Of a DNA stretch of 61,757 bases, positions 1 through 61,757 are shown one piece after another (the stretch's first letter is position 1; each line of letters starts with the position of its first letter). The position numbers were made by a program, and so were the translations under genes. The stretch covers positions 1 to 61,757 of IMG/VR virus record IMGVR_UViG_3300032289_001903; one strand, given 5' to 3'. Origin of the DNA: a virus. Below the pieces are notes generated by a model, which saw only the letters and a list, made by a program, of their open reading frames with translations, did not search any database and was not told where the DNA came from.

Positions 1-423
1 AAAAAATGGACTATAAAAAACGGAATCAAACAAACAGTAACACGTTTCGACGCTATCAAAAAACAAATATTCACACCTATTACATGTCCTAACTGCAATA
101 AACCAATGACAAAAGGTCATTTTGATAAATATATGTTTAAAATACACCAGAAATGTTCTGATTGTGTAATTGATTATGAAACTAAACTAAAGGTTAGAGG
201 CGAATACAAGGAATATGAACAAAACATGATTAAACAGGGCGTTGCATACCATATCAAAGAAATGGAAAACGTGTTGCTAGAATTACTCATGGGTCAATCT
301 GGCGAATCATACGTTACTGAAGCGGGTGACATTGAAGAATGGAAAGGTAAAAGTCTTGACAATCAATTTATACAAGATATACAAGAATACATCCAAAAAC
401 TCAAGGATGCCATGAATGCATAA
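1..423 (+). CDS. Zinc-ribbon phage protein (5' end outside window)
   Basis: The reading frame is open from base 1, so the gene begins upstream of the window; the ATG at 106 is internal. Before that ATG the frame encodes a segment with WTIKNGIKQTVTRFDAI followed by CPNC, and about 20 residues later CSDC. The two CxxC pairs form a probable zinc ribbon. The rest is charged and helical. I recall similar proteins in T4-like marine phages but no function. It ends directly on an ATATTTAT box. Zinc binding is inferred from cysteine spacing only. Confidence 0.75.
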   Translation, partial: KKWTIKNGIKQTVTRFDAIKKQIFTPITCPNCNKPMTKGHFDKYMFKIHQKCSDCVIDYETKLKVRGEYKEYEQNMIKQGVAYHIKEMENVLLELLMGQSGESYVTEAGDIEEWKGKSLDNQFIQDIQEYIQKLKDAMNA

Positions 424-430
424 TATTTAT
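423..430 (+). promoter_or_regulatory. ATATTTAT box (putative late promoter)
   Basis: It overlaps the stop of the zinc-ribbon gene and lies 33 nt before the ATG at 464. It would drive the operon 464-6762, which has no other box in its gene junctions. Confidence 0.45.
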
Positions 431-463
431 TGGTAATAATTTACACAATAATTCTTAAATATT

Positions 464-748
464 ATGGATAGTAACATTTGGTCAGTATTAATCACAGCAA
501 TAACAGTTTTGGGTGGTACTACAGCTTTCCGCTATTATGAGAAAAGAGCAATGAATAGAGAACGTGATGATGATTTTATTCGTCACGACTGCAAAGATCG
601 TATCTCTAAATTAGAAGCATTATTAGAAGCATCTTCTAGAGAAAAAGATGATTTACGTAACTTAGTGTTGAAATTAACATCAGAAGTAGCAGAACTACGT
701 GTTAAAGTTGATTTTTTATCTACTGAAAACGCTAAATTAAAAAAGTAA
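464..748 (+). CDS. Small membrane-anchored coiled-coil protein
   Basis: A 94-residue protein with one N-terminal hydrophobic segment (about residues 5-22, SVLITAITVLGGTTAF), a basic turn (YEKRAMNRERDD) and then a heptad-rich coiled coil to the end. This one-TM plus coiled-coil plan is common among small phage membrane proteins, including some holin or spanin partners, but nothing specific identifies it. It opens the operon of tagged virion genes, and its stop codon overlaps a possible ATG of the next frame at 748. Confidence 0.7.
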   Translation: MDSNIWSVLITAITVLGGTTAFRYYEKRAMNRERDDDFIRHDCKDRISKLEALLEASSREKDDLRNLVLKLTSEVAELRVKVDFLSTENAKLKK

Positions 749-756
749 TGTTTAAC

Positions 757-1344
757 ATGATTAAACTAATTAATTTATTATATGAAATTAATGAAGGAAC
801 CTGTGGTTACAACATAGATGCTAATACTAACAAAAAACTAAATACACCAGGTGGTTTAGAAGAGGCAGATCCTAAAACAGGCACTGGTAAAAAACCTAAA
901 GGATCCAGTCGTCGCTTATACACAGATGAAAATCCAAAAGATACTGTATCTATTAAATTTAAAACTAAAGAAGATATCGTTGATACATTAAATAAAGATT
1001 CATTTAAAGCTAAACCACATGCTCGTAAATCTCAGATTATTAATTTAATTCATCAACGTGTTAGAGCAGCATATGGTAAAGCTAAAGATCCTGAAGTTAA
1101 AAAACGTTTGAAACGTGCTTTAGATTACATTGAAGCGCGTAAAGAAACATCTAAAAGAAAAACTAAAACTTTAAATAAAGAAACAGCAGATCCTCAATCC
1201 GGCAAAGCAGCACCATATGGTTCCGGATATGCTCCTATACAACAGAACGAAGACATATTAAATGAAAAATGCTGGCCTGGATATACTAAAAAAGGAATGA
1301 AAACAATGTTTGGTAAAAAATATCCTAATTGTGTAAAAAAATAA
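757..1344 (+). CDS. Tagged basic internal virion protein, two modules
   Basis: I chose the second ATG (757, not 748) because the protein then starts with MIKLINLLYEINE, the tag shared by many proteins here; predicted gp21-type cleavage follows INE (residue 13). The middle (about 38-145) is a very basic segment (TGKKPKGSSRRLYTDENP, then a helical Arg/Lys-rich run) that I recall as recurrent in marine phage virion proteins and that looks DNA-binding. A second site, ILNE at 167-170, precedes a C-terminal module of 25 residues with CWPGYTKKGMKTMFGKK. Cleavage there would release the small Cys-containing peptide. Function is inferred. Confidence 0.7.
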   Translation: MIKLINLLYEINEGTCGYNIDANTNKKLNTPGGLEEADPKTGTGKKPKGSSRRLYTDENPKDTVSIKFKTKEDIVDTLNKDSFKAKPHARKSQIINLIHQRVRAAYGKAKDPEVKKRLKRALDYIEARKETSKRKTKTLNKETADPQSGKAAPYGSGYAPIQQNEDILNEKCWPGYTKKGMKTMFGKKYPNCVKK

Positions 1345-1350
1345 AAAATA

Positions 1351-1671
1351 ATGATTAAATTAACTGATATACTAAACGAAGTAAAAGAAACATTTGAAAA
1401 TTTTGCTGTTACCCGTGGTAAAGGTGCTGCTAAAATAGCATCAACTGCTGAAGAAAAAGGTGGATTAGCATTATTAACGTGGCATCATTTCAAAGTAAAA
1501 GCTCCGTATTATAAAAAAGCCGAAGAAGGTAAATTTGATAAAGAAGCAGCTATAAAAGAATTTGAAAAAACACTAAAAAGCATATCATTAAATATGACTC
1601 AAATTGAATTTCAACGTGAAGTGGGTCGTATGGAAGTATTAGGCGAATTAATAATTCGAGATAAAAAATAA
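1351..1671 (+). CDS. Tagged small internal virion protein
   Basis: A 106-residue protein beginning with the canonical tag MIKLTDILNE (predicted cleavage after residue 10). The mature part has an alanine/glycine-lysine segment (GKGAAKIASTAEEKGG) and LLTWHHFKVKAPYYKKAEEG, a block I recall from other T4-like phage proteins of unknown role, then a charged helical tail. It follows the previous gene by 6 nt. It is likely an internal head protein because of the tag; no enzymatic motif is visible. Confidence 0.65.
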   Translation: MIKLTDILNEVKETFENFAVTRGKGAAKIASTAEEKGGLALLTWHHFKVKAPYYKKAEEGKFDKEAAIKEFEKTLKSISLNMTQIEFQREVGRMEVLGELIIRDKK

Positions 1672-1672
1672 T

Positions 1673-2317
1673 ATGTTAAATGAAAATATACCATATTTTA
1701 AGTGTCTTATAAAAGAATCGTATTTTACTAAAAATCCTAAAGATTCTAATAAGTATCATAACGCTTATGCTTTTGGTATACAATCAATAATGGGTAAAAT
1801 ACTTACATTTCATATCATGACTGATTATGGAATGTTAAGATCTAGAGTACCAATATCTGAAATTTATCTACAAGAACCTAAAAAAGATTTGCCATTTTAC
1901 TACAAACAATTATGGGATTGTTTTGATAATGACGCGACAATAATAACTTATAGTTATTTAAAAGAAAAGAAATGTAAGGTTATATTAAGAGATAAAACAT
2001 ATGTTTGGGCTACATATTTATTTACAATAGACTGGCAAAATAACCCATACTCAGACGAACCTACTGACTACAAATGTGGACATGTATTAGCGGCTGATGA
2101 TGGATATTTAATGTGTATGCCAAATAATAGAATATTTTGGAAAGACTCTAATTGGATAACTAAAGAATTTCCAATAGAACCTAAAACTATAAAGGTAGAT
2201 ACAGAATTATTAGCTGTAGAATCAGTAGCAGATAGATGGGTATCTGAAGATACAGATTCTTTTTATTATGATATTAAAGAAATTAACAATGATAAAATTA
2301 TCAAAACTATTAAATGA
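1673..2317 (+). CDS. Conserved phage protein of unknown function
   Basis: A 214-residue, mostly beta-like protein rich in Tyr and Trp. It contains FGIQSIMGKILTFHIMTDYG and later GHVLAADDGYLMCMPNNRI, blocks I recall in T4-like marine phages without an assigned function. It lacks the MIKL tag: MLNENIPYF has LNE at residues 2-4, which is too short to compare confidently. The next gene starts inside its 3' end (29-base overlap). Confidence 0.65.
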   Translation: MLNENIPYFKCLIKESYFTKNPKDSNKYHNAYAFGIQSIMGKILTFHIMTDYGMLRSRVPISEIYLQEPKKDLPFYYKQLWDCFDNDATIITYSYLKEKKCKVILRDKTYVWATYLFTIDWQNNPYSDEPTDYKCGHVLAADDGYLMCMPNNRIFWKDSNWITKEFPIEPKTIKVDTELLAVESVADRWVSEDTDSFYYDIKEINNDKIIKTIK

Positions 2318-2876
2318 GAATGAAGTGGATTATTATGTAGACAGAGATGGAAATCAATTCCAAACTGTCGATGTAAATTATCTACAATACCCGGGCCTAG
2401 TAATGGTGAAATATGATGACGGGGAACCAGTGGAATACAAAGGTAATTTTGAAGCAGATTTAAAATCAGGTATGATTGAACGTTTAAAAAGTGAAATTGA
2501 TGAAGCCTTCTTCATTGGTGAAGATGACATAGAGGAATATGATGTTGTAAATGAACAAGACATTAAAGAATTTATTGAGTTCATGCGTGAATATCAACAA
2601 CAACTAAACGAGGCGGATTGTGATTGTTTATTAGAAGCCAAGTATCAAGGTCGTACTGTACCACTAGGTAAACCAATGAGAGGTGACAGTAAGAAATTTA
2701 AAGTATATGTTAAAAACCCTAAAACTGGTAAAGTTGTTAAAGTAAACTTCGGTGCTAAGGGAATGAATATAAAAAAGAACAATCCTGTAAGACGCAAAGC
2801 ATTTAGAGCAAGACACAATTGTGCTAACCCAGGACCACGTACTAAAGCTAGATACTGGTCTTGTAGAAAATGGTAA
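2289..2876 (+). CDS. Tagged two-module internal virion protein
   Basis: I chose the ATG at 2289 over 2268 because the protein then begins with the tag MIKLSKLLNE. Residues 11-108 are acidic; two close cleavage-type sites follow (QLNE ending at 108, LLE ending at 116). The last 79 residues are strongly basic with KVVKVNFGAKGMNIKK, RRKAFRARHNC and ARYWSCRKW. I recall that C-terminal block from other phage virion and prohead-associated proteins. The acidic spacer and basic module would separate on cleavage. The basic block with conserved Cys/His suggests nucleic-acid or metal binding, by inference. Confidence 0.7.
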   Translation: MIKLSKLLNENEVDYYVDRDGNQFQTVDVNYLQYPGLVMVKYDDGEPVEYKGNFEADLKSGMIERLKSEIDEAFFIGEDDIEEYDVVNEQDIKEFIEFMREYQQQLNEADCDCLLEAKYQGRTVPLGKPMRGDSKKFKVYVKNPKTGKVVKVNFGAKGMNIKKNNPVRRKAFRARHNCANPGPRTKARYWSCRKW

Positions 2877-2879
2877 ATC

Positions 2880-3491
2880 ATGATTAAACTAACAGACATA
2901 TTACTTGAAATGATGCTTGAGAAAAAAGCAGATCGTTGTAAGCGAATTGCTGATCGCAAATATGATAAACCATCTGCCTATAAATCAGGGGCTATTGTAC
3001 GTTGTCGCAAAGGTAATATATGGAAAGGTATTAAAGAAGATCAAATAAATGAATTAGGTGAAGGTGATTATCGTTACGAAGATATTTTAAAGTTTTTTGA
3101 TACAGCAGATAAAACAAAACAAAATAATATCTTAAATACAATTAATAATAATAAGCAATATAGTAATGATGAAAATATTAAAGATAGAGATGATTTAGAA
3201 AATTACATGAAGCAGTGGGAAAAAGAATATGCATCAGAAATATATAATGAATTATTTATTAACGAAGCAAAAAAAGAAACTCTCCGCACTTGGTTTAAAC
3301 GCAAAGGCGCTCCTGGTAAAACAGGTGGATGGGTTGATTGTAATACATGTCGCGAAGTAGATGGTAAAACCAAATGCAAACCTTGCGGCAGACAAAAAGG
3401 CGAAAAACGAGCAAAATACCCATCATGTCGCCCAACAGTATCAGCATGTAAGCAACCAGGTAAAGGTAAAAAATGGGGTAAAACAAAATGA
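2880..3491 (+). CDS. Tagged internal virion protein with Cys-rich basic C-terminal module
   Basis: It starts with MIKLTDILLE. After it come a basic segment with two cysteines (ADRCKRIADRKYDKPSAYKS), then DQINE and an acidic stretch, then LFINE at 125-129. The last 74 residues are a basic, Cys-rich module (RTWFKRKGAPGKTGGW, CNTC, CKPCGRQKGEKRAKYPSCRP). It resembles the DUF5872-type module I recall from phages and giant viruses; that name is from memory. Repeated (L/I)-x-E sites at module boundaries suggest a polyprotein cut by gp21. It overlaps the next gene by 4 bases. Confidence 0.7.
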   Translation: MIKLTDILLEMMLEKKADRCKRIADRKYDKPSAYKSGAIVRCRKGNIWKGIKEDQINELGEGDYRYEDILKFFDTADKTKQNNILNTINNNKQYSNDENIKDRDDLENYMKQWEKEYASEIYNELFINEAKKETLRTWFKRKGAPGKTGGWVDCNTCREVDGKTKCKPCGRQKGEKRAKYPSCRPTVSACKQPGKGKKWGKTK

Positions 3492-4141
3492 TCAAATTAA
3501 TTGACATATTAAAAGAGGGCGCTTATGATTCTATGACTAGAAAAATAGTCACTGATATCATGAGAGAATGGAAAGACCAATATATGAACGAACCAGGTGA
3601 TTTGATATTTGATACTGATTATAATTTAACAGACGCTAAAGGTCGTAATTTTGAATTTGAATTATATGCTGTCCTAAGAGTAAAAAAATCACCAGGACAA
3701 AAATATATTGTTGATGGTGGTGTTGATCAATTAGAAGACCCTCCATATATGATAATTACATTTCAGGTTGATCCAAGAGATTTACCTCAAAAGTGGGAAG
3801 ATATATACTTTGATCTAATTGATGTTATTAGACATGAATTAGAACACTTTACTCAAGAAGGTATAAATGTTATTCCTTCTAAAGAAATGAATGATGATGA
3901 AATATTACGTGGTTTAATTAAGATGAAATTGGCTCCAAATACTGAATATTTTAAATTAGAAAAAGAGGTAGATGCTATGTTACAAGGTATGTATTTAAAA
4001 GCTAAAAAAACACGTACACCATTTAAAGATGTAATTAACGATTATTTTAATAAAGTAGGATTAAGAAAACAAGAAAGACAAGACATATTAGATGTGTGGT
4101 CTACTAGACTAAGAGCATTAAATTTACCCCCAATACAATGA
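3488..4141 (+). CDS. Tagged HExxH metallopeptidase-like protein
   Basis: A 217-residue protein with tag MIKLIDILKE, then a compact domain with the zinc-peptidase signature HELEH (residues 116-120, in DVIRHELEHFTQEG) and a downstream glutamate candidate for the third ligand (KLEKEVDA, E158/E160). The 40-residue gap before that Glu resembles a gluzincin-type arrangement. A protease with a head-targeting tag would be packed in the capsid and could act on head proteins or, after injection, on host proteins. Catalysis is inferred from the motif only. An ATGA overlap couples it to the next gene. Confidence 0.7.
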   Translation: MIKLIDILKEGAYDSMTRKIVTDIMREWKDQYMNEPGDLIFDTDYNLTDAKGRNFEFELYAVLRVKKSPGQKYIVDGGVDQLEDPPYMIITFQVDPRDLPQKWEDIYFDLIDVIRHELEHFTQEGINVIPSKEMNDDEILRGLIKMKLAPNTEYFKLEKEVDAMLQGMYLKAKKTRTPFKDVINDYFNKVGLRKQERQDILDVWSTRLRALNLPPIQ

Positions 4142-6762
4142 GAGCAATAGATAAATTCATATTACATGTAGTACATAACATTTTCCCTTTGAATGAATAT
4201 TCTGAGGGTGAATTAAAACGTTTAATGGCTCAATTTAGAGAAGAGGCGGACGATTTAAATATAAACATCAGTGATGATACATTAAAAACATATATCCAAC
4301 GTTTTGATGCTATTAAAAACTCACCTAAAATACCAGAAAAAGATTTACGTAAATATAGCTTATCTAAACTAATAAAATTAGTTACATCATCCGCAGGAGC
4401 AGAAGCACCAGATGATGAAGAAGATCAAACACCAGATGTTGTATACCAAGATGGTGGTAAGACAATATGGAATGGTTCTAAAGAAGGTAATTGTATTACA
4501 TATGGTGCTGGTGAAAAATGGTGTATAACTAGAGGATCATTTGGTAATTATCGTTATGATTCATCTAAAGGTTATCCAACATTCTATTTAGCTAAAAATG
4601 CTAATATGTCAGATAGCGATAAATTAAGTTTTGTTGCTATTCAAGTTAGAGACGTAGAGGATGAAAATAAAAAATATGTTTATACTAATAGACAAAATTC
4701 ACCATACGAATCATCTCCAATGTCTTTTAGTAAATTATCATCTGAAATACCTTGGTTAAATGATATTCCAAATATTAGAGGTATATTACGTTATATTCCT
4801 TTATCTAATCAAGAAAAAGTAACTCAAAAATATAAAAGAGATTCAATTAGTATTAGAGAATGGAATAAATTACCATTTAATGTTAAAAAACAATATTTGG
4901 TTATTAAGAAAAATAGTACATTATTTAATGATATTACTAACGATGTATTCGTATCTGATGTTTTACCACAATATCCCCAAATAGCGGAATTTATTGCAGT
5001 TACTCCTGGTATTGTAAAACCAGAACTTTTATTAAGAAATTTAGGCAAATTTAATAATCAAGATAGAAAATCTATAACAGCTAATTTACATGATAAAGTT
5101 GATTTAAAATGGCTTCCTTCTGAATTATTTCCATTTGATGTTAGGAAACTATTAACAGTATTAGATAAATGGAATCTTCCCGTTACTGATAGAATGTATG
5201 TTACAAAAAACGGTGAAGCTATAGTTAGATTAAAATTTGGAGATGACATATCTGTAGGCGTATATACAGCAGAAGACGATTATCCAAACATCAAATTAAA
5301 TCAACGTACAGCAAAATATCTACTTGATTACCCAGAACTAGATAAATTACCATTTAATGGCTTACTTAAACTAGCTACTGATGGTATTGTAAATAAAGAA
5401 TTTATTGATAAAGTTATTGATAAAGCTAAATCAGAAGAAAATTCAGCTATTATAGTTAAGAAAGTAGAAGATGGTGAAATATTAGTTGATGCTAATTCAT
5501 TTTCATCATATAAAATAAAAGATGGCAAAATAACCAAAGTACCATTTACTGATGAAGATGTACAAGCAGTATTAAGTGCTGAAAAAGATAATACATCCTT
5601 CCAACAAGGTGTTGTTAATATAGTTAAACAATCAGCAGATACCTATGAAAATCTCCCCCCAACTATTGATAAAGATGCTTTTGTATCTATTATAAAATCA
5701 ACTCCATATGATAATAGAACATTTTTTTCTCGTAATATAACTGGAGAACAAGTAATTCTTGTACCTGATGGAGAAAGTGAATATACTTTATTTACAAGAA
5801 CAATAGGAAGTCAAGGATTATATAATTTCAATGCATTAATGGATTATGGAAGAAGGGGTGATTGGAGAGATAGAGATACTAATGATAGTATGGATGAAGG
5901 AGCATGGAGATCTTATTTTAATTATTTAAGAAATGAAAATATAGTTTATGAAGGAAATCAATTACAACAATGGTTTAGAGGAGGATATGCTGTAGATGCT
6001 AAAAGGGCGTGGTTTAGAGCACAACCACCAATGTCTCCAACAGATCGATATGCCGTAGTAATAGGACCAAATGATGTTAATTATGTAGTAAATAAAGCTA
6101 ACCCAAGAGAATCACTTAAATTATCTGATTCAGGTAAATTAGTTAAAGCAAATATTCCTGTAGGAATGGCTCGTCAATTAACAGGTGCCACACCAGATGC
6201 CGCTACACCAGTAGCAGCCGCTGCTGCTACAGGTAGAAGAGGTAGACCAGCAGGTGTAGCTAATGCTCCACGTGCCGCGGCACCAGCAGCAGGAGGTGGT
6301 GATATAGGTGTAGCTGAAGTGATGGATGAAACGGGATTAACTAATGCTTTTATGCGTTTACCACGTGCTGATTATAGACGATTAAATGTAGATAATGCAA
6401 CACGTGTTGCTCCAAATGGTGATAGAGGTGCTGCACGTCGTAACAATCAATTAGGAGGAGCAGGTAGTGTAGGTCGAGTTATCAGTGTTGGTCCTAGTAA
6501 AATATATATTATTCGTTTAGCAAATCAACAAATAATTGCATCTATTAATATACAACCCGGTAATAGAAATTATATATTACTACCAGATGGTACAGCGGTA
6601 ACATTAAATTCACCATCTGACTTAATGCAGGCACTACAACGTCGTAATTTAGCTGAAGTACGTAATTATTTAGTACGTGAATACGTTGCTAATAATCCAC
6701 AACATTTAGATGAAGTACGTGAATTGATAAGACAACACGTTAATGAAACCACAAATCAATAA
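4138..6762 (+). CDS. Giant tagged virion protein with AT-hook-like segment
   Basis: An 874-residue protein, the largest in the tagged cluster. Residues 1-20 are tag-like (FPLNE ends at 20). Residues about 105-200 hold NCITYGAGEKWCITRG (118-133) and YPTFYLAKN, a compact domain that I recall in unrelated phage virion proteins but cannot name. A long Lys/Leu-rich middle follows. Near residues 680-720 lies an Ala/Pro linker with GRRGRPAG (699-706), which matches the AT-hook core, a minor-groove DNA-binding element. The final part is beta-like. It probably lies inside the head with the DNA. No catalytic motif is clear. Confidence 0.65.
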   Translation: MRAIDKFILHVVHNIFPLNEYSEGELKRLMAQFREEADDLNINISDDTLKTYIQRFDAIKNSPKIPEKDLRKYSLSKLIKLVTSSAGAEAPDDEEDQTPDVVYQDGGKTIWNGSKEGNCITYGAGEKWCITRGSFGNYRYDSSKGYPTFYLAKNANMSDSDKLSFVAIQVRDVEDENKKYVYTNRQNSPYESSPMSFSKLSSEIPWLNDIPNIRGILRYIPLSNQEKVTQKYKRDSISIREWNKLPFNVKKQYLVIKKNSTLFNDITNDVFVSDVLPQYPQIAEFIAVTPGIVKPELLLRNLGKFNNQDRKSITANLHDKVDLKWLPSELFPFDVRKLLTVLDKWNLPVTDRMYVTKNGEAIVRLKFGDDISVGVYTAEDDYPNIKLNQRTAKYLLDYPELDKLPFNGLLKLATDGIVNKEFIDKVIDKAKSEENSAIIVKKVEDGEILVDANSFSSYKIKDGKITKVPFTDEDVQAVLSAEKDNTSFQQGVVNIVKQSADTYENLPPTIDKDAFVSIIKSTPYDNRTFFSRNITGEQVILVPDGESEYTLFTRTIGSQGLYNFNALMDYGRRGDWRDRDTNDSMDEGAWRSYFNYLRNENIVYEGNQLQQWFRGGYAVDAKRAWFRAQPPMSPTDRYAVVIGPNDVNYVVNKANPRESLKLSDSGKLVKANIPVGMARQLTGATPDAATPVAAAAATGRRGRPAGVANAPRAAAPAAGGGDIGVAEVMDETGLTNAFMRLPRADYRRLNVDNATRVAPNGDRGAARRNNQLGGAGSVGRVISVGPSKIYIIRLANQQIIASINIQPGNRNYILLPDGTAVTLNSPSDLMQALQRRNLAEVRNYLVREYVANNPQHLDEVRELIRQHVNETTNQ

Positions 6763-6769
6763 TATTTAT
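6762..6769 (+). promoter_or_regulatory. ATATTTAT box (putative late promoter)
   Basis: The box (AATATTTATA) lies 20 nt before the ATG at 6790 and touches the stop of the previous gene. Confidence 0.5.
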
Positions 6770-6789
6770 ACATATAAACATAAAAAACA

Positions 6790-7344
6790 ATGAACCAATT
6801 CGCATTACGTCTATTCGTACGTAGCTTAATAAATGAAGCTAAAGAAACTAAAGATAAAGAACCAAAGAAAACAGTAAAAAAAGAAGCTGAAGAAAAAGCT
6901 CCTAAAAGCTCTGGCAAATTAGTTGATCTTAAAAAAGAATTAGCTGCTCTTAAGCAATATAAAGATGAATTAATGGTTGCTAAATTTGCTGAAAAAACAG
7001 CTGAAACTGAAGTTGAATTTGCTAATTTAGCTAAATTTGCTAAAGAATTAGATAAACTTAAAGCGGGTGGTGTTGCATTAGAAGCGAGTATTGATGAACA
7101 AATCAAAACCCTTGAAGATAAAATCTCAGCTGAGAAAGATAAGATTAAAGAAATGATGGGTTTAGTTCCTGAAGCTGGACAAAAGGAAATGGTAGATGAA
7201 AAAAAGAAAATGACATCTGCTCAAAAAAATAAAAAAGAAGATATCGTTAAAGGTATGAAAAAATCAGGTAGCTTTGGTAAGTCTAAAGAAGATAAAAGTG
7301 AAATGTATGCAACAGCTACTAAGTTAGCTACTAAAAAGAAATAA
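6790..7344 (+). CDS. Tagged lysine-rich coiled-coil internal protein
   Basis: A 184-residue protein starting MNQFALRLFVRSLINEAKE, a longer helical tag with INE at 14-16. The mature chain is almost all Lys, Glu and Ala: a long coiled coil (about 45-130) and a Lys-rich end (SAQKNKKEDIVKGMKKSG, KLATKKK). The composition resembles T4 internal proteins and histone-like DNA condensers. First gene after an ATATTTAT box. Confidence 0.65.
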   Translation: MNQFALRLFVRSLINEAKETKDKEPKKTVKKEAEEKAPKSSGKLVDLKKELAALKQYKDELMVAKFAEKTAETEVEFANLAKFAKELDKLKAGGVALEASIDEQIKTLEDKISAEKDKIKEMMGLVPEAGQKEMVDEKKKMTSAQKNKKEDIVKGMKKSGSFGKSKEDKSEMYATATKLATKKK

Positions 7345-7346
7345 TA

Positions 7347-7721
7347 ATGGAAAACGAAATAATAGGTCAATTCATATCAACTTTGTTTGCATCACGCACA
7401 CAAGCTCATGTATTCCATCTTCAGACACCATCATTTGCTGCTCATAAAGCATTGAATGATTATTACGATGAAATCGTAGGCATAACTGATGGAATAGCAG
7501 AATCATATCAAGGTAAATATGGTATTATTACTGGATATGGTAATATTGCATTACAAGAATACCAAAGCTGTGAAGCAATAATTATGTTTTTTGAAACGCT
7601 TTGTATGTATGTTGAAAAAAGTAGACAAATGCTTCCACAAGATTCATACCTTCAAAACCAAATTGATGAAATTGTTGCTTTAATTAAATCTACAATATAT
7701 AAATTACGCTTTTTAAAATGA
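7347..7721 (+). CDS. Dps/ferritin-like protein
   Basis: A 124-residue all-helical protein. Residues 21-52 read like the ferroxidase region of Dps: H21, H33, D48 and E52 keep the spacing of E. coli Dps H51, H63, D78 and E82 (+12, +15, +4). The position equivalent to Dps D67 is N37. The segment HVFHLQTPSFAAHKALNDYY parallels the Dps 'HWNV-G-F-LH' block. It is shorter than Dps (about 167 residues) and has no Lys-rich N-tail. It could oxidise iron or shield DNA. It is not tagged, though its neighbours are; it overlaps the next gene at ATGA. Confidence 0.6.
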   Translation: MENEIIGQFISTLFASRTQAHVFHLQTPSFAAHKALNDYYDEIVGITDGIAESYQGKYGIITGYGNIALQEYQSCEAIIMFFETLCMYVEKSRQMLPQDSYLQNQIDEIVALIKSTIYKLRFLK

Positions 7722-8587
7722 TAAAATTACTTGATATATTAAACGAAGGTCCACAAATTGGTAAACGTCCTGTAAGAACATATAAACTTGTTCAAGGAAA
7801 AGAAGCTGAATTAGATAAAATAAAAAATTCTAAAGTAGTAGATTATATTAAAAAGAATCCTGAAAATATAAATATAGAAGATTTAGCTAAATTTCTTTCT
7901 GTACGAGAGCAAGTTGCTTTACAATTTATAAATGCCCTAAAACAAGTAGGAGCTTTAGTATCAAAAGATGGTACTACTAGTAAACCTATGAGTAGTGATG
8001 ATGTTGATGATTTATTTAAAGAAGCTACATTCACTAGTAAGTATGATGATAGTCCTAAATTAAAAGGTAAACAAACTAAATTACCTGATGAATTACAAGC
8101 TAAACTTGTTAAAGAAGGTGATGATCACGAAGTGGCAATGGCACAAGCTAGTTTAAAATCAATTATTAAATCAGCTGCTCAACTAATGAATAAATTAGGA
8201 ATGATGGAGCGTGATATACCAGGTTGGATTCAAGACCATATTACAAATGCTGAAAACTATATTGACCAAGCTGCTCAAGGTTTTCATGAATTAAATCATA
8301 ATGAAATGAATGAACAATTAAAAAGATTACAAGAATTAGCTAATGTTAAAGAAGCATTTTCTAATAAAGATGAGAGTGTATATCAAGATTTTATAAAACT
8401 TGATGGGGAATCAAAACTTAAATTCTTTGGTAAAATTAGAGATTGGTATAAGACAGCGAGTGACCCTGCAGTTAAAGCAGGATTACCAAAACAAAAAATA
8501 GTAGGGGCTATTAATAGCTTTATGGACGAGTATGGTTCTTATGTTAAAAAAGGAGAAGATGAAGGAGATAAATATGATTTCTCGTAA
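7718..8587 (+). CDS. Tagged winged-helix internal virion protein
   Basis: Tag MIKLLDILNE, then at about 38-85 a helix-turn-helix-like region (NINIEDLAKFLSVREQV, LKQVGALVSKDG) that looks like a winged helix. Residues about 135-195 contain DHEVAMAQASLKSIIKSA and IPGWIQDHITNAENYI, a helical block I recall from many T4-like phage structural proteins. The C-terminus is charged. It is probably a head protein that contacts DNA. Domain assignment is by pattern only. Confidence 0.65.
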   Translation: MIKLLDILNEGPQIGKRPVRTYKLVQGKEAELDKIKNSKVVDYIKKNPENINIEDLAKFLSVREQVALQFINALKQVGALVSKDGTTSKPMSSDDVDDLFKEATFTSKYDDSPKLKGKQTKLPDELQAKLVKEGDDHEVAMAQASLKSIIKSAAQLMNKLGMMERDIPGWIQDHITNAENYIDQAAQGFHELNHNEMNEQLKRLQELANVKEAFSNKDESVYQDFIKLDGESKLKFFGKIRDWYKTASDPAVKAGLPKQKIVGAINSFMDEYGSYVKKGEDEGDKYDFS

Positions 8588-8610
8588 TAAAATAAACAAC
8601 AATAATAACA

Positions 8611-8844
8611 ATGACTAAAAACGAATTAAAAAAACTTATCAGAGAAATGTTAAGTGAAGAAGTAGAATCTACTCAATCTCGTTATGCTCATATGAGACCA
8701 TTTAAATTGGAAATTGCCAAGATAATATCTCAGCTTGGAGCACTTAATGATAAAATTGAAGAAAAGGGTCCTTTAAGTGAAGAAATCGTAGATGCATTAG
8801 AAGCATTAGGTGAGCTTATTTCAAATATCAATACTGGCCGTTAG
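8611..8844 (+). CDS. Small tagged helical protein
   Basis: A 77-residue protein. MTKNELKKLIREMLSEE is the long, basic-helix form of the tag (LSE at 15-17). The rest is a two-helix chain (MRPFKLEIAKIISQLGALND and EEIVDALEALGELI). Its start lies in an A-rich context (ataacaATG), with no Shine-Dalgarno sequence. No function is recognised. Confidence 0.6.
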   Translation: MTKNELKKLIREMLSEEVESTQSRYAHMRPFKLEIAKIISQLGALNDKIEEKGPLSEEIVDALEALGELISNINTGR

Positions 8845-8850
8845 AATATA

Positions 8851-9408
8851 ATGAATAAACAATTAATATTAGAAAAATACATTAAGGTAGCTGTTAAAAA
8901 AGCTCTTAAAGAGCAAGAAGAACAACAGCGAAAAGCAGAGAAGGCGATGTACATGGTATATCGCTTTCCTGGGCTAAAAAAGTTAATGGAAGAATTGATG
9001 TCTCCAGCTTTTGGCCGTTACGTTAATGGTATTAACATTATTGCTCCAAAACCAACAACATTTAAAGTTGATTTGATTAATGGACAAGATTTTAGTATTA
9101 AATACATTGGTAGAGGTAATTTTAATGTTAAGATAGCAGGTAAAAAGTATGATCCACTTAATTTAGGTGAATTAGAAAGAGCTTCACAAGGAATAGCTGA
9201 TTTATTAGAATTAAACTATGCACCTAAAGAAGGTGCTGAAAGTATACCATCAGGAGGAGCAGAAACTCCACCATCTGAATCTCCAGCAGCATCAGGAGCT
9301 GAATTAGGTCCTGAATTAGCAGCAGCTGGTCCTGAAACTACAGCACCTGCAGCAGGAGCTGAAACTACCCCACCAGCAGAAGAAGAAACCCCACCAGCAG
9401 AAGCATAA
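8851..9408 (+). CDS. Tagged protein with Pro/Ala/Glu-rich tail
   Basis: It starts with the helical tag MNKQLILEKYIKVAVKKALKE (LKE at 19-21). Residues about 30-128 form a small alpha/beta domain (FPGLKKLMEELMSPAFGRYV, FKVDLINGQDFSIKYIGRG). From about 130 to 185 the chain is a low-complexity Pro-Ala-Glu tail (repeated PPAEE, AAGAE) that is likely disordered. The domain is not recognised. It lies just upstream of the nuclease-like gene. Confidence 0.6.
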   Translation: MNKQLILEKYIKVAVKKALKEQEEQQRKAEKAMYMVYRFPGLKKLMEELMSPAFGRYVNGINIIAPKPTTFKVDLINGQDFSIKYIGRGNFNVKIAGKKYDPLNLGELERASQGIADLLELNYAPKEGAESIPSGGAETPPSESPAASGAELGPELAAAGPETTAPAAGAETTPPAEEETPPAEA

Positions 9409-9409
9409 T

Positions 9410-10396
9410 ATGAATGTTATAGATAAAATATTACTAGAGTGGTCATACCGTTGCCACGATGGAATCGTTGATATGAACGATCCTAAAAAGAAAGCTATAT
9501 TAGATCAAATATTAAAAGAAAATAATATAGAAGAAATAGAATTACTTAATGAGAATGATGAAACTTATGATAAAGTAATTAAAAATGCTTTAAAAGTAGA
9601 AGATATTCCTCGAGTACAAGGTCAATATAATTTAGGAACAGATACTAATATTAATGGAGAAGACGCAGAAATATTTAAAAAATTATACCCAGTAGCTCCT
9701 CCTAAAAAAGGTAAAGAAATAGACTCAGCTGGATCTAAAGGTACAGGTAATGGAGAAATAGCTATGTATTGGTTATTTGCTCATCAAGAAGGACATACAG
9801 CTCAAGGTACACAAGGTGGTGGTAAGCCGGATTTAGAAATAGATGGTAAAGGTGTTGAAGTAAAAGCATATGACTCTAATCGTATAACATTGGGTAGATT
9901 TGGATCAGATAAAGCTAATATTGATTTATTAAACACTTTATTTGGACTAGATACTTTAGTATCCAGTATAGAAAAAACTGGAGATAAAGATAAACGAGCT
10001 AGTTCTTTAAATTTTTCAAAATCAGATATAGTTCGTGCTTTTAATACTTTAGTTGATTTCAGCGATAATGAAGAACTTAGAGGATTAGCATCAAAATATC
10101 CTTTAATTGGAAATATATATTCTAAAATAGATGCTCTTAATCAACAAATAGGATTAAAAAAGGGGTCTTCATCTGAAGAATATGCTGGTGCTTTGGTAAA
10201 ACGTATGTTATTAAGAAAATTTGGAGAAAAACCAGGGTTTGGTGGTTACATTGTTAATGTAAGTGAAAATGGAAATTTGAAATATATTCAAATAACCGAA
10301 GAAAAGATTAAAAATATAAGTAATGAAGATATACTAGAAAATACCTTCATAAATCAAGGATCAATTATAATCAACCCAGAAGGATTATTAAAATAG
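9410..10396 (+). CDS. Tagged PD-(D/E)xK nuclease-like protein
   Basis: A 328-residue protein with tag MNVIDKILLE (cleavage after E10). A PD-(D/E)xK core is visible: E116 in GNGEIAMYWLF, P140-D141 in GGGKPDLEIDGKG, then E150-V-K152 in GVEVKAY. The spacing PD-x8-ExK fits the restriction-endonuclease-like fold. A second LNE lies at 46-48. Residues 160-300 are helical with no further motif. With the tag, the simplest reading is a nuclease packed in the capsid and possibly injected to attack host or competitor DNA; genome processing in the head is an alternative. Activity is inferred. Confidence 0.7.
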   Translation: MNVIDKILLEWSYRCHDGIVDMNDPKKKAILDQILKENNIEEIELLNENDETYDKVIKNALKVEDIPRVQGQYNLGTDTNINGEDAEIFKKLYPVAPPKKGKEIDSAGSKGTGNGEIAMYWLFAHQEGHTAQGTQGGGKPDLEIDGKGVEVKAYDSNRITLGRFGSDKANIDLLNTLFGLDTLVSSIEKTGDKDKRASSLNFSKSDIVRAFNTLVDFSDNEELRGLASKYPLIGNIYSKIDALNQQIGLKKGSSSEEYAGALVKRMLLRKFGEKPGFGGYIVNVSENGNLKYIQITEEKIKNISNEDILENTFINQGSIIINPEGLLK

Positions 10397-10402
10397 TTAT
10401 TT

Positions 10403-10678
10403 ATGAGACAAATGCAAAATAATTTTAGACGATCAATAGCAATTAATCAAGCTTTAGAAGCAGCAAAACAGCCATCATCTAAAATAATAAAAACAAAAAC
10501 AACAATAGAACCTCCTGTAGCTGAACAACCACAACCAATAGTTGAATCAAAACCAGAACCTATTGTTGAACAACCTAAAGTTGAACAACAACCAACTATT
10601 GAACAACAACCTAAGGTTGAAGAATTTAAACCAAAACAACAACAACAACAAAACAGATTACCTAATTTAGGTAAATAA
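10403..10678 (+). CDS. Low-complexity Pro/Gln/Glu repeat protein
   Basis: A 91-residue protein whose second half repeats EQQP, VEQPK and TIEQQPKVE units and ends in QQQQQNRLPNLGK. It is likely disordered; it may be a linker or surface protein. The start is uncertain: the ATG at 10403 overlaps a TTATTTAT sequence, and the ATG at 10412 (MQNNFRRS) is equally plausible. A terminator-like hairpin follows. Confidence 0.5.
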   Translation: MRQMQNNFRRSIAINQALEAAKQPSSKIIKTKTTIEPPVAEQPQPIVESKPEPIVEQPKVEQQPTIEQQPKVEEFKPKQQQQQNRLPNLGK

Positions 10679-10731
10679 CATATAGACAGATTCATAGCCT
10701 GTCGACTAATAAACAATATTAAGCAGCTGTG

Positions 10732-10757
10732 GCGCACCCAAAAGGTGCGCTCTCTCT
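10732..10757 (+). terminator. Terminator-like hairpin
   Basis: A perfect 7-bp stem GCGCACC/GGTGCGC (10732-10738 with 10744-10750), loop CAAAA, followed by TCTCTCTTT. It closes the operon begun at 6790 and precedes the FAD gene. Confidence 0.6.
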
Positions 10758-10792
10758 TTGCTTGTCAAAATAAAAATTTTATATTTAATTAT

Positions 10793-12094
10793 ATGCAAAA
10801 GAAAATCGTAATCGTAGGCGCCGGTGTAGCGGGCATAAACGCTGCAACTAAATTAGTAGATAACGGCTATGATGGTAGCTTAATCACTATTATAGACAAA
10901 GGTAATGACCCACATAACCGCTTACCTGAAGAGGTAATGACAGGTATGTTAGGTGCTGGTGGATGGAGTGATGGTAAATTAACATACCACACAGCAATCG
11001 GTGGTCAACTATCTAAGTATTGTGGTGAGGATAAAGCAATGGAATTGATGGATCAAGTTATTAGTAACTTCAGACGCTTTCACCCTAAACCAGAAGAAAT
11101 ATTCTGTTCTGATCCAGTAGCTGAACCAGACTTTATTAAACCATACTTTGGATTACGTTTGTTTCCTGTATGGCATATTGGTAGTAATTATTTACACGAG
11201 ATTGCTAAAGCATGGTATCAATATTTAGTTGATAAGGGTGTTAGGTTTGCTTGGAATACTGAGATAGATGAAATTGACTTTAAAGGACAAATGGTGATAG
11301 GTAAACAAGGTAAAACAGCAATGTTACCATATGATAATTTAATATTCGCAGTAGGTAAATCAGGTATTGACTTTGCACAACAATTATCAGACGACTATAA
11401 ATTACCAACTGAACCTAAATCAGTTCAAATAGGTGTTCGATTTGAAGCACCACAAAAATATTTTCAAAAATTAATAGATATTTCTTATGACTTCAAATTA
11501 TATCAGAAATATGAAAATGTTTCTTTACGTAGCTTTTGTACTAATAACAATGCCGCTTACGTGGCCGTGGAGGAAACGTACGGCGATGTTACGTACAACG
11601 GCCATGCGAAAAAGGGCGAACAATACAGAAACGATATGACCAATTTTGGTATATTGATGGAAATTAAAGGTATTGAAGATCCATTTAAATGGTCTAGAAA
11701 TGTAGTAAACAACATTCAGAGAAATGGAAAAGGATTGTATTACTCACCAAGTCGTAAACCATCAAATACATCAGAAGGAAATAATATTTCTTGTCACCAA
11801 GTAGATAATTGTTTGGTGTTTAAAGGAGAAATGGGAGAATATGCAGATTATATTCTTACCTTTATTGATAATATGAACGAAGTATTCAACTTTGGTGATG
11901 ATTGGGGTATGTATATTCCTGAAGTAAAGTACCTATCACCAGAACCACTAGTAAACTATACTAATTTAGCATTAACTGATTATCCAAATGTATATTTTGT
12001 TGGTGATGCATTAAGTGCTCGTGGTATTACTGTATCAGGTGCACATGGAATTTATGTTGCTGAATATTTATTGACAAACGTAACTAATGACTAA
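10793..12094 (+). CDS. FAD-dependent dehydrogenase (COG2509-like)
   Basis: A 433-residue protein. The ATG at 10793 is preferred over the upstream GTG (10745), which lies inside the terminator hairpin. MQKKIVIVGAGVAGINAA is a Rossmann GxGxxG nucleotide-binding start; GAGGWSDGKLTYHT matches the GGxGxxSDGKL block I know from COG2509-type dehydrogenases; YFVGDALSARGITVSG near the end is the second FAD-contacting motif. It is probably a soluble flavoprotein redox enzyme; the substrate is unknown. A patch at 11551-11620 is near 60% GC in an otherwise AT-rich gene. It could be a host-derived metabolic gene. Confidence 0.8.
   Translation: MQKKIVIVGAGVAGINAATKLVDNGYDGSLITIIDKGNDPHNRLPEEVMTGMLGAGGWSDGKLTYHTAIGGQLSKYCGEDKAMELMDQVISNFRRFHPKPEEIFCSDPVAEPDFIKPYFGLRLFPVWHIGSNYLHEIAKAWYQYLVDKGVRFAWNTEIDEIDFKGQMVIGKQGKTAMLPYDNLIFAVGKSGIDFAQQLSDDYKLPTEPKSVQIGVRFEAPQKYFQKLIDISYDFKLYQKYENVSLRSFCTNNNAAYVAVEETYGDVTYNGHAKKGEQYRNDMTNFGILMEIKGIEDPFKWSRNVVNNIQRNGKGLYYSPSRKPSNTSEGNNISCHQVDNCLVFKGEMGEYADYILTFIDNMNEVFNFGDDWGMYIPEVKYLSPEPLVNYTNLALTDYPNVYFVGDALSARGITVSGAHGIYVAEYLLTNVTND
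12064..12071 (+). promoter_or_regulatory. ATATTTAT box within 3' end of FAD gene
   Basis: It lies inside the coding sequence, 15 nt before the ATG at 12087. Position fits the box series, but coding constraint could explain it. Confidence 0.3.
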
Positions 12095-12338
12095 ACAACA
12101 ATTACGCGAGGCTATCCGTCGCATTATTAGACAAGAATTAAACGAAAATGCTCCTGCAGAAACAAAACCAAAACCAGGAGTTAAAGAAAAAGAACCGCCT
12201 GCAGAAAAACCAGGTAAACGCCGTGAATTTGTTCCAAAACCAGGAGCTGATCCAAGACCAAAAGCTAAAACTAAAGTAACTATGGAAGAAGCTAGTAAAC
12301 TTAAAGATATTATTCAACGCTTTAAATCTAAGAAATAA
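12087..12338 (+). CDS. Small tagged Lys/Pro-rich protein
   Basis: An 83-residue protein. MTKQQLREAIRRIIRQELNE is a clear long-form tag (LNE at 18-20). The rest is Pro/Lys-rich and disordered (KPKPGVKEKEPPAEKPGK, RREFVPKPGADPRPK) with a short C-terminal helix (EEASKLKDIIQRFKSKK). It overlaps the FAD gene by 8 bases and the next gene by one. Confidence 0.6.
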   Translation: MTKQQLREAIRRIIRQELNENAPAETKPKPGVKEKEPPAEKPGKRREFVPKPGADPRPKAKTKVTMEEASKLKDIIQRFKSKK

Positions 12339-13360
12339 TGGCTCGTTTATTAGAAGTAGAATACGAAAAAATATTCTCCCCTAAAACAATGGCTGGTTTA
12401 AAAGGTAAATCAGGTGAATCTTTACGCTCAATGCTTGGTAATAAATCATTAATGCAAACAATGATGAAATCTCAAGAAGTATTAGATGAAATTATTGATG
12501 CTGAAGAAGGATATCGTGATGAATTAGAAATGGTAGCTGCTCAAATGGTAACTGATGCCTACCCAATTATTGACTATGCTAATATCAGAATTGATGCTAA
12601 AATAGTTGGTATGGGTGATATGAATATTCAGGAACCCCCACCAAATGAAGATCCAACATCTCCTGATTTTGGTGAAGATGATCCTGAAAAACTAAAAGCA
12701 AAACGCCGTATTATTAATGGTATAACCCAAGGTGCTTCAATTAGAGGGGCATTTGGATTTATGCTATTTAAAGAATATCTAGATAACATTAACCCAGCAT
12801 TAGTAGAAAAATATAATGAAATACTTAAATTAGCATTTGGTATTTATGATGACGAAAATGCAATTGCAATGATGTTAGCAGCATTGGCTCAAGGTCAAAA
12901 AATGCAAGGTGGCGAAAGTGAAATGGAATATGATGAAGAAAATAGCCAGTTTGTTATTAAAGCAAAAGCAATTTGCTTTCCAATGCTCGTACATGAAATT
13001 GTAAAAGGATTGTATGAAATTGTTGGTACACAAGGATTTGGAATGGATGCTGAAAAAAATAAAGCTATTATAGGTGCTGTAGATAAATTATCTAACGAAC
13101 CAAATGATTTACGTTTTGGTAAGTTTTTATATGATGCTATTAATAAGTTATACGCTGAAAGCGATATTGATGATGCACGTGTTCGTGAATTATTTTTTGC
13201 AGCCTTATATAAATTAGAAGACGATGAATTTTTCCCATTTGTAGAAAATGCTGTTAATGATGAATTAACTACATCACAAAAACAATGGGCTATAGGTGAA
13301 ATGAAAGATATTGAAAAAGATCTAAGAAAAGACGATACTGGTTTAGAAGATTTAGATTAG
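12338..13360 (+). CDS. Conserved phage protein, probably virion-associated
   Basis: A 340-residue helical, acidic protein starting MARLLEVEYEKIFSPKTM. Recognisable blocks are GITQGASIRGAFGFMLFKEY and FPMLVHEIVKGLYEIVGTQG. I recall similar long helical proteins in T4-like marine phages, unassigned. It has no (L/I)-x-E tag at the very start. Its coupling to the tagged gene upstream suggests a head or late role. Confidence 0.6.
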   Translation: MARLLEVEYEKIFSPKTMAGLKGKSGESLRSMLGNKSLMQTMMKSQEVLDEIIDAEEGYRDELEMVAAQMVTDAYPIIDYANIRIDAKIVGMGDMNIQEPPPNEDPTSPDFGEDDPEKLKAKRRIINGITQGASIRGAFGFMLFKEYLDNINPALVEKYNEILKLAFGIYDDENAIAMMLAALAQGQKMQGGESEMEYDEENSQFVIKAKAICFPMLVHEIVKGLYEIVGTQGFGMDAEKNKAIIGAVDKLSNEPNDLRFGKFLYDAINKLYAESDIDDARVRELFFAALYKLEDDEFFPFVENAVNDELTTSQKQWAIGEMKDIEKDLRKDDTGLEDLD

Positions 13361-13395
13361 TCAAAATAACTTTCATACCTTTAAAATAAAAACGT

Positions 13396-13653
13396 ATGAA
13401 AGAAACACTAGAAACACAAAGATTAGTACAAGCAGACGGAACAGTAGTACATTATGTTCGTATCAACGGAGTAAATAAAATACATAACTGGGATGGAGCT
13501 GCACTAATACCACAAGGTAATAAACGTCAAGCAGAATACTATTTATTTGGTATTAAGTATAGCAAAGATCAGTGGTTAGAATTTAAGAAAGGTGTTAATG
13601 GTGTACCATTCTATAAAACAGCAGCTGGTAAAGCAGCAGGCGCAAGAGTATAA
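13396..13653 (+). CDS. Hypothetical small protein
   Basis: An 85-residue protein with RLVQADGTVVHYVRINGVNK and AEYYLFGIKYSKDQWLEFK. It is not recognised. It is closed by a strong terminator and has no box upstream, so it may form its own short transcript. Confidence 0.6.
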   Translation: MKETLETQRLVQADGTVVHYVRINGVNKIHNWDGAALIPQGNKRQAEYYLFGIKYSKDQWLEFKKGVNGVPFYKTAAGKAAGARV

Positions 13654-13659
13654 AATATT

Positions 13660-13682
13660 AGGGGCTGCAAAGCCCCTTTCTT
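13660..13682 (+). terminator. Rho-independent terminator
   Basis: A stem AGGGGCT/AGCCCCT (13660-13666 with 13671-13677), loop GCAA, followed by TTCTT. It lies 7 nt after a stop codon. Confidence 0.8.
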
Positions 13683-13693
13683 AATTTAATGTT

Positions 13694-13903
13694 ATGAAAA
13701 TAGATAAGAAATTTACTCGGGTTTTTGAAAATGATAATTCAACAGAAACATGGTTATATGACCCTAATAAATCAACTAAAGGACCAATTAGTGTTGAAAT
13801 TAAGTACAAAGCTGGTGCTGAAAAAGCTATGAAACAAGGAGCTAAAGATGCTAAACAAGAGAAGAAAGCAGCACGTCAAATGAAAAAAATCAATAACAAA
13901 TGA
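13694..13903 (+). CDS. Small basic hypothetical protein
   Basis: A 69-residue protein with a beta-like N-terminal half (KFTRVFENDNSTETWLYDP) and a Lys/Ala-rich helix at the end (AMKQGAKDAKQEKKAARQMK). It is not recognised. It overlaps the P-loop kinase gene by 4 bases, so the two are probably cotranscribed. Confidence 0.6.
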   Translation: MKIDKKFTRVFENDNSTETWLYDPNKSTKGPISVEIKYKAGAEKAMKQGAKDAKQEKKAARQMKKINNK

Positions 13904-14421
13904 AAATAGGATTATGCGGTACAATTAGTGTAGGTAAGACTACATTAGTAAATGCACTTAAACAACTCGATCAATTTAAAGATTACGAAACAGCAACTGA
14001 ACGTAGTAAATATCTACGCGATCAAGGTATCAGTTTAAATACTGATTCAACATTAAAAGGTCAAATAGTATTTGCTGCTGAACGTAGTATTGAATTAATG
14101 AAGCCAAACATCATTACTGATAGAACAATATATGATGTTTGTGCATTTACATTATCAGCAAAATCAATTGGTTGGTATGACAGACGTAGATTTGTTGAAT
14201 TAATGATGAATTTACGTGATGAATATGACGTGATTATTTATGTATCACCTGAAGGTGTTGATATTGAAGATAATGGTGTTCGTACAACGGATGCAGAATA
14301 TCGTAAAAATATAGACATTACCATTCAGGAAATGTTAACTGAATACCCACCTAAAAAATTAATCAATATTAAAGGTTCAACAGAAGAACGCATAAACACT
14401 ATTATTTCACAACTAATCTAA
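13900..14421 (+). CDS. P-loop kinase-like NTPase (AAA_28/NadR-like)
   Basis: A 173-residue protein. The Walker A is GTISVGKTT (residues 7-15), at the extreme N-terminus as in small nucleoside kinases. DRTIYDVCAFTLSA follows the second core strand, as in the AAA_28/NadR ribosylnicotinamide-kinase group and deoxynucleoside kinases; RRRFVELMMNLRDEYDVIIYV continues the fold. It likely phosphorylates a nucleoside or nicotinamide riboside. The substrate cannot be told from the sequence. Confidence 0.65.
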   Translation: MKIGLCGTISVGKTTLVNALKQLDQFKDYETATERSKYLRDQGISLNTDSTLKGQIVFAAERSIELMKPNIITDRTIYDVCAFTLSAKSIGWYDRRRFVELMMNLRDEYDVIIYVSPEGVDIEDNGVRTTDAEYRKNIDITIQEMLTEYPPKKLINIKGSTEERINTIISQLI

Positions 14422-14428
14422 TATTTAT
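14421..14428 (+). promoter_or_regulatory. ATATTTAT box (putative late promoter)
   Basis: It touches the kinase stop codon and covers the ATG at 14427, which argues that the real start of the next gene is 14457, 28 nt downstream. Confidence 0.5.
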
Positions 14429-14456
14429 GGATATCACACTAAACGAACTAAAAACA

Positions 14457-15455
14457 ATGAAAGTTAAACAACTTCGTAGATTAATACGCGAATCCGTAAT
14501 GGAGATTTTAAATGAAGATGAAGCTAAATCAAAACAATTAAAAATTCAAGCTGCTAAATTAGATCAACAGTCTGCTACATTAAAAAAACAAGCTGCTGAT
14601 GAAGAAGTAAAAGATGCTCAACAAGATGCACAAGCTGCTACTAACGAAAATTTGGAAGAAATGGCTCGTATTCCTAAAGGATTTAAATTATCTAATCCAG
14701 AAATGAATACAACTACATACACAAAAATGATTAGCGGTACACCATTATCATCAGTTCTAGATTATTTCCGCCAGAACCCAGGAGCTGATGTAAAATCAAT
14801 CCAAAACCACTTCCAATTTGTTCGTCCACAAATAGCAAACGGATTAGTTAAAGGTTTATTAGATGCAGGTGTATTAGTTAAATTAACTGCAAGTGGTGAA
14901 GAAGTAGCTCCTGTAGCACCAGGTGAAGAATCACCAACACAAGCTTCTGAACCAGAAGATTTATTTATGGGTAGTGCTGAAAATCCATTATCAATGTATT
15001 TCGATAATGTACCTAATGCTGATGGAGATGAAGATTTTAATGATAGTGAAGAACCAACAACAGGTGAATTAGAACCAGCAGAACCAACAGCTGGTAGTAT
15101 GAGTGATGAAGATTATGAAGCATTTATGAAATATGATGATTTAAAAAATCGTTTAGATGCTACTAAATCTAATATCTTAAAATCAAAACGTAGTAAAGGT
15201 GGTACAGCAGGTGATATTGGTGATAAACCAGGAACTGAATTAGCACGTTTACAAGCATTAAAAACATCATTAGAATCTAGAATAGATAATATTGTAAAAG
15301 ATTCTCCATACTTACAAAAACGTATTGAAAAATTAACAGGTAAAGCATACGAACCAATTGAGATTGAGCCTGAAGATACAGATACATTAGATGAAGCATA
15401 TAATACTGAATATGAAAAACGCAAATTACAATTCTATGCTGGAATTATTAAATAA
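14457..15455 (+). CDS. Tagged winged-helix virion protein
   Basis: I chose the ATG at 14457 because it gives MKVKQLRRLIRESVMEILNE, nearly the tag of the gene at 22409, and because the upstream ATG lies in an ATATTTAT box. A Gln/Ala-rich coiled coil follows, then a winged-helix-like domain at about 95-142 (FRQNPGADVKSIQNHFQ, IANGLVKGLLDAGVLVKL). Next come an acidic linker and a helical, Lys-rich C-terminus. It is probably an internal DNA-contacting head protein. Its 3' end overlaps the following membrane gene. Confidence 0.65.
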   Translation: MKVKQLRRLIRESVMEILNEDEAKSKQLKIQAAKLDQQSATLKKQAADEEVKDAQQDAQAATNENLEEMARIPKGFKLSNPEMNTTTYTKMISGTPLSSVLDYFRQNPGADVKSIQNHFQFVRPQIANGLVKGLLDAGVLVKLTASGEEVAPVAPGEESPTQASEPEDLFMGSAENPLSMYFDNVPNADGDEDFNDSEEPTTGELEPAEPTAGSMSDEDYEAFMKYDDLKNRLDATKSNILKSKRSKGGTAGDIGDKPGTELARLQALKTSLESRIDNIVKDSPYLQKRIEKLTGKAYEPIEIEPEDTDTLDEAYNTEYEKRKLQFYAGIIK

Positions 15456-15789
15456 GTATAAAAAACAAATAGCCTACGTTATTGTAGGCTTATTTTTATT
15501 ATACGGTATTATATGGATTGCAACTCGTAAACCACAAATACCTGCTAATATTAAAGCAACAATTGATTCATTAACTAATATTAATAAACAATTAATAGAA
15601 CATCAAAAACAAATTGATAGTACTATCCATGTTTATGAAGCTGAAGTTAAACAAGTTGATTATGCTATAGATCATATCAAAGAAAAAACAACAATTATTA
15701 AAGAATACTATCACGAACAGAGTCAACAAGTAAATAATTATACTCCTACTGAATTAGATTCATTCTTTAAAGCAAGATACAATTACTAA
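15436..15789 (+). CDS. Inner-membrane spanin-like protein
   Basis: A 117-residue protein from the ATG at 15436 (MLELLNKYKKQ); an in-frame ATG at 15391 would add 15 residues inside the previous gene. There is one N-terminal TM segment (IAYVIVGLFLLYGIIWIA), then a periplasmic coiled coil ending in TPTELDSFFKARYNY. A TM plus coiled coil ending in a DS-x-FF-x-RY pattern resembles i-spanin/Rz-like proteins I recall from Bacteroidota phages. It abuts another exported protein, which suggests a lysis pair. Confidence 0.55.
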   Translation: MLELLNKYKKQIAYVIVGLFLLYGIIWIATRKPQIPANIKATIDSLTNINKQLIEHQKQIDSTIHVYEAEVKQVDYAIDHIKEKTTIIKEYYHEQSQQVNNYTPTELDSFFKARYNY

Positions 15790-16226
15790 TGAAATATCTA
15801 TTAACTATACTATTAATATCATTATCATTTATAAGCAAAGCACAACGAATGCCTACATATGATAGTTTAGGTAACGTTACTTACTATACAGAAGATACAA
15901 TTAAATTGCCATATTCAGTAGCTAAACAAGTAGCTAAAGATTTAGTTAGCGGTGATAGTGCTAAAGCAGTACTTGAATTAACTAAAGAACAACTTATATT
16001 AACTGAAAGTAAATTAGTGCTAAAAGATAGTATTATATCTAATCATGTACAGAAAGGTATTATGTATGAAGAGCGTATTAAAAACGAACAACTAAAATTT
16101 GAAACACAAGGTAAATGGGTTGATCAATTACGTAAACAAAATAAAAATCTAAAAGTAAAATTAGTATTTACTAAAATAACACTTAGTGCTATTGTTGGTG
16201 GATTAACATATCTTTATTTTAAATAA
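15789..16226 (+). CDS. Exported coiled-coil protein with C-terminal TM (lysis partner?)
   Basis: A 145-residue protein. An N-terminal signal peptide (MKYLLTILLISLSFISKAQ, likely cut after SKA) is followed by a helical region with many Lys/Glu heptads. A C-terminal hydrophobic segment (ITLSAIVGGLTYLYF) suggests a tail anchor. Its start overlaps the stop of the spanin-like gene by one base. It could be the outer spanin or holin-class partner, though no lipobox Cys is visible. Confidence 0.5.
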   Translation: MKYLLTILLISLSFISKAQRMPTYDSLGNVTYYTEDTIKLPYSVAKQVAKDLVSGDSAKAVLELTKEQLILTESKLVLKDSIISNHVQKGIMYEERIKNEQLKFETQGKWVDQLRKQNKNLKVKLVFTKITLSAIVGGLTYLYFK

Positions 16227-16235
16227 TTACAACAA

Positions 16236-16586
16236 ATGAACGAAATTAAAAGAATGCAGCAATTAGCTGGATTAATTAGTGAAGGTCAATTAAATGAAGC
16301 TACTTTTGGACCTCATGATAATTTTCAATGGAAATCTACTCCTGCCCATCCTGGGGATATGGTAAGAGATGAAGAAGAGGGAGATTATTTAACTAAAGAC
16401 GAATTTTGGAGACATAATGTAACAGGATTAGGAGATGGCTCTCACCCAAACCAAGGAAGACAACTACCAGATGGTACTTGGGTATTTTATTGGGATGCTG
16501 GAGAAATGAGTGGATTTGTAGAAGGAGAAGATTTTACATATAGTAATAAAGAAAAGGATAATGTATTAGGAGATTTTGATTTTTAA
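16236..16586 (+). CDS. Tagged protein with scaffold-tail-like peptide
   Basis: A 116-residue protein. The tag is MNEIKRMQQLAGLISEGQLNEA, with two adjacent sites (ISE and LNE). Its RMQQLAGLI core is shared with the tags of the genes at 25077 and 60221 and with the last residues of the scaffold (RMQKLANII). The mature part is acidic and aromatic (WKSTPAHPGDMVRDEEEGDY, DGTWVFYWDAGEMSGF). Function is not recognised. It is followed by a terminator. Confidence 0.65.
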   Translation: MNEIKRMQQLAGLISEGQLNEATFGPHDNFQWKSTPAHPGDMVRDEEEGDYLTKDEFWRHNVTGLGDGSHPNQGRQLPDGTWVFYWDAGEMSGFVEGEDFTYSNKEKDNVLGDFDF

Positions 16587-16634
16587 AATAATCGTCCTGC
16601 TACCATAGGACTGCCTATCTAGACCATAGGTGCA

Positions 16635-16665
16635 AGCTCTAATCCCGTAAGGTTAGGGCTTTTTT
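16635..16665 (+). terminator. Rho-independent terminator
   Basis: AGCTCTAATCC pairs with GGTTAGGGCT (one GU pair, one bulge) around loop CGTAA, followed by a T run. It ends 3 nt before an ATATTTAT box. Confidence 0.75.
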
Positions 16666-16668
16666 GAT

Positions 16669-16676
16669 ATATTTAT
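16669..16676 (+). promoter_or_regulatory. ATATTTAT box (putative late promoter)
   Basis: It follows the terminator directly and lies 4 nt before the first ATG (16681), or 10 nt before the second (16687), of the homing endonuclease gene. It probably serves the terminase transcript. Confidence 0.45.
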
Positions 16677-16680
16677 ATAC

Positions 16681-17211
16681 ATGGGTATGTCAACTAAAAT
16701 ATATTTAGTAGAAAATATAGAACCTGGTACTAACAAAGTTTATATAGGTAAAACTAAAAATAACGATAGGTACTATGGTCATCAATCTAAATATGGTTTA
16801 CAAATACAATATACTATAATAGATGAAATTAATTCATTAAATCATAGTGATTGGGAACCATTAGAAACATATTGGATTGAACAATTTAAACAATGGGGAT
16901 TTGAGGTAATAAATAAACGCAAAAAAGGTGGAAGTGGTCCAATATCTCATACTACTGAAACAAAACAAAAAATACGCAAAGGTAAAATAGGTCATGAGTG
17001 TTACTCTAATATAGAAAGAGGTAATAAAATTAGTAAAGCTTTACAAAATCATTCAAAACATTACACTGAAGAAATAATTCAAAAGATGAAAAAACCAAAA
17101 CCTAAAGATTTTGGTGAAAGAATAAGTAAAGCTTTAAAAGGTAGATCACGTCCTGATATAAAAGGTAGAGTAAGCCCTAATAAAGGTAAAACAAAGAAAA
17201 ATGAACAATAA
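16681..17211 (+). CDS. GIY-YIG homing endonuclease
   Basis: A 176-residue protein. The N-terminal GIY-YIG domain is visible as IYLVEN ... VYIGKTKN, with a candidate catalytic Glu in LETYWIEQF. The C-terminal half carries NUMOD3-like DNA-binding repeats (TETKQKIRKGKIGH, ERISKALKGRS, SPNKGKTKK). It is a freestanding homing endonuclease inserted directly before the terminase gene, with an 11-base overlap. Such genes spread by cutting homologous phage DNA nearby. The second ATG (16687) may be the start. Confidence 0.85.
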   Translation: MGMSTKIYLVENIEPGTNKVYIGKTKNNDRYYGHQSKYGLQIQYTIIDEINSLNHSDWEPLETYWIEQFKQWGFEVINKRKKGGSGPISHTTETKQKIRKGKIGHECYSNIERGNKISKALQNHSKHYTEEIIQKMKKPKPKDFGERISKALKGRSRPDIKGRVSPNKGKTKKNEQ

Positions 17212-18796
17212 CAATAATCAACAGATAAAGGATATAATAAAGCAAGAATATATAAAATGCTTTCAAGATCCAATCCATTTTTTCCGCAAATATTGTTACA
17301 TCACTCACCCGGTTAAAGGTAGAGTATTATTCCATTTATACCCATTCCAAGAAGACACATTAAGAGAATTTAGAGCAAATCGTTTTTCTATTGTAAATAA
17401 ATCACGTCAGTTAGGTATCTCTACTCTAGTAGCAGGATACGCTTTATGGACAATGATATTTAATAAAGATAAAACAGTACTTTGTATAGCAACAAAACAA
17501 GAAACCGCTAAAGGTATGGTTGAAAAAGTACAATTCATGTATAATAATTTACCAGCTTGGTTACGCGGTAATCAAAAACCAATATCAGATAATAAGTTAT
17601 CACTCAAACTAGCAAATAACTCTCAAATTGTAGCAACATCAGCTGCATCAGATGCAGGTAGATCTTACGCCGTATCTTTATTATTAATAGATGAGGCTGC
17701 GTTTATTGAAGGTATTGATAAAATATATACAAGTATTAAACCAACAATTGCTACGGGTGGAGGAATTATAGCACTATCATCTCCAAATGGTATTGGTAAC
17801 TGGTTCCATAAAATGTATACTGAAGCTCAAATTGGTAAAAATGACTTTAAAGCAATAGAGTTAAAATGGAATTTACATCCTGATAGAGTAGCACCAATAG
17901 ATGCAGGGTGGGAAGATCGTGAACGTGCAAATATGTCACCACGTGAATTTGCTCAAGAATATGATTGTGACTTTTTAGGATCAGGTAATTCAGTAATTGA
18001 ACCAGATAATTTATCATTTTATGAACAAACATATATACAAGAGCCTGTTGAACGTCGGTTCATGGGCGGCGATTTTTGGATTTGGAATTATCCTGATTAT
18101 AGCCGTAACTATATCATCAGTGCTGACGTTGCTCGTGGAGACGGTTCGGATTACTCAGCGTTTCATGTTATCGATGTCGAATCGTGTGAGCAAGTTGCTG
18201 AATATAAATCTCAGATAGGAACAAGGGAATTTGGTCATATGTTAGTATCTGTTGCAACTGAGTATAACAACGCTTTATTAGTCCCTGAAAACGCTAATAT
18301 CGGTTGGGATGTTATTAATACCATCATCGAGAAAGGTTATCAAAATTTATATTATTCTCCACGCGCTTATGGCGAAATGAATATTGATAAATGGATGGCT
18401 AAGATGGACAGTGAACAAACAGTACCCGGATTTACAAACTCTCAAAAAACAAGACCACTTGTTATCTCAAAAATGGAGTCGTATATTAGAGATAGACATT
18501 TTATCTTTCGCTCTAAGCGCTTACTAGAGGAATTACGTGTATTCATTTGGAATCATGGTAAAGCACAAGCACAAAACGGATATAATGATGATTTGGTAAT
18601 GGCTTTAGGAATTGGATTATTTACTAGAGATACTGGTGTTAAATTTCACCAACAAGGTATGGATATAACTAGAAAATCTATTGATAATATATCTAGTACA
18701 TCTCAAGGTTATACACCAAGGATGCTAAATGGTATACCAAATCCATACCAAATAGATACTCCATATGGTACTGAAGATATTACATGGATACTATAA
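17201..18796 (+). CDS. 17: Terminase large subunit (gp17-like)
   Basis: A 531-residue ATPase-nuclease that pumps DNA into the prohead. The Walker A is the deviant form KSRQLGIST (67-75), with the lysine at the start, where T4 has SRQLGKTT. The Walker B is LLIDEAAF (161-168). The C-terminal RNase-H-type nuclease shows ISADVARGDGSDYSAF (D309), VPENANIGWD and the late acidic site GYNDDLVMAL. It is slightly shorter than T4 gp17 (610). A patch at about 18040-18190, over the first nuclease motif, is GC-richer than the rest. The upstream neighbour is a homing endonuclease; portal follows. Confidence 0.95.
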   Translation: MNNNNNQQIKDIIKQEYIKCFQDPIHFFRKYCYITHPVKGRVLFHLYPFQEDTLREFRANRFSIVNKSRQLGISTLVAGYALWTMIFNKDKTVLCIATKQETAKGMVEKVQFMYNNLPAWLRGNQKPISDNKLSLKLANNSQIVATSAASDAGRSYAVSLLLIDEAAFIEGIDKIYTSIKPTIATGGGIIALSSPNGIGNWFHKMYTEAQIGKNDFKAIELKWNLHPDRVAPIDAGWEDRERANMSPREFAQEYDCDFLGSGNSVIEPDNLSFYEQTYIQEPVERRFMGGDFWIWNYPDYSRNYIISADVARGDGSDYSAFHVIDVESCEQVAEYKSQIGTREFGHMLVSVATEYNNALLVPENANIGWDVINTIIEKGYQNLYYSPRAYGEMNIDKWMAKMDSEQTVPGFTNSQKTRPLVISKMESYIRDRHFIFRSKRLLEELRVFIWNHGKAQAQNGYNDDLVMALGIGLFTRDTGVKFHQQGMDITRKSIDNISSTSQGYTPRMLNGIPNPYQIDTPYGTEDITWIL

Positions 18797-18803
18797 ATGA
18801 TAA

Positions 18804-18811
18804 ATATTTAT
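18804..18811 (+). promoter_or_regulatory. ATATTTAT box (putative late promoter)
   Basis: It lies within AAATATTTATT, 17 nt before the portal ATG. Confidence 0.5.
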
Positions 18812-18828
18812 TGACATAATAAAACAAA

Positions 18829-20718
18829 ATGGCTGAACAAAATACAGGATTATTTACTCGATTAAAACGTTTATTTAGTACTGATGTAGTAATCAGAAAT
18901 ATAGGCGGTGATCAACTAAGAACAATAGACGTTGATAGAATACAAGCATATGGTAATGTAAAAACCAATGCTCTTATAGATAGATTCACTAAGTTACACA
19001 GATATGGCGCTAATATGCCATATAACCCAACGATGAATTATCAAACACTTCGTATTCAGTTATATACTGACTATGAAGCAATGGATACTGAATCAATCAT
19101 CGCTTCTGCACTTGATATCATTGCTGATGAATCTACACTTAAAAATGAAACACAAGAAGTAATACAAATTAGATCAGCAGACGAAAATATTCAACGTATA
19201 CTTTATAATTTATTTTATGATGTATTAAATATAGAATTTAATCTATGGTTATGGATTAGAAATATGTGTAAGTATGGTGATTTCTATTTACATCTAGAAA
19301 TAGCTGAAAAATTTGGTGTATATAATGTAACACCATTGTCAGTTTATGATATGGTTCGTGAAGAAGGTATGGATCCTCAAAATCCATCTTACGTTTGTTT
19401 TAAAATTGATCCAATGGTTATTGCAGCTGGTGGTATCAACTCACGTGTTAAAGATAGAGATGGTAAGATTAAATTTGAAAACTACGAAATAGCTCACTTT
19501 AGGTTATTAACTGATGCTAACTACCTTCCTTATGGTAGATCATATATAGAACCAGCTCGTAAAACATACAAACAGTATGTGTTGATGAAGGATGCAATGT
19601 TGCTCCATCGTATAACTCGTGCCCCGGAAAAACGTGTGTTTTATGTTGATATTGGAAACATGCCACCAAATGAGGTTGATGGGTACATGGAACGTTTAAA
19701 GCAAAAAATGCAAAAAACTCCATATATTGATAAACATACAGGTGAATACAATTTGAAGTATAATATGATGAACGTGATGGAAGATTTTTATATTCCTCAA
19801 CGTGGTGCATCATCAAATACTAAAATTGATACAATCAAAGGATTAGAATATAATGCAATTGATGACGTAAACTTCTTACGTGATGAAATGTTAGCTGCAC
19901 TTAAAGTACCTAAAGCATTCTTTGGCTTTGAAAAAGATTTGACTGGTAAAGCTACATTAGCTGCTGAAGATATTCGTTTCGCTCGTACAGTAGAACGTAT
20001 CCAACGTATTGCATTATCTGAATTGTATAAAATTGCATTAGTACATTTATACACACAAGGATTTGATGGTGCTTCATTAGCTAATTTTGAATTATCATTA
20101 ACTGTTCCATCTATAATCTATGAACAAGAAAAGATAGCATTATGGAAGGAAAAAATTTCATTAGCTAAAGATATGCAAGATACTAAATTAATATCTTCCG
20201 ATTGGATTTATGATAATATATTCCAATTTAGTGAAGATCAATATGATGATATAAGAGATTTAGTAACTGAAGATATGAAACGTACTTTCCGCTTATCACA
20301 AATTGAAAATGAAGGTAATGACCCAGCTAAATCAGGTAAATCATACGGTACACCACATGATCTAGCATCATTATATGGTAAAGGCAGAGCAGGTATGAAT
20401 GTAGATGGACCTATCCCTCCAGGGTATAATGAAAAACGCTCAGTTGGTCGTCCTGAAGAAAAAGCATCTATAGTTGGTACACAAAAAGACCCATTAGGTA
20501 AAGATAGATTAGGTAGTAAAGAAAATGGCACATTATATACCGCAAATATTCCTGATGAAGGAAGTGGTACACCAAAAAGCTATGGTGCTTTAGCATTAGC
20601 TGAATCACTACGCTTTAAAGATATGTTAAAATCTATACCAAGAGAAGGCAAACAAATGGTGTTTGAAACAGAACAGGAATCTTCATTATTAGATGAAAAA
20701 AATATTAAGGACATATAA
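18829..20718 (+). CDS. 20: Portal vertex protein (gp20-like)
   Basis: A 629-residue portal forming the DNA entry ring. Typical T4-type portal blocks are present: YGNVKTNALIDRFTKLHRY, YEAMDTESIIASALDIIADE, MCKYGDFYLHLEI and FFGFEKDLTGKATLAAEDI. It is longer than T4 gp20 (524), mostly through a charged Gly/Lys-rich C-terminal extension after about residue 490. It lies directly downstream of terminase, the conserved order of head genes. Confidence 0.93.
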   Translation: MAEQNTGLFTRLKRLFSTDVVIRNIGGDQLRTIDVDRIQAYGNVKTNALIDRFTKLHRYGANMPYNPTMNYQTLRIQLYTDYEAMDTESIIASALDIIADESTLKNETQEVIQIRSADENIQRILYNLFYDVLNIEFNLWLWIRNMCKYGDFYLHLEIAEKFGVYNVTPLSVYDMVREEGMDPQNPSYVCFKIDPMVIAAGGINSRVKDRDGKIKFENYEIAHFRLLTDANYLPYGRSYIEPARKTYKQYVLMKDAMLLHRITRAPEKRVFYVDIGNMPPNEVDGYMERLKQKMQKTPYIDKHTGEYNLKYNMMNVMEDFYIPQRGASSNTKIDTIKGLEYNAIDDVNFLRDEMLAALKVPKAFFGFEKDLTGKATLAAEDIRFARTVERIQRIALSELYKIALVHLYTQGFDGASLANFELSLTVPSIIYEQEKIALWKEKISLAKDMQDTKLISSDWIYDNIFQFSEDQYDDIRDLVTEDMKRTFRLSQIENEGNDPAKSGKSYGTPHDLASLYGKGRAGMNVDGPIPPGYNEKRSVGRPEEKASIVGTQKDPLGKDRLGSKENGTLYTANIPDEGSGTPKSYGALALAESLRFKDMLKSIPREGKQMVFETEQESSLLDEKNIKDI

Positions 20719-20725
20719 CAGCTAC

Positions 20726-20733
20726 ATATTTAT
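20726..20733 (+). promoter_or_regulatory. ATATTTAT box (putative late promoter)
   Basis: It lies 21 nt before the ATG at 20755 and could drive the run of head genes up to the protease. Confidence 0.5.
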
Positions 20734-20754
20734 TGGTAGTGCACACTAACTTAT

Positions 20755-21609
20755 ATGAAAATAAAACATAGCAAATTTAAAAATACTGGTATATTATTTG
20801 AATTACTAGTAAGACAAGTCGCATCAGATACTGTATCTGGTAAAGACTCTGCAGCTATTAATTTAATTAGAAAATATTTTTCCAATTCAGAATTGGCTAA
20901 GGAACATAAATTATACCAAGCTTTAATTGGCTCAAAAGCACTAACTGAAGGTAAAGCTGAATCGCTAATTAATGCAACTCTTGAAATATCTTCACGTTTA
21001 AATCGTTCTGCATTACGCAAAGAAAAATACAATATTATTAAAGATATTCGTGAATCTTACGATTTAGAAGAATTTTTTAAATCAAAGATTAATAATTATT
21101 CACAATACGCTGCGGCATTCAATTTAATTGAAGCACATAACTCACTAGAATTTATTGAACCATCTCAGGTTATTGAAAATAAAGTAAATTTACTTGAACA
21201 TATTACACGTAAAGAAGTTAATAAAGAAGATGTTACTGATCGTGTAATGGAAGAATATATGAGTATGGATAAAGGTACACGTATCTTAGTATATAGAACA
21301 TTACTTGAAAGATTTAATAGTAAATATAGTAATATGTCTAATACACAAAAATCTGTGTTGAAAGAATATATTAATAATATATCTAATACTGTTAAATTAC
21401 GTGAATTTGTTAATAATCATTTTGCTGCTATTAGAGCGGAATTAAACAAAATGAACAAAACAGTAACAGATAAAACTACTCAGATTAAAATAAATGAGGT
21501 AGTAAATATACTAAAGCCACTTGATAAAAATCAAAACGTAAAAGATGATAATATCATGGCTTTATTACAATTCCATCAGTTAATAGCAGAATTAAAATCA
21601 GTAAAGTAA
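20755..21609 (+). CDS. Conserved head-region protein
   Basis: A 284-residue, all-helical basic protein starting MKIKHSKFKNTGILFELLVR, a signature I recall as widely conserved next to the portal in T4-like marine phages. In T4 this interval holds prohead core genes 67 and 68, so a core or internal head role is plausible, but I see no sequence match to those. It overlaps the next, tagged gene by one base. Confidence 0.65.
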   Translation: MKIKHSKFKNTGILFELLVRQVASDTVSGKDSAAINLIRKYFSNSELAKEHKLYQALIGSKALTEGKAESLINATLEISSRLNRSALRKEKYNIIKDIRESYDLEEFFKSKINNYSQYAAAFNLIEAHNSLEFIEPSQVIENKVNLLEHITRKEVNKEDVTDRVMEEYMSMDKGTRILVYRTLLERFNSKYSNMSNTQKSVLKEYINNISNTVKLREFVNNHFAAIRAELNKMNKTVTDKTTQIKINEVVNILKPLDKNQNVKDDNIMALLQFHQLIAELKSVK

Positions 21610-22268
21610 TGACTTTAAAAGAGTATATTAAACAACTTACACAAGAAGTACTAGATGAAATGTCTACGTCAGGTGGTGCTGGTGGTTATTTAAGCCCAAT
21701 GGCTTTTTCCCCTAAAGGACAAGGTAAAAACGCAGCAACAAAATATGCTGAAAAAGAAGGTTGGAAAGTAACTAAAGGTGAAACTACAATGCCTGGTGAC
21801 TCTAAAGTAAAAGATTATGTATCATTAACAGGTAAAAAGAAAAAGAAAATAAAAATATACCAGGAAAGTGGGTATGATCAACCATCACAATATGGAGCAG
21901 CATCTAAATACGGAGCAGCATCACCATATAGTGCTGCATCTAAATATGGCGCTGCAAGTGATTATACAAAAAACGAATCACTAATTGATATTGTTAAAGA
22001 AGAATTACTTAACGAAGTAACATACCATAAATTTAAAAACGAAGTTAAATTTCGTACTAAAAACGAACAACTCCACAAAGCAATACGTGAAGTAAAACGT
22101 AAATTAATGGAAATTGATCGTATTGTTGAATATACATCTCGTATGAAGCAAGAATTAAGCGAAGGTGAAGAAGGATTAAAATATTGGAAAAAAACAGAAA
22201 GTAACATCTCAACAATATCAGAAATGGTAAACCATTTAAATAATAAAATTAAAAATCTTAATCAATAA
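21609..22268 (+). CDS. Tagged multi-module virion protein with YGAAS repeats
   Basis: A 219-residue protein. The tag is MTLKEYIKQLTQEVLDEM (LDE at 15-17). A basic module follows (about 40-82), then a repeat run of YGAASKYGAASPYSAASK units (about 94-117). A second helical tag-like stretch (SLIDIVKEELLNE, ending at 136) precedes an 83-residue coiled-coil domain containing FKNEVKFRTKNEQLHKAIRE. The internal LNE at a module boundary suggests processing into two products. It is probably an internal head protein beside portal and protease. Confidence 0.65.
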   Translation: MTLKEYIKQLTQEVLDEMSTSGGAGGYLSPMAFSPKGQGKNAATKYAEKEGWKVTKGETTMPGDSKVKDYVSLTGKKKKKIKIYQESGYDQPSQYGAASKYGAASPYSAASKYGAASDYTKNESLIDIVKEELLNEVTYHKFKNEVKFRTKNEQLHKAIREVKRKLMEIDRIVEYTSRMKQELSEGEEGLKYWKKTESNISTISEMVNHLNNKIKNLNQ

Positions 22269-22396
22269 TGGCTAAAGCAAAAGGTTCAAGCGAAGCTAGA
22301 AAAGTAACATTTGGAGCTCGCAAAAAAGGTAACGCAAAAAAATCATTCAATAAACATACACCAAGACCAAAAAAATATGTTGGTCAAGGAAGATAA
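22268..22396 (+). CDS. 42-residue highly basic protein
   Basis: A short gene whose ATG overlaps the preceding stop. The product begins MAKAKGSSEARKVTFGARKK and ends KKYVGQGR; about one third of residues are Lys or Arg. I recall similar tiny basic proteins in Bacteroidota phages. It is likely a nucleic-acid-binding virion or scaffold-associated peptide. It has no tag. Confidence 0.6.
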   Translation: MAKAKGSSEARKVTFGARKKGNAKKSFNKHTPRPKKYVGQGR

Positions 22397-22408
22397 AAAC
22401 TAATAACA

Positions 22409-22726
22409 ATGAAAGTAAAAGATTTACGCAAATTAATTCAAGAAGTAATATCTGAAGCTAATGAGTCATGGCCTTTCCTAGATGATTCAGAAGAAGTAAT
22501 TCAAGATACAGTAGATAAATTTATATCAGGTAGCCAAAGCGCTTTTACTTATTTAGCTACTAGAGCAAACAATGAAGAAAAATTAAACATTGTTTTAGAT
22601 ATGATAAAGAAAAGACTAAAATCAGAAGCTTCTAGAATGTCTACTAAAAATCAAAAATCATTTCAATCAAGATTTGGTCTTGGTGGAGGACAAGAAACAC
22701 CAGCAGGTACATATACAGGAGACTAA
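22409..22726 (+). CDS. Small tagged virion protein
   Basis: A 105-residue protein. MKVKDLRKLIQEVISE is the long-form tag, closely matching that of the gene at 14457 (MKVKQLRRLIRESVMEI). The mature region is helical (DDSEEVIQDTVDKFISGSQ, KLNIVLDMIKKRLKSEASR) with a Gly-rich tail. No known domain is visible. It lies in the portal-protease interval with other tagged genes. Confidence 0.6.
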   Translation: MKVKDLRKLIQEVISEANESWPFLDDSEEVIQDTVDKFISGSQSAFTYLATRANNEEKLNIVLDMIKKRLKSEASRMSTKNQKSFQSRFGLGGGQETPAGTYTGD

Positions 22727-22742
22727 TAAATAAAAATATACA

Positions 22743-24413
22743 ATGAAAAGTATTAAACAACAATACATCGATCTACGCGAGGGTAACATGACTCAAGCAA
22801 ATTTCATGCGTAATTTACGTATGACATTACCTCAATACATTACTAACTTATCTTCATTTGAAGATTCAGTTCGTATTCTTAAAAATAAGGGTATATTAAC
22901 TGAAGCTGATGAAAAAACAAATGAATCTTGGATGGATCGATGGTTAAAAGATGTTAAAGATATTATAGAAGATAAATGGCAAAATGGTGAAATATCACAA
23001 GCTAAATATGGTAGTTTAATGAATAAATTGAGTACTCAATCAGAAGACATAATAGCTAAGTATGGTGAAGATAGTGCAGAAGCAGCAGCAGAAGAATTAC
23101 TTTATAGTGTATCTCATCTAAGTAATGATTTAGGCCCAGGAGAAGATGAAGATTTTGAAAGAGATTATGATATGGATTATGAAGAACCAAATGAACCCTT
23201 TGATATGGCTGAATCATTAAATGAAGCTAAAGACGGATCAACTGAAGGTAAATGGAAAACAGTTACTGGTAAAGATTTGTATGGTCAGTTTAAAGAAATT
23301 GACAATTTAAATGGTCAAGAAGTATTGATTGGTATTAATTATGAAATGATTAAAAATCCTGAGCTAACTAAATTAGAAGCTCAAAAGATTGTAATTAAAA
23401 ATCTAAAGAAAAACCCAATCTACTATACAGCAGAAGATATGTCTGGTGTTGAAGGATATGAACCAGAATATATAGGCGGTAAATCAGCAAATCCAGAAGC
23501 ACATCAAATGCAATACCTTGAAAAAAATATGGGTAATGTAGTTGATAAGAAAAGAGGAATGCAACCCGTAAAAAATGTAGAAAAAGTAAAGAAAGATTCT
23601 GATAAAGGTGGTGAAACCAATAAAATGGAAAAAGGTGTTTCATTGATGTCACTTATTGCTAAATCAACTCGTGGTGTTCAAAAAATGGATGCTACTGGTG
23701 AGAAGATGAAAAAAGTATCTGTTAAAGAAAATAAAGTAGCAAGCACTATTTTTGATAAAAACGCAAATATCACTAAAGGTGTTAATAAAATAGCTAAAGA
23801 AGACGATAAGAAAAAATCAATTAAGGATAAACTTAAAGAAATGATCCGTAAAGAATTAAGAGAAATGGCGGATGGTATGGAACCAATGGTTCGTACAAGA
23901 CTAGATGAAAATGAATTATCTTCTCAAGAACAAACTGTTGTAGATGATATTCTAAATTCATTAGATGAAGGAATATTTGGAGATGTATTAGATAAAGTTA
24001 AATCATATGCTAAAAAAGGTTTAATGACTGCCGCTATATTAGGTGCTTTATTATCTGCTCCTAATTTCACTCAGGCACAACAACAACAGATTAAACAAGT
24101 TGCACAAACTGAAATGTCTTCTACTCAAAATAAAAAGGGAGGTGGTATTGAAAAAATGAGCGATCAGGAAGCATATAATTATGTATATAATATGGCTGAA
24201 AAAAATCCAGATGGGCTTATTAAACAATTACAAAATTATAAACCATCTACTCAAGAAGATAAAGCTGATGTTAATATGCTTTTAACTTTTGTTAGATCTG
24301 TAAAAAATGGAAGTCCTATAAAAGATACTAAATATATGGGTAAAAGATTTAAAATGGCTGCTAAGGTAATAATTACTTTAGATCCTGTTCGTAGTATAGC
24401 TTATATTAATTAA
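22743..24413 (+). CDS. Multi-site tagged polyprotein, internal head protein
   Basis: A 556-residue protein with at least four tag-like helices ending in a cleavage-type Glu: KNKGILTE (52-54), DMAESLNE, a Lys-rich KLKEMIRKELREM and TRLDE. The N-terminal LREGNMTQANFMRNLRMTLP block is one I recall as conserved beside gp21 in T4-like phages. Near residues 425-447 is GLMTAAILGALLSAPNFTQA, which reads like a signal peptide or membrane helix but sits in mid-protein after several cleavage sites; after processing it could lie near a new N-terminus. It directly precedes the protease gene. Confidence 0.65.
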   Translation: MKSIKQQYIDLREGNMTQANFMRNLRMTLPQYITNLSSFEDSVRILKNKGILTEADEKTNESWMDRWLKDVKDIIEDKWQNGEISQAKYGSLMNKLSTQSEDIIAKYGEDSAEAAAEELLYSVSHLSNDLGPGEDEDFERDYDMDYEEPNEPFDMAESLNEAKDGSTEGKWKTVTGKDLYGQFKEIDNLNGQEVLIGINYEMIKNPELTKLEAQKIVIKNLKKNPIYYTAEDMSGVEGYEPEYIGGKSANPEAHQMQYLEKNMGNVVDKKRGMQPVKNVEKVKKDSDKGGETNKMEKGVSLMSLIAKSTRGVQKMDATGEKMKKVSVKENKVASTIFDKNANITKGVNKIAKEDDKKKSIKDKLKEMIRKELREMADGMEPMVRTRLDENELSSQEQTVVDDILNSLDEGIFGDVLDKVKSYAKKGLMTAAILGALLSAPNFTQAQQQQIKQVAQTEMSSTQNKKGGGIEKMSDQEAYNYVYNMAEKNPDGLIKQLQNYKPSTQEDKADVNMLLTFVRSVKNGSPIKDTKYMGKRFKMAAKVIITLDPVRSIAYIN

Positions 24414-24421
24414 ATTTATAT

Positions 24422-25045
24422 ATGAAACAACTTTTAATAGATCATATCCCCTTTAAAGTAGCCAAACTAACACTTAACGAAAGTAAGTCATCTAGCGGTC
24501 GTATGGTACTAGAAGGTAAACTACAAGCAGCTGACACCAAAAATGGTAACGGCCGTGTTTACCCTAAAGATATATTAAATAGAGAAATCGAAAAATATAT
24601 TAAAGGACCAGTAGCAAACAACAATGCTATGGGAGAATTAGATCATCCAGAAGCATCTATCATCAATTTAGCAAACGTATCACACAATATCACTAAAGTA
24701 TGGTGGGAAGGTGATGATGTAATGGGTAGATTAACACTACTTAATACACCATCAGGTAAAATTGCAATGGAATTAGTAAGCGCTGGAATACCATTAGGTA
24801 TATCATCACGCGGTATGGGTTCTGTTAAGCAATTAGGTGAAACAGTTGAAGTACAAGACGATTTTGAGTTGCTCTGCTGGGACCTTGTAAGTGTACCTTC
24901 AACTCCCGAGGCATATATGCACCCTGTAGGTAAATTAGGTGCTATGAACGAGAGCAAACAATATAAAACTAAAGACTACAGCAAGGTAAACTCACTCATT
25001 ACAGAAATAATATGCAGTCAGATGGGTGTCTGTCCACTATGCTAA
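24422..25045 (+). CDS. 21: Prohead maturation protease (gp21-like)
   Basis: A 207-residue serine protease of the T4 gp21/herpesvirus-assemblin type; T4 gp21 is of similar length. The catalytic His is in GELDHPE (H75) and the Ser in ISSRGMGS (S128/S129), followed by DFELLCWDLVSVPSTPEA, typical of the family. Possible self-cleavage sites are LNE (18-20) and ITE near residue 195. It should remove scaffold and trim capsid protein and the tagged internal proteins, cutting after (L/I)-x-E. It lies in the conserved 20-21-22-23 order. Confidence 0.9.
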   Translation: MKQLLIDHIPFKVAKLTLNESKSSSGRMVLEGKLQAADTKNGNGRVYPKDILNREIEKYIKGPVANNNAMGELDHPEASIINLANVSHNITKVWWEGDDVMGRLTLLNTPSGKIAMELVSAGIPLGISSRGMGSVKQLGETVEVQDDFELLCWDLVSVPSTPEAYMHPVGKLGAMNESKQYKTKDYSKVNSLITEIICSQMGVCPLC

Positions 25046-25052
25046 TATTTAT
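25045..25052 (+). promoter_or_regulatory. ATATTTAT box (putative late promoter)
   Basis: It overlaps the last base of the protease stop and lies 24 nt before the ATG at 25077. Confidence 0.5.
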
Positions 25053-25076
25053 AATAAACATAACAATTAAAATAAA

Positions 25077-25601
25077 ATGGCACAATTCATTAATGAAGCA
25101 AAAAGATTCCAGAAATTAGCTGGATTAATAACTGAATCACAGTTAAACGAAGAAGTAATTAATTTTGGAGATAAAGATGAATATTCTGAATTTCTTATGA
25201 ACGGAACAAAGAAATTAGAAGGTAGTAAAATTAAATTGAAAATACACGATACTTTCTCTATGTCAGATCCAAATGCAAAAGAATTTAGTGGATTTATTAC
25301 TGCATCTGGTTTAAAAAGAATTACTGGCCAAGCAGGTTCAGATCTTTCATATGAGTGTACTTTAGTAGATAATGGAGGTTATACAACAATGGAACCTTTA
25401 AAAGGAAAAAAGATAAGTCTAACTATTCCTAATACTACAGGAGGAAAAGGTGGATTCAGATGTGAAGATCCTAAAGTAGGTGGTTTATTTAAAGTAGAAT
25501 CTCTTGAAATTTTAGGAGCACCAACTTCTCAATCACAACAAGAATCAATCGAAAAAGCAGTAAACGAAGCACTAGCTAAATTCCGCAAAACAGGAAAATA
25601 A
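25077..25601 (+). CDS. Tagged protein between protease and scaffold
   Basis: A 174-residue protein. The tag is MAQFINEAKRFQKLAGLITE followed by SQLNE, giving several consecutive (I/L)-x-E sites; its FQKLAGLI core matches the scaffold tail. The mature part is a beta-rich domain (KLKIHDTFSMSDPNAKEFSG, ISLTIPNTTGGKGGFRCED) with a helical C-terminus. It is unrecognised. It is probably an internal head protein made with the head proteins. Confidence 0.65.
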   Translation: MAQFINEAKRFQKLAGLITESQLNEEVINFGDKDEYSEFLMNGTKKLEGSKIKLKIHDTFSMSDPNAKEFSGFITASGLKRITGQAGSDLSYECTLVDNGGYTTMEPLKGKKISLTIPNTTGGKGGFRCEDPKVGGLFKVESLEILGAPTSQSQQESIEKAVNEALAKFRKTGK

Positions 25602-25624
25602 TTCGCGGTTTTTAGTATCTACAT

Positions 25625-25632
25625 ATATTTAT
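25625..25632 (+). promoter_or_regulatory. ATATTTAT box ahead of scaffold/capsid operon
   Basis: It lies 118 nt before the scaffold ATG, the longest leader of any box here, and is immediately followed by a hairpin with a T run. Confidence 0.45.
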
Positions 25633-25661
25633 GGATAGCCCACAATAGCTATCCATTTTTT
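25633..25661 (+). terminator. Terminator-like hairpin in scaffold leader
   Basis: Stem GGATAGC/GCTATCC (25633-25639 with 25648-25654), loop of 8, then ATTTTTT. It could end transcripts from upstream, or attenuate transcripts into the scaffold gene if the box upstream is the promoter. Confidence 0.6.
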
Positions 25662-25699
25662 ATCCTCATGATAGCTCGGCATTTTTACAACCCCACTAT

Positions 25700-25719
25700 T
25701 AAGATTCCCAATAATCTTA
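25700..25719 (+). promoter_or_regulatory. Second hairpin in scaffold leader
   Basis: Perfect 7-bp stem TAAGATT/AATCTTA with loop CCCAAT, lying 17 nt before the Shine-Dalgarno sequence of the scaffold gene. It may stabilise the mRNA or tune translation. Confidence 0.4.
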
Positions 25720-25736
25720 TTTCCTAAAAAAAATTT

Positions 25737-25742
25737 AAGGAG
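25737..25742 (+). promoter_or_regulatory. Shine-Dalgarno sequence of scaffold gene
   Basis: AAGGAG lies 8 nt before the ATG at 25751. It is the only strong SD I found in the window; the other starts have A-rich, SD-less contexts. Confidence 0.8.
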
Positions 25743-25750
25743 AACATTTT

Positions 25751-26989
25751 ATGGACAACAAAAACTTATTTAAAGAGGCTATCGCCGACGCAAAAGCCGT
25801 TCGCGAAGCAGCGTTAGCAAACGCAAAAGCCGCTCTAGAAGAGGCACTAACTCCAAAATTGCAATCTATGTTAGCTGCAAAGCTACAAGAAATGGATTAC
25901 GATGAAGCAGTTGATGATGCTGAAGAGGCAGAAGATGAAGTAGATGAAATGGAAGAAGGATTTTTATCATCTCACGAAGAAAACAGCGATGTAAATCTTG
26001 ATTTCAATTTAGAAGAAGATTTCGATTTATCTGAAATTTTAGCTGAATTAGATGAAGAAAATTCACTAGAAGAAGCTAAAAAAGAAAAAGATGAAAAGAA
26101 AAAGAAAATGATGAAAGAAGCTGAAGAAGAAGAAGAAGAAGAAGAAGAAACGGAAGAAGAATCTGAAGACGTTGCTGATATGTCTGTTGAAGATTTGAAA
26201 GCTCTTATCAAAGACATCGTTGCTCAAGAAATGGGTAATGAAGAAGGTGATGAAGAAGCTGGAGAAGAAATGTCAATGGATATGGGTGGCGAAGAAGAAT
26301 CTGACGAAATTGATCTTAACGAATTATTAGCTGAACTTGACGCTTTAGGCGAAGGTGATGGTGATGAACTTGAAGAAATTGATATCGTAGGTGGTATTAA
26401 AAAAGGTCTTAAAAAAGCAGGTCAGGCTATTACTGGTGCTGCCGCAAGAGCTAAGTATGTTGTAGGAGCTACTCCTGAAGATACTAAAGGTGCTTTAGGC
26501 TTGAACTTGTCAGCTAAACAAGTATTTGATATCGTAAAGGCTAACTACGAAAAAAGAACAGGTAAAACAGGCGAACCTAGCGATGCTTATAAAAGTTTAG
26601 TTACTGCAAAAGCACAAGGATTTGATTCTACAGGCGGAGAAATGTCAGAAGCAATTCGTACAATCAATACTCTTCGTAATGAATTAAATGAAGTTAACTT
26701 GCTAAACGCTAAGTTGCTTTATGTTAATAAAATCTTCAAAGCTAAGAATTTATCTGAATCACAAAAATTAAAAGTTATTGCTTCATTTGATAAAGCAACT
26801 ACAGCTAAAGAAGCTAAAGTTGTATTCGAATCATTGAACAATACTTTAACTACCGCTGCTCCTAAACAAGCAATAAAAGAATCTATTGGATTCGCTTCAA
26901 GAGCTGCTGGTGTTGCACCTAAAAAAGCAATCGTTGAAACAAACGATGCAATTACTAGAATGCAAAAACTCGCAAACATTATTAAATAA
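25751..26989 (+). CDS. 22: Prohead scaffold protein (gp22-like)
   Basis: A 412-residue core scaffold around which the prohead forms. It is very acidic and helical: a long Glu run near residues 125-140, then SVEDLKALIKDIVAQEMG and LNELLAELDALGEG. The last 100 residues form coiled coils (TINTLRNELNEVNLLNAKLL), and the end is AITRMQKLANIIK. That final peptide matches the core of three N-terminal tags elsewhere (RMQQLAGLI, FQKLAGLI). It should be degraded by gp21 during maturation. Expression is favoured by the strong SD. Confidence 0.88.
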   Translation: MDNKNLFKEAIADAKAVREAALANAKAALEEALTPKLQSMLAAKLQEMDYDEAVDDAEEAEDEVDEMEEGFLSSHEENSDVNLDFNLEEDFDLSEILAELDEENSLEEAKKEKDEKKKKMMKEAEEEEEEEEETEEESEDVADMSVEDLKALIKDIVAQEMGNEEGDEEAGEEMSMDMGGEEESDEIDLNELLAELDALGEGDGDELEEIDIVGGIKKGLKKAGQAITGAAARAKYVVGATPEDTKGALGLNLSAKQVFDIVKANYEKRTGKTGEPSDAYKSLVTAKAQGFDSTGGEMSEAIRTINTLRNELNEVNLLNAKLLYVNKIFKAKNLSESQKLKVIASFDKATTAKEAKVVFESLNNTLTTAAPKQAIKESIGFASRAAGVAPKKAIVETNDAITRMQKLANIIK

Positions 26990-27013
26990 AAAACAAAACA
27001 AAACTTCATTAAA

Positions 27014-28678
27014 ATGAACGTACAACAACTTTTAGAATCGTCTAATCAGTATAAAGTAATTGCTGATGACGCAAAAAAGCTTAGCTCAAAGTGGGTTAAG
27101 TCTGGCCTTTTAGAAGGTCTTAAAAGCGAAACTGATCGCAACACAATGGCTATGCTATTGGAAAATCAGGCAAAACAATTAGTAACAGAAGCATCATCTA
27201 CAGGTACTGCATCTCCAGGTGCTGGATCGTACAGTGGTGAATCTTGGAATGGCGTTGCTCTTCCATTAGTTCGTCGTGTATTCGGTGAAATTGCTGCTAA
27301 AGAATTCGTTAGTGTACAACCAATGAACTTACCTTCAGGCCTTGTATTCTATCTTGATTTCAAATATGGTACTAACATTAATCCATTTGCTAATAATGGT
27401 TCTTTGTATGGTGCTAACGCGTCTACAAACGTAACTGATATTGCTTCAGCTTCATTGTATGGTGCTGGTAAATTTGGTTATTCTGTTAACCAATATACTC
27501 AATCTGCGGTAGCTGCTACAATTTCTGCAACATCTGCTAGCTGGGCTGAATTTAACTTTGATTCTGACTACTCAGCTTCTGCTGCTGCTGGTGGGTTTAA
27601 AAAAGTATTAGTTCCATTACCAGCAGGATATGATATAGATGCTGTTCGTGCCTTCACAATTACTTCAGGTTCAACAATTTTAGCTACTGATGTTCAGCAA
27701 GCATTCACAACTGTATCTAGCAATACTGCTTCTTTCTTTATAACTGGTTCTAAGTTTGCTACAGCAGGTGCAAATGGTGCTATTACTTTAGCAGCATTAT
27801 TCTATCAATTCTCTCCACAAGATTCTGGTAGTGGTCAGTTCCGTGGTGATTTTGAAGATGGTGTTTCTAAACAACCAAGTTCAGCAGCTCCTTCAACAAT
27901 CAATATCCCAGAAATTAACGTTCAGTTAAAATCTGAAGCAATCGTTGCTAAAACTCGTAAGTTAAAAGCACAATGGACACCGGAATTCGCTCAAGATCTT
28001 AACGCTTACCATAGCGTAGATGCTGAAGCTGAATTAACTGGTATCTTATCTCAATACATTTCAATGGAAATTGATTTGGAATTGTTAGATATGTTGATTG
28101 AAAATGCTTTCACAGTTGATGCATGGTCTGCAATTAACAACACAACTATTTCTGTTACTGGTGGTACTGGTGCTAGTACAACTTTCTCAAATCCTACTGT
28201 TAATACAGCCGGTTTTTATAACACACAAGGTGGTTGGTTCCAAACTTTAGGTACTAAATTACAAAAAGTTTCTAACAAAATCCATCAGTTGACTTTAAGA
28301 GGTGGTGCTAATTTCATCGTAACTTCTCCTACAGTTGCTACAATTTTGGAATCAATTCCAGGATTTGCTGCTGATGGTACTGGTGAGAAAATGGAATACA
28401 ACTTCGGTATTCAGAAAGTTGGTAGCTTGAACAGCCGTTACAAGGTTTACAAGAACCCATACATGACTGAGAACGTTATCTTAATGGGTTACAAAGGTGC
28501 TCAATTCTTGGAATGTGGTGCTGTATTTGCTCCGTATGTTCCATTAATCATGACTCCATTGTTATACGATCCAAGTACATTCACACCAAGAAAAGGTTTG
28601 ATGACTAGATATGCTAAGAAAATGATCCGTCCTGACTACTATGGTAAGATCTTCGTTAGTGGTTTAAATACTATCTAA
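27014..28678 (+). CDS. 23: Major capsid protein (gp23-like)
   Basis: A 554-residue capsomer protein (T4 gp23: 521). The N-terminal propeptide contains TDRNTMAMLLENQAKQLVTE; predicted maturation cleavage is after LVTE (residue 59) before ASSTG. The HK97-fold blocks are typical: WNGVALPLVRRVFGEIAAKE, VSVQPMNLPSGLVFYLDFKY and near the end FTPRKGLMTRYAKKMIRPDY. The propeptide starts MNVQQLLE, which resembles the tags on internal proteins. It lies directly after scaffold and ends in a strong terminator. Confidence 0.95.
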   Translation: MNVQQLLESSNQYKVIADDAKKLSSKWVKSGLLEGLKSETDRNTMAMLLENQAKQLVTEASSTGTASPGAGSYSGESWNGVALPLVRRVFGEIAAKEFVSVQPMNLPSGLVFYLDFKYGTNINPFANNGSLYGANASTNVTDIASASLYGAGKFGYSVNQYTQSAVAATISATSASWAEFNFDSDYSASAAAGGFKKVLVPLPAGYDIDAVRAFTITSGSTILATDVQQAFTTVSSNTASFFITGSKFATAGANGAITLAALFYQFSPQDSGSGQFRGDFEDGVSKQPSSAAPSTINIPEINVQLKSEAIVAKTRKLKAQWTPEFAQDLNAYHSVDAEAELTGILSQYISMEIDLELLDMLIENAFTVDAWSAINNTTISVTGGTGASTTFSNPTVNTAGFYNTQGGWFQTLGTKLQKVSNKIHQLTLRGGANFIVTSPTVATILESIPGFAADGTGEKMEYNFGIQKVGSLNSRYKVYKNPYMTENVILMGYKGAQFLECGAVFAPYVPLIMTPLLYDPSTFTPRKGLMTRYAKKMIRPDYYGKIFVSGLNTI

Positions 28679-28702
28679 TAATAATCTTAGTATTATAATT
28701 TT

Positions 28703-28733
28703 GAACCCAGGCCCGTAAGCCTGGGTTCTTTTA
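28703..28733 (+). terminator. Strong rho-independent terminator after capsid gene
   Basis: Perfect 10-bp stem GAACCCAGGC/GCCTGGGTTC with loop CCGTAA and a TTTT tail. It isolates the capsid transcript from phoH. Confidence 0.9.
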
Positions 28734-28764
28734 TTATATGTATACGTAACCAACATATAGTCTT

Positions 28765-29430
28765 ATGCAAGATGAAAAATCCAAGCAGAAAAAAGTGTTG
28801 AAAAGCGATATAAAATATCAAATCACACTTAACGACGAACAAAAGGAAGCTAAGCGGTTAATAATAGATAACCAAATAGTAGTTATAACAGGTAGAGCAG
28901 GTTGTGGTAAATCACTAGTATCCGCTCAAACAGCATTAGATTTCCTATTCAAGAAACAATTCGACAAAATTTTAGTAACAAGAGCAGCAGTAGAAGTAGG
29001 CCATTCACTTGGATTTCTACCGGGTTCTCTTAACGAAAAATTTAATCCATATCTCGAAGCATTTCAAGAAAATTTAGTTAAATGTTACGATAAAGTTAGG
29101 ATTGAAGAATTAATTAAAGATAATAAAGTTGAAGCACTTCCAGTCCAATTCATACGTGGTAAAACAATCGATGATGTTCTTGTGGTGGAAGAAGCACAAA
29201 ACCTTACTAAAGCTGAAATGCTCGCAATTCTTACACGTCTTGGTAAGAATGGTAGGATTATAATTAATGGTGATAATGAGCAAAAAGACATTAAAGATCC
29301 ATATAATGGATTATCATATATAATAGATCTCTCTAAGAAAATAGATGAAATTAAGTGGGTAAAACTTAAACATAATCATCGCTCTGATTTAGTAGGTAAG
29401 ATACTAGATTACGAATATAGTGGTAAATAA
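28765..29430 (+). CDS. phoH: PhoH-like ATPase
   Basis: A 221-residue P-loop ATPase of the PhoH family, common in marine and freshwater phages. The Walker A is GRAGCGKS, followed by LVTRAAVEVGHSLGFLPGS, a PhoH signature; the Walker B is VLVVEEAQN (usually DEAQN), then NGDNEQKD and LKHNHRSDLVGKIL. The role is uncertain (RNA-related or phosphate-stress ATPase). It sits alone between a terminator and the next ATATTTAT box, with no box of its own, so it may be expressed at another time from its neighbours. Confidence 0.88.
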   Translation: MQDEKSKQKKVLKSDIKYQITLNDEQKEAKRLIIDNQIVVITGRAGCGKSLVSAQTALDFLFKKQFDKILVTRAAVEVGHSLGFLPGSLNEKFNPYLEAFQENLVKCYDKVRIEELIKDNKVEALPVQFIRGKTIDDVLVVEEAQNLTKAEMLAILTRLGKNGRIIINGDNEQKDIKDPYNGLSYIIDLSKKIDEIKWVKLKHNHRSDLVGKILDYEYSGK

Positions 29431-29443
29431 CACATCTCTCAGT

Positions 29444-29451
29444 ATATTTAT
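29444..29451 (+). promoter_or_regulatory. ATATTTAT box (putative late promoter)
   Basis: It lies within TATATTTATA, 19 nt before the neck gene ATG at 29471, and separates phoH from the neck operon. Confidence 0.5.
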
Positions 29452-29470
29452 ACGTGTTAAATACTAATTA

Positions 29471-30655
29471 ATGGCTAATATACCAATTTGGAATAATAAC
29501 CCGGGCCCAGTATGGGGCAATACACCATTCGGTTTTTATGATAATGACTTATCATTTCAACAAGAAGCACCATTATTTTCTACATGGTGTTCTAGACGTT
29601 TAGGATATCCTATTGTTAATATTGAATTACAAGACATAAATTTTTATGCTTGTTTTGAAGAAGCTATCACTACATATGGTAACGAAGTTTACCAATGGAA
29701 AATACGTGAAAGTTATCTTTCAATGGAAGGTAATATTGTTAATAATACAACTACATTCAATAATAAATTAGTTACACCAAATCTAGGTTCAATTATTCGT
29801 ATAGCTGAAAACTATGCATCCGAAGCAGGAGTAGGTGGTTATACAACATATTATACTGGCTCTCTTTACTTAACAGCAAGTGTACAAGATTATGATTTAA
29901 AACAATGGGCAATACAAGAAGGAATATCAGGTAGTGGTATTGAAATTAAAAAAATATTTTTTGAAGCACCACCAGCAATTGTTCGTTACTTTGACCCATA
30001 TGCTGGTACAGGTACTGGTATTCAATCATTACTTGAAACATTTGGATTTGGTCAATTTTCTCCTGGTATTAACTTCTTGTTAATGCCTATTTATTTTGAC
30101 GTTCAAAAACTACAAGCAATTGAATTAAACGACCAAATCAGAAAATCAGCATTTTCATTTGATTTAGTAAATAATAATTTAAGAATATTCCCTATACCAG
30201 GAGATAGAGCGGATGGAGCAGAACATAAATTATTTTTTCATTATATTAAAAAAGATGAAAGAAATGATGTAACTTCAGCTACACCAAATTATGATTCAGG
30301 TTCAAGTACATTAGTAACAAATGTTAGTAATGTACCTTACGCAAATCCTGTTTATGGTGATATTAATTCAATTGGTAAACAATGGGTTCGTCAATACGCA
30401 TTAGCAGCAGTAAAAGAAACATTAGCTTATGTTCGTAAAAAATATGCTAGTATTCCTATTCCTGGAGCTGAAGTAACATTAAATGGAGATGATTTATTAA
30501 CAGATGCTCGTGCTGAAAAAGCAGCATTGCTTGAACAACTAAGAGCAATGTTGGATGTAGCATCACGTAAAACACAATTAGAAAATCAAGCTGCTGAAGC
30601 TGAATCAATGCAAAAAACATTAACAAACGTAGCACTACCAATTTATATATTTTAA
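29471..30655 (+). CDS. Neck protein (gp13-like)
   Basis: A 394-residue structural protein. IPIWNNNPGPVWGNTPFGFY, CSRRLGYPIVNIELQDINFY and FEEAITTYGNEVYQWKIRES are blocks I recall from T4-like marine phage proteins annotated as neck or head-completion proteins. It is longer than T4 gp13 (309). It lies upstream of a gp14-like gene, as in T4. Family assignment is from recalled patterns. Confidence 0.6.
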   Translation: MANIPIWNNNPGPVWGNTPFGFYDNDLSFQQEAPLFSTWCSRRLGYPIVNIELQDINFYACFEEAITTYGNEVYQWKIRESYLSMEGNIVNNTTTFNNKLVTPNLGSIIRIAENYASEAGVGGYTTYYTGSLYLTASVQDYDLKQWAIQEGISGSGIEIKKIFFEAPPAIVRYFDPYAGTGTGIQSLLETFGFGQFSPGINFLLMPIYFDVQKLQAIELNDQIRKSAFSFDLVNNNLRIFPIPGDRADGAEHKLFFHYIKKDERNDVTSATPNYDSGSSTLVTNVSNVPYANPVYGDINSIGKQWVRQYALAAVKETLAYVRKKYASIPIPGAEVTLNGDDLLTDARAEKAALLEQLRAMLDVASRKTQLENQAAEAESMQKTLTNVALPIYIF

Positions 30656-30993
30656 TGATCAAATTATCAAACATATTATTAGAAGCAGTTAGTTTAGATA
30701 AGATAGATATCTTAATTAAAACATCTACTGATACAAATAAAGTAGAAGTATATAACCAAATTAGAGGATTATCTGGTGTTGTTGTTGTAACTGTAGAGCA
30801 AAGTGAATTTTTAGACAGTAAAGCAACAGATAAATTTGAATATTCTTTATTACATATGAAATATCTTGTAACATCTGATCCAAAAACAGATATTGATAAA
30901 ATTAAAGTAGATGCTCTAGTAACAACTAGAATACCAGGATTATTACAATTTATTCCAAGATATAAAACCGCTCAAAACATAGGAAAATATTAA
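30655..30993 (+). CDS. Tagged small protein inside the neck operon
   Basis: A 112-residue protein. The tag is MIKLSNILLEA. The mature part is a small alpha/beta domain with VYNQIRGLSGVVVVTVEQSE and FEYSLLHMKYLV, reminiscent of a ferredoxin-like fold. Its ATG overlaps the preceding stop. A head-targeting tag between two neck genes is unexpected and suggests the tag marks proteins assembled before maturation, wherever the gene lies. Confidence 0.6.
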   Translation: MIKLSNILLEAVSLDKIDILIKTSTDTNKVEVYNQIRGLSGVVVVTVEQSEFLDSKATDKFEYSLLHMKYLVTSDPKTDIDKIKVDALVTTRIPGLLQFIPRYKTAQNIGKY

Positions 30994-30994
30994 T

Positions 30995-31531
30995 ATGTCA
31001 TTATACGGTGAAAATAGAGACGTCAGTCTATTTAGACATTTAAATAGAGAATTACTCAATAATATTATTGAGCAAAAAGTAGGATATTATAAATTAGCTT
31101 TAGATAAAACCTTACCAAATATGTATGGTGAATCTACTAAAAAGATTTATAATAATCCGGTATTAATAAATTGTCTAATAGAAAGAGGTGATACAGCACC
31201 ATTAACAAATGAATTTGGTATGGACGTTACTCGTCCTATGAAATTTAGATTTTTAAGAGACGATTTAGCAGGTATTGATCTAAGTACAGAATTAGGAGCA
31301 GACGGAAGAGGATTCACATATAACATAGTACCAGAAGTAGGTGATATTCTTTTATGGAATAATGATTATTACGAAGCAAATAACGTAAATGAAAATCAAC
31401 TTATAGTAGGTAAAGATCCACTTTATTCATACTCAAGCGATAATGATGGATATGGTAGCTCTTGGTCTATAATATTAGAATGTTTCCAAATACGCCCAGA
31501 AAAAGTAGGTATAACACAAGAAAGATTATAA
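30995..31531 (+). CDS. Neck protein (gp14-like)
   Basis: A 178-residue protein beginning MSLYGENRDVSLFRHLNREL, with KVGYYKLALDKTLPNMYGES, PEVGDILLWNNDYYEANNV and NQLIVGKDPLYSYSS, a pattern I associate with gp14-type neck proteins of T4-like phages. It is shorter than T4 gp14 (256). It would help join head to tail. The tagged gene at 31534 starts two bases after its stop. Confidence 0.6.
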   Translation: MSLYGENRDVSLFRHLNRELLNNIIEQKVGYYKLALDKTLPNMYGESTKKIYNNPVLINCLIERGDTAPLTNEFGMDVTRPMKFRFLRDDLAGIDLSTELGADGRGFTYNIVPEVGDILLWNNDYYEANNVNENQLIVGKDPLYSYSSDNDGYGSSWSIILECFQIRPEKVGITQERL

Positions 31532-31533
31532 CA

Positions 31534-31860
31534 ATGATAAAATTAACTAATTTACTAAACGAAATATACGAGGAAAAACCAGAATCACCAGATGATTTAA
31601 TGAATAAAGGATTCAAATTAGGTGAACCAACTATAGATCCTGAAACCGGTACTAGTACTACTACAGTAACTTATTTACCTAAGTTTGAGCAAATTCGTAA
31701 GGATATAATTAATATGAGAAAAGAATTCCAACCATTTAAATTCTCATCTAACGAAGATGTAGCTGGTTTAGCTAAAAATATCAATACTAATTTGACCAAA
31801 TTAAGTCAAATGATATTCGCTATTGATAAAATGATAGAATTACAAAGAAAATCTAAATAA
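31534..31860 (+). CDS. Small tagged protein after gp14
   Basis: I chose the ATG at 31534, not the upstream in-frame ATG at 31462 inside the gp14-like gene, because it yields MIKLTNLLNEI. It is 108 residues long. After the tag come a Thr-rich stretch (EPTIDPETGTSTTTVTYLP) and two helices (FEQIRKDIINMRKEFQPFK, NTNLTKLSQMIFAIDKMIE). It is not recognised. It is another tag carrier in the neck operon. Confidence 0.6.
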   Translation: MIKLTNLLNEIYEEKPESPDDLMNKGFKLGEPTIDPETGTSTTTVTYLPKFEQIRKDIINMRKEFQPFKFSSNEDVAGLAKNINTNLTKLSQMIFAIDKMIELQRKSK

Positions 31861-33116
31861 TGTCTAATAGACTAAAACCACTACCATTAAACCAATCACA
31901 GGTAACACAAGCATCACTAAATACACCATATTTAGCAAATGAGGGTAAACCTGTTAGTCAAACTGTATTTTCCGAGAATCGGGGTACAGATTATTCTATG
32001 AAGAATGATACTGTAAAGGATATCTCTATTGGTTTACAAGATATTGATAACGCTATTATGTTTTATTTTAATAATATAATTAAACCTAACGTAATACAAA
32101 ACGGAAAACAATTAGCTGTACCTGTAATTTACGGCTCACCTGAAAGATGGAAATCAGTACAAGCAGACGGCTTTTACCGCGATAATAGTGGCCGTTTAAT
32201 GGTACCTCTTATAATGTTTAAACGTGAAACTGTTGAAAAAGACAGATCAAAAGCAAATAAATTAGATGGCAACACAGCACATCTATATCAAGTAGTAGGT
32301 ACTAAATATAATGCAAGAAATGCATACGATCAATTTGATGTAATTAATAATAGAATACCATCAGAACAGTATTATGTTACAGCGGCACCAGATTATCTTA
32401 CATTAACCTACAATTGTGTTATATTTACTGATTTTGTTGAACAAAACAATAAACTAGTAGAGGCAGTTGAATATGCATCTGATTCATATTGGGGAGATCC
32501 AGCTAGATGGAAATTTAGGGCTGCAATCGACTCATTTGCAACGACTACTTTGCTAGAAGAAGGAACCGACAGAGCAGCTAAATCTACGTTTACTATCAAA
32601 GTAAACGGCTATATAATACCAAATACAGTAAATAAAGATATGGCTACAGCACGTAGCAAATTCTATACTAAATCACAAGTAGTATTTACACTAGAAACTA
32701 CATCTGATGTAGAATCATTGAGTACAGCAGGTAAATCAGCTCCTAAAACAGCAATGGGTGGTGCATCAATTGGGGTTGATGCATATAATGTAAACATTAC
32801 TAACAATTATGTAGGTATATCTACAGCTGCTGGATTATATATGAATTCAAATATTGAATTACTGGCTACACAAGCAACAATAACATCTAATACGGCAACA
32901 TTTCCTATGGGATGGGCTACAGCTCCACCACCATTACCAACAACATCTATTGCTAATTTTATATTCTTTGTAAACGGTCAATTAATTGAACCTGCTGCCT
33001 TAGTTAGTTTTGTAAATAATGGAAACGGCACATCAACATTAACTATTGATGTGGCGCAATTAGGATACTCTCTCAATATAACTGACGAAGTAGTAGGTAT
33101 AGGTAAATTTGCCTAA
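31860..33116 (+). CDS. Virion structural protein
   Basis: A 418-residue protein conserved in style with T4-like structural proteins: LQDIDNAIMFYFNNIIKPNV, VPVIYGSPERWKSVQADGFY, MFKRETVEKDRSK and YQVVGTKYNARNAYDQFDVI. The C-terminal part is beta-rich with Thr/Ala-rich stretches. Position after the neck genes suggests a neck, tail-completion or fibre-attachment role. No specific T4 counterpart is claimed. Confidence 0.6.
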   Translation: MSNRLKPLPLNQSQVTQASLNTPYLANEGKPVSQTVFSENRGTDYSMKNDTVKDISIGLQDIDNAIMFYFNNIIKPNVIQNGKQLAVPVIYGSPERWKSVQADGFYRDNSGRLMVPLIMFKRETVEKDRSKANKLDGNTAHLYQVVGTKYNARNAYDQFDVINNRIPSEQYYVTAAPDYLTLTYNCVIFTDFVEQNNKLVEAVEYASDSYWGDPARWKFRAAIDSFATTTLLEEGTDRAAKSTFTIKVNGYIIPNTVNKDMATARSKFYTKSQVVFTLETTSDVESLSTAGKSAPKTAMGGASIGVDAYNVNITNNYVGISTAAGLYMNSNIELLATQATITSNTATFPMGWATAPPPLPTTSIANFIFFVNGQLIEPAALVSFVNNGNGTSTLTIDVAQLGYSLNITDEVVGIGKFA

Positions 33117-33123
33117 TATTTAT
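33116..33123 (+). promoter_or_regulatory. ATATTTAT box at start of fibre region
   Basis: It overlaps the previous stop and ends 7 nt before the ATG at 33131; a promoter here would give a very short leader. Confidence 0.4.
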
Positions 33124-33130
33124 ACATAGT

Positions 33131-34327
33131 ATGAGTACATTTCGTTCAGAACAATTACGTCAACCTTTAAGTTTAACTGGATCATTTACGGGATCTTTTA
33201 TTGGTTCTTTAGCCGGTACGGCTAGTTATGCTACTACAGCATCGTATGCAATGAATGGTGGTGGAGGAGCAGGAGTATCATATATAACAGCATCTGGTCC
33301 TTTTTCATTAACGGGTATTGAAGTAGCAGATTTTTCTAATGATGTAGCAGTTACCTTTATTAATAATACTCTTAAATTCGTATTTGGTACACCAACTATA
33401 CCATCTGCCCCTGCATTAACATTTAACAATACATTCTTAACAGATAGATTTAATAGAGTAAATGATAACTATGACTTAAGTGGAAGCTTTACAGTAAACG
33501 GATATACATTAGTCAGTGCATCTCTATATACAGGATCGGTATTACTAGCTCAAACAGGGACTGGAACAACACTTAGAACAAATCTAACAGCATCTGGTAG
33601 TCAAGTATATAGACTAGAAGTAACAGCAAGTAGTCCATTAGATGGAACATTTAATACTCAATCAGTAACATTAACAGGAACACTAAATAAAATATCACCT
33701 ACAGCACCTTCTATATCATCAACACCAGATGTACAGTTAGGAGCAAGCAGTAACCAAATAGAACAAGGAGCCACAGGTAGTATTAGTTTCTCATCTGCTT
33801 ATGGTACTAGTAATGGTTATACACAAGTAAGTTTAGTAAATTCACCTACAACATCACCAATATTTGTTACTGGTTCCGCAACTGGATCTACAAGTATAAC
33901 AATAACATCAACGGCTAACTATACATCCCCAGGAACAGATAATGTACCAACATTAACTCCATCAGTTCAATCAACAACAACATATAGTAAAATAAGAAGT
34001 GTAAGACACGGAGTATCTGCTATAACAAGCTTTACACAAGCTCAATTAGAAAATTTAGCGTTATGGGATACTACATTAGGTGGTACTATAGGAAGAATTG
34101 CTAAAGGAACAGTATATCCTTATGGATACCAATTTACAGCAGTTACAAATGCACAATACATTTATATAGTAATAGATTCAAGTTATACACTAACTGGAAT
34201 ACTGAATGTAAACAATTCAAATTCAAATGATTTAAATGTATTTACAGCAACAACAATAGGTGATTATAAAGTATATAGATCAAATAATTTATCAACAACA
34301 TCTATCCTTTACGAATTAAGAGTATAA
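33131..34327 (+). CDS. Tail fibre/virion appendage protein
   Basis: A 398-residue Ser/Thr/Gly-rich beta protein. The N-terminus LTGSFTGSFIGSLAGTASYA shares the SFTGS and TASYA units of the large fibre downstream, probably a common attachment or trimerisation stem. The middle has Ig-like Thr/Ser strands; the C-terminal 100 residues (AITSFTQAQLENLALWDTTL) differ and may be a tip. First gene of the fibre region. Confidence 0.6.
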   Translation: MSTFRSEQLRQPLSLTGSFTGSFIGSLAGTASYATTASYAMNGGGGAGVSYITASGPFSLTGIEVADFSNDVAVTFINNTLKFVFGTPTIPSAPALTFNNTFLTDRFNRVNDNYDLSGSFTVNGYTLVSASLYTGSVLLAQTGTGTTLRTNLTASGSQVYRLEVTASSPLDGTFNTQSVTLTGTLNKISPTAPSISSTPDVQLGASSNQIEQGATGSISFSSAYGTSNGYTQVSLVNSPTTSPIFVTGSATGSTSITITSTANYTSPGTDNVPTLTPSVQSTTTYSKIRSVRHGVSAITSFTQAQLENLALWDTTLGGTIGRIAKGTVYPYGYQFTAVTNAQYIYIVIDSSYTLTGILNVNNSNSNDLNVFTATTIGDYKVYRSNNLSTTSILYELRV

Positions 34328-34328
34328 C

Positions 34329-34898
34329 ATGGCAATTAATATAATACAAGGATTTAATCCATCAACAACAGAACCAATTGATTCAAGGCAACTGGTGGCA
34401 AACTCAGCATCTAGATTTGATATTGCTACATTTAATGCGTATGAGGGAATGATTGTGTATCAACAAGATACAAAAGCTTTATGGGTACTTACAAATATAG
34501 CGGCTATAAGTGGTAGTGGTGGTTGGTCACCAGTTGGAAGTGGATCTGCAGCACCATCATCAGGATACAAACAATTCGACGGATTAATTACAACTGACCA
34601 AGCTACCCTCTCTCTTATCATTCTGTATGATCCAGAAAGCTGGGTTCCGACTATTACACCAGTTACAACAGGCACTTATCAAATAGATTTTGGATTATCT
34701 ACACCATTAGTTGGTAATAGAACACATGTACAAATAAGTGCAGGAATAAACCCCGCGGTCAACCCGGAAGTAACAATCTCGTGGGCTTTTGATAGTGTTA
34801 GTCCTACAAGATATATAAATTTGTATACATTTGGAGAAAAAAATCTTGCAAATAGTTTACTAAAAAATGCCTCAATCACAGTAAAAGTTTACGCTTAA
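34329..34898 (+). CDS. Fibre-associated structural protein
   Basis: A 189-residue protein. The N-terminal half has YEGMIVYQQDTKALWVLTNI, a motif common in phage fibre and adaptor proteins, then GGWSPVGSGSA. The C-terminal half is beta-rich (VQISAGINPAVNPEVTISWA). It is a likely fibre adaptor or accessory, tightly packed between fibre genes. Confidence 0.5.
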   Translation: MAINIIQGFNPSTTEPIDSRQLVANSASRFDIATFNAYEGMIVYQQDTKALWVLTNIAAISGSGGWSPVGSGSAAPSSGYKQFDGLITTDQATLSLIILYDPESWVPTITPVTTGTYQIDFGLSTPLVGNRTHVQISAGINPAVNPEVTISWAFDSVSPTRYINLYTFGEKNLANSLLKNASITVKVYA

Positions 34899-34919
34899 AA
34901 TAAAAATAAATAATACAAT

Positions 34920-35285
34920 ATGCCAGCAGGAAAATACACATTACTAATAGAACAAGGTGCAACATTAAATTTATCTTTAGCATATAAAGATTCAGCTAAT
35001 GCTGCTGTTAATTTAACAGGGTATAGCGGTAAAATGCAAATTAGATCAGGATATGCAGATAGCAATCCTACTACTTATCTTACATTAAGTAGCTCATTAC
35101 AAGCAGATGGTACTGGTTTAACATTTGGTGGTGTAAGTGGCACTATTGGAATAGTAATATCAGCCGCGTCATCATCAGCATTAACATTTGATTCAGCATC
35201 ATATGATCTAGAAATAACATCAGGTAGTGTAGTAACAAGATTACTACAAGGTCCTGCATTTGTAAGTAAAGAAGTAACACGCTAA
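34920..35285 (+). CDS. Small beta-domain fibre protein
   Basis: A 121-residue protein: GKYTLLIEQGATLNLSLAYK, LTGYSGKMQIRSGYADS and SYDLEITSGSVVTRLLQG. The pattern is that of small BppU/Ig-like N-terminal domains found on phage baseplate and fibre proteins. It lies directly upstream of the large fibre gene. Confidence 0.55.
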   Translation: MPAGKYTLLIEQGATLNLSLAYKDSANAAVNLTGYSGKMQIRSGYADSNPTTYLTLSSSLQADGTGLTFGGVSGTIGIVISAASSSALTFDSASYDLEITSGSVVTRLLQGPAFVSKEVTR

Positions 35286-35286
35286 T

Positions 35287-38200
35287 ATGTCTTGTAACAA
35301 TGTACAAATATTAAATTTTAACCACAACATAGTTGAGGTAGGTAGTGATAATAAACTTATCATAACGGATAACGTTAAATGTAATTCTATTACTATACCT
35401 CAACCTGTAACTAATATATTACAGATTAATAGTCCTGGACCACAAGGACCAGCAGGAGCAAGTGTAAATACAGGTTCATTTGTAACTACAAGTTCATTTA
35501 ATGCTTATACTGGTTCTAGCACATCACAATTTGCAGGTACATCATCATTTGCTATAACAGCTTCACATGCTTTAAATGGAGGAGGAAGTACTTTATCAGG
35601 TGGAACTGATGGATATATCCCATTATGGAGTGGAAGTAGTGCTTTAACGAGTAGCTATTTAAATCAATCAAATGGTATATTAAAATCTACATACACCGGA
35701 ATCGATAAAGGTTTAAAATTAGATTTCTCAGCCAATTCATATACACTAGGCGACCCAGCAGGAAATACAATAACAGTATCAGATAATGGAGGTGGAGATA
35801 ATGCTACTTTATCCTTATTAAATGGTATTGTAACATTTAATGCTGATGATGAAATTAATATTAATGCAATTGGAGCAGTAGTATTAAATGCAGCTGCTAC
35901 ATACATTAAACAACTAACATCCTCCCCTCAATTAAATATATTAACAATTGATACAGCATCAGGCCAATTATATTATACAGCATCATCTGCTTTTGGAGGC
36001 GGTGGAGGAGGAGCATCACCTGGAGGATCAACAGGACAAATACAATATAACAATGCTGGAGTATTTGGTGGTGTAGATAAATTAATATTTGATGGTACTA
36101 ATTTAAGAGCAACAGGATCTTTTACAGGATCATTTACTGGTTCATTATTTGGAACTGCTACTACCGCTTCTTACGTTTTACAAGCAGTAAGTGCATCATT
36201 TGCTACTTTAGCACAAACAGCTAATACTGCATCTTATGTAGTAACAGCACAAACCGCTTCTTACGTTTTACAAGCAGTAAGTGCATCATATGCAGCAACC
36301 TCATCAAACATACTAGGTGGTAAAGCAACACATGTACCGTTCTTTATAACAGACACAACATTAGCTACAAGCTCAATATACCAATCAGGGTCAAGCACGG
36401 TTATCATAAACCAAGATAATGCCACAACAGCTAATCCTGAAGCGTTGTATGTTTATCAACCAAGTCAAACATCATTTAATGTAATAAGCGGTAAAGGTAA
36501 CTTAAATAACTACCTACAGCTTAATATACAAAATACAAATCAAGGAACAAGTGCTTCATCAGATGTAGTTGCTACAGCAGATAATGGTAATGAGACTACC
36601 AACTACATTGATATGGGTATCAATAGTGAAAATTATTCCCAAAACTTTGTTGGTGCTGCAAATGACGCTTATCTATATTCTACCGGAAGACATTTACATA
36701 TAGGCAATACCTCGAACTTTCCAGTTCAAATATTTGCAGGTGGTAGTGATGTTGATATACATAATAAACTTGAATTAAACCCTAACAACCAACATTTAAT
36801 GTCTGGTTCGTTAGATGTAAGTGGTAGTATTAAAGCATTTTCATTCACAGGATCATTACAAGGTAATGCTACCTCTGCTACAACATCAAACACATCATCT
36901 TATTCAACAACATTAGGAGCTAGCCTATCTCAACCAGCAAATAATCAAGTAAGATTATTAAATAGTGCTGGTGGAACATTAAGTACAGCAACTATTAATA
37001 ATGTAACATCAGCATCTTATGCTGATAATGCTGCTACAGCAAATTTTGCAACAACAGCAGGCAACGGTGGTGTTACTAATATAGTAGCAGGATCTGGTAT
37101 AACATTAATACCAACAAGTGGAGTAGGATCTGTAACAGTAATATCGTCAGGAGGCGGTGGAGTAACAATTATATCAGGATCAAATGTAACACAATCCTTT
37201 AGCAATACCTCTACGTGGACCTTTAATCACAACTTAGGAACACGAGTACCAATCATAACAGTATTTGATACTAACTACAAACAAATTATTCCACAAGACA
37301 TTGAGTTAGTAAGTACAAGTAGTGCAACTATAACATTCCCAACAGCCGAGAGTGGATTTGCAGTAGCATCGTTAGGTGGAGCTACAGGAACGGTATTATC
37401 ATCGTCATATGCTTTATTTTCAACTTATGCTGATACAGCCTCTTACTATGCTGAAACAGACCCTGTTTATATAGCTCAAAAACCAACTTTAGCAACAACT
37501 GGATCTAATATATTCAGGGGTAATCAAACAATAACAGGTTCATTGACTGTGTCTACGACATCAGATATTCCTTTACAAATTAAAGGAGGAACAGGAACAC
37601 TACTATCTATATCAAGTAGCACAAGTGAAATCTTTAAAATATCAGATACATTCTCACCAAATTTATTCACAGTATCAACAGGCAGCATAAATGTCTTTAA
37701 TATAGACAATACAAATAAGGTAGTTATTTCTGGTAGCTTAGTAGTAACAGGTAGTATAACAGGATCATTAGCTGGAACATCATCATATGCCGATAATGCT
37801 AATTTATTGGATGGAAAAGATAGTACAATATTTGCAACTACTGGCTCTAATAATTTTAACGGTAATCAAACAATAACAGGCTCGTTAATAGTATCAGGAT
37901 CAGGTACATTTACAAACATAGGTCCTGCTGTATTTACTGGTAGTGTTAATATAACGGGCTCTACAACTCAAACTGGTAACAACACCTTAATAGGTAACAC
38001 AGTATTAAGTGGTAGTATTAGTATTAGTGGATCACAAACATTTAATGGTACATCAATTAGTATAGGAACTCAAATAGTAACTGGCAGTTTAATTACAAGT
38101 GGATCAAACACATTAGTAGGAAATACGGTACTATCAGGATCAATTAATATTAGTGGCTCTAGTACAATACAAGGTACTACTATAATGAGTGGTTCACTAA

Positions 38201-39708
38201 ATATAAGTGGATCAACAACACAAAGAGGTAACAATACTCTAATAGGTACTACTACATTAACAGGTAGTATTAATATGAGCGGAGATATTATACCAACAGC
38301 ATCTAGCTCATTCGATCTAGGATCGGAGACTAATCCTTGGAGATCACTGTATGTTCAATCAGGATCAATTAGTATACAATCAGATATTCCTGGAGGTATA
38401 TCAGCAGTAATATCAAATGCAAACGGAAATGTTACAATCGCTGGAGCAGGTCTTCAATTAAAAAGCGGATCATTTGTACCATTTGAAATATCCTCTACAG
38501 CAAGAACAATAATAAGAGTACCTAATCTACCAGCTAATGATGTTGGTGGATTAAGTATAATAGGTAGTTCAGATGGATCATATCAAGGTGTAACAAACGC
38601 AGGAGGTTTATTACATCTTACTAGTAACGATGGTGCAAGCTCTAGAATTACAAGTGATGCTTTTGGAACAGCAGCGGTTGTAGTATATGCGGGTAGAAAA
38701 GCAAGAGGCACAGCAGCAAGTCCACTACCAGTACAATCAGGTGATACTCTAACAAGAATAAGTACAGTAGGATGGACTGGACCTGAGTACGGATTTACAA
38801 TGTCTGCTAGTGCAGTATTAGCAGTAACTGCTATAGAGACGGTAGCACTTGAAAACTTTACAACATCCAGCTTTGGTACTAGATATAATTTTTACAATGC
38901 TCCTTTAGGTGGTACAATAAGAACATTATCCGCTCAAATAGATACAACCGGTATAACAATACCATCAACTAGTAGATTCTTTGGAACTGCAAGTTGGGCT
39001 AGTAATGCTCAAACAGCATCTTATGTATTAAACACAGTAACGGCATCGTACGTTTTAAATGCAGTAAGTAGCTCATTTGCATCTACAGCATCATATGTCA
39101 ATCCACTCAGACAAGACGTAATAATAACCGGCTCACTAAAAGTATCAGGATCTTTAACTGAAATAGGTGATACAGTACTAACGGGTTCACTAACATTAAG
39201 CTCAGGGTCAAGATTAAATATAAATGATGGATTTTATGTAAACGGTAATAAGCAGTTTAACTATGGACAATTCAGTAGTACAGAAACACAATCAGGATCA
39301 GCAAATACCGCTTACTCAGCAACCTTTAATACAACTGATTTTTCACAAGGAGTAAGCTTAGTAGCTGGAAGTAGAATAACAGTAGCAAACACAGGAATAT
39401 ACAATATTCAATTTTCATCACAGCTACATACGACAGCCAATCAAGCGGTTGACTTTTCAATTTGGTTTGCTATGACTGGTTCCAACATTGCTAACTCAAA
39501 TACAGATTTTACCATTGAAAAAATAAATGGTGGTGGATATGTGGTAGCCGCTTTAAACTTTTTAACTCAAATAGCAAGTGGAAGCTATATAGAATTAAAA
39601 TATTCAAAAACAACTGCTCAAGGACAGCTACAAGCAAAAGGAACACAATCAACACCAACAAGACCAGCAACACCATCAGTAATATTAACAGTAACACAGA
39701 TAGCATAA
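35287..39708 (+). CDS. Long tail fibre protein
   Basis: A 1473-residue fibre. Order: N-terminal attachment domain; short collagen-like GPQGPAG (51-57); TASYVLQAVSAS repeats; beta-helical shaft with many SGSISISGS / GNTVLSGSI units (about 860-1000); and a C-terminal globular domain (about 1310-1473) with SATFNTTDFSQGVSLVAGS and GIYNIQFSSQLHTTANQAVD that resembles a C1q/TNF-like trimer tip. It likely binds host surface sugars or proteins. Segments are duplicated internally and in the genes at 39710 and 40869. Confidence 0.75.
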   Translation: MSCNNVQILNFNHNIVEVGSDNKLIITDNVKCNSITIPQPVTNILQINSPGPQGPAGASVNTGSFVTTSSFNAYTGSSTSQFAGTSSFAITASHALNGGGSTLSGGTDGYIPLWSGSSALTSSYLNQSNGILKSTYTGIDKGLKLDFSANSYTLGDPAGNTITVSDNGGGDNATLSLLNGIVTFNADDEININAIGAVVLNAAATYIKQLTSSPQLNILTIDTASGQLYYTASSAFGGGGGGASPGGSTGQIQYNNAGVFGGVDKLIFDGTNLRATGSFTGSFTGSLFGTATTASYVLQAVSASFATLAQTANTASYVVTAQTASYVLQAVSASYAATSSNILGGKATHVPFFITDTTLATSSIYQSGSSTVIINQDNATTANPEALYVYQPSQTSFNVISGKGNLNNYLQLNIQNTNQGTSASSDVVATADNGNETTNYIDMGINSENYSQNFVGAANDAYLYSTGRHLHIGNTSNFPVQIFAGGSDVDIHNKLELNPNNQHLMSGSLDVSGSIKAFSFTGSLQGNATSATTSNTSSYSTTLGASLSQPANNQVRLLNSAGGTLSTATINNVTSASYADNAATANFATTAGNGGVTNIVAGSGITLIPTSGVGSVTVISSGGGGVTIISGSNVTQSFSNTSTWTFNHNLGTRVPIITVFDTNYKQIIPQDIELVSTSSATITFPTAESGFAVASLGGATGTVLSSSYALFSTYADTASYYAETDPVYIAQKPTLATTGSNIFRGNQTITGSLTVSTTSDIPLQIKGGTGTLLSISSSTSEIFKISDTFSPNLFTVSTGSINVFNIDNTNKVVISGSLVVTGSITGSLAGTSSYADNANLLDGKDSTIFATTGSNNFNGNQTITGSLIVSGSGTFTNIGPAVFTGSVNITGSTTQTGNNTLIGNTVLSGSISISGSQTFNGTSISIGTQIVTGSLITSGSNTLVGNTVLSGSINISGSSTIQGTTIMSGSLNISGSTTQRGNNTLIGTTTLTGSINMSGDIIPTASSSFDLGSETNPWRSLYVQSGSISIQSDIPGGISAVISNANGNVTIAGAGLQLKSGSFVPFEISSTARTIIRVPNLPANDVGGLSIIGSSDGSYQGVTNAGGLLHLTSNDGASSRITSDAFGTAAVVVYAGRKARGTAASPLPVQSGDTLTRISTVGWTGPEYGFTMSASAVLAVTAIETVALENFTTSSFGTRYNFYNAPLGGTIRTLSAQIDTTGITIPSTSRFFGTASWASNAQTASYVLNTVTASYVLNAVSSSFASTASYVNPLRQDVIITGSLKVSGSLTEIGDTVLTGSLTLSSGSRLNINDGFYVNGNKQFNYGQFSSTETQSGSANTAYSATFNTTDFSQGVSLVAGSRITVANTGIYNIQFSSQLHTTANQAVDFSIWFAMTGSNIANSNTDFTIEKINGGGYVVAALNFLTQIASGSYIELKYSKTTAQGQLQAKGTQSTPTRPATPSVILTVTQIA
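36163..36199 (+). repeat. 37-bp direct repeat, copy 1
   Basis: Identical to 36253-36289; encodes a TASYVLQAVSAS unit of the fibre shaft. Confidence 0.85.
36253..36289 (+). repeat. 37-bp direct repeat, copy 2
   Basis: Identical to 36163-36199. The perfect identity implies recent duplication or gene conversion. Confidence 0.85.
37567..37770 (+). repeat. 204-bp duplicated fibre segment, copy 1
   Basis: It aligns without gaps to 40959-41162, with most bases identical; it encodes IPLQIKGGTGTLLS ... SGSLVVTGSITGSL. Confidence 0.8.
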
Positions 39709-39709
39709 G

Positions 39710-40405
39710 ATGAAAATATTTCAACCCATAGTATCAGGATCACTAACATCATCGGGATCAGTATTCTTCCCGAGTCTGGTAACATCATCAACTACTGTTA
39801 GCAACGTGGTAATGTATGGTACTAGTGGACAGCTATTCATAACAGCATCATCTGCAATAGGCGGAGGTGGTGGCGGTGGAACAACTAATCCGGGTGGATC
39901 TAATACCCAAATACAGTATAATAATTCAAATACATTTGGTGGGGTTGATAAACTAACATACGACGGAACTAATTTAATAGGTACGGGATCGTTTACAGGC
40001 AGCTTTACAGGGCAATTTAACGGAAGTATTACAACTGCTGCTACCGCATCATTTGCTACAAACTTTACTGTAGCTAATCGATTAACTTTAGATGAAACAT
40101 TATTAGACTTTGCTAAAGTAGCATCAACAATAGTTGGATCAGATAACCTGTTTCAACAAGCAACTGGATCATATACATCTGCTCACGGTAGATATACAGT
40201 ATACAAAGGAGCTAATTCAAGAGCAGGAGAATTTGTAACATCATGGAACGGAACAACTGTATCATACTACGATAATGCAACAGTTGATATAGGATCAACA
40301 TCGGATATAACTTTTCAATCATTAATTGTAACAAGCCAAATACAAATCAATGCAGTAGCAGCTTCATCAGGATGGACAGTTAAGATGATTGTAACATATT
40401 TATAA
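39710..40405 (+). CDS. Short fibre paralogue
   Basis: A 231-residue protein. Its N-terminal half repeats units of the long fibre (GQLFITASSAIGGGGGG, NTQIQYNNSNTFGGVDKL, SFTGSFTGQFNGS). The C-terminal half (about 115-231; FQQATGSYTSAHGRYTVYKG, EFVTSWNGTTVSYYD) is a different beta domain, perhaps an alternative tip. It begins one base after the long fibre stop. Confidence 0.6.
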   Translation: MKIFQPIVSGSLTSSGSVFFPSLVTSSTTVSNVVMYGTSGQLFITASSAIGGGGGGGTTNPGGSNTQIQYNNSNTFGGVDKLTYDGTNLIGTGSFTGSFTGQFNGSITTAATASFATNFTVANRLTLDETLLDFAKVASTIVGSDNLFQQATGSYTSAHGRYTVYKGANSRAGEFVTSWNGTTVSYYDNATVDIGSTSDITFQSLIVTSQIQINAVAASSGWTVKMIVTYL

Positions 40406-40440
40406 TAGACTATTAGTTGGATAGTGAAAACTAATTAAAC

Positions 40441-40854
40441 ATGGCAATACAAATAGGAAATCAAGGTACTATTATAGCAAGCACTAACATTACAGTAGAT
40501 AGTGCTAAACAGACAATTCCACCGGCGAGCTCATTTGATTTTACATTTAACCAGCAATACGGATCTCCAAACGCAACCGTAAATAGTATTGGCGGATTTA
40601 CGAGCACTCCATCTTTTACACCGACATCAAATGCATTTACGTTTAATTCTACAGGTTCTCCCATTGGTACAATAACATTTAGTTTTACAATGACAGCACC
40701 TACTAGTATTAATATCGGGGCAGATCTGATACAAAACGGTGTACCATTAGAAACTTTTACTAACAATATTGGTGGTGGTTATACATTTGTTTTTACACCG
40801 ATTTTAGTATCACAAAATGATACAATACAAATATCAACTTACGCACCAGATTAA
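40441..40854 (+). CDS. Small beta-rich fibre accessory protein
   Basis: A 137-residue protein, Thr/Asn/Pro-rich with alternating strand pattern (GTITFSFTMTAPTSINIGAD, YTFVFTPILVSQNDTIQIST). It is not recognised. Its place among fibre genes suggests a tip or capping role. Confidence 0.5.
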   Translation: MAIQIGNQGTIIASTNITVDSAKQTIPPASSFDFTFNQQYGSPNATVNSIGGFTSTPSFTPTSNAFTFNSTGSPIGTITFSFTMTAPTSINIGADLIQNGVPLETFTNNIGGGYTFVFTPILVSQNDTIQISTYAPD

Positions 40855-40855
40855 A

Positions 40856-40863
40856 ATATTTAT
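40856..40863 (+). promoter_or_regulatory. ATATTTAT box
   Basis: It ends 5 nt before the ATG at 40869; as a promoter it would give an almost leaderless transcript. Confidence 0.35.
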
Positions 40864-40868
40864 AAAAA

Positions 40869-41282
40869 ATGGCAAATGAATTTGTAGCAAAGAATGGATT
40901 AATATCTCAAAATAATACCACTATAAGTGGATCGCTAGCAATATCTGCATCATCTGGTATTCCATTACAAATTAAAGGTGGAACAGGAACATTACTATCA
41001 GTATCAGGTAGCACAAGTGAAATATTTAAAATATCAGATACATTCTCATCAAATTTATTTACAGTAACTACTGGCAGTATAACTGTTTTTAATATAGATA
41101 ATAATAATACAGTTAGTATATCTGGTAGTTTAGTAGTAACAGGTAGTATAACCGGATCACTACAAGGTACAGCATCATTTGCAACAACAGCATCGTTTGC
41201 ATTAAACGCTGGTAGTGGAGAAGGAGGTATTTCACAAGGAAAAGTAGTAGCAATAGCAACAGGATATTCAAATTTATTTTAA
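40869..41282 (+). CDS. Fibre paralogue with duplicated shaft segment
   Basis: A 137-residue protein. Residues about 31-98 duplicate a segment of the long fibre without gaps. The N-terminus (MANEFVAKNGLISQNNTTIS) is typical of phage fibre starts; the end (ATTASFALNAGSGEGGISQG) adds TASFA units. It is either a short fibre or a remnant of a duplicated fibre gene. Confidence 0.6.
   Translation: MANEFVAKNGLISQNNTTISGSLAISASSGIPLQIKGGTGTLLSVSGSTSEIFKISDTFSSNLFTVTTGSITVFNIDNNNTVSISGSLVVTGSITGSLQGTASFATTASFALNAGSGEGGISQGKVVAIATGYSNLF
40959..41162 (+). repeat. 204-bp duplicated fibre segment, copy 2
   Basis: Gapless match to 37567-37770, with scattered, partly synonymous differences. Confidence 0.8.
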
Positions 41283-41286
41283 AAAT

Positions 41287-41294
41287 ATATTTAT
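41287..41294 (+). promoter_or_regulatory. ATATTTAT box (putative late promoter)
   Basis: It lies within ATATATTTATATA, 17 nt before the ATG at 41312. Confidence 0.45.
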
Positions 41295-41311
41295 ATATAA
41301 ACACATAAACA

Positions 41312-41746
41312 ATGGCATTAAACACAGCACCAATTTATTCCGGAGTAGGAGACGTACAGTGGGGATCAACATCATTAGTAAACGCAAATCCAAGCTATGA
41401 AGCTAATGGAACAGGATCTGTAGTAGTATTTACAGCAAGTGCGTCAGGTAGTTTTGTACAAAGAATCCGTTTTAAAGCATCCGGCTCTACTACAGCAACA
41501 GCCGCTCGTATATTCATTGGCAATGCAACAGCAGGAACTCTTAGTGGATCAAATGTGATACTATTTGATGAAATAACATTACCCGCAACAACATTATCAC
41601 AAACTGCGGCTCAAGCAGTATACGAGTTACCAATCAACGCTGCTCTACCGGCTAACTATAAAATTCAAGCCACTATAGCAACGCAGCAAGTAGCAGGGGG
41701 TGGATGGTATGTTTCAGCTGTTGGGGGCTCTTATACAACACCATAA
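41312..41746 (+). CDS. Phage structural beta-domain protein
   Basis: A 144-residue protein: FVQRIRFKASGSTTATAARI, LFDEITLPATTLSQTAA and LPANYKIQATIATQQVAGGG. I recall this pattern from phage tail or capsid decoration proteins. It stands between the fibre paralogues and the glycine-rich adhesins. Confidence 0.55.
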   Translation: MALNTAPIYSGVGDVQWGSTSLVNANPSYEANGTGSVVVFTASASGSFVQRIRFKASGSTTATAARIFIGNATAGTLSGSNVILFDEITLPATTLSQTAAQAVYELPINAALPANYKIQATIATQQVAGGGWYVSAVGGSYTTP

Positions 41747-41758
41747 AATTAATATAAT

Positions 41759-41941
41759 ATGAGATATGTTCTAATGCAGGGTTCTGACGACCCGACTATT
41801 GAATTCTATTATGTGATGGACGACACATTACAAAATGTAATACAAGTAATAGATAAAGACTGCAATGTTATAACACCAGGAATATCACATCAAACAAAAG
41901 AAGTTGATGTAAAACCACCTTGTATTGATCTTCAACCCTAA
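41759..41941 (+). CDS. Small hypothetical protein upstream of adhesins
   Basis: A 60-residue acidic protein (MRYVLMQGSDDPTIEFYYVM, Cys near the middle and end). It is unrecognised. It is spaced tightly with the three adhesin genes and may be cotranscribed or chaperone-like. Confidence 0.5.
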   Translation: MRYVLMQGSDDPTIEFYYVMDDTLQNVIQVIDKDCNVITPGISHQTKEVDVKPPCIDLQP

Positions 41942-41949
41942 ACTAGTTT

Positions 41950-42900
41950 ATGTTAGACCTCTTTCACATACCATCTAATATAGATAGTACTAAAATATTT
42001 TATGCTCAAGGAGCAACAGCTTGGCAAACATGGGAAAAACCACGTAATGCTAAATTCATACAAATATTTTGTTTAGGCGGCGGAGCAGGAGGAGGTGGAG
42101 GAGCCGCTTCAACTTCTAATGCAACCCTGACCCGTGGAGGTGGAGGAGGTGGAGCTAGCGGAGGTATAACTAAAGCAATATATCCGGCTTTTCTACTACC
42201 AGACGTATTATATATTCAAGTTGGACTTGGAGGAGCAGGAGGAGCTGGTGCCCCTGGTAATGGTAATGGGGTAGGTGGTACAGCGGGAGGGTTAAGTTAT
42301 GTATCAATATCACCATCAACAACAGCTATAAATTTATTAGCCCAATCAAGTAACTTAGCAGCAGCTGCAGGAGGAGGAGCAGCTGCTAATGCTGGTTCGG
42401 CAGGAGCATCAGGAGCAGCTTGGGTAACAACATCAAGTCCCTTTGTATCGCTAGGATTAGTATTAACGTCGGTAACAGTAGCTGGTACAATTGGGGGTAG
42501 TGCAACAACAACAGGTTCAAATACAACTGCATTAACAACCAACGTAATGATGGGTGGAGCTGGAGGAGCTGGTGGTACATCAGGTTCTGGTGCTTTTAAT
42601 GGAGGAGCTATATCAGGATCTACTGTTATATTAACAACAACTCTTTTAGGTGGATTAGCGGGTGGTGGAACTACTGCTAGTGGATCTAATGGCTATGGAT
42701 CTCTAATACCTTTTTGTGGAACTGGAGGAGCAGGTGGTGGATCATCACAAGGAAATCCATCACCAGCAGTTGGAGGAAATGGGGGAAATGGATACTATGG
42801 ATGTGGAGGTGGTGGTGGTGGTGCCGCTTTTACTGGACCTGTAGCTGGCAGAGGTGGTCGTGGAGGAGATGGTTTAGTAATAATAACAACAATATTCTAA
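41950..42900 (+). CDS. Glycine-rich tail adhesin, copy 1
   Basis: A 316-residue protein. The N-terminal domain has TAWQTWEKPRNAKFIQIFCL and leads into poly-Gly runs (GGGAGGGGG). It closes with a Gly-rich core and GGRGGDGLVIIT. The plan matches the Gly_rich domain of phage receptor-binding proteins, where polyglycine helices pack as in T-even gp38 adhesins. It is the first of three tandem paralogues. It likely contacts the host receptor; specificity would lie in the variable loops between Gly runs. Confidence 0.65.
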   Translation: MLDLFHIPSNIDSTKIFYAQGATAWQTWEKPRNAKFIQIFCLGGGAGGGGGAASTSNATLTRGGGGGGASGGITKAIYPAFLLPDVLYIQVGLGGAGGAGAPGNGNGVGGTAGGLSYVSISPSTTAINLLAQSSNLAAAAGGGAAANAGSAGASGAAWVTTSSPFVSLGLVLTSVTVAGTIGGSATTTGSNTTALTTNVMMGGAGGAGGTSGSGAFNGGAISGSTVILTTTLLGGLAGGGTTASGSNGYGSLIPFCGTGGAGGGSSQGNPSPAVGGNGGNGYYGCGGGGGGAAFTGPVAGRGGRGGDGLVIITTIF

Positions 42901-42901
42901 A

Positions 42902-43804
42902 ATGTTAGATTTATCATATTTTCAAAATAGTGGAAATGTAAATACACAAACATTTACAAACGCAGGTTCTTGGGTGACATGGGTTAAACCAAGAGGGGCT
43001 AAGTTTGTAAACATATTCTGTATGGGAGCAGGATCGGGAGGAGGAGGTGGATTTCAAACTGGTTCTGCTACAAGATTTGCAGGAGCTGGAGGTAGTTCTG
43101 GAGGCGTTGTAAGTGCTCAATTTCAAGCTTCTATACTTCCGGATATACTATACGTTTACACAGGAGTAGGAGGAGTAGGTGGTACTGGTGGAGCAGCAGG
43201 AATAGTAACAGCAGGAGGTAATGGAGAAAGATCATTTGTTTGCTTAATACCAAGCACATCATCAATACAAAATATAGTAGTAACATCAGGAGCTGTAGCA
43301 GCTATCGGGGGTCAATCAGGATCAGCAGTTAGCCCAGCAGGTAGAAGTGGTGAAACACAAGCAACAACAGCAAATGCTATATTTTTAAATTTAGGAACTT
43401 TTATTGCAGCAGCAGGTACGGCAGGATCCGCTCCTCAATCAAGTACAACCTCAACAATAAATTTTATTAATTTTCCTGGAGCAGGAGGTGGAAGCACAGG
43501 TAATGGAGCTAATGTCACAGTAGCTGGACCATTTCCTATAACGACCCCAGTAGCAATCGCTGGGTCAGGCGCAACTAATGGCCAAAATGGAAGAAACGGA
43601 TATACGTTAACAAAGCCTATTTTAGGATTTATGGGAGGGAATGGAGGTGGTGGAATAGCTTCCGGAGGTACAGGCAATGCCGGTAATGGAGGAAATGCAT
43701 CATATGGATCAGGTGGAGGTGGTGGTGGTAGTGCTCAAACAGGTATAGCAGGTAATGGTGGTAGAGGTGGCGACGGACTTATAATTATAACAACAAGTTT
43801 TTAA
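42902..43804 (+). CDS. Glycine-rich tail adhesin, copy 2
   Basis: A 300-residue paralogue of copies 1 and 3: GSWVTWVKPRGAKFVNIFCM, GAGSGGGGG, C-terminal GGRGGDGLIIITTSF. The N- and C-terminal parts are conserved between copies; the loops at about 90-200 differ strongly. It starts one base after the stop of copy 1. Confidence 0.65.
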   Translation: MLDLSYFQNSGNVNTQTFTNAGSWVTWVKPRGAKFVNIFCMGAGSGGGGGFQTGSATRFAGAGGSSGGVVSAQFQASILPDILYVYTGVGGVGGTGGAAGIVTAGGNGERSFVCLIPSTSSIQNIVVTSGAVAAIGGQSGSAVSPAGRSGETQATTANAIFLNLGTFIAAAGTAGSAPQSSTTSTINFINFPGAGGGSTGNGANVTVAGPFPITTPVAIAGSGATNGQNGRNGYTLTKPILGFMGGNGGGGIASGGTGNAGNGGNASYGSGGGGGGSAQTGIAGNGGRGGDGLIIITTSF

Positions 43805-43808
43805 TAAT

Positions 43809-44660
43809 ATGTTAGATATATTTGATATACCGGGACAACAAGATAATGTAAAGATATTTTATGCTGCTGGTATAACTGCTTGGCAAACATGGACTAAACC
43901 AAGAAACTGTAAGTTTATTTGGATGATGTGTATTGGAGGTGGTAGTGGTGGATTTGGAGGAGCAGGTGCCGGAGGAGCAGCTAATGCCCCCGGTGGACCA
44001 GGAGGAGCAGTTACTAAAGCATTATTTCCCGCTAACACACTACCAGATACTTTATTTATCCAACCAGGAACAGGAAGTATAGGAGGAGTAGGAGCAGCGA
44101 ATAATACTAATCCATCACCAAGCGTACCTGGAAGAAGTTTTATTGCTATAGCACCGAGTAGTGCTACTGTAATGAATATAGTATGCACATCAGGATTAGC
44201 TAATGCGTCTGGTACAACACCTGAATCAGCAGCAACTGTAGCCGCAGCTGGATTACTATCATTAGGGAATTTCACATCTATAGCAGGAGTTGCAGCTGCC
44301 GCTGGTGGATCTAATTTAACACCACTAACTACAACTATAACATGTGCTGGAGCTAATGGATCCGCCGCAGGAGCTGTTGCAGGAGCTAGTATATTATCTG
44401 TAAATTTGGGAACATTTAATACACCACTCATTTCGGGAGGAGCTTCAGGATTGATTGGAAACAGTGGAGTATGGTTTTGGAAACCAATGTTTGGTTTAGG
44501 AGCATCAGGAGGAGGCGGAGTTACAAGTGGATTAGCAGGTAATGGAGGTAGTGCAAATTCATATGGTTGTGGAGGAGGAGGAGGAGGAAACTCAGGAGCC
44601 GGTACTGGAGGTAATGGAGGTAGAGGAGGAGACGGTTTAGTAATTATAGCAACTTTCTAA
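43809..44660 (+). CDS. Glycine-rich tail adhesin, copy 3
   Basis: A 283-residue paralogue: TAWQTWTKPRNCKFIWMMCI, GGGSGGFGGAGAGG, ending GGRGGDGLVIIATF. It is closest to copy 1 at the N-terminus (KIFYA-x-G-x-TAWQTW in both). It is the last gene of the fibre region. Confidence 0.65.
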   Translation: MLDIFDIPGQQDNVKIFYAAGITAWQTWTKPRNCKFIWMMCIGGGSGGFGGAGAGGAANAPGGPGGAVTKALFPANTLPDTLFIQPGTGSIGGVGAANNTNPSPSVPGRSFIAIAPSSATVMNIVCTSGLANASGTTPESAATVAAAGLLSLGNFTSIAGVAAAAGGSNLTPLTTTITCAGANGSAAGAVAGASILSVNLGTFNTPLISGGASGLIGNSGVWFWKPMFGLGASGGGGVTSGLAGNGGSANSYGCGGGGGGNSGAGTGGNGGRGGDGLVIIATF

Positions 44661-44691
44661 AATAAATTTGGTTGTCTCCATTTTCTTGTAT

Positions 44692-44699
44692 ATATTTAT
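44692..44699 (+). promoter_or_regulatory. ATATTTAT box (putative late promoter)
   Basis: It lies within TATATATTTATAT, 22 nt before the ATG at 44722, between the adhesin cluster and the tail operon. Confidence 0.5.
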
Positions 44700-44721
44700 A
44701 TCAAACAAAAATAAATAAATT

Positions 44722-44985
44722 ATGTCAATCGTTATTACAATTATCATTGTAGTATTAGTAAGCGTATTAGTTGCTAAATACTATCCAAAACAAAAACAAA
44801 CAACAATTTTAGCTCAAGGTGAAATATTAATACCAGAGCCAGAAGTTCTACCAAAACCAGTTGTAGAATCAATTCCTGAAGTTGTAGTTGAACCTACTCC
44901 TGTAGTTGAAGCACCTAAAATGGATGCTAAACCAAAGAAAAAACCACAACCAAAAAAGAAACAACAACCAAAGAGTAATGCTTAA
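44722..44985 (+). CDS. Small membrane protein with Pro/Lys-rich tail
   Basis: An 87-residue protein. An N-terminal TM segment (SIVITIIIVVLVSVLVAKYY) is followed by a Pro-Glu-Val linker and a Lys/Pro/Gln-rich end (KPKKKPQPKKKQQPK). It resembles a miniature TonB-like or holin-accessory layout, but no function can be assigned. It overlaps the next gene by 8 bases. Confidence 0.55.
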   Translation: MSIVITIIIVVLVSVLVAKYYPKQKQTTILAQGEILIPEPEVLPKPVVESIPEVVVEPTPVVEAPKMDAKPKKKPQPKKKQQPKSNA

Positions 44986-45211
44986 ATTAGTAGAAATAGC
45001 TAAGGCATGGATTGCTGCAGCTAATCCTACCCCTGAGCAAAAATATATAGCTGAACAACGCATAACAACGTGTAATGCTTGTCCATACAAGGAATATCAA
45101 AAACATTTGAATATATATACTTGTGGATTATGTGGTTGTCCTTTAGATAAAAAAATATTTTCACCTCTTTCCGGTGATAAGGCATGTCCTGATAAACGCT
45201 GGGAAGTATAA
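44978..45211 (+). CDS. Zinc-finger protein
   Basis: A 77-residue protein; I chose the ATG at 44978 rather than 44906, which would lie deep in the preceding gene. It contains TTCNACPYKEY and YTCGLCGCPLDKK, giving two CxxC-type knuckles with a further Cys (DKACPDKRW). It is probably a zinc ribbon; I recall such proteins near tail genes of Bacteroidota phages. Role unknown. Confidence 0.6.
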   Translation: MLKLVEIAKAWIAAANPTPEQKYIAEQRITTCNACPYKEYQKHLNIYTCGLCGCPLDKKIFSPLSGDKACPDKRWEV

Positions 45212-45220
45212 ATAAAGATT

Positions 45221-45496
45221 ATGTCAGAAGAAGTAAAAAAATTAACAGAAGAAGAAATTGCACAGATTAAAGAAATGCAAACACAATACAACAAGTTTGT
45301 ATTTGAATTAGGTAGTGTTGAAGCACAATTATCTGAAGTAGCTGCTCATAGAATAGCTATGGAAACAGAAAAAAACAATATATTAGGTGATATCAAATCA
45401 CTTACTGTTAGAGAAAAAGAATTATTAACATCACTTCAAGAAAAATATGGTGTTGGTAATATCAATATAGAAACTGGTGAAATAACACCATTCTAA
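45221..45496 (+). CDS. Small coiled-coil protein upstream of sheath
   Basis: A 91-residue protein. MSEEVKKLTEEEIAQIKEMQ opens a coiled coil through about residue 75; the end YGVGNINIETGEITPF is a signature I recall from many marine phages. Function is unknown; it may be a tail-assembly accessory. Confidence 0.6.
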   Translation: MSEEVKKLTEEEIAQIKEMQTQYNKFVFELGSVEAQLSEVAAHRIAMETEKNNILGDIKSLTVREKELLTSLQEKYGVGNINIETGEITPF

Positions 45497-45528
45497 TAAT
45501 AGCTTCTGCGTTTTGCATGGTTTTGTAG

Positions 45529-45536
45529 ATATTTAT
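45529..45536 (+). promoter_or_regulatory. ATATTTAT box (putative late promoter)
   Basis: It lies 43 nt before the sheath ATG, in the 83-nt gap upstream of the gene. Confidence 0.45.
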
Positions 45537-45579
45537 TACTAGGTAACACAATATATAAATTTAAAACAAATCACATAAA

Positions 45580-47688
45580 ATGTCAGAAGTAATTCTATCT
45601 CCTGGTGTATTCCAGATTGAATCAGACCAAAGCTTATATACGCAAGGTCCACAAGTAGTGGGTGCCGCTATCGTAGGCCCTACAGTAGGCGGTCGTCCTT
45701 TAGTACCGACTTACGTTACTACTTATACACAATACCAATCATTATTTGGTGACGTATTTAAAAGTGGTAGCTACTATTATGAATACTTTACATCAATGGC
45801 TGCTAGGGAATATTTCCAAAATGGTGGTCAAACATTGTTAGTAACTAAAATCATTAGTGGTAGTGCAGCCGCATCAACATATGCTACATCAAATCTACCA
45901 TCAAATATTTTATCTACTACCTCATCTGTTACTTTTAGTAGTGCTAGTTTGATTCCATTTACATCTCCAACAGGTTCATTTATAGTAAATGGTATTACAA
46001 TTGCTATAACAGGTAGTACTCTACCAGCAAATACTTCAACAACAATATTTGTACCTACAGGATCAAGTTTTGCCGCAACATTAGGTAATATAACAGCATC
46101 ATTTAATGTTAGTGCTTCTTTAGCAACATATAGTGCATCTTTACAATATATAACGTCAGCTACATCTGGTTCTCCAGCAGCTGGTTTATTTTTCAATTCA
46201 ACAACAACTGCATCATATACAGCAGCTTCTTCATATTATCTAACTTCAGGAAGTACAACAACATTATTTTCTGGAGCTACAGCTGTTGATTCATTCCAAT
46301 TAGAAGTATTAAATTGGGGAACACAGATGAATAACACATCTAGTGCAGCAAACGGTGCCTTAGATAGTGGTTCAGCATTAAACGTACGTTGGGAAGTAAC
46401 TAACGTAGATACAGGAAGTGGTCAATTTACACTTGTAGTTCGTCGTGGTGATGATAATCAATCTCAAAAGAATATATTAGAAACATGGGCAAATATGAGT
46501 TTGGATCCTCAATTACCAAACTACGTAGCTCGTGTTATTGGTGATTTAAAACCAGCATATAATCCTACAACAGGTATAGTAGAATTCTTAGGTAATTATG
46601 GTAATAATTCAAGATACGTTCGTGTATCATCTATAACTACTCCAAACGTAGATTCAATTGATAATAGTGGATATTTTAAATCAGGTTCATACGGTCAAAC
46701 ATTACCAATAGTTGGTAGTGGTTCATATGGTGGATCATTTGCAGGTGGAGTTACAGATACTAATGCTATTAAACAAATGTTTGAAACTATAGGAACAGGT
46801 CAAACTATATCTACAGGACCAACAGGTAATATACAAGGATTCCAAGCATCAGATTATACTCCAGCATTTACTTTATTATCAAATCAAGACGATTATCAAT
46901 TTAATGTATTGATGGCACCAGGTGTTGGGTTGGATTGTTCAGCTGCTACAACTATGATTTCATGTGCAGAAGGTAGAGGTGATGCTATTGCAATTACAGA
47001 TGCTGGAGATTATGGAACTACAATCACACAAGCAACAGCTAACGCTGCTGGTCAATCAAGCAACTATGCAGCAACATATTATCCTTGGGTTCAATTATTC
47101 TCAAGTAATTTAGGTAAGACTGTATGGTGTCCTCCATCAACTGTAATCGGTGGTGTATTAGCATTCAACGATCAAGTAGGTGCTGAATGGTTCGCACCAG
47201 CAGGTTTAAATAGAGGTGGTATTCCATCAGTAGTACGTGCAGAACGTAGATTATCTCAAACAGATCGCGATACATTATATAGCAGAAATGTTAACCCATT
47301 AGCTACATTCCCAGGAACTGGAGTATGTGTTTGGGGTCAAAAGACATTACAACGTAAACCAACAGCTCTTGATAGAGTAAATGTTCGTCGTTTGTTGATT
47401 GCATTAAAAGGATTTATCGGTGGTGTTGCTCGTAATTTAGTATTTGAACAAAATACAACAGTAACTCGTAATAGATTCTTATCTCAAGTAAATCCATACT
47501 TATCATCAGTAGTACAACGTCAAGGTTTATATGCTTATAAAGTAGTAATGGACGATACAAACAATACACCTGAGGTAGTAGATCGTAACCAATTAGTAGG
47601 TCAGATTTATATTCAACCAACTAAAACTGCTGAATTTATTATCTTAAATTACAATATTCTTCCAACTGGCGCTACATTCCCTGCATAA
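45580..47688 (+). CDS. 18: Tail sheath protein (gp18-like)
   Basis: A 702-residue contractile sheath subunit (T4 gp18: 659). The N-terminus LSPGVFQIESDQSLYTQGPQ and VGPTVGGRPLVPTYV are standard. The variable middle domain (about 100-230) is Ser/Thr-rich. The conserved C-terminal core has YYPWVQLFSSNLGKTVWCPP, VRAERRLSQTDRDTLYSRNV and GVCVWGQKTLQRKPTALDRV. It lies upstream of tube, as in T4. Confidence 0.95.
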   Translation: MSEVILSPGVFQIESDQSLYTQGPQVVGAAIVGPTVGGRPLVPTYVTTYTQYQSLFGDVFKSGSYYYEYFTSMAAREYFQNGGQTLLVTKIISGSAAASTYATSNLPSNILSTTSSVTFSSASLIPFTSPTGSFIVNGITIAITGSTLPANTSTTIFVPTGSSFAATLGNITASFNVSASLATYSASLQYITSATSGSPAAGLFFNSTTTASYTAASSYYLTSGSTTTLFSGATAVDSFQLEVLNWGTQMNNTSSAANGALDSGSALNVRWEVTNVDTGSGQFTLVVRRGDDNQSQKNILETWANMSLDPQLPNYVARVIGDLKPAYNPTTGIVEFLGNYGNNSRYVRVSSITTPNVDSIDNSGYFKSGSYGQTLPIVGSGSYGGSFAGGVTDTNAIKQMFETIGTGQTISTGPTGNIQGFQASDYTPAFTLLSNQDDYQFNVLMAPGVGLDCSAATTMISCAEGRGDAIAITDAGDYGTTITQATANAAGQSSNYAATYYPWVQLFSSNLGKTVWCPPSTVIGGVLAFNDQVGAEWFAPAGLNRGGIPSVVRAERRLSQTDRDTLYSRNVNPLATFPGTGVCVWGQKTLQRKPTALDRVNVRRLLIALKGFIGGVARNLVFEQNTTVTRNRFLSQVNPYLSSVVQRQGLYAYKVVMDDTNNTPEVVDRNQLVGQIYIQPTKTAEFIILNYNILPTGATFPA

Positions 47689-47704
47689 GGGATTGTAGTT
47701 CCTA

Positions 47705-47712
47705 ATATTTAT
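47705..47712 (+). promoter_or_regulatory. ATATTTAT box (putative late promoter)
   Basis: It lies 35 nt before the tube ATG, in the 59-nt gap after sheath. Confidence 0.45.
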
Positions 47713-47747
47713 TGATATAACAATAACAAAATAAAATACAACATAAA

Positions 47748-48236
47748 ATGGCAGTATTAGATCCAAATGAAATAATGTTTACAGCGTTCGAACCAAAGGT
47801 TCAAAATCGCTTTATCATGTATATAGATGGTATCCCAGCATACCTAATTAAGAAAGCAGCAGCTCCTGGTTTTGAAGCTAACGAAATAATTTTAGATCAT
47901 ATCAACGTTTACCGTAAAGTAAAAGGTAAGGTAAAATGGGATGATATATCTTTAGAATTATACGATCCAATCACTCCAAGTGGTGCTCAATCAGTAATGG
48001 AATGGGCTCGTTTAGCTCACGAATCAGTAACAGGTAGAGATGGTTATAGTGATTTCTATAAAAAAGATCTTACATTAAATATCTTAGGACCAGTTGGTGA
48101 TATCGTTGGTGAGTGGATTATTAAAGGTGCTTTTGTTAAGACAGCCAAATTTGGTGATTATGACTGGTCATCAGGAGATGCAGCAGTTACTTTAGCAGTA
48201 ACAGTTGCTATGGATTACTGCGTATTGAACTTCTAA
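47748..48236 (+). CDS. 19: Tail tube protein (gp19-like)
   Basis: A 162-residue tube subunit, the length of T4 gp19 (163). Typical blocks: FEPKVQNRFIMYIDGIPAYL, KVKWDDISLELYDPITPSGA, TLNILGPVGDIVGEWIIKGA and FGDYDWSSGDAAVTLAVTVA. It is followed by a strong terminator. Confidence 0.95.
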   Translation: MAVLDPNEIMFTAFEPKVQNRFIMYIDGIPAYLIKKAAAPGFEANEIILDHINVYRKVKGKVKWDDISLELYDPITPSGAQSVMEWARLAHESVTGRDGYSDFYKKDLTLNILGPVGDIVGEWIIKGAFVKTAKFGDYDWSSGDAAVTLAVTVAMDYCVLNF

Positions 48237-48259
48237 GGAAAAACCACAATTATAAAAAG

Positions 48260-48290
48260 AAGCGTTTGCCTATTTGGCAAGCGCTTTTTT
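48260..48290 (+). terminator. Strong rho-independent terminator after tube gene
   Basis: An 11-bp stem (48260-48270 with 48276-48286, one GU pair), loop TATTT and a T-rich tail. An ATATTTAT box begins 7 nt later. Confidence 0.9.
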
Positions 48291-48297
48291 CTTGCAT

Positions 48298-48305
48298 ATA
48301 TTTAT
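48298..48305 (+). promoter_or_regulatory. ATATTTAT box (putative late promoter)
   Basis: It lies within ATATATTTATATA, directly after the tube terminator and 20 nt before the ATG at 48326. Confidence 0.55.
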
Positions 48306-48325
48306 ATACGCAACAAAAATAAAAT

Positions 48326-49090
48326 ATGTTTATGGCAGAATTAAAGTTACCAACAGAAATCGTTACATTACCATCAAAAGGTTTATTGTATCCAAAAGAA
48401 TCACCACTTTCTAAAGGTGAAATTGAAATGAAATATATGACGGCTAGAGAGGAAGATATCCTTACTAACCAAAATTACATTCGTCAAGGCACAGTAATTG
48501 ATAAATTATTACAATCATTAATTGTAACTCCTATTAATTATGATGACTTATTAATTGGAGATAAAAATGCAATATTAATTGCAGCGCGTATTTTAGGATA
48601 TGGAGCTGATTATTCATTTAAATATACTAATGAACGTGGACAAGAAGTAGAAACATCCGTTGATTTATCATCATTAAAGGAAAAAACAATAGATGAAACA
48701 TTGTTAGAAAAAGGTGTAAATGAATTTACATTTGATTTACCTAAATCAGGTAATGTAGTAACATTTAAATTGTTAACACATGGTGATGAAAAGAAAATTG
48801 AGCAAGAAATAAAAGGATTGCAAAAAATAAACCCAAATACTACTACAGATATTACTACAAGAATGAAATATACTATTACTTCAATTAATAGTAATCGTGA
48901 ACAAAAATCAATACGTGAATTTGTAGATACATACTTACTAGCACCAGATTCTAGAGCATTACGTGAATATTATAATAAAGTACAACCAGATATTGAATTA
49001 AAATTCATCCCTGAAGATGAAAATTATACAGGGGAGGGTATAAATATTCCAATTTCACTTAACTTTTTTTGGCCTGACGCCGGAGTATAG
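48326..49090 (+). CDS. Baseplate hub assembly protein (gp26-like), frameshift donor
   Basis: A 254-residue protein (252 from the second ATG, 48332). ELKLPTEIVTLPSKGLLYPK, EIEMKYMTAREEDILTNQNY and LIGDKNAILIAARILGYGAD follow the gp26-type baseplate hub/chaperone family of T4-like phages. It ends SLNFFWPDAGV. A run of seven T's at 49064-49070 near the end lets ribosomes shift +1 into the overlapping frame that encodes the next feature. Its position between tube and tape measure parallels the G/GT tail chaperones of other phages. Confidence 0.75.
   Translation: MFMAELKLPTEIVTLPSKGLLYPKESPLSKGEIEMKYMTAREEDILTNQNYIRQGTVIDKLLQSLIVTPINYDDLLIGDKNAILIAARILGYGADYSFKYTNERGQEVETSVDLSSLKEKTIDETLLEKGVNEFTFDLPKSGNVVTFKLLTHGDEKKIEQEIKGLQKINPNTTTDITTRMKYTITSINSNREQKSIREFVDTYLLAPDSRALREYYNKVQPDIELKFIPEDENYTGEGINIPISLNFFWPDAGV
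49063..49072 (+). other. Putative +1 ribosomal frameshift site
   Basis: C-TTTTTTT-GG. In the gp26-like frame it reads AAC TTT TTT TGG; skipping one base continues as TTT GGC CTG ACG CCG GAG into a well-conserved-looking frame. A single-base homopolymer sequencing error is the competing explanation. Confidence 0.55.
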
Positions 49091-49343
49091 ACCATATCTA
49101 TTCAAACAAATACATGAAATAGTGTTTCATGGAAGTGGTGGATATGATTGGGATACTGTTTATAATATGCCATTATGGTTACGTAGAACTACGTTTAATT
49201 TATTAAGAGAGCATTATGAAAAACAGAATGAAGAAGCAGAAAAGCAACAAAAAATGTTATCAAATAATAAAACAAGTAAAGATATATCACGCCCAAATAT
49301 AGCTCCATCTCCAACTTATACTGCAAAGGCGCCTAGAAAATAG
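49068..49343 (+). CDS. Frameshift extension (gp51-like small hub protein)
   Basis: About 91 residues. The frame is coding-like well upstream of its first possible start (GTG, 49122): it reads LTPEYRPYLFKQIHEIVFHG, then GYDWDTVYNMPLWLRRTTFN and a Lys/Gln-rich helix. I recall this block as a small conserved protein after gp26 in marine T4-like phages. No ATG exists between the slip site and 49122, so translation by +1 frameshift (a fusion of about 338 residues) is the simplest route; initiation at GTG is the alternative. The stop lies within a terminator stem. Confidence 0.65.
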   Translation, partial: FGLTPEYRPYLFKQIHEIVFHGSGGYDWDTVYNMPLWLRRTTFNLLREHYEKQNEEAEKQQKMLSNNKTSKDISRPNIAPSPTYTAKAPRK

Positions 49344-49351
49344 GCGCTTTT
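49329..49351 (+). terminator. Rho-independent terminator
   Basis: Stem GCGCCTA/TAGGCGC with loop GAAAA and a T tail; the stop codon of the hub-protein frame is in the stem. An ATATTTAT box starts 2 nt later. Confidence 0.8.
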
Positions 49352-49352
49352 A

Positions 49353-49360
49353 ATATTTAT
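49353..49360 (+). promoter_or_regulatory. ATATTTAT box (putative late promoter)
   Basis: It directly follows a terminator T tail and lies 21 nt before the tape-measure ATG. Confidence 0.55.
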
Positions 49361-49381
49361 ACATATAATACTGTATTACTT

Positions 49382-52078
49382 ATGGCAACACCTCCAAATC
49401 AAGCAACCCAGGCAGACATTCAAAATAGTGAAAAACTATTAGATTTGTCCAACCAGTTAATTGATTCTATTAATGAACGTAGAAAATTATTAAAGGGAAT
49501 TAATGCAGAGGAACAGCTATATTTTTCAACTGTTAAGCAACAACAAAAATTATCTCAGGATATTGCAGCAAATGCTGAAAAATATTTAGGCTATCAGATT
49601 AAATCAAAAGATTTAAGTAAGCAAATTAAAGCAACTGAAGATAATAAATCTAAAACAGCACAAGCCTTTGCAAAAATTCAAGGTAATATTACAAAAAATT
49701 ACCAAGATGCTTTAAAAGCAAATACTCAGTTACTTCAACAAATTGATAAGGAAAATAAATTAAATACTTCTCTTTCAAATGAATTAGATAGAAGAGTAAG
49801 AATATATAATGATTTAAAAACACGAAAAGAGCAAGGAGAGAAAATATCAGCTAGAGACTTAAGATTAGCTTATTTGGCACAAAAAAATCTTATTGAAGAA
49901 GTAAAAACCTCAGACCGTCTTTTAAAAACTCTTGAAAAACAACAACAAGAACAAGAAGATAAAGCTAGAACGGCAGCTGAAATTCTTAAAAATGGTCAAG
50001 AATCATTAAAAGCTCAACAAGAAGAATTAGCATTTCTTGAGCGAAATTTATATGTTCGAAAACAAATAGAAAAATCTACCGGTTTATTAGGAGGATTAGC
50101 TAAAGCTGCTTCTAAAATACCAGGTATAGGCCAATATCTTAATGCTGATGAAGCCGTTGATGAAATGGAAAAATTAGCAGCTAAAATGGAAGAATCAGGA
50201 CAAAGTGCAACTAGCTTTGGCAACAGATTAGAAATAGGACTTAAGGGACTATCAGTATTAGGTAAAGGATTGGTAGAAAATTTAAAATCTCCTGAAGCTA
50301 TATTTACCTTTATTATATCTCAAGCATTAAAAGCTAACGCTCAATCCGTTGCTTTAGGGAAATCATTAGGATTTGGAGCTGATAAAGCAAATAAATTTAG
50401 AGAAAATTTAGCTGACATAGCTAGATCTTCTACTAATGTAAATGTTACAGCAGAAAGTTTAGTTGAATCTTTTAATGAATTATCATCCACAACAGGATTT
50501 GTAGCAAATTACTCAGCCGATACTTTAGAAACTCAGGTAATGTTAACTAAACAGTTAGGATTATCTGGAGAAGAAGCAGCTCATATTTACGAAATGTCTG
50601 TTTTAACTGGAAAGTCATCCAGTAAAGTAAATGATGAAATGTTAGGAGCATTTGTCAATACTAGAAACGCAGCAAAAGTAGGAGTTAATTTTAAACAAGT
50701 AATGGCTGAAGCTTCTAAAGTATCAGGACAATTACAAGCAAATTTTGCTGGAAACCCAGCTAAAATAACAGCAGCTATTGTTAAAGCAAAAGCATTAGGT
50801 ACAACATTAGAACAAACTAAAGATCAAGGTGCTAAATTACTTGATTTTGCTTCATCATTAGAAAGTGAATTAAAAGCAGAATTATTAACAGGTAAACAAT
50901 TAAATCTTGAAAGAGCAAGAGCAGCAGCATTATCAGGTGATCAAGTAGCATTAGCTGAAGAATTAAATAAAAATGTTGGTACATATGAGGATTTCTCTAA
51001 AATGAATGTACTTCAACAACAATCATTAGCTGAAGCAGTAGGTTTAACAGCAGATCAATTAGCTGAACAACTTAAAAAACAAAAATTAGCACAAGAAAGC
51101 GGTAAATCATTAGCTGAAATTACTAAAGATGAAGCGGCAGAAGCAGAAAAACGACAATCTGTACAAGATAAATTTAACGCTGCTATATTAAAATTACAAG
51201 ATTTCTTTGGTAATTTAATAGCAGGACCTGTAGGACAATTATTAGAAGTATTTTCAAATATAGTAGGTATTATAACAGGTACTTTACAACCAGTATTAGC
51301 GGCAGTATTTACACCTATTAAGTGGGCTACTGATATGTTAGCTAAAATGGGAAGTTATTTAAAATATATTTTAGGAATATATATTGCTATTAAAGGAATA
51401 CAATTAGGAATTAATATAGCTAAACAAGTTCAATTTGGTCTTGATGCTGCTAGTTTAATGCAAGAAGAAGGTAGTTTAGGTTTTAAAACAGCATCAGCAT
51501 TAGTAGAAAATGAAACATTAGCTACAAAAATAGCAACATATACTGTAACAGGAGCTATATTAGCTTATGAAAAGGCTAAACAAGTTATATTAGGTATTCA
51601 AAAAGGTTATGAAGCTATAATGTTATCAATTAAACAACGATCATTATTAATGACTATAAGAGAAGCTTGGAAAAGTATAGCAGGAGCAGCTATGTCTGCT
51701 TATGAATCCGCTGCTAAAATACCTGTCATTGGTTGGGCTATTGGATTAGCAGCCGCTGGTGGAGCAATAGCTTTAGGGGCCTCATTGATGTCTAAAGGTA
51801 ATGACGTTGTATCTCCAGGATATGGTAAACGTACATTAATGGCTCCAGAAGGAGCTATAGCTTTAAATGATAAAGATACAGTAATTGCTGGTACAGATTT
51901 AGGTGGAGGAAAAGGTAACGGAGGACCAGCAGTATCAATTGATTTATCACCAATGATAAATGCTATAAACGCTACAACAGCAGCTATTAATAAATTATAT
52001 ACTAAAGATTCATCAATTCATATGGATGGTAAGAAAGTAGGTACAACATTATCACAAGGTTCACATAAAGTTGCATAA
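49382..52078 (+). CDS. Tail tape measure protein
   Basis: An 898-residue protein. Residues 1-230 are long coiled coils; the middle is Ala-rich and helical (ISQALKANAQSVALGKSLGF, AAIVKAKALGTTLEQTKDQG). A hydrophobic region follows at about 600-690 (NLIAGPVGQLLEVFSNIVGI, YILGIYIAIKGIQLGINIAK), and further membrane-like helices near 770-800. The C-terminal MAPEGAIALNDKDTVIAGTD is a block I recall from other tape measures. It sets tail length and is probably ejected into the host envelope. It lies after tube and the chaperone-like pair. Confidence 0.88.
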   Translation: MATPPNQATQADIQNSEKLLDLSNQLIDSINERRKLLKGINAEEQLYFSTVKQQQKLSQDIAANAEKYLGYQIKSKDLSKQIKATEDNKSKTAQAFAKIQGNITKNYQDALKANTQLLQQIDKENKLNTSLSNELDRRVRIYNDLKTRKEQGEKISARDLRLAYLAQKNLIEEVKTSDRLLKTLEKQQQEQEDKARTAAEILKNGQESLKAQQEELAFLERNLYVRKQIEKSTGLLGGLAKAASKIPGIGQYLNADEAVDEMEKLAAKMEESGQSATSFGNRLEIGLKGLSVLGKGLVENLKSPEAIFTFIISQALKANAQSVALGKSLGFGADKANKFRENLADIARSSTNVNVTAESLVESFNELSSTTGFVANYSADTLETQVMLTKQLGLSGEEAAHIYEMSVLTGKSSSKVNDEMLGAFVNTRNAAKVGVNFKQVMAEASKVSGQLQANFAGNPAKITAAIVKAKALGTTLEQTKDQGAKLLDFASSLESELKAELLTGKQLNLERARAAALSGDQVALAEELNKNVGTYEDFSKMNVLQQQSLAEAVGLTADQLAEQLKKQKLAQESGKSLAEITKDEAAEAEKRQSVQDKFNAAILKLQDFFGNLIAGPVGQLLEVFSNIVGIITGTLQPVLAAVFTPIKWATDMLAKMGSYLKYILGIYIAIKGIQLGINIAKQVQFGLDAASLMQEEGSLGFKTASALVENETLATKIATYTVTGAILAYEKAKQVILGIQKGYEAIMLSIKQRSLLMTIREAWKSIAGAAMSAYESAAKIPVIGWAIGLAAAGGAIALGASLMSKGNDVVSPGYGKRTLMAPEGAIALNDKDTVIAGTDLGGGKGNGGPAVSIDLSPMINAINATTAAINKLYTKDSSIHMDGKKVGTTLSQGSHKVA

Positions 52079-52085
52079 AATATTA

Positions 52086-52093
52086 ATATTTAT
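52086..52093 (+). promoter_or_regulatory. ATATTTAT box (putative late promoter)
   Basis: It lies 24 nt before the ATG at 52118 and would serve the baseplate operon. Confidence 0.5.
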
Positions 52094-52117
52094 ACCAAAC
52101 AATTAAAATAACATAAC

Positions 52118-52480
52118 ATGGCATCAGTACTCGATCAATTATCAACTAGCACATTAAGCTTGCAGGGTAATGGACTAAATCCAAATCCACAATCACCATC
52201 TTGGGGATATGTAGATTCAACAAATCAATTAGATCCTGCATTAAGTAATTTACAAAATACATACTCTGTAGATGGTAATCCTAATGAACGTATTGTAGAT
52301 TTCAATAGGGCCGCATTAGGAGGAGTTACAACAATTACCTCTCCATCTTCTCTTGATGAATTAGACCCTTCAGCACCTAGAAATACAGAAGCAGGAACAG
52401 GTGGTGTTGTATCTCAAATTTACAAATCAGCTCAAGGTCGCAGATATAAAGATTTAGGCCCTCAACCAGGAAGATATTAA
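52118..52480 (+). CDS. Small tail/baseplate protein
   Basis: A 120-residue Ser/Asn/Pro-rich protein with little regular structure (NGLNPNPQSPSWGYVDSTNQ, GGVVSQIYKSAQGRRYKDLG). It is unrecognised. It is spaced 9 bases from the following structural gene. Confidence 0.55.
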   Translation: MASVLDQLSTSTLSLQGNGLNPNPQSPSWGYVDSTNQLDPALSNLQNTYSVDGNPNERIVDFNRAALGGVTTITSPSSLDELDPSAPRNTEAGTGGVVSQIYKSAQGRRYKDLGPQPGRY

Positions 52481-52489
52481 TATTAATAC

Positions 52490-54604
52490 ATGCCAGGATT
52501 ACTAACATTAAAAACTGACTTAAAATCACTTAAGTACGGACAGGATCAGCCTGGTGGTGGTAGTAGTGGTCAACCTTATATTAAAACCGATATTAATACA
52601 GTTGATAGTGGGATTAATAAATTACGTTTTACTAAATTTGATGATGGTTTAATTAGAGGTGGTACTGTAGGAGCAATAGGAGCATCAGTAGTAGATACTC
52701 TTCGTATTGGAAAATTCTTAACCGATTTTCCAAAGGGTCCTTTATTTATTACAAAACAAATTGGACTTCAATTATCAAATCCTCGTTTAGAATCTAAAGA
52801 ATTAGGAACAAATCAAGCAACTAGCGGACAGGGTTTTTTTAATAATGTAAGTAATCTTGTATCTAAGATAGCCAATAGAATTGAAAATGCAGTAGGTCCT
52901 ACTCGTATTTATAATTTAGGTATTAATACATTAGCACAAGTACCAATTAATGCAATTGGTGGTCATATTGTAAGACATGGATTTTTACCTATTGAGGATG
53001 AAAGTAAATATTATTTTAATGTAGTTAGAGATAATAATTTTGTAAATAATAATAATAGATTAGTAAGATACTCTAAAGAATTAATAGGAAATTCAAATGA
53101 TATTGATAGCTACTTAGGAGGCCCAAGTTCAGTTTATGGTATAGGAAATACTACTATTAGACGTCGTGGAGATTACATTTGGTTAAATCAAGATACTACT
53201 GCTAATAAATTTGCAACAACTGAATCTTTCATACTTAGTAATGATCTAGCAGGTAAAACTAGAGGTGATAATGGTAATATTGAACCTGTACAAATGGAGT
53301 ATAGATTTAAAGGAGCTTCTAATTTTTCCTCTTCGATTTATGCTTCTGGTTCTTTTCCGGCTTTAGGAGATCCTATTGGATTAGATGATAGAAATGCTGT
53401 TTCTAATATTAATGAAGATAAAACAGGTATATATCATTGGAACAAAAATTCACCTGTAGAAAGTATTAAAATAAAAGATACTATTGATTATAACCTATCA
53501 GAAAAAACAGGATCAATATTTTCTGATTCTGATTTCCCTACATTACCAACTTTAATTAATAATAATACACCATTTTTTTTCAACCCAGCAACAAGTGCTG
53601 ATAAAAATTTAAAACAATTTACATCAAGATTAGGGAATAATGATTTACCTGAATTAAAAAATATAAACGATACTGTTTCAGGTTCAGGCCCATCTAGTTA
53701 TCCTGGAACAAATGCCAATTCTGTACAAAATAAAGATGGAGTACTATCTTTACCAGCATTAGTTTATAATTATCCAAATCCAGCATTAAAAAAATATAGT
53801 GAAATAAAACAACAAGTAGATAGAAAAAATGTTGTTAAACAAACTAATTTTAAAACAACTCCTGTTTTTAATAATAGAGATAGTAAAATTTTTAAATACA
53901 ATACAGGGGCTAAAATTACTTTTAATAGGGTAAATGATAGACAATTAGATAAAGATGAAATTAAAGTAATTTTCTCTCCAATACAACCATTTACAGGTAA
54001 AGAATCACCAATTCAATTCTTAGCATATATAACAAATTATAGTGAAGATTATAATAGTGATTGGGGTGATGTAAAATATGTAGGTAGAGCTGAATCATTT
54101 TACATATTTAAAGGATTTAAAAAAACTGTATCACTTGGCTTTCATGTACCTTGTTTCAAGTCAGCTGAATTAACAGAAAATCATGCTAAATTATTTAAAT
54201 TAGGTGGTAAAAGTTTAGCGTATGCTTTAGCAGGACAATATAACGAAGATAGCCTTTTAGGTGGTGTTATTATTAAATTAACAGTAGGAAATTATTTAGT
54301 TAATAGTCCTGGAATAATAACAAGTTTAAAATTTGATATTGTAGATGGTTCATCGTGGGACTTAAATAAAAAATATGCTCATATACTAAAAATTGACATT
54401 GGATTTACAGTTATTGGTGATGAATTACCTATATATGAATCAACAACATTTACTGCACCACCACCAGGAGATCCTCCTAAAGAAGCAGATGATGACCCAG
54501 CACCACCAGAAGAGATTGATTTCGATTTTCAATTACCACCACCAGTAAGAGATAATACTAATAATGTATTTGGTACAGGACAAGGACCTGGTGGGGGATT
54601 TTAA
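52490..54604 (+). CDS. Large baseplate/tail structural protein
   Basis: A 704-residue protein starting MPGLLTLKTDLKSLKYGQDQ. Blocks include TRIYNLGINTLAQVPINAIG and, in the C-terminal third, FIPSPI-like IQFLAYITNYSEDYNSDWGD and VKYVGRAESFYIFKGFKKTV, then a Pro/Asp-rich tail. The later block resembles a baseplate domain I recall from Flavobacteriales phages. It is probably a baseplate component located between tape measure and gp53; exact role unknown. Confidence 0.6.
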   Translation: MPGLLTLKTDLKSLKYGQDQPGGGSSGQPYIKTDINTVDSGINKLRFTKFDDGLIRGGTVGAIGASVVDTLRIGKFLTDFPKGPLFITKQIGLQLSNPRLESKELGTNQATSGQGFFNNVSNLVSKIANRIENAVGPTRIYNLGINTLAQVPINAIGGHIVRHGFLPIEDESKYYFNVVRDNNFVNNNNRLVRYSKELIGNSNDIDSYLGGPSSVYGIGNTTIRRRGDYIWLNQDTTANKFATTESFILSNDLAGKTRGDNGNIEPVQMEYRFKGASNFSSSIYASGSFPALGDPIGLDDRNAVSNINEDKTGIYHWNKNSPVESIKIKDTIDYNLSEKTGSIFSDSDFPTLPTLINNNTPFFFNPATSADKNLKQFTSRLGNNDLPELKNINDTVSGSGPSSYPGTNANSVQNKDGVLSLPALVYNYPNPALKKYSEIKQQVDRKNVVKQTNFKTTPVFNNRDSKIFKYNTGAKITFNRVNDRQLDKDEIKVIFSPIQPFTGKESPIQFLAYITNYSEDYNSDWGDVKYVGRAESFYIFKGFKKTVSLGFHVPCFKSAELTENHAKLFKLGGKSLAYALAGQYNEDSLLGGVIIKLTVGNYLVNSPGIITSLKFDIVDGSSWDLNKKYAHILKIDIGFTVIGDELPIYESTTFTAPPPGDPPKEADDDPAPPEEIDFDFQLPPPVRDNTNNVFGTGQGPGGGF

Positions 54605-54615
54605 AACAATAAAAT

Positions 54616-54921
54616 ATGGACCGTTATAATTCAAAAGATACATCAAAGACAGCTCAAGGTAAACCCTACTATAAAAGTAGATTTTATCCTAATGTACCTT
54701 TATCCTCAGATGATATATATGTTATTACAACTGTAGGAGATAGACTTGATTACTTATCATATACTTATTATAATGATAGTACCTTATGGTGGATTATATC
54801 TATGGCGAATAATAACATAACAAAAGGTTCATTATTCCCAACACCCGGTACACAATTAAGAATACCACAAAATATAAGTAGTATTATAAATCAATTTAAT
54901 AATTTTAATAAAGAAAGATAA
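54616..54921 (+). CDS. 53: Baseplate wedge protein (gp53-like, LysM fold)
   Basis: A 101-residue protein: SRFYPNVPLSSDDIYVITTV, GDRLDYLSYTYYNDSTLWWI and FPTPGTQLRIP. This is the LysM-like pattern of gp53-type baseplate proteins (shorter than T4 gp53, 196). It should sit in the baseplate inner part. It is adjacent to the hub-hydrolase gene. Confidence 0.75.
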   Translation: MDRYNSKDTSKTAQGKPYYKSRFYPNVPLSSDDIYVITTVGDRLDYLSYTYYNDSTLWWIISMANNNITKGSLFPTPGTQLRIPQNISSIINQFNNFNKER

Positions 54922-54926
54922 ATGTT

Positions 54927-57857
54927 ATGTCTATATTTAAAGCAACTTTTCCTGAAGGTATTCAAAAGCAATTAAAGGCTCGTCAAGATAAAATATTTAA
55001 AAGAGATTTTGAAGCAATAAAATATCTTAATTCACGAACAGCATGGATTAGAATGACATCTGCTGTTAATACAGGAGCTAGTGAAGGAAATGATGGTACA
55101 AATGCATTAGCAAATAATAATGTTTTATTAGGTGGAGCTTTATACAATAATGCTCCTAGAAGTGGTGTTGGTACAACTGGTACAGAAGCATATAGTTTAA
55201 AAACATCATCTGGTGTTACTCATAGACTTGGTATAAGACCAATGCCCGGTATTACGGGAATAGAAATTAAGTCTAAAGGTGGATATGGTTCATTAAGAGA
55301 AATAACAGTTAATTTTAATTGTTGGGATATACGTCAATTAGAAGAATTAGAATTATTATATATGCGTCCTGGTTATACTGCTTTAGTAGAATGGGGATGG
55401 GTACCTTATTTAGATAATAATGGAAATTTATCTACGGTTATTAATCTTACAAATGATGTTTTAACTGGTGGAAAAACCAAAGAAGAAATTTGGAAAAATA
55501 TATTTACAAAAGCATCTTCTGATGGTAATTATGATGCTATATATGGTTTTATAAAAAATTATAGTTGGTCCGCTAGAGATGATGGTGGATATGATTGTAC
55601 TACTAGTCTCATAACAATGGGCGAAGTTTTAGAATCATTGAAAATTAACTACATATCATCTCAAAAAATATCATCACCACAATCTAAAGGATTATTTAAA
55701 GTATTAGATGGTTCTCAATTTCAAAAAAACACATCAATAAGCAAATCTTATTCCCAAAATAAACTAGCAGGGATATTAAATGAAATGTGGGCTATTGCTA
55801 AAGAAAAGATTACTGCATCCCCTGTAGGTGCTCAAAATATTACATTAGGAGGATATGAATATCATTTTCTTAGATACGATATTACTATAGCGGGAAGAGA
55901 TGCAACCGCTATTAAAGATTCTTTTGTAGAAGAAGATCAACAAATATATATTACCTTAAAAGATTTTATTCATTTACTTAATAGTTATATTTTACTAAGT
56001 GATGAATTGTCAGGTACAGCAGTAGTACCTGTTTCTGTAACAGAAGGAGCTCATAATGGTGGAAAAGAAGGTGATCCTCTTTTATGCTTAGGAAATAAAT
56101 TTCAGTTATCAACAGATCCTACAATATGTCAAATAAAAAATATGGCTTGGACTAACTTAGCAAGTTTAGGACTAAGTGTAGAAGCATTTTTACAAGCCAC
56201 AGATACAGAAACTTTAAAAAGTTTAATGAATACAATGACAGAAAATTTTCTACAAGATCCTGATAATAAACAATTAGGTATTATAGGAAATATATATGTT
56301 AATTTAGGTTATATTTATTCTTTAATTGTAAATGATGATTTAGCTAATGCTGATTCGAAAGAAAAAAAAGATGTAAATTTATATGATTTTTTAAAAAACA
56401 TGTTGAGTGGAATCAATTCATGTATAGGAAACGTAGCGACACTTGAATTATTTGTAGACCCAGTAGATTCAGTAGCAAGAATTATAGATTTAAATTATGT
56501 TGAACTACAAGATAGAGCAACAACATATAAAAATGCTTTCACTCTTGAAATTGCAAATTTAAAATCAACTGTAAGATCATATAAACTAGAATCTCAAATA
56601 TTTCCAGATCAAACAACAACAATTGCAATTGGAGCTCAAGTAAAAGGTGGAGCATTAGCTTCTGATGATAATACTTTATTGGATTTTAATAAGGGTTTAT
56701 TAGATAGAATAGTTCCAAGAAAAGTAGAACCACCTATAGCAGAAGATAAAAAAACAAAAGATGAAGAAATAGCAACAAAACTAACAAATTTAAAATCAAA
56801 TGTTGATGTTATACTTAGCTATATCAACACAGCCGATCCTAGTTGGTATGAACATGCAGGTGATTTTGATGTTGCAAATTCTGGTAAATATGCTAACGCT
56901 TTAAAAGATATAATTAATTTCTATAGATCATTTGTAAAAGATAATAATAAAAATAGATCTATTATCCCTACTAAATTATCTTTAGATATGGATGGTATTG
57001 GTGGAATAGTAGTAGGAAATCTATTTAAAATACCAGATGATCTATTACCTAAAGGATATAAAGGAGGGGATGGTATTGGTTCAAAAATAGCATTTACTGT
57101 AAACGAAATAGGGGCATCCGTTCAGAATAATGATTGGGTAACTAAAATAGGAACACAATTCATTATATTAGATGAACCAGGAACAGGAACAACATCAGCA
57201 GCTTGGGCTGCGGCTACGGCAGAACTTATAAAGGTAGCAACAACAGTAAAAGAAGAAACAAAAGCTGTAGATACTGTTAATAAAATTGTTGGAAACTTAA
57301 ATAATTTACCTGCTACCCCCTCAGGAAATGGAAATTGGAATACTTTAAATAATACTCTTTTAACTATATCTACTCAATTAGATCAATGGAAAGAAGCTCG
57401 TTCTAATCCTAATATTATTAATGCGTATAAAGAAGTAGGAGCACCTCAAAGTTCAGATTCAGTAGCATGGTGTGCTGCTTTTGTAGGGTATGTTTTAAAA
57501 ACATCTGGATTACCTTATTTAAAAGGTAATTTAAGCAGTGTAGCTTATGCTAGATATGGAAATGAAGTTTCTCTTAATGATCCAACCCAATGGAGAAAAT
57601 GGGACATAATAGTTTGGAAACATACTAGCAAACCAGGAACAGGACACGTTTCTTTTTTAACAGGGGTAACTAAAAGCGGAGTAACAGTACTAGAACCAGC
57701 AAGTGCTTTCGGTGGTAATCAAGGAGATAAAGTAAGAGTTTCAAAATATCCTTATAGAGGATCAGATATGGTTCTAATTGGTGTTAGAAGAAATTGGGTT
57801 CCACCAACTGATGGTCTTCCTGTAGCTTCTGGTGAGATAGGAGGTAATACTAGATAA
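54927..57857 (+). CDS. Baseplate hub protein with C-terminal peptidoglycan hydrolase
   Basis: A 976-residue modular protein. The N-terminal part (about 90-400) contains LGIRPMPGITGIEIKSKGGY and LYMRPGYTALVEWGWVPYLD, hub-like blocks I recall from T4-like phages. The middle is a Lys-rich linker. The last 150 residues are a CHAP/NlpC-type Cys-His hydrolase: C849 in SVAWCAAFVGYVL and H907 in GTGHVSFLTGV, in the arrangement of TIGR02594-like amidase/peptidases. It should open the cell wall during injection, the job of gp5 in T4. Catalysis is inferred. Confidence 0.75.
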   Translation: MSIFKATFPEGIQKQLKARQDKIFKRDFEAIKYLNSRTAWIRMTSAVNTGASEGNDGTNALANNNVLLGGALYNNAPRSGVGTTGTEAYSLKTSSGVTHRLGIRPMPGITGIEIKSKGGYGSLREITVNFNCWDIRQLEELELLYMRPGYTALVEWGWVPYLDNNGNLSTVINLTNDVLTGGKTKEEIWKNIFTKASSDGNYDAIYGFIKNYSWSARDDGGYDCTTSLITMGEVLESLKINYISSQKISSPQSKGLFKVLDGSQFQKNTSISKSYSQNKLAGILNEMWAIAKEKITASPVGAQNITLGGYEYHFLRYDITIAGRDATAIKDSFVEEDQQIYITLKDFIHLLNSYILLSDELSGTAVVPVSVTEGAHNGGKEGDPLLCLGNKFQLSTDPTICQIKNMAWTNLASLGLSVEAFLQATDTETLKSLMNTMTENFLQDPDNKQLGIIGNIYVNLGYIYSLIVNDDLANADSKEKKDVNLYDFLKNMLSGINSCIGNVATLELFVDPVDSVARIIDLNYVELQDRATTYKNAFTLEIANLKSTVRSYKLESQIFPDQTTTIAIGAQVKGGALASDDNTLLDFNKGLLDRIVPRKVEPPIAEDKKTKDEEIATKLTNLKSNVDVILSYINTADPSWYEHAGDFDVANSGKYANALKDIINFYRSFVKDNNKNRSIIPTKLSLDMDGIGGIVVGNLFKIPDDLLPKGYKGGDGIGSKIAFTVNEIGASVQNNDWVTKIGTQFIILDEPGTGTTSAAWAAATAELIKVATTVKEETKAVDTVNKIVGNLNNLPATPSGNGNWNTLNNTLLTISTQLDQWKEARSNPNIINAYKEVGAPQSSDSVAWCAAFVGYVLKTSGLPYLKGNLSSVAYARYGNEVSLNDPTQWRKWDIIVWKHTSKPGTGHVSFLTGVTKSGVTVLEPASAFGGNQGDKVRVSKYPYRGSDMVLIGVRRNWVPPTDGLPVASGEIGGNTR

Positions 57858-57868
57858 TAAATAAAATT

Positions 57869-58420
57869 ATGGGAATAAGAATACCTAAAAATCAAATTGT
57901 AACAAGTAAGTATACTATTGGAAAAGAATACTTAGTTTTAAGTACTTATAAAGAGTATCAAGGGTATTTCTATGAAATAAATAATAAATTTTTTGCTGGT
58001 AAGGAATTTAGTACTAGTGCTCCTGAATTAATAAAAATGGATTCTGATAGAGTTAATTCATTATTATTAAATCCTGCAACAGCTACTTATGGAAAGATAT
58101 CAAATATAAAAATAAATAATGTAACTCCTTCTCCTTACTATTTTATTCCTTCTGAAAAAGATGTTCAAGAAGGATATGCTTTTAGATATTTTTTAAGTAA
58201 AATAAATTCAAATCCAATTTTAATTAAAGAAATAAATGAAGATGATTATAATATTTTTTCTACTAATCCTCTTTATATAACTGTTAAACTTATAAATTAT
58301 ATTATACAAGACGGAGAGAGTAGAGATAATAACAATAATAACTTTACTTTTCTTTCAAAAGATATTGAAACCGCTGAAAAAACAATGCCTGGAATAAAAT
58401 ATTTTCTAGATATGGGGTAA
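57869..58420 (+). CDS. Baseplate-associated hypothetical protein
   Basis: A 183-residue protein: YKEYQGYFYEINNKFFAGKE, FSTSAPELIKMDSDRVNSLL. The rest is Asn/Ile-rich. I recall the N-terminal block in other Bacteroidota phage tail regions, without function. It is the last gene of the baseplate operon. Confidence 0.55.
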   Translation: MGIRIPKNQIVTSKYTIGKEYLVLSTYKEYQGYFYEINNKFFAGKEFSTSAPELIKMDSDRVNSLLLNPATATYGKISNIKINNVTPSPYYFIPSEKDVQEGYAFRYFLSKINSNPILIKEINEDDYNIFSTNPLYITVKLINYIIQDGESRDNNNNNFTFLSKDIETAEKTMPGIKYFLDMG

Positions 58421-58463
58421 AGCAAAATCCCTTTCGTATCTTCAATCTCAAAGGTTATGAATT

Positions 58464-59756
58464 ATGTTTTACATTATCGAAAGACAAGATCAATTACAAC
58501 AACTAGGTCCGTTTAATGATTGCTTCGTTCAGTTTATTCAACAAAACGACAACTATCATCCTAAACTAAGTCCACTAAGTTTAATTTATGTTCGTGATAT
58601 AACACAACATAAAGGGTATATGCTGTGTTTAGACCACAACGAATCATTTTCACTACAACAACAAGATGTGTTTGAGTGGTTATTAGGAAATACTGATAGA
58701 ATGTTTATATTGAATAAGAAAGAAGCAATGTACCACTTCCCATACCCAGATAAGTTATATGACATCAACTTTATTGAACACCCAGATCTAACAGGTATAT
58801 TTACACCTTGTCATACATTCTATTATAGACTCCACACAGCAAGTCCAATAACAAATAAACTAATTCCAATTAGTAAACACTATGAAGAATGCGAGAATGC
58901 ATTTGATGTAGTACTTCCAATAATACAACAGTACCGCTCAGATAACGCCGTTTATGCGTTTAATAACGGCCCTTTAACGCGCGTGTTTCACGCTATAGAA
59001 TCAAATGGTATTAAAGTAGATAAACAATGCTTTATTGATGCTTATGGTAAAGATTTACTTTACCCACAACTCAACCTTAGTAAAGGTAGAATATACAGCC
59101 AATACAATCTATACACATTAACGGGTAGACCATCAAACACATACAACAGTATTAACTTTGCTGCATTAGATAAAAATAATGGTGAGCGTTTATGCTATAG
59201 ACCAACAAACGATAAATTTGTTGAATTTGATATTCAGGGATATCACCCACGCATATTAGGTGATATGATTGATTTTAATTTTGGTGATAAAAACACATAC
59301 GAAACGCTAAGTGAATTGTTAGGTGTAACAACACAAGAAGCTAAGGAACTAACATTCAAACAATTATATGGTGGTGTATGGAAAGATTATCGCAATCAAC
59401 CCTTCTTTAAAGATATAGTAACATTAACCGATGGTATATGGGATGAATACCAATATGGTAAACAATATGCAACTCGCAATCGCGTATTTACATTAGATAA
59501 GGAAATGACACAATCTAAATTACTAAATTATATTATTCAGAGTCATGAAACATCAAACAACGTAGCGATGTTAGACAACATATTAAACTATTTGAAAGAT
59601 AAGAAAACAAAATTAGTGCTATACACATATGATGCATTCTTATTTGATTATAGTAAGGAAGATGGTACCCAATTGTTAACCGATATCAAAGAACTGATAC
59701 ACTACCCTATCAACGTTAAACAGGGTAAGTCGTATCATGGTTTGGAGAAAATATAA
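58464..59756 (+). CDS. Compact family-A DNA polymerase-like protein
   Basis: A 430-residue protein. Residues 1-170 are unrecognised; I see no DEDD exonuclease motifs. From about 215 the order of family-A motifs is visible: LTGRPS (219-224), motif A FDIQGYHPRIL (D256), an O-helix-like AKELTFKQLYGG (293-304; K294, Y302), SKLLNYIIQSHETSNNVAML in place of the Q-helix, and motif C TYDAFLF (D390), where YDA replaces the usual HDE. It is much shorter than bacterial Pol I. It may be a replicative polymerase or a specialised one; activity is unproven. Confidence 0.65.
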   Translation: MFYIIERQDQLQQLGPFNDCFVQFIQQNDNYHPKLSPLSLIYVRDITQHKGYMLCLDHNESFSLQQQDVFEWLLGNTDRMFILNKKEAMYHFPYPDKLYDINFIEHPDLTGIFTPCHTFYYRLHTASPITNKLIPISKHYEECENAFDVVLPIIQQYRSDNAVYAFNNGPLTRVFHAIESNGIKVDKQCFIDAYGKDLLYPQLNLSKGRIYSQYNLYTLTGRPSNTYNSINFAALDKNNGERLCYRPTNDKFVEFDIQGYHPRILGDMIDFNFGDKNTYETLSELLGVTTQEAKELTFKQLYGGVWKDYRNQPFFKDIVTLTDGIWDEYQYGKQYATRNRVFTLDKEMTQSKLLNYIIQSHETSNNVAMLDNILNYLKDKKTKLVLYTYDAFLFDYSKEDGTQLLTDIKELIHYPINVKQGKSYHGLEKI

Positions 59757-59764
59757 ATATTTAT
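59757..59764 (+). promoter_or_regulatory. ATATTTAT box overlapping a TATAAATA
   Basis: It ends 1 nt before the ATG at 59766, too close for a normal leader; the adjacent TATAAATA (59752-59759) is the T4-type late promoter in the forward direction. Confidence 0.3.
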
Positions 59765-59765
59765 A

Positions 59766-60188
59766 ATGGAACAACTAAACGAATTTTTTGACTTGAACAA
59801 ATTATTCTGCACATTTACCTCACCAGCAGATTTAGAGGAAACGGTAGCGACGATTAATCGTAAATATGCAATATTATTTAATAAAGTATTTGTATTGGAA
59901 TCACCACAAAGTGATGAACTAATATGTACTTATAATATTGATACAGGCAATATGGCGGCAGCACCTATGGCTAATACTATCCTATTACATCGCAAAAAGG
60001 AATCCAATACATTATATACTATCAATGCATTAAATACATTGATTAAATCATTGAATGGTGGTGTATTAGATACACGATTCATAGTGAATTGGCAGGATTA
60101 TAAAAACAGCATATTATTAACTAATGGCCCTGATTTAAGAAAATTAGATACTGCTATACATAAGATTGTAGATTTTAGTAGAAATTAA
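59766..60188 (+). CDS. Conserved phage protein between polymerase and gp32
   Basis: A 140-residue protein: MEQLNEFFDLNKLFCTFTSP, YAILFNKVFVLESPQSDELI and NTLYTINALNTLIKSLNGGV. I recall this from T4-like marine phages near replication genes, unassigned. LNE occurs at residues 4-6, but there is no helical tag. Confidence 0.6.
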   Translation: MEQLNEFFDLNKLFCTFTSPADLEETVATINRKYAILFNKVFVLESPQSDELICTYNIDTGNMAAAPMANTILLHRKKESNTLYTINALNTLIKSLNGGVLDTRFIVNWQDYKNSILLTNGPDLRKLDTAIHKIVDFSRN

Positions 60189-60195
60189 TATTTAT
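60188..60195 (+). promoter_or_regulatory. ATATTTAT box (putative late promoter)
   Basis: It overlaps the previous stop and lies 25 nt before the tagged gene at 60221, separating it from the replication genes around it. Confidence 0.5.
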
Positions 60196-60220
60196 ATACA
60201 CAAGTACATTTAATAAAAAA

Positions 60221-60733
60221 ATGAAACAACAAATTAACGAAATTAGAAGAATGCAGCAATTAGCTGGATTGATTATTGAAGCATTTAACTCATTTTTAGA
60301 TACTAATATGGGAGGATGGATAAGAGAATATATAGATGATGTAGTTGAAGATAATATGGGCGAACCAGAGTCATTAAATTTAGAATATCGTTCTGATTTT
60401 GATATAGCTTTCAATTTAGCACTTTCTAAACTTTCCCAAGAACAATTCCCACTATATATATCAGATGATTCTAAATTAGCTTCTGGGTTTATTAAACCTA
60501 AAGGGATTGGGTTTATAATGAATAGCAATGGAGAAACAACAGTAACACCAGAAATAGTTCAGATATTTAATGATAACTATGGTATAATTGATATTAATTA
60601 TATTAAAGATTTCTTTACAAATGCAAGTAATTGGAAAATGATTACTGATGAAAATGATATATCTAATTATAAAAAATTATATTTAATTGATACTGAAAGT
60701 AATCAAATAGGTAATAAAGAAAATTTCTTTTAG
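60221..60733 (+). CDS. Tagged protein among replication genes
   Basis: A 170-residue protein. The tag is MKQQINEIRRMQQLAGLIIE, a near-copy of the tag of the gene at 16236 although they lie 44 kb apart. The mature part is acidic: MGGWIREYIDDVVEDNMGEP, then a mixed alpha/beta region. It is unrecognised. Despite its location, it has its own ATATTTAT box, so I predict late expression and head packaging. Confidence 0.6.
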   Translation: MKQQINEIRRMQQLAGLIIEAFNSFLDTNMGGWIREYIDDVVEDNMGEPESLNLEYRSDFDIAFNLALSKLSQEQFPLYISDDSKLASGFIKPKGIGFIMNSNGETTVTPEIVQIFNDNYGIIDINYIKDFFTNASNWKMITDENDISNYKKLYLIDTESNQIGNKENFF

Positions 60734-60784
60734 TAGAAATAAGTTTTGGAAGTCAAAATAAGAATCATAGATTCAACTAATATT

Positions 60785-60799
60785 GTGTTCATAGAACAC
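60785..60799 (+). promoter_or_regulatory. Hairpin in gp32 leader (possible autoregulatory site)
   Basis: Stem GTGTTC/GAACAC with loop ATA, followed by 22 nt of A-rich, unstructured leader up to the gp32 ATG. T4 gp32 represses its own mRNA by nucleating on a leader pseudoknot and spreading along unstructured RNA; this layout is similar. Confidence 0.4.
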
Positions 60800-60821
60800 C
60801 TCACTTAAAAACAAACATAAC

Positions 60822-61649
60822 ATGGACTTATCAGTCATCAAGCAGAAGTTGTCCGCTTCTCAAACTAAAGGACAAAAACGTGAAAAAGTCGATTACTCCA
60901 AGATTTTTTTCAAGCCAAAACCAGGCAAGTATCAGATCAGGATTCTCCCCTCTAAGTTCGACAAATCAAACCCATTCCGCGAAGTTTACTTCCACTATGG
61001 CTTTTCAAAAGGACCAATCTTAGCATTGACCAATTGGAACGAGAAAGACCCAATCGCTGAATTCTCAAAGAACCTCCGCAAATCCGCTGACAAAGAAGAC
61101 TGGATGCTTGCAAAGAAAATTGAACCAAAATTACGCTACTTCGTTCCAGTATTGGTACGTGGTGAAGAAGCACAAGGCCCTCGCCTATGGGAATTTGGTA
61201 AATTAATTTATGAGCAATTGTTAGGTATCGCTGCAGACGAAGATTATGGTGATTTTACAGACATCACTGATGGACGTGACTTTACAATCGATGCTGTTGA
61301 AGATGTAGTTGCTGGTAGAAAAGGTATCAAATGTAACATTCGTGTTAAACCTAAGACATCCGCTATTTCTGAAGACGCAGCTGTAGTAACAAAAGCATTG
61401 GATGAACAACCAGACATTCTCGGTATCAACAAACACTATTCATTTGATGAATTGAAAGATTTATTGGATAAGTGGTTAAATCCTGATAGCGAAGAAGATA
61501 CTGATGCTCCAATTGCATCTAAGGATGAAGAAGAGGAAGAAGACGATTTCTTAGCTGAAATGAACAAGCCAGTAGAACAAACCTACAAGCTTGACACTAC
61601 AGCAGCAAAGACGTCTAACGCAGACAAGTTCGACGATTTATTTTCGTAA
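60822..61649 (+). CDS. 32: Single-stranded DNA-binding protein (gp32-like)
   Basis: A 275-residue protein (T4 gp32: 301). The core has FFKPKPGKYQIRILPSKFDK, REVYFHYGFSKGPILALTNW and YFVPVLVRGEEAQGPRLWEF, typical of gp32 in T4-like phages. The C-terminal tail is acidic (EEEEEDDFLAEM) and ends NADKFDDLFS, the protein-interaction tip. Codons are richer in C than in neighbouring genes, consistent with high expression. It precedes the uvsX-like gene. Confidence 0.9.
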   Translation: MDLSVIKQKLSASQTKGQKREKVDYSKIFFKPKPGKYQIRILPSKFDKSNPFREVYFHYGFSKGPILALTNWNEKDPIAEFSKNLRKSADKEDWMLAKKIEPKLRYFVPVLVRGEEAQGPRLWEFGKLIYEQLLGIAADEDYGDFTDITDGRDFTIDAVEDVVAGRKGIKCNIRVKPKTSAISEDAAVVTKALDEQPDILGINKHYSFDELKDLLDKWLNPDSEEDTDAPIASKDEEEEEDDFLAEMNKPVEQTYKLDTTAAKTSNADKFDDLFS

Positions 61650-61666
61650 TTAATTAAACAAAATTT

Positions 61667-61757
61667 ATGGCAAAAAGTAAGAGCTCACTGAGTGAGGTGG
61701 TAAGCAATTCGCTTAACAAGACATTTGATCTGTCTTCATTCAAAAAGAGCAAGTTTT
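61667..61757 (+). CDS. uvsX: Start of UvsX/RecA-like recombinase (cut by window edge)
   Basis: Thirty codons from the ATG at 61667: MAKSKSSLSEVVSNSLNKTF, then DLSSFKKSKF, running off the window. Short Lys/Ser-rich starts like this precede the RecA core in T4-like UvsX proteins, and uvsX commonly sits near gp32 in such phages. The identification rests mainly on context. Confidence 0.45.
   Translation, partial: MAKSKSSLSEVVSNSLNKTFDLSSFKKSKF

Follow-up and report, generated by a model that had tools for sequence, protein, structure and literature searches.

Organization of the locus

The window analysed here, a stretch of viral DNA of 61,757 nucleotides, carries a gene whose product we describe as a predicted PD-(D/E)xK nuclease (Table 1). 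A head-targeted enzyme of this class had been proposed in the first-pass annotation, and the open reading frame, the N-terminal tag, E116, P140-D141 and E150-V-K152 could all be confirmed in place. The gene occupies a fixed slot. In nearly all loci compared, it lies directly 3' of the homologue of the same upstream gene, whatever type of C-terminal part it encodes, and the genes downstream of the slot are likewise constant. The conserved N-terminal module of the nuclease (N-module) was found exactly once per genome in all 20 records with sizes up to 183 kb.

Table 1. Features of the nuclease locus and of related head genes in the window
Feature	Position	Strand	Basis
Predicted PD-(D/E)xK nuclease gene, head-targeted type, C-terminal type A, 328 aa	9410..10396	+	ORF, alignment of relatives
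Candidate capsid-targeting tag MNVIDKILLE; its L-L-E may serve as prohead-protease site	9410..9439	+	L/I-X-E motif (PMC9026906)
Conserved N-module, tag plus WSYRCHDGIVDMNDPKKKAILDQIL.., residues 1-42, common to all C-terminal types	9410..9535	+	Alignment, DNA identity ends at 9532/9535
Exchanged block: C-terminal part of the nuclease and most of ORF 10403-10678	9536..10673	+	DNA comparison
Predicted PD-(D/E)xK core, residues 113-187	9746..9970	+	AlphaFold2 model
E116 codon, invariant	9755..9757	+	Alignment of relatives
D141 codon, invariant	9830..9832	+	Alignment of relatives
E150-V151-K152 codons; E150 and K152 invariant	9857..9865	+	Alignment of relatives
Gene directly upstream of the slot; acidic Ala/Pro/Glu-rich tail	8851..9408	+	Locus comparison
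Pro/Gln-rich ORF of 91 aa, mostly within the exchanged block	10403..10678	+	ORF list, DNA comparison
Prohead core protein serine protease, Peptidase_S77, T4 gp21 family	24422..25045	+	Pfam PF03420, E=6.5e-33
Terminase large subunit	17201..18796	+	Best match of the gene so annotated in phage immuto
Portal protein, gp20 type	18829..20718	+	Best match of the gene so annotated in phage immuto

The upstream gene corresponds in phage immuto to the C-terminal end of a larger protein. There, the products of window positions 7718-8587 and 8851-9408 appear to be joined as one protein of 841 aa (L008, 12476-15001) with possible internal protease sites. The small Pro/Gln-rich product encoded behind the nuclease is similar to N-terminal extensions that relatives have on the next (FAD-type) gene. 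Another ORF of the window (16681-17211) has a GIY-YIG-like start and, judging from the differing places of its relatives in related loci, is probably mobile.

Catalytic motif and predicted fold

In the alignment of 22 type A sequences, E116, D141, E150 and K152 are invariant. P140 is replaced by Ala in several relatives and hence is not among the invariant residues, so that of the E-PD-ExK signature expected to be kept in relatives the four catalytic residues stood and the proline did not. Only 26 of 286 columns were conserved at 95% or more, and these contained exactly one E..D..(E/S/Q)xK pattern. Among 26 neighbour gene families aligned in the same way as a control, the pattern occurred in only three, all of which are strongly conserved (77-258 invariant columns) and one of which is the terminase. 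It was found in none of the control families with 51 or fewer invariant columns.

An AlphaFold model derived from the single sequence was of no use (pLDDT 40). The AlphaFold2 model built from an alignment of 18 sequences reached a pLDDT of 83.8 and a pTM of 0.73. It predicts a helix (116-124), four strands (131-133, 142-144, 147-152 and 159-163) and a second helix (168-187), which fits the element order expected for the PD-(D/E)xK core (alpha-beta-beta-beta-alpha-beta in the superfamily), with E116, D141 and E150/K152 placed in the expected elements. The placement of these residues corresponds to the signature of the superfamily, an acidic residue on the first core helix followed by a beta hairpin that bears D and (E/Q/D/S)xK. 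Foldseek comparison of the model to solved structures in the PDB resulted in nothing significant, and in BFVD the only match, a weak one, was to a phage protein that is itself uncharacterised. Thus, the restriction-endonuclease-like fold called for by the first-pass annotation agrees with the model in its element order and is to be regarded as predicted rather than confirmed. Nevertheless, the invariant catalytic residues, the predicted core and the presence of a motif of their own in nearly all other types found in the slot together make the assignment as a PD-(D/E)xK nuclease well supported.

Sequence searches of the PDB gave no match, and Pfam, NCBIfam and PHROGs provided no name for the window protein; the one weak match, to phrog_734 (E 0.048), was restricted to the N-module. 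Relatives were found in viral contigs. Type A relatives were detected neither in bacterial genome contigs nor in plasmids, and type E relatives were not detected in plasmids.

C-terminal types behind the conserved module

About 11 C-terminal types follow the N-module, namely A (window), B, C (immuto gp078), D, E, F, G, I, J, K and L, the labels being BLAST clusters refined by eye. Nearly all of them carry their own E..D..(E/S/Q)xK motif. In each of the types A, C and D (22, 21 and 13 members) one E..D..(E/S)xK pattern stands among few invariant columns; in type C, for example, only 10 of 320 columns were conserved at 95% or more (21 sequences), and these include G.GE, GD and E.K. The smaller types also keep the motif, which is less telling given their few sequences. 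Seven types (A, B, C, I, J, K and L) place the K exactly 11 residues after the D. Type E keeps E, D and K but is variable (S, Q) two positions ahead of the Lys; it matches a PADLOC model for type II restriction enzymes (1.6e-10).

Profile comparisons aligned the motif residues E, D and ExK in register for A/C, B/C and C/L, and D/E were also in register, whereas most other pairs of types showed no detectable relation. There may be two sets of remotely related types, one made up of A, B and C and perhaps also L and J, the other of D, E and G, so that the eleven types should not be equated with eleven independent origins. Two slot occupants (L078 and L087) are without the motif. In L078 (10001-10948) a non-nuclease domain with the sequence HFxxRxxERGNVLDI... 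replaces the nuclease; L057 (1287-3107) has the same domain as well, there following a type C nuclease in one fusion protein.

Exchange of the C-terminal domain between relatives

The first-pass annotation was silent on what we consider the main feature of the locus, a fixed N-module with exchanged C-terminal domains. Close relatives share 90-97% DNA identity up to about codon 27-42 of the nuclease gene, then show no similarity, and regain DNA identity at the stop codon. For L053 (type J) and L071 (type D), identity of 97% extends to position +101 of the gene and returns 1-4 bp past the stop codon. L068 (B) and L081 (D) share 92% identity over 3.9 kb up to +126, and similarity returns 4-10 bp before the end of the stop codon with 86.5% over 6.5 kb. 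L067 (E) and L070 (J) are 90% identical up to +82 and again from the stop codon, there with 87.7% over 9.2 kb. Further pairs of close phages with different types show a like pattern. When the window is compared with L041 (B) and L046 (D), the closest relatives that carry another type, an identity of 87% ends at 9532-9535 and resumes at 10674-10676, from which the limits of the exchanged block in Table 1 were derived.

On a quick tree of 84 rows constructed from the upstream gene and the N-module, at least 41 changes of type were counted, an approximate number, as compared to a minimum possible of 10. Such clean replacement suggests a fast-evolving weapon that is delivered with the viral DNA.

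Context of the proposed head targeting

The T4 prohead protease cuts after L/I-X-E (PMC9026906). The window shows two sequence features of T4 internal head proteins, an N-terminal sequence of about 10 residues ending in L/I-x-E and a gp21-type protease, and the S77 prohead protease was found in all 16 related genomes. By analogy, we infer a cut after residue 10 of MNVIDKILLE. Tags of this kind are not confined to the nuclease gene. Of the 71 ORFs of the window, 20 have the motif hydrophobic-(L/I/V)-x-E with its first position between residues 4 and 22, whereas internal windows of the same proteins contained it in 4.8 +/- 1.9 cases (maximum 12 in 2000 draws), which represents an approximately fourfold enrichment of such tags at N-termini. 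About 18 ORFs (748-31860 and 60221-60733) share a few tag forms ending in L/I-x-E, recurrent ones being MIKLxDILxE, ELxxLIREMLSE and MQQLAGLIxE. These sequences suggest a large set of head-targeted proteins, most of them unnamed. A DUF5856 protein (7347-7721, E 1.7e-21), which also matches PHROG 858, is encoded inside the tagged gene cluster.

Of the 98 relatives of the nuclease that were compared, 64 have a tag ending in L/I-x-E, 24 one in V-x-E and 10 one in L/I-x-Q. All 10 Gln tags belong to one lineage (FPKGYPD), in which neighbour genes carry L/I-x-E tags. Because of the Gln and V-x-E variants, the tag alone is suggestive but not decisive. Moreover, conservation of the N-module extends to about residue 40, some 30 residues past the supposed cut, and the module is thus more than a removable tag. 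Taken together, the L-x-E tag, the S77 protease and the place of the gene among virion genes lend indirect support to the proposed head targeting, while the Gln at the cut position and the conservation beyond it do not fit a simple tag.

DNA modification and candidate partner genes

Phage immuto is annotated with FolE, QueC, QueD, QueE, QueF and DpdA (L160, 18607-37015, NC_055915.1). A DpdA-like gene was found in all 14 records over 126 kb, two of these matches being weak (about 1e-8), and QueC in most of these records. The Pfam TGT model missed DpdA, which was found with the immuto protein as query. Neither DpdA nor QueC is encoded within the window itself, a fragment of 61.7 kb. A related record of 169 kb (L114) combines 7-deazaguanine genes with a type A nuclease. 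The presence of DpdA and QueC in related genomes implies DNA modified with 7-deazaguanine, a modification that protects phage DNA from restriction enzymes (PMC6884629) and that could serve here as self-protection from the nuclease. As most phages of the group have both, the link between modification and nuclease may also be coincidental.

Two kinds of partner gene were considered and rejected. Methyltransferases of the families PF01555 and PF00145 were not matched in 16 genomes, and the small genes downstream of the nuclease (79-86 aa and 157 aa) recur with different types, which speaks against a type-specific immunity gene. Hence, as far as these two methyltransferase families and the small downstream genes are concerned, there is no sign of a classic restriction-modification pair or of an immunity gene. 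The gene of 79-86 aa (FNPSDKITxDxPLFIRLLEYAREDAKTDMDLHNVAEKAI) is conserved after nucleases of any type and was observed in L041, L043, L044, L049, L053, L056, L061, L071, L075, L076 and L133.

Proposed function and alternative explanations

In our judgement, the gene probably encodes a polymorphic internal-head nuclease of a T4-like phage group, of which the one cultured relative, phage immuto, infects Flavobacterium (sp. LMO8), and this nuclease would be injected and cut unmodified DNA. Guided by its N-module, the nuclease would enter the prohead core and there probably lose its first ten residues to the S77 protease. The processed protein would then be packed with the genome and enter the next cell together with the DNA. 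There it may cut DNA that does not carry the phage's own base modification, i.e. the host chromosome, plasmids or rival phages. The C-terminal catalytic domain would be passed between phages as a unit, with resistance of hosts or rivals selecting for new specificities or for escape from inhibitors and thereby for domain exchange.

An extended version of this explanation, which we offer tentatively, is a restriction-like system that operates without a methyltransferase and is delivered by the virion. DpdA and the Que proteins would mark the phage's own genome with 7-deazaguanine, the heads would carry one out of many interchangeable nucleases destroying unmarked DNA on entry, and an arms race, fought with hosts or with rival phages, would drive the exchange.

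The exchange itself might also be the work of a selfish, homing-type element that cuts the rival allele at the locus in mixed infections, so that repair with the nuclease-bearing genome as template replaces the C-terminal block, with packaging into the head being incidental or absent. The replacement is exactly local and the flanks are conserved, a pattern to be expected of gene conversion at a cut site, and phage nuclease genes are often located at exchange boundaries and swap domains (PMC10448857). However, all 20 genomes have the slot filled once, with no presence-absence pattern, every nuclease forms an in-frame fusion with the same module and nearly all belong to the PD-(D/E)xK type, and neither Pfam nor NCBIfam gave a match to the homing families HNH, GIY-YIG or LAGLIDADG. 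Homing also leaves the tag and the prohead protease unexplained, and we consider it unlikely. A further alternative is an anti-defence or structural internal protein on a nuclease fold, which would bind a host restriction or defence complex in a role like that of T4 IPI and for which catalysis would not be the main job. T-even phages have highly diverse internal proteins in which nothing but the targeting sequence is conserved, and one of them, IPI, acts as an inhibitor of a restriction enzyme (PMC3012670). A role in binding only would not need conserved catalytic residues, yet these are among the best-conserved positions in every type, even in types unrelated in sequence, which makes this explanation similarly doubtful.

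A nuclease for head maturation or packaging, which would act on the phage's DNA within or at the head during its assembly and not be delivered, would be in keeping with the short distance of the gene to the terminase and portal genes in immuto-type genomes. Its repeated replacement by unrelated domains and the two occupants without the motif do not suit an assembly step, and the terminase has a nuclease domain of its own, as established for T4 gp17 (PMC3012670). This function appears highly improbable.

Relation to known systems and implications

An injected head nuclease of the proposed kind would resemble the internal head proteins of T-even phages (IPI, IPII, IPIII and Alt) in its short L/I-x-E N-terminus, the gp21-type protease and the diverse cargo behind a conserved front. 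It differs in that the conserved module comprises about 40 residues and nearly all of the cargo domains are predicted DNA nucleases, whereas T-even cargo includes an inhibitor of a restriction enzyme (IPI) and an ADP-ribosyltransferase (Alt). With a tag of this kind, T4 has been made to take staphylococcal nuclease and EcoRI into its heads and on into cells (PMC3012670, PMC9026906). In these artificial IPIII/CTS fusions the tag likewise targets a nuclease to the head and is cut by the prohead protease (PMC9026906), but they were engineered, whereas the arrangement proposed here is natural and diversified.

Variable C-terminal domains behind a constant N-terminal domain are also a feature of the MuF polymorphic toxins of temperate phages (PMC5576092), which have a conserved head-associated N-terminal domain, variable C-terminal toxins and a proposed delivery with the DNA. 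In contrast to these, a MuF domain (PF04233, PF06152) was absent among the Pfam matches of 74 members, the phages are T4-like and not temperate phages of Firmicutes, the cargo belongs to one motif class, and the slot nuclease is not accompanied by a type-specific immunity gene. Polyvalent proteins (PMC5512222) are comparable as predicted effectors injected with invading DNA, but combine several activities in one large polypeptide instead of a module and one nuclease domain. Homing endonucleases and HEG islands of phages (PMC10448857) share the location of a nuclease at a boundary of genetic exchange and the swapping of domains; here, however, the slot is fixed and always occupied, the module is fused in frame and the nuclease class is another one. 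In the open literature, to which most subscription journals do not belong, we found no report of such a nuclease in phage heads.

The slot represents a ready collection of about 11 nuclease types, most of them without a Pfam match. If the proposed function is correct, these T4-like phages would possess a natural nuclease-loaded head that has been diversified like a polymorphic toxin, although without immunity genes. This would raise the testable questions of how a nuclease shares the head with DNA and leaves this DNA undestroyed, and whether a global base modification provides self-recognition for an injected phage weapon.
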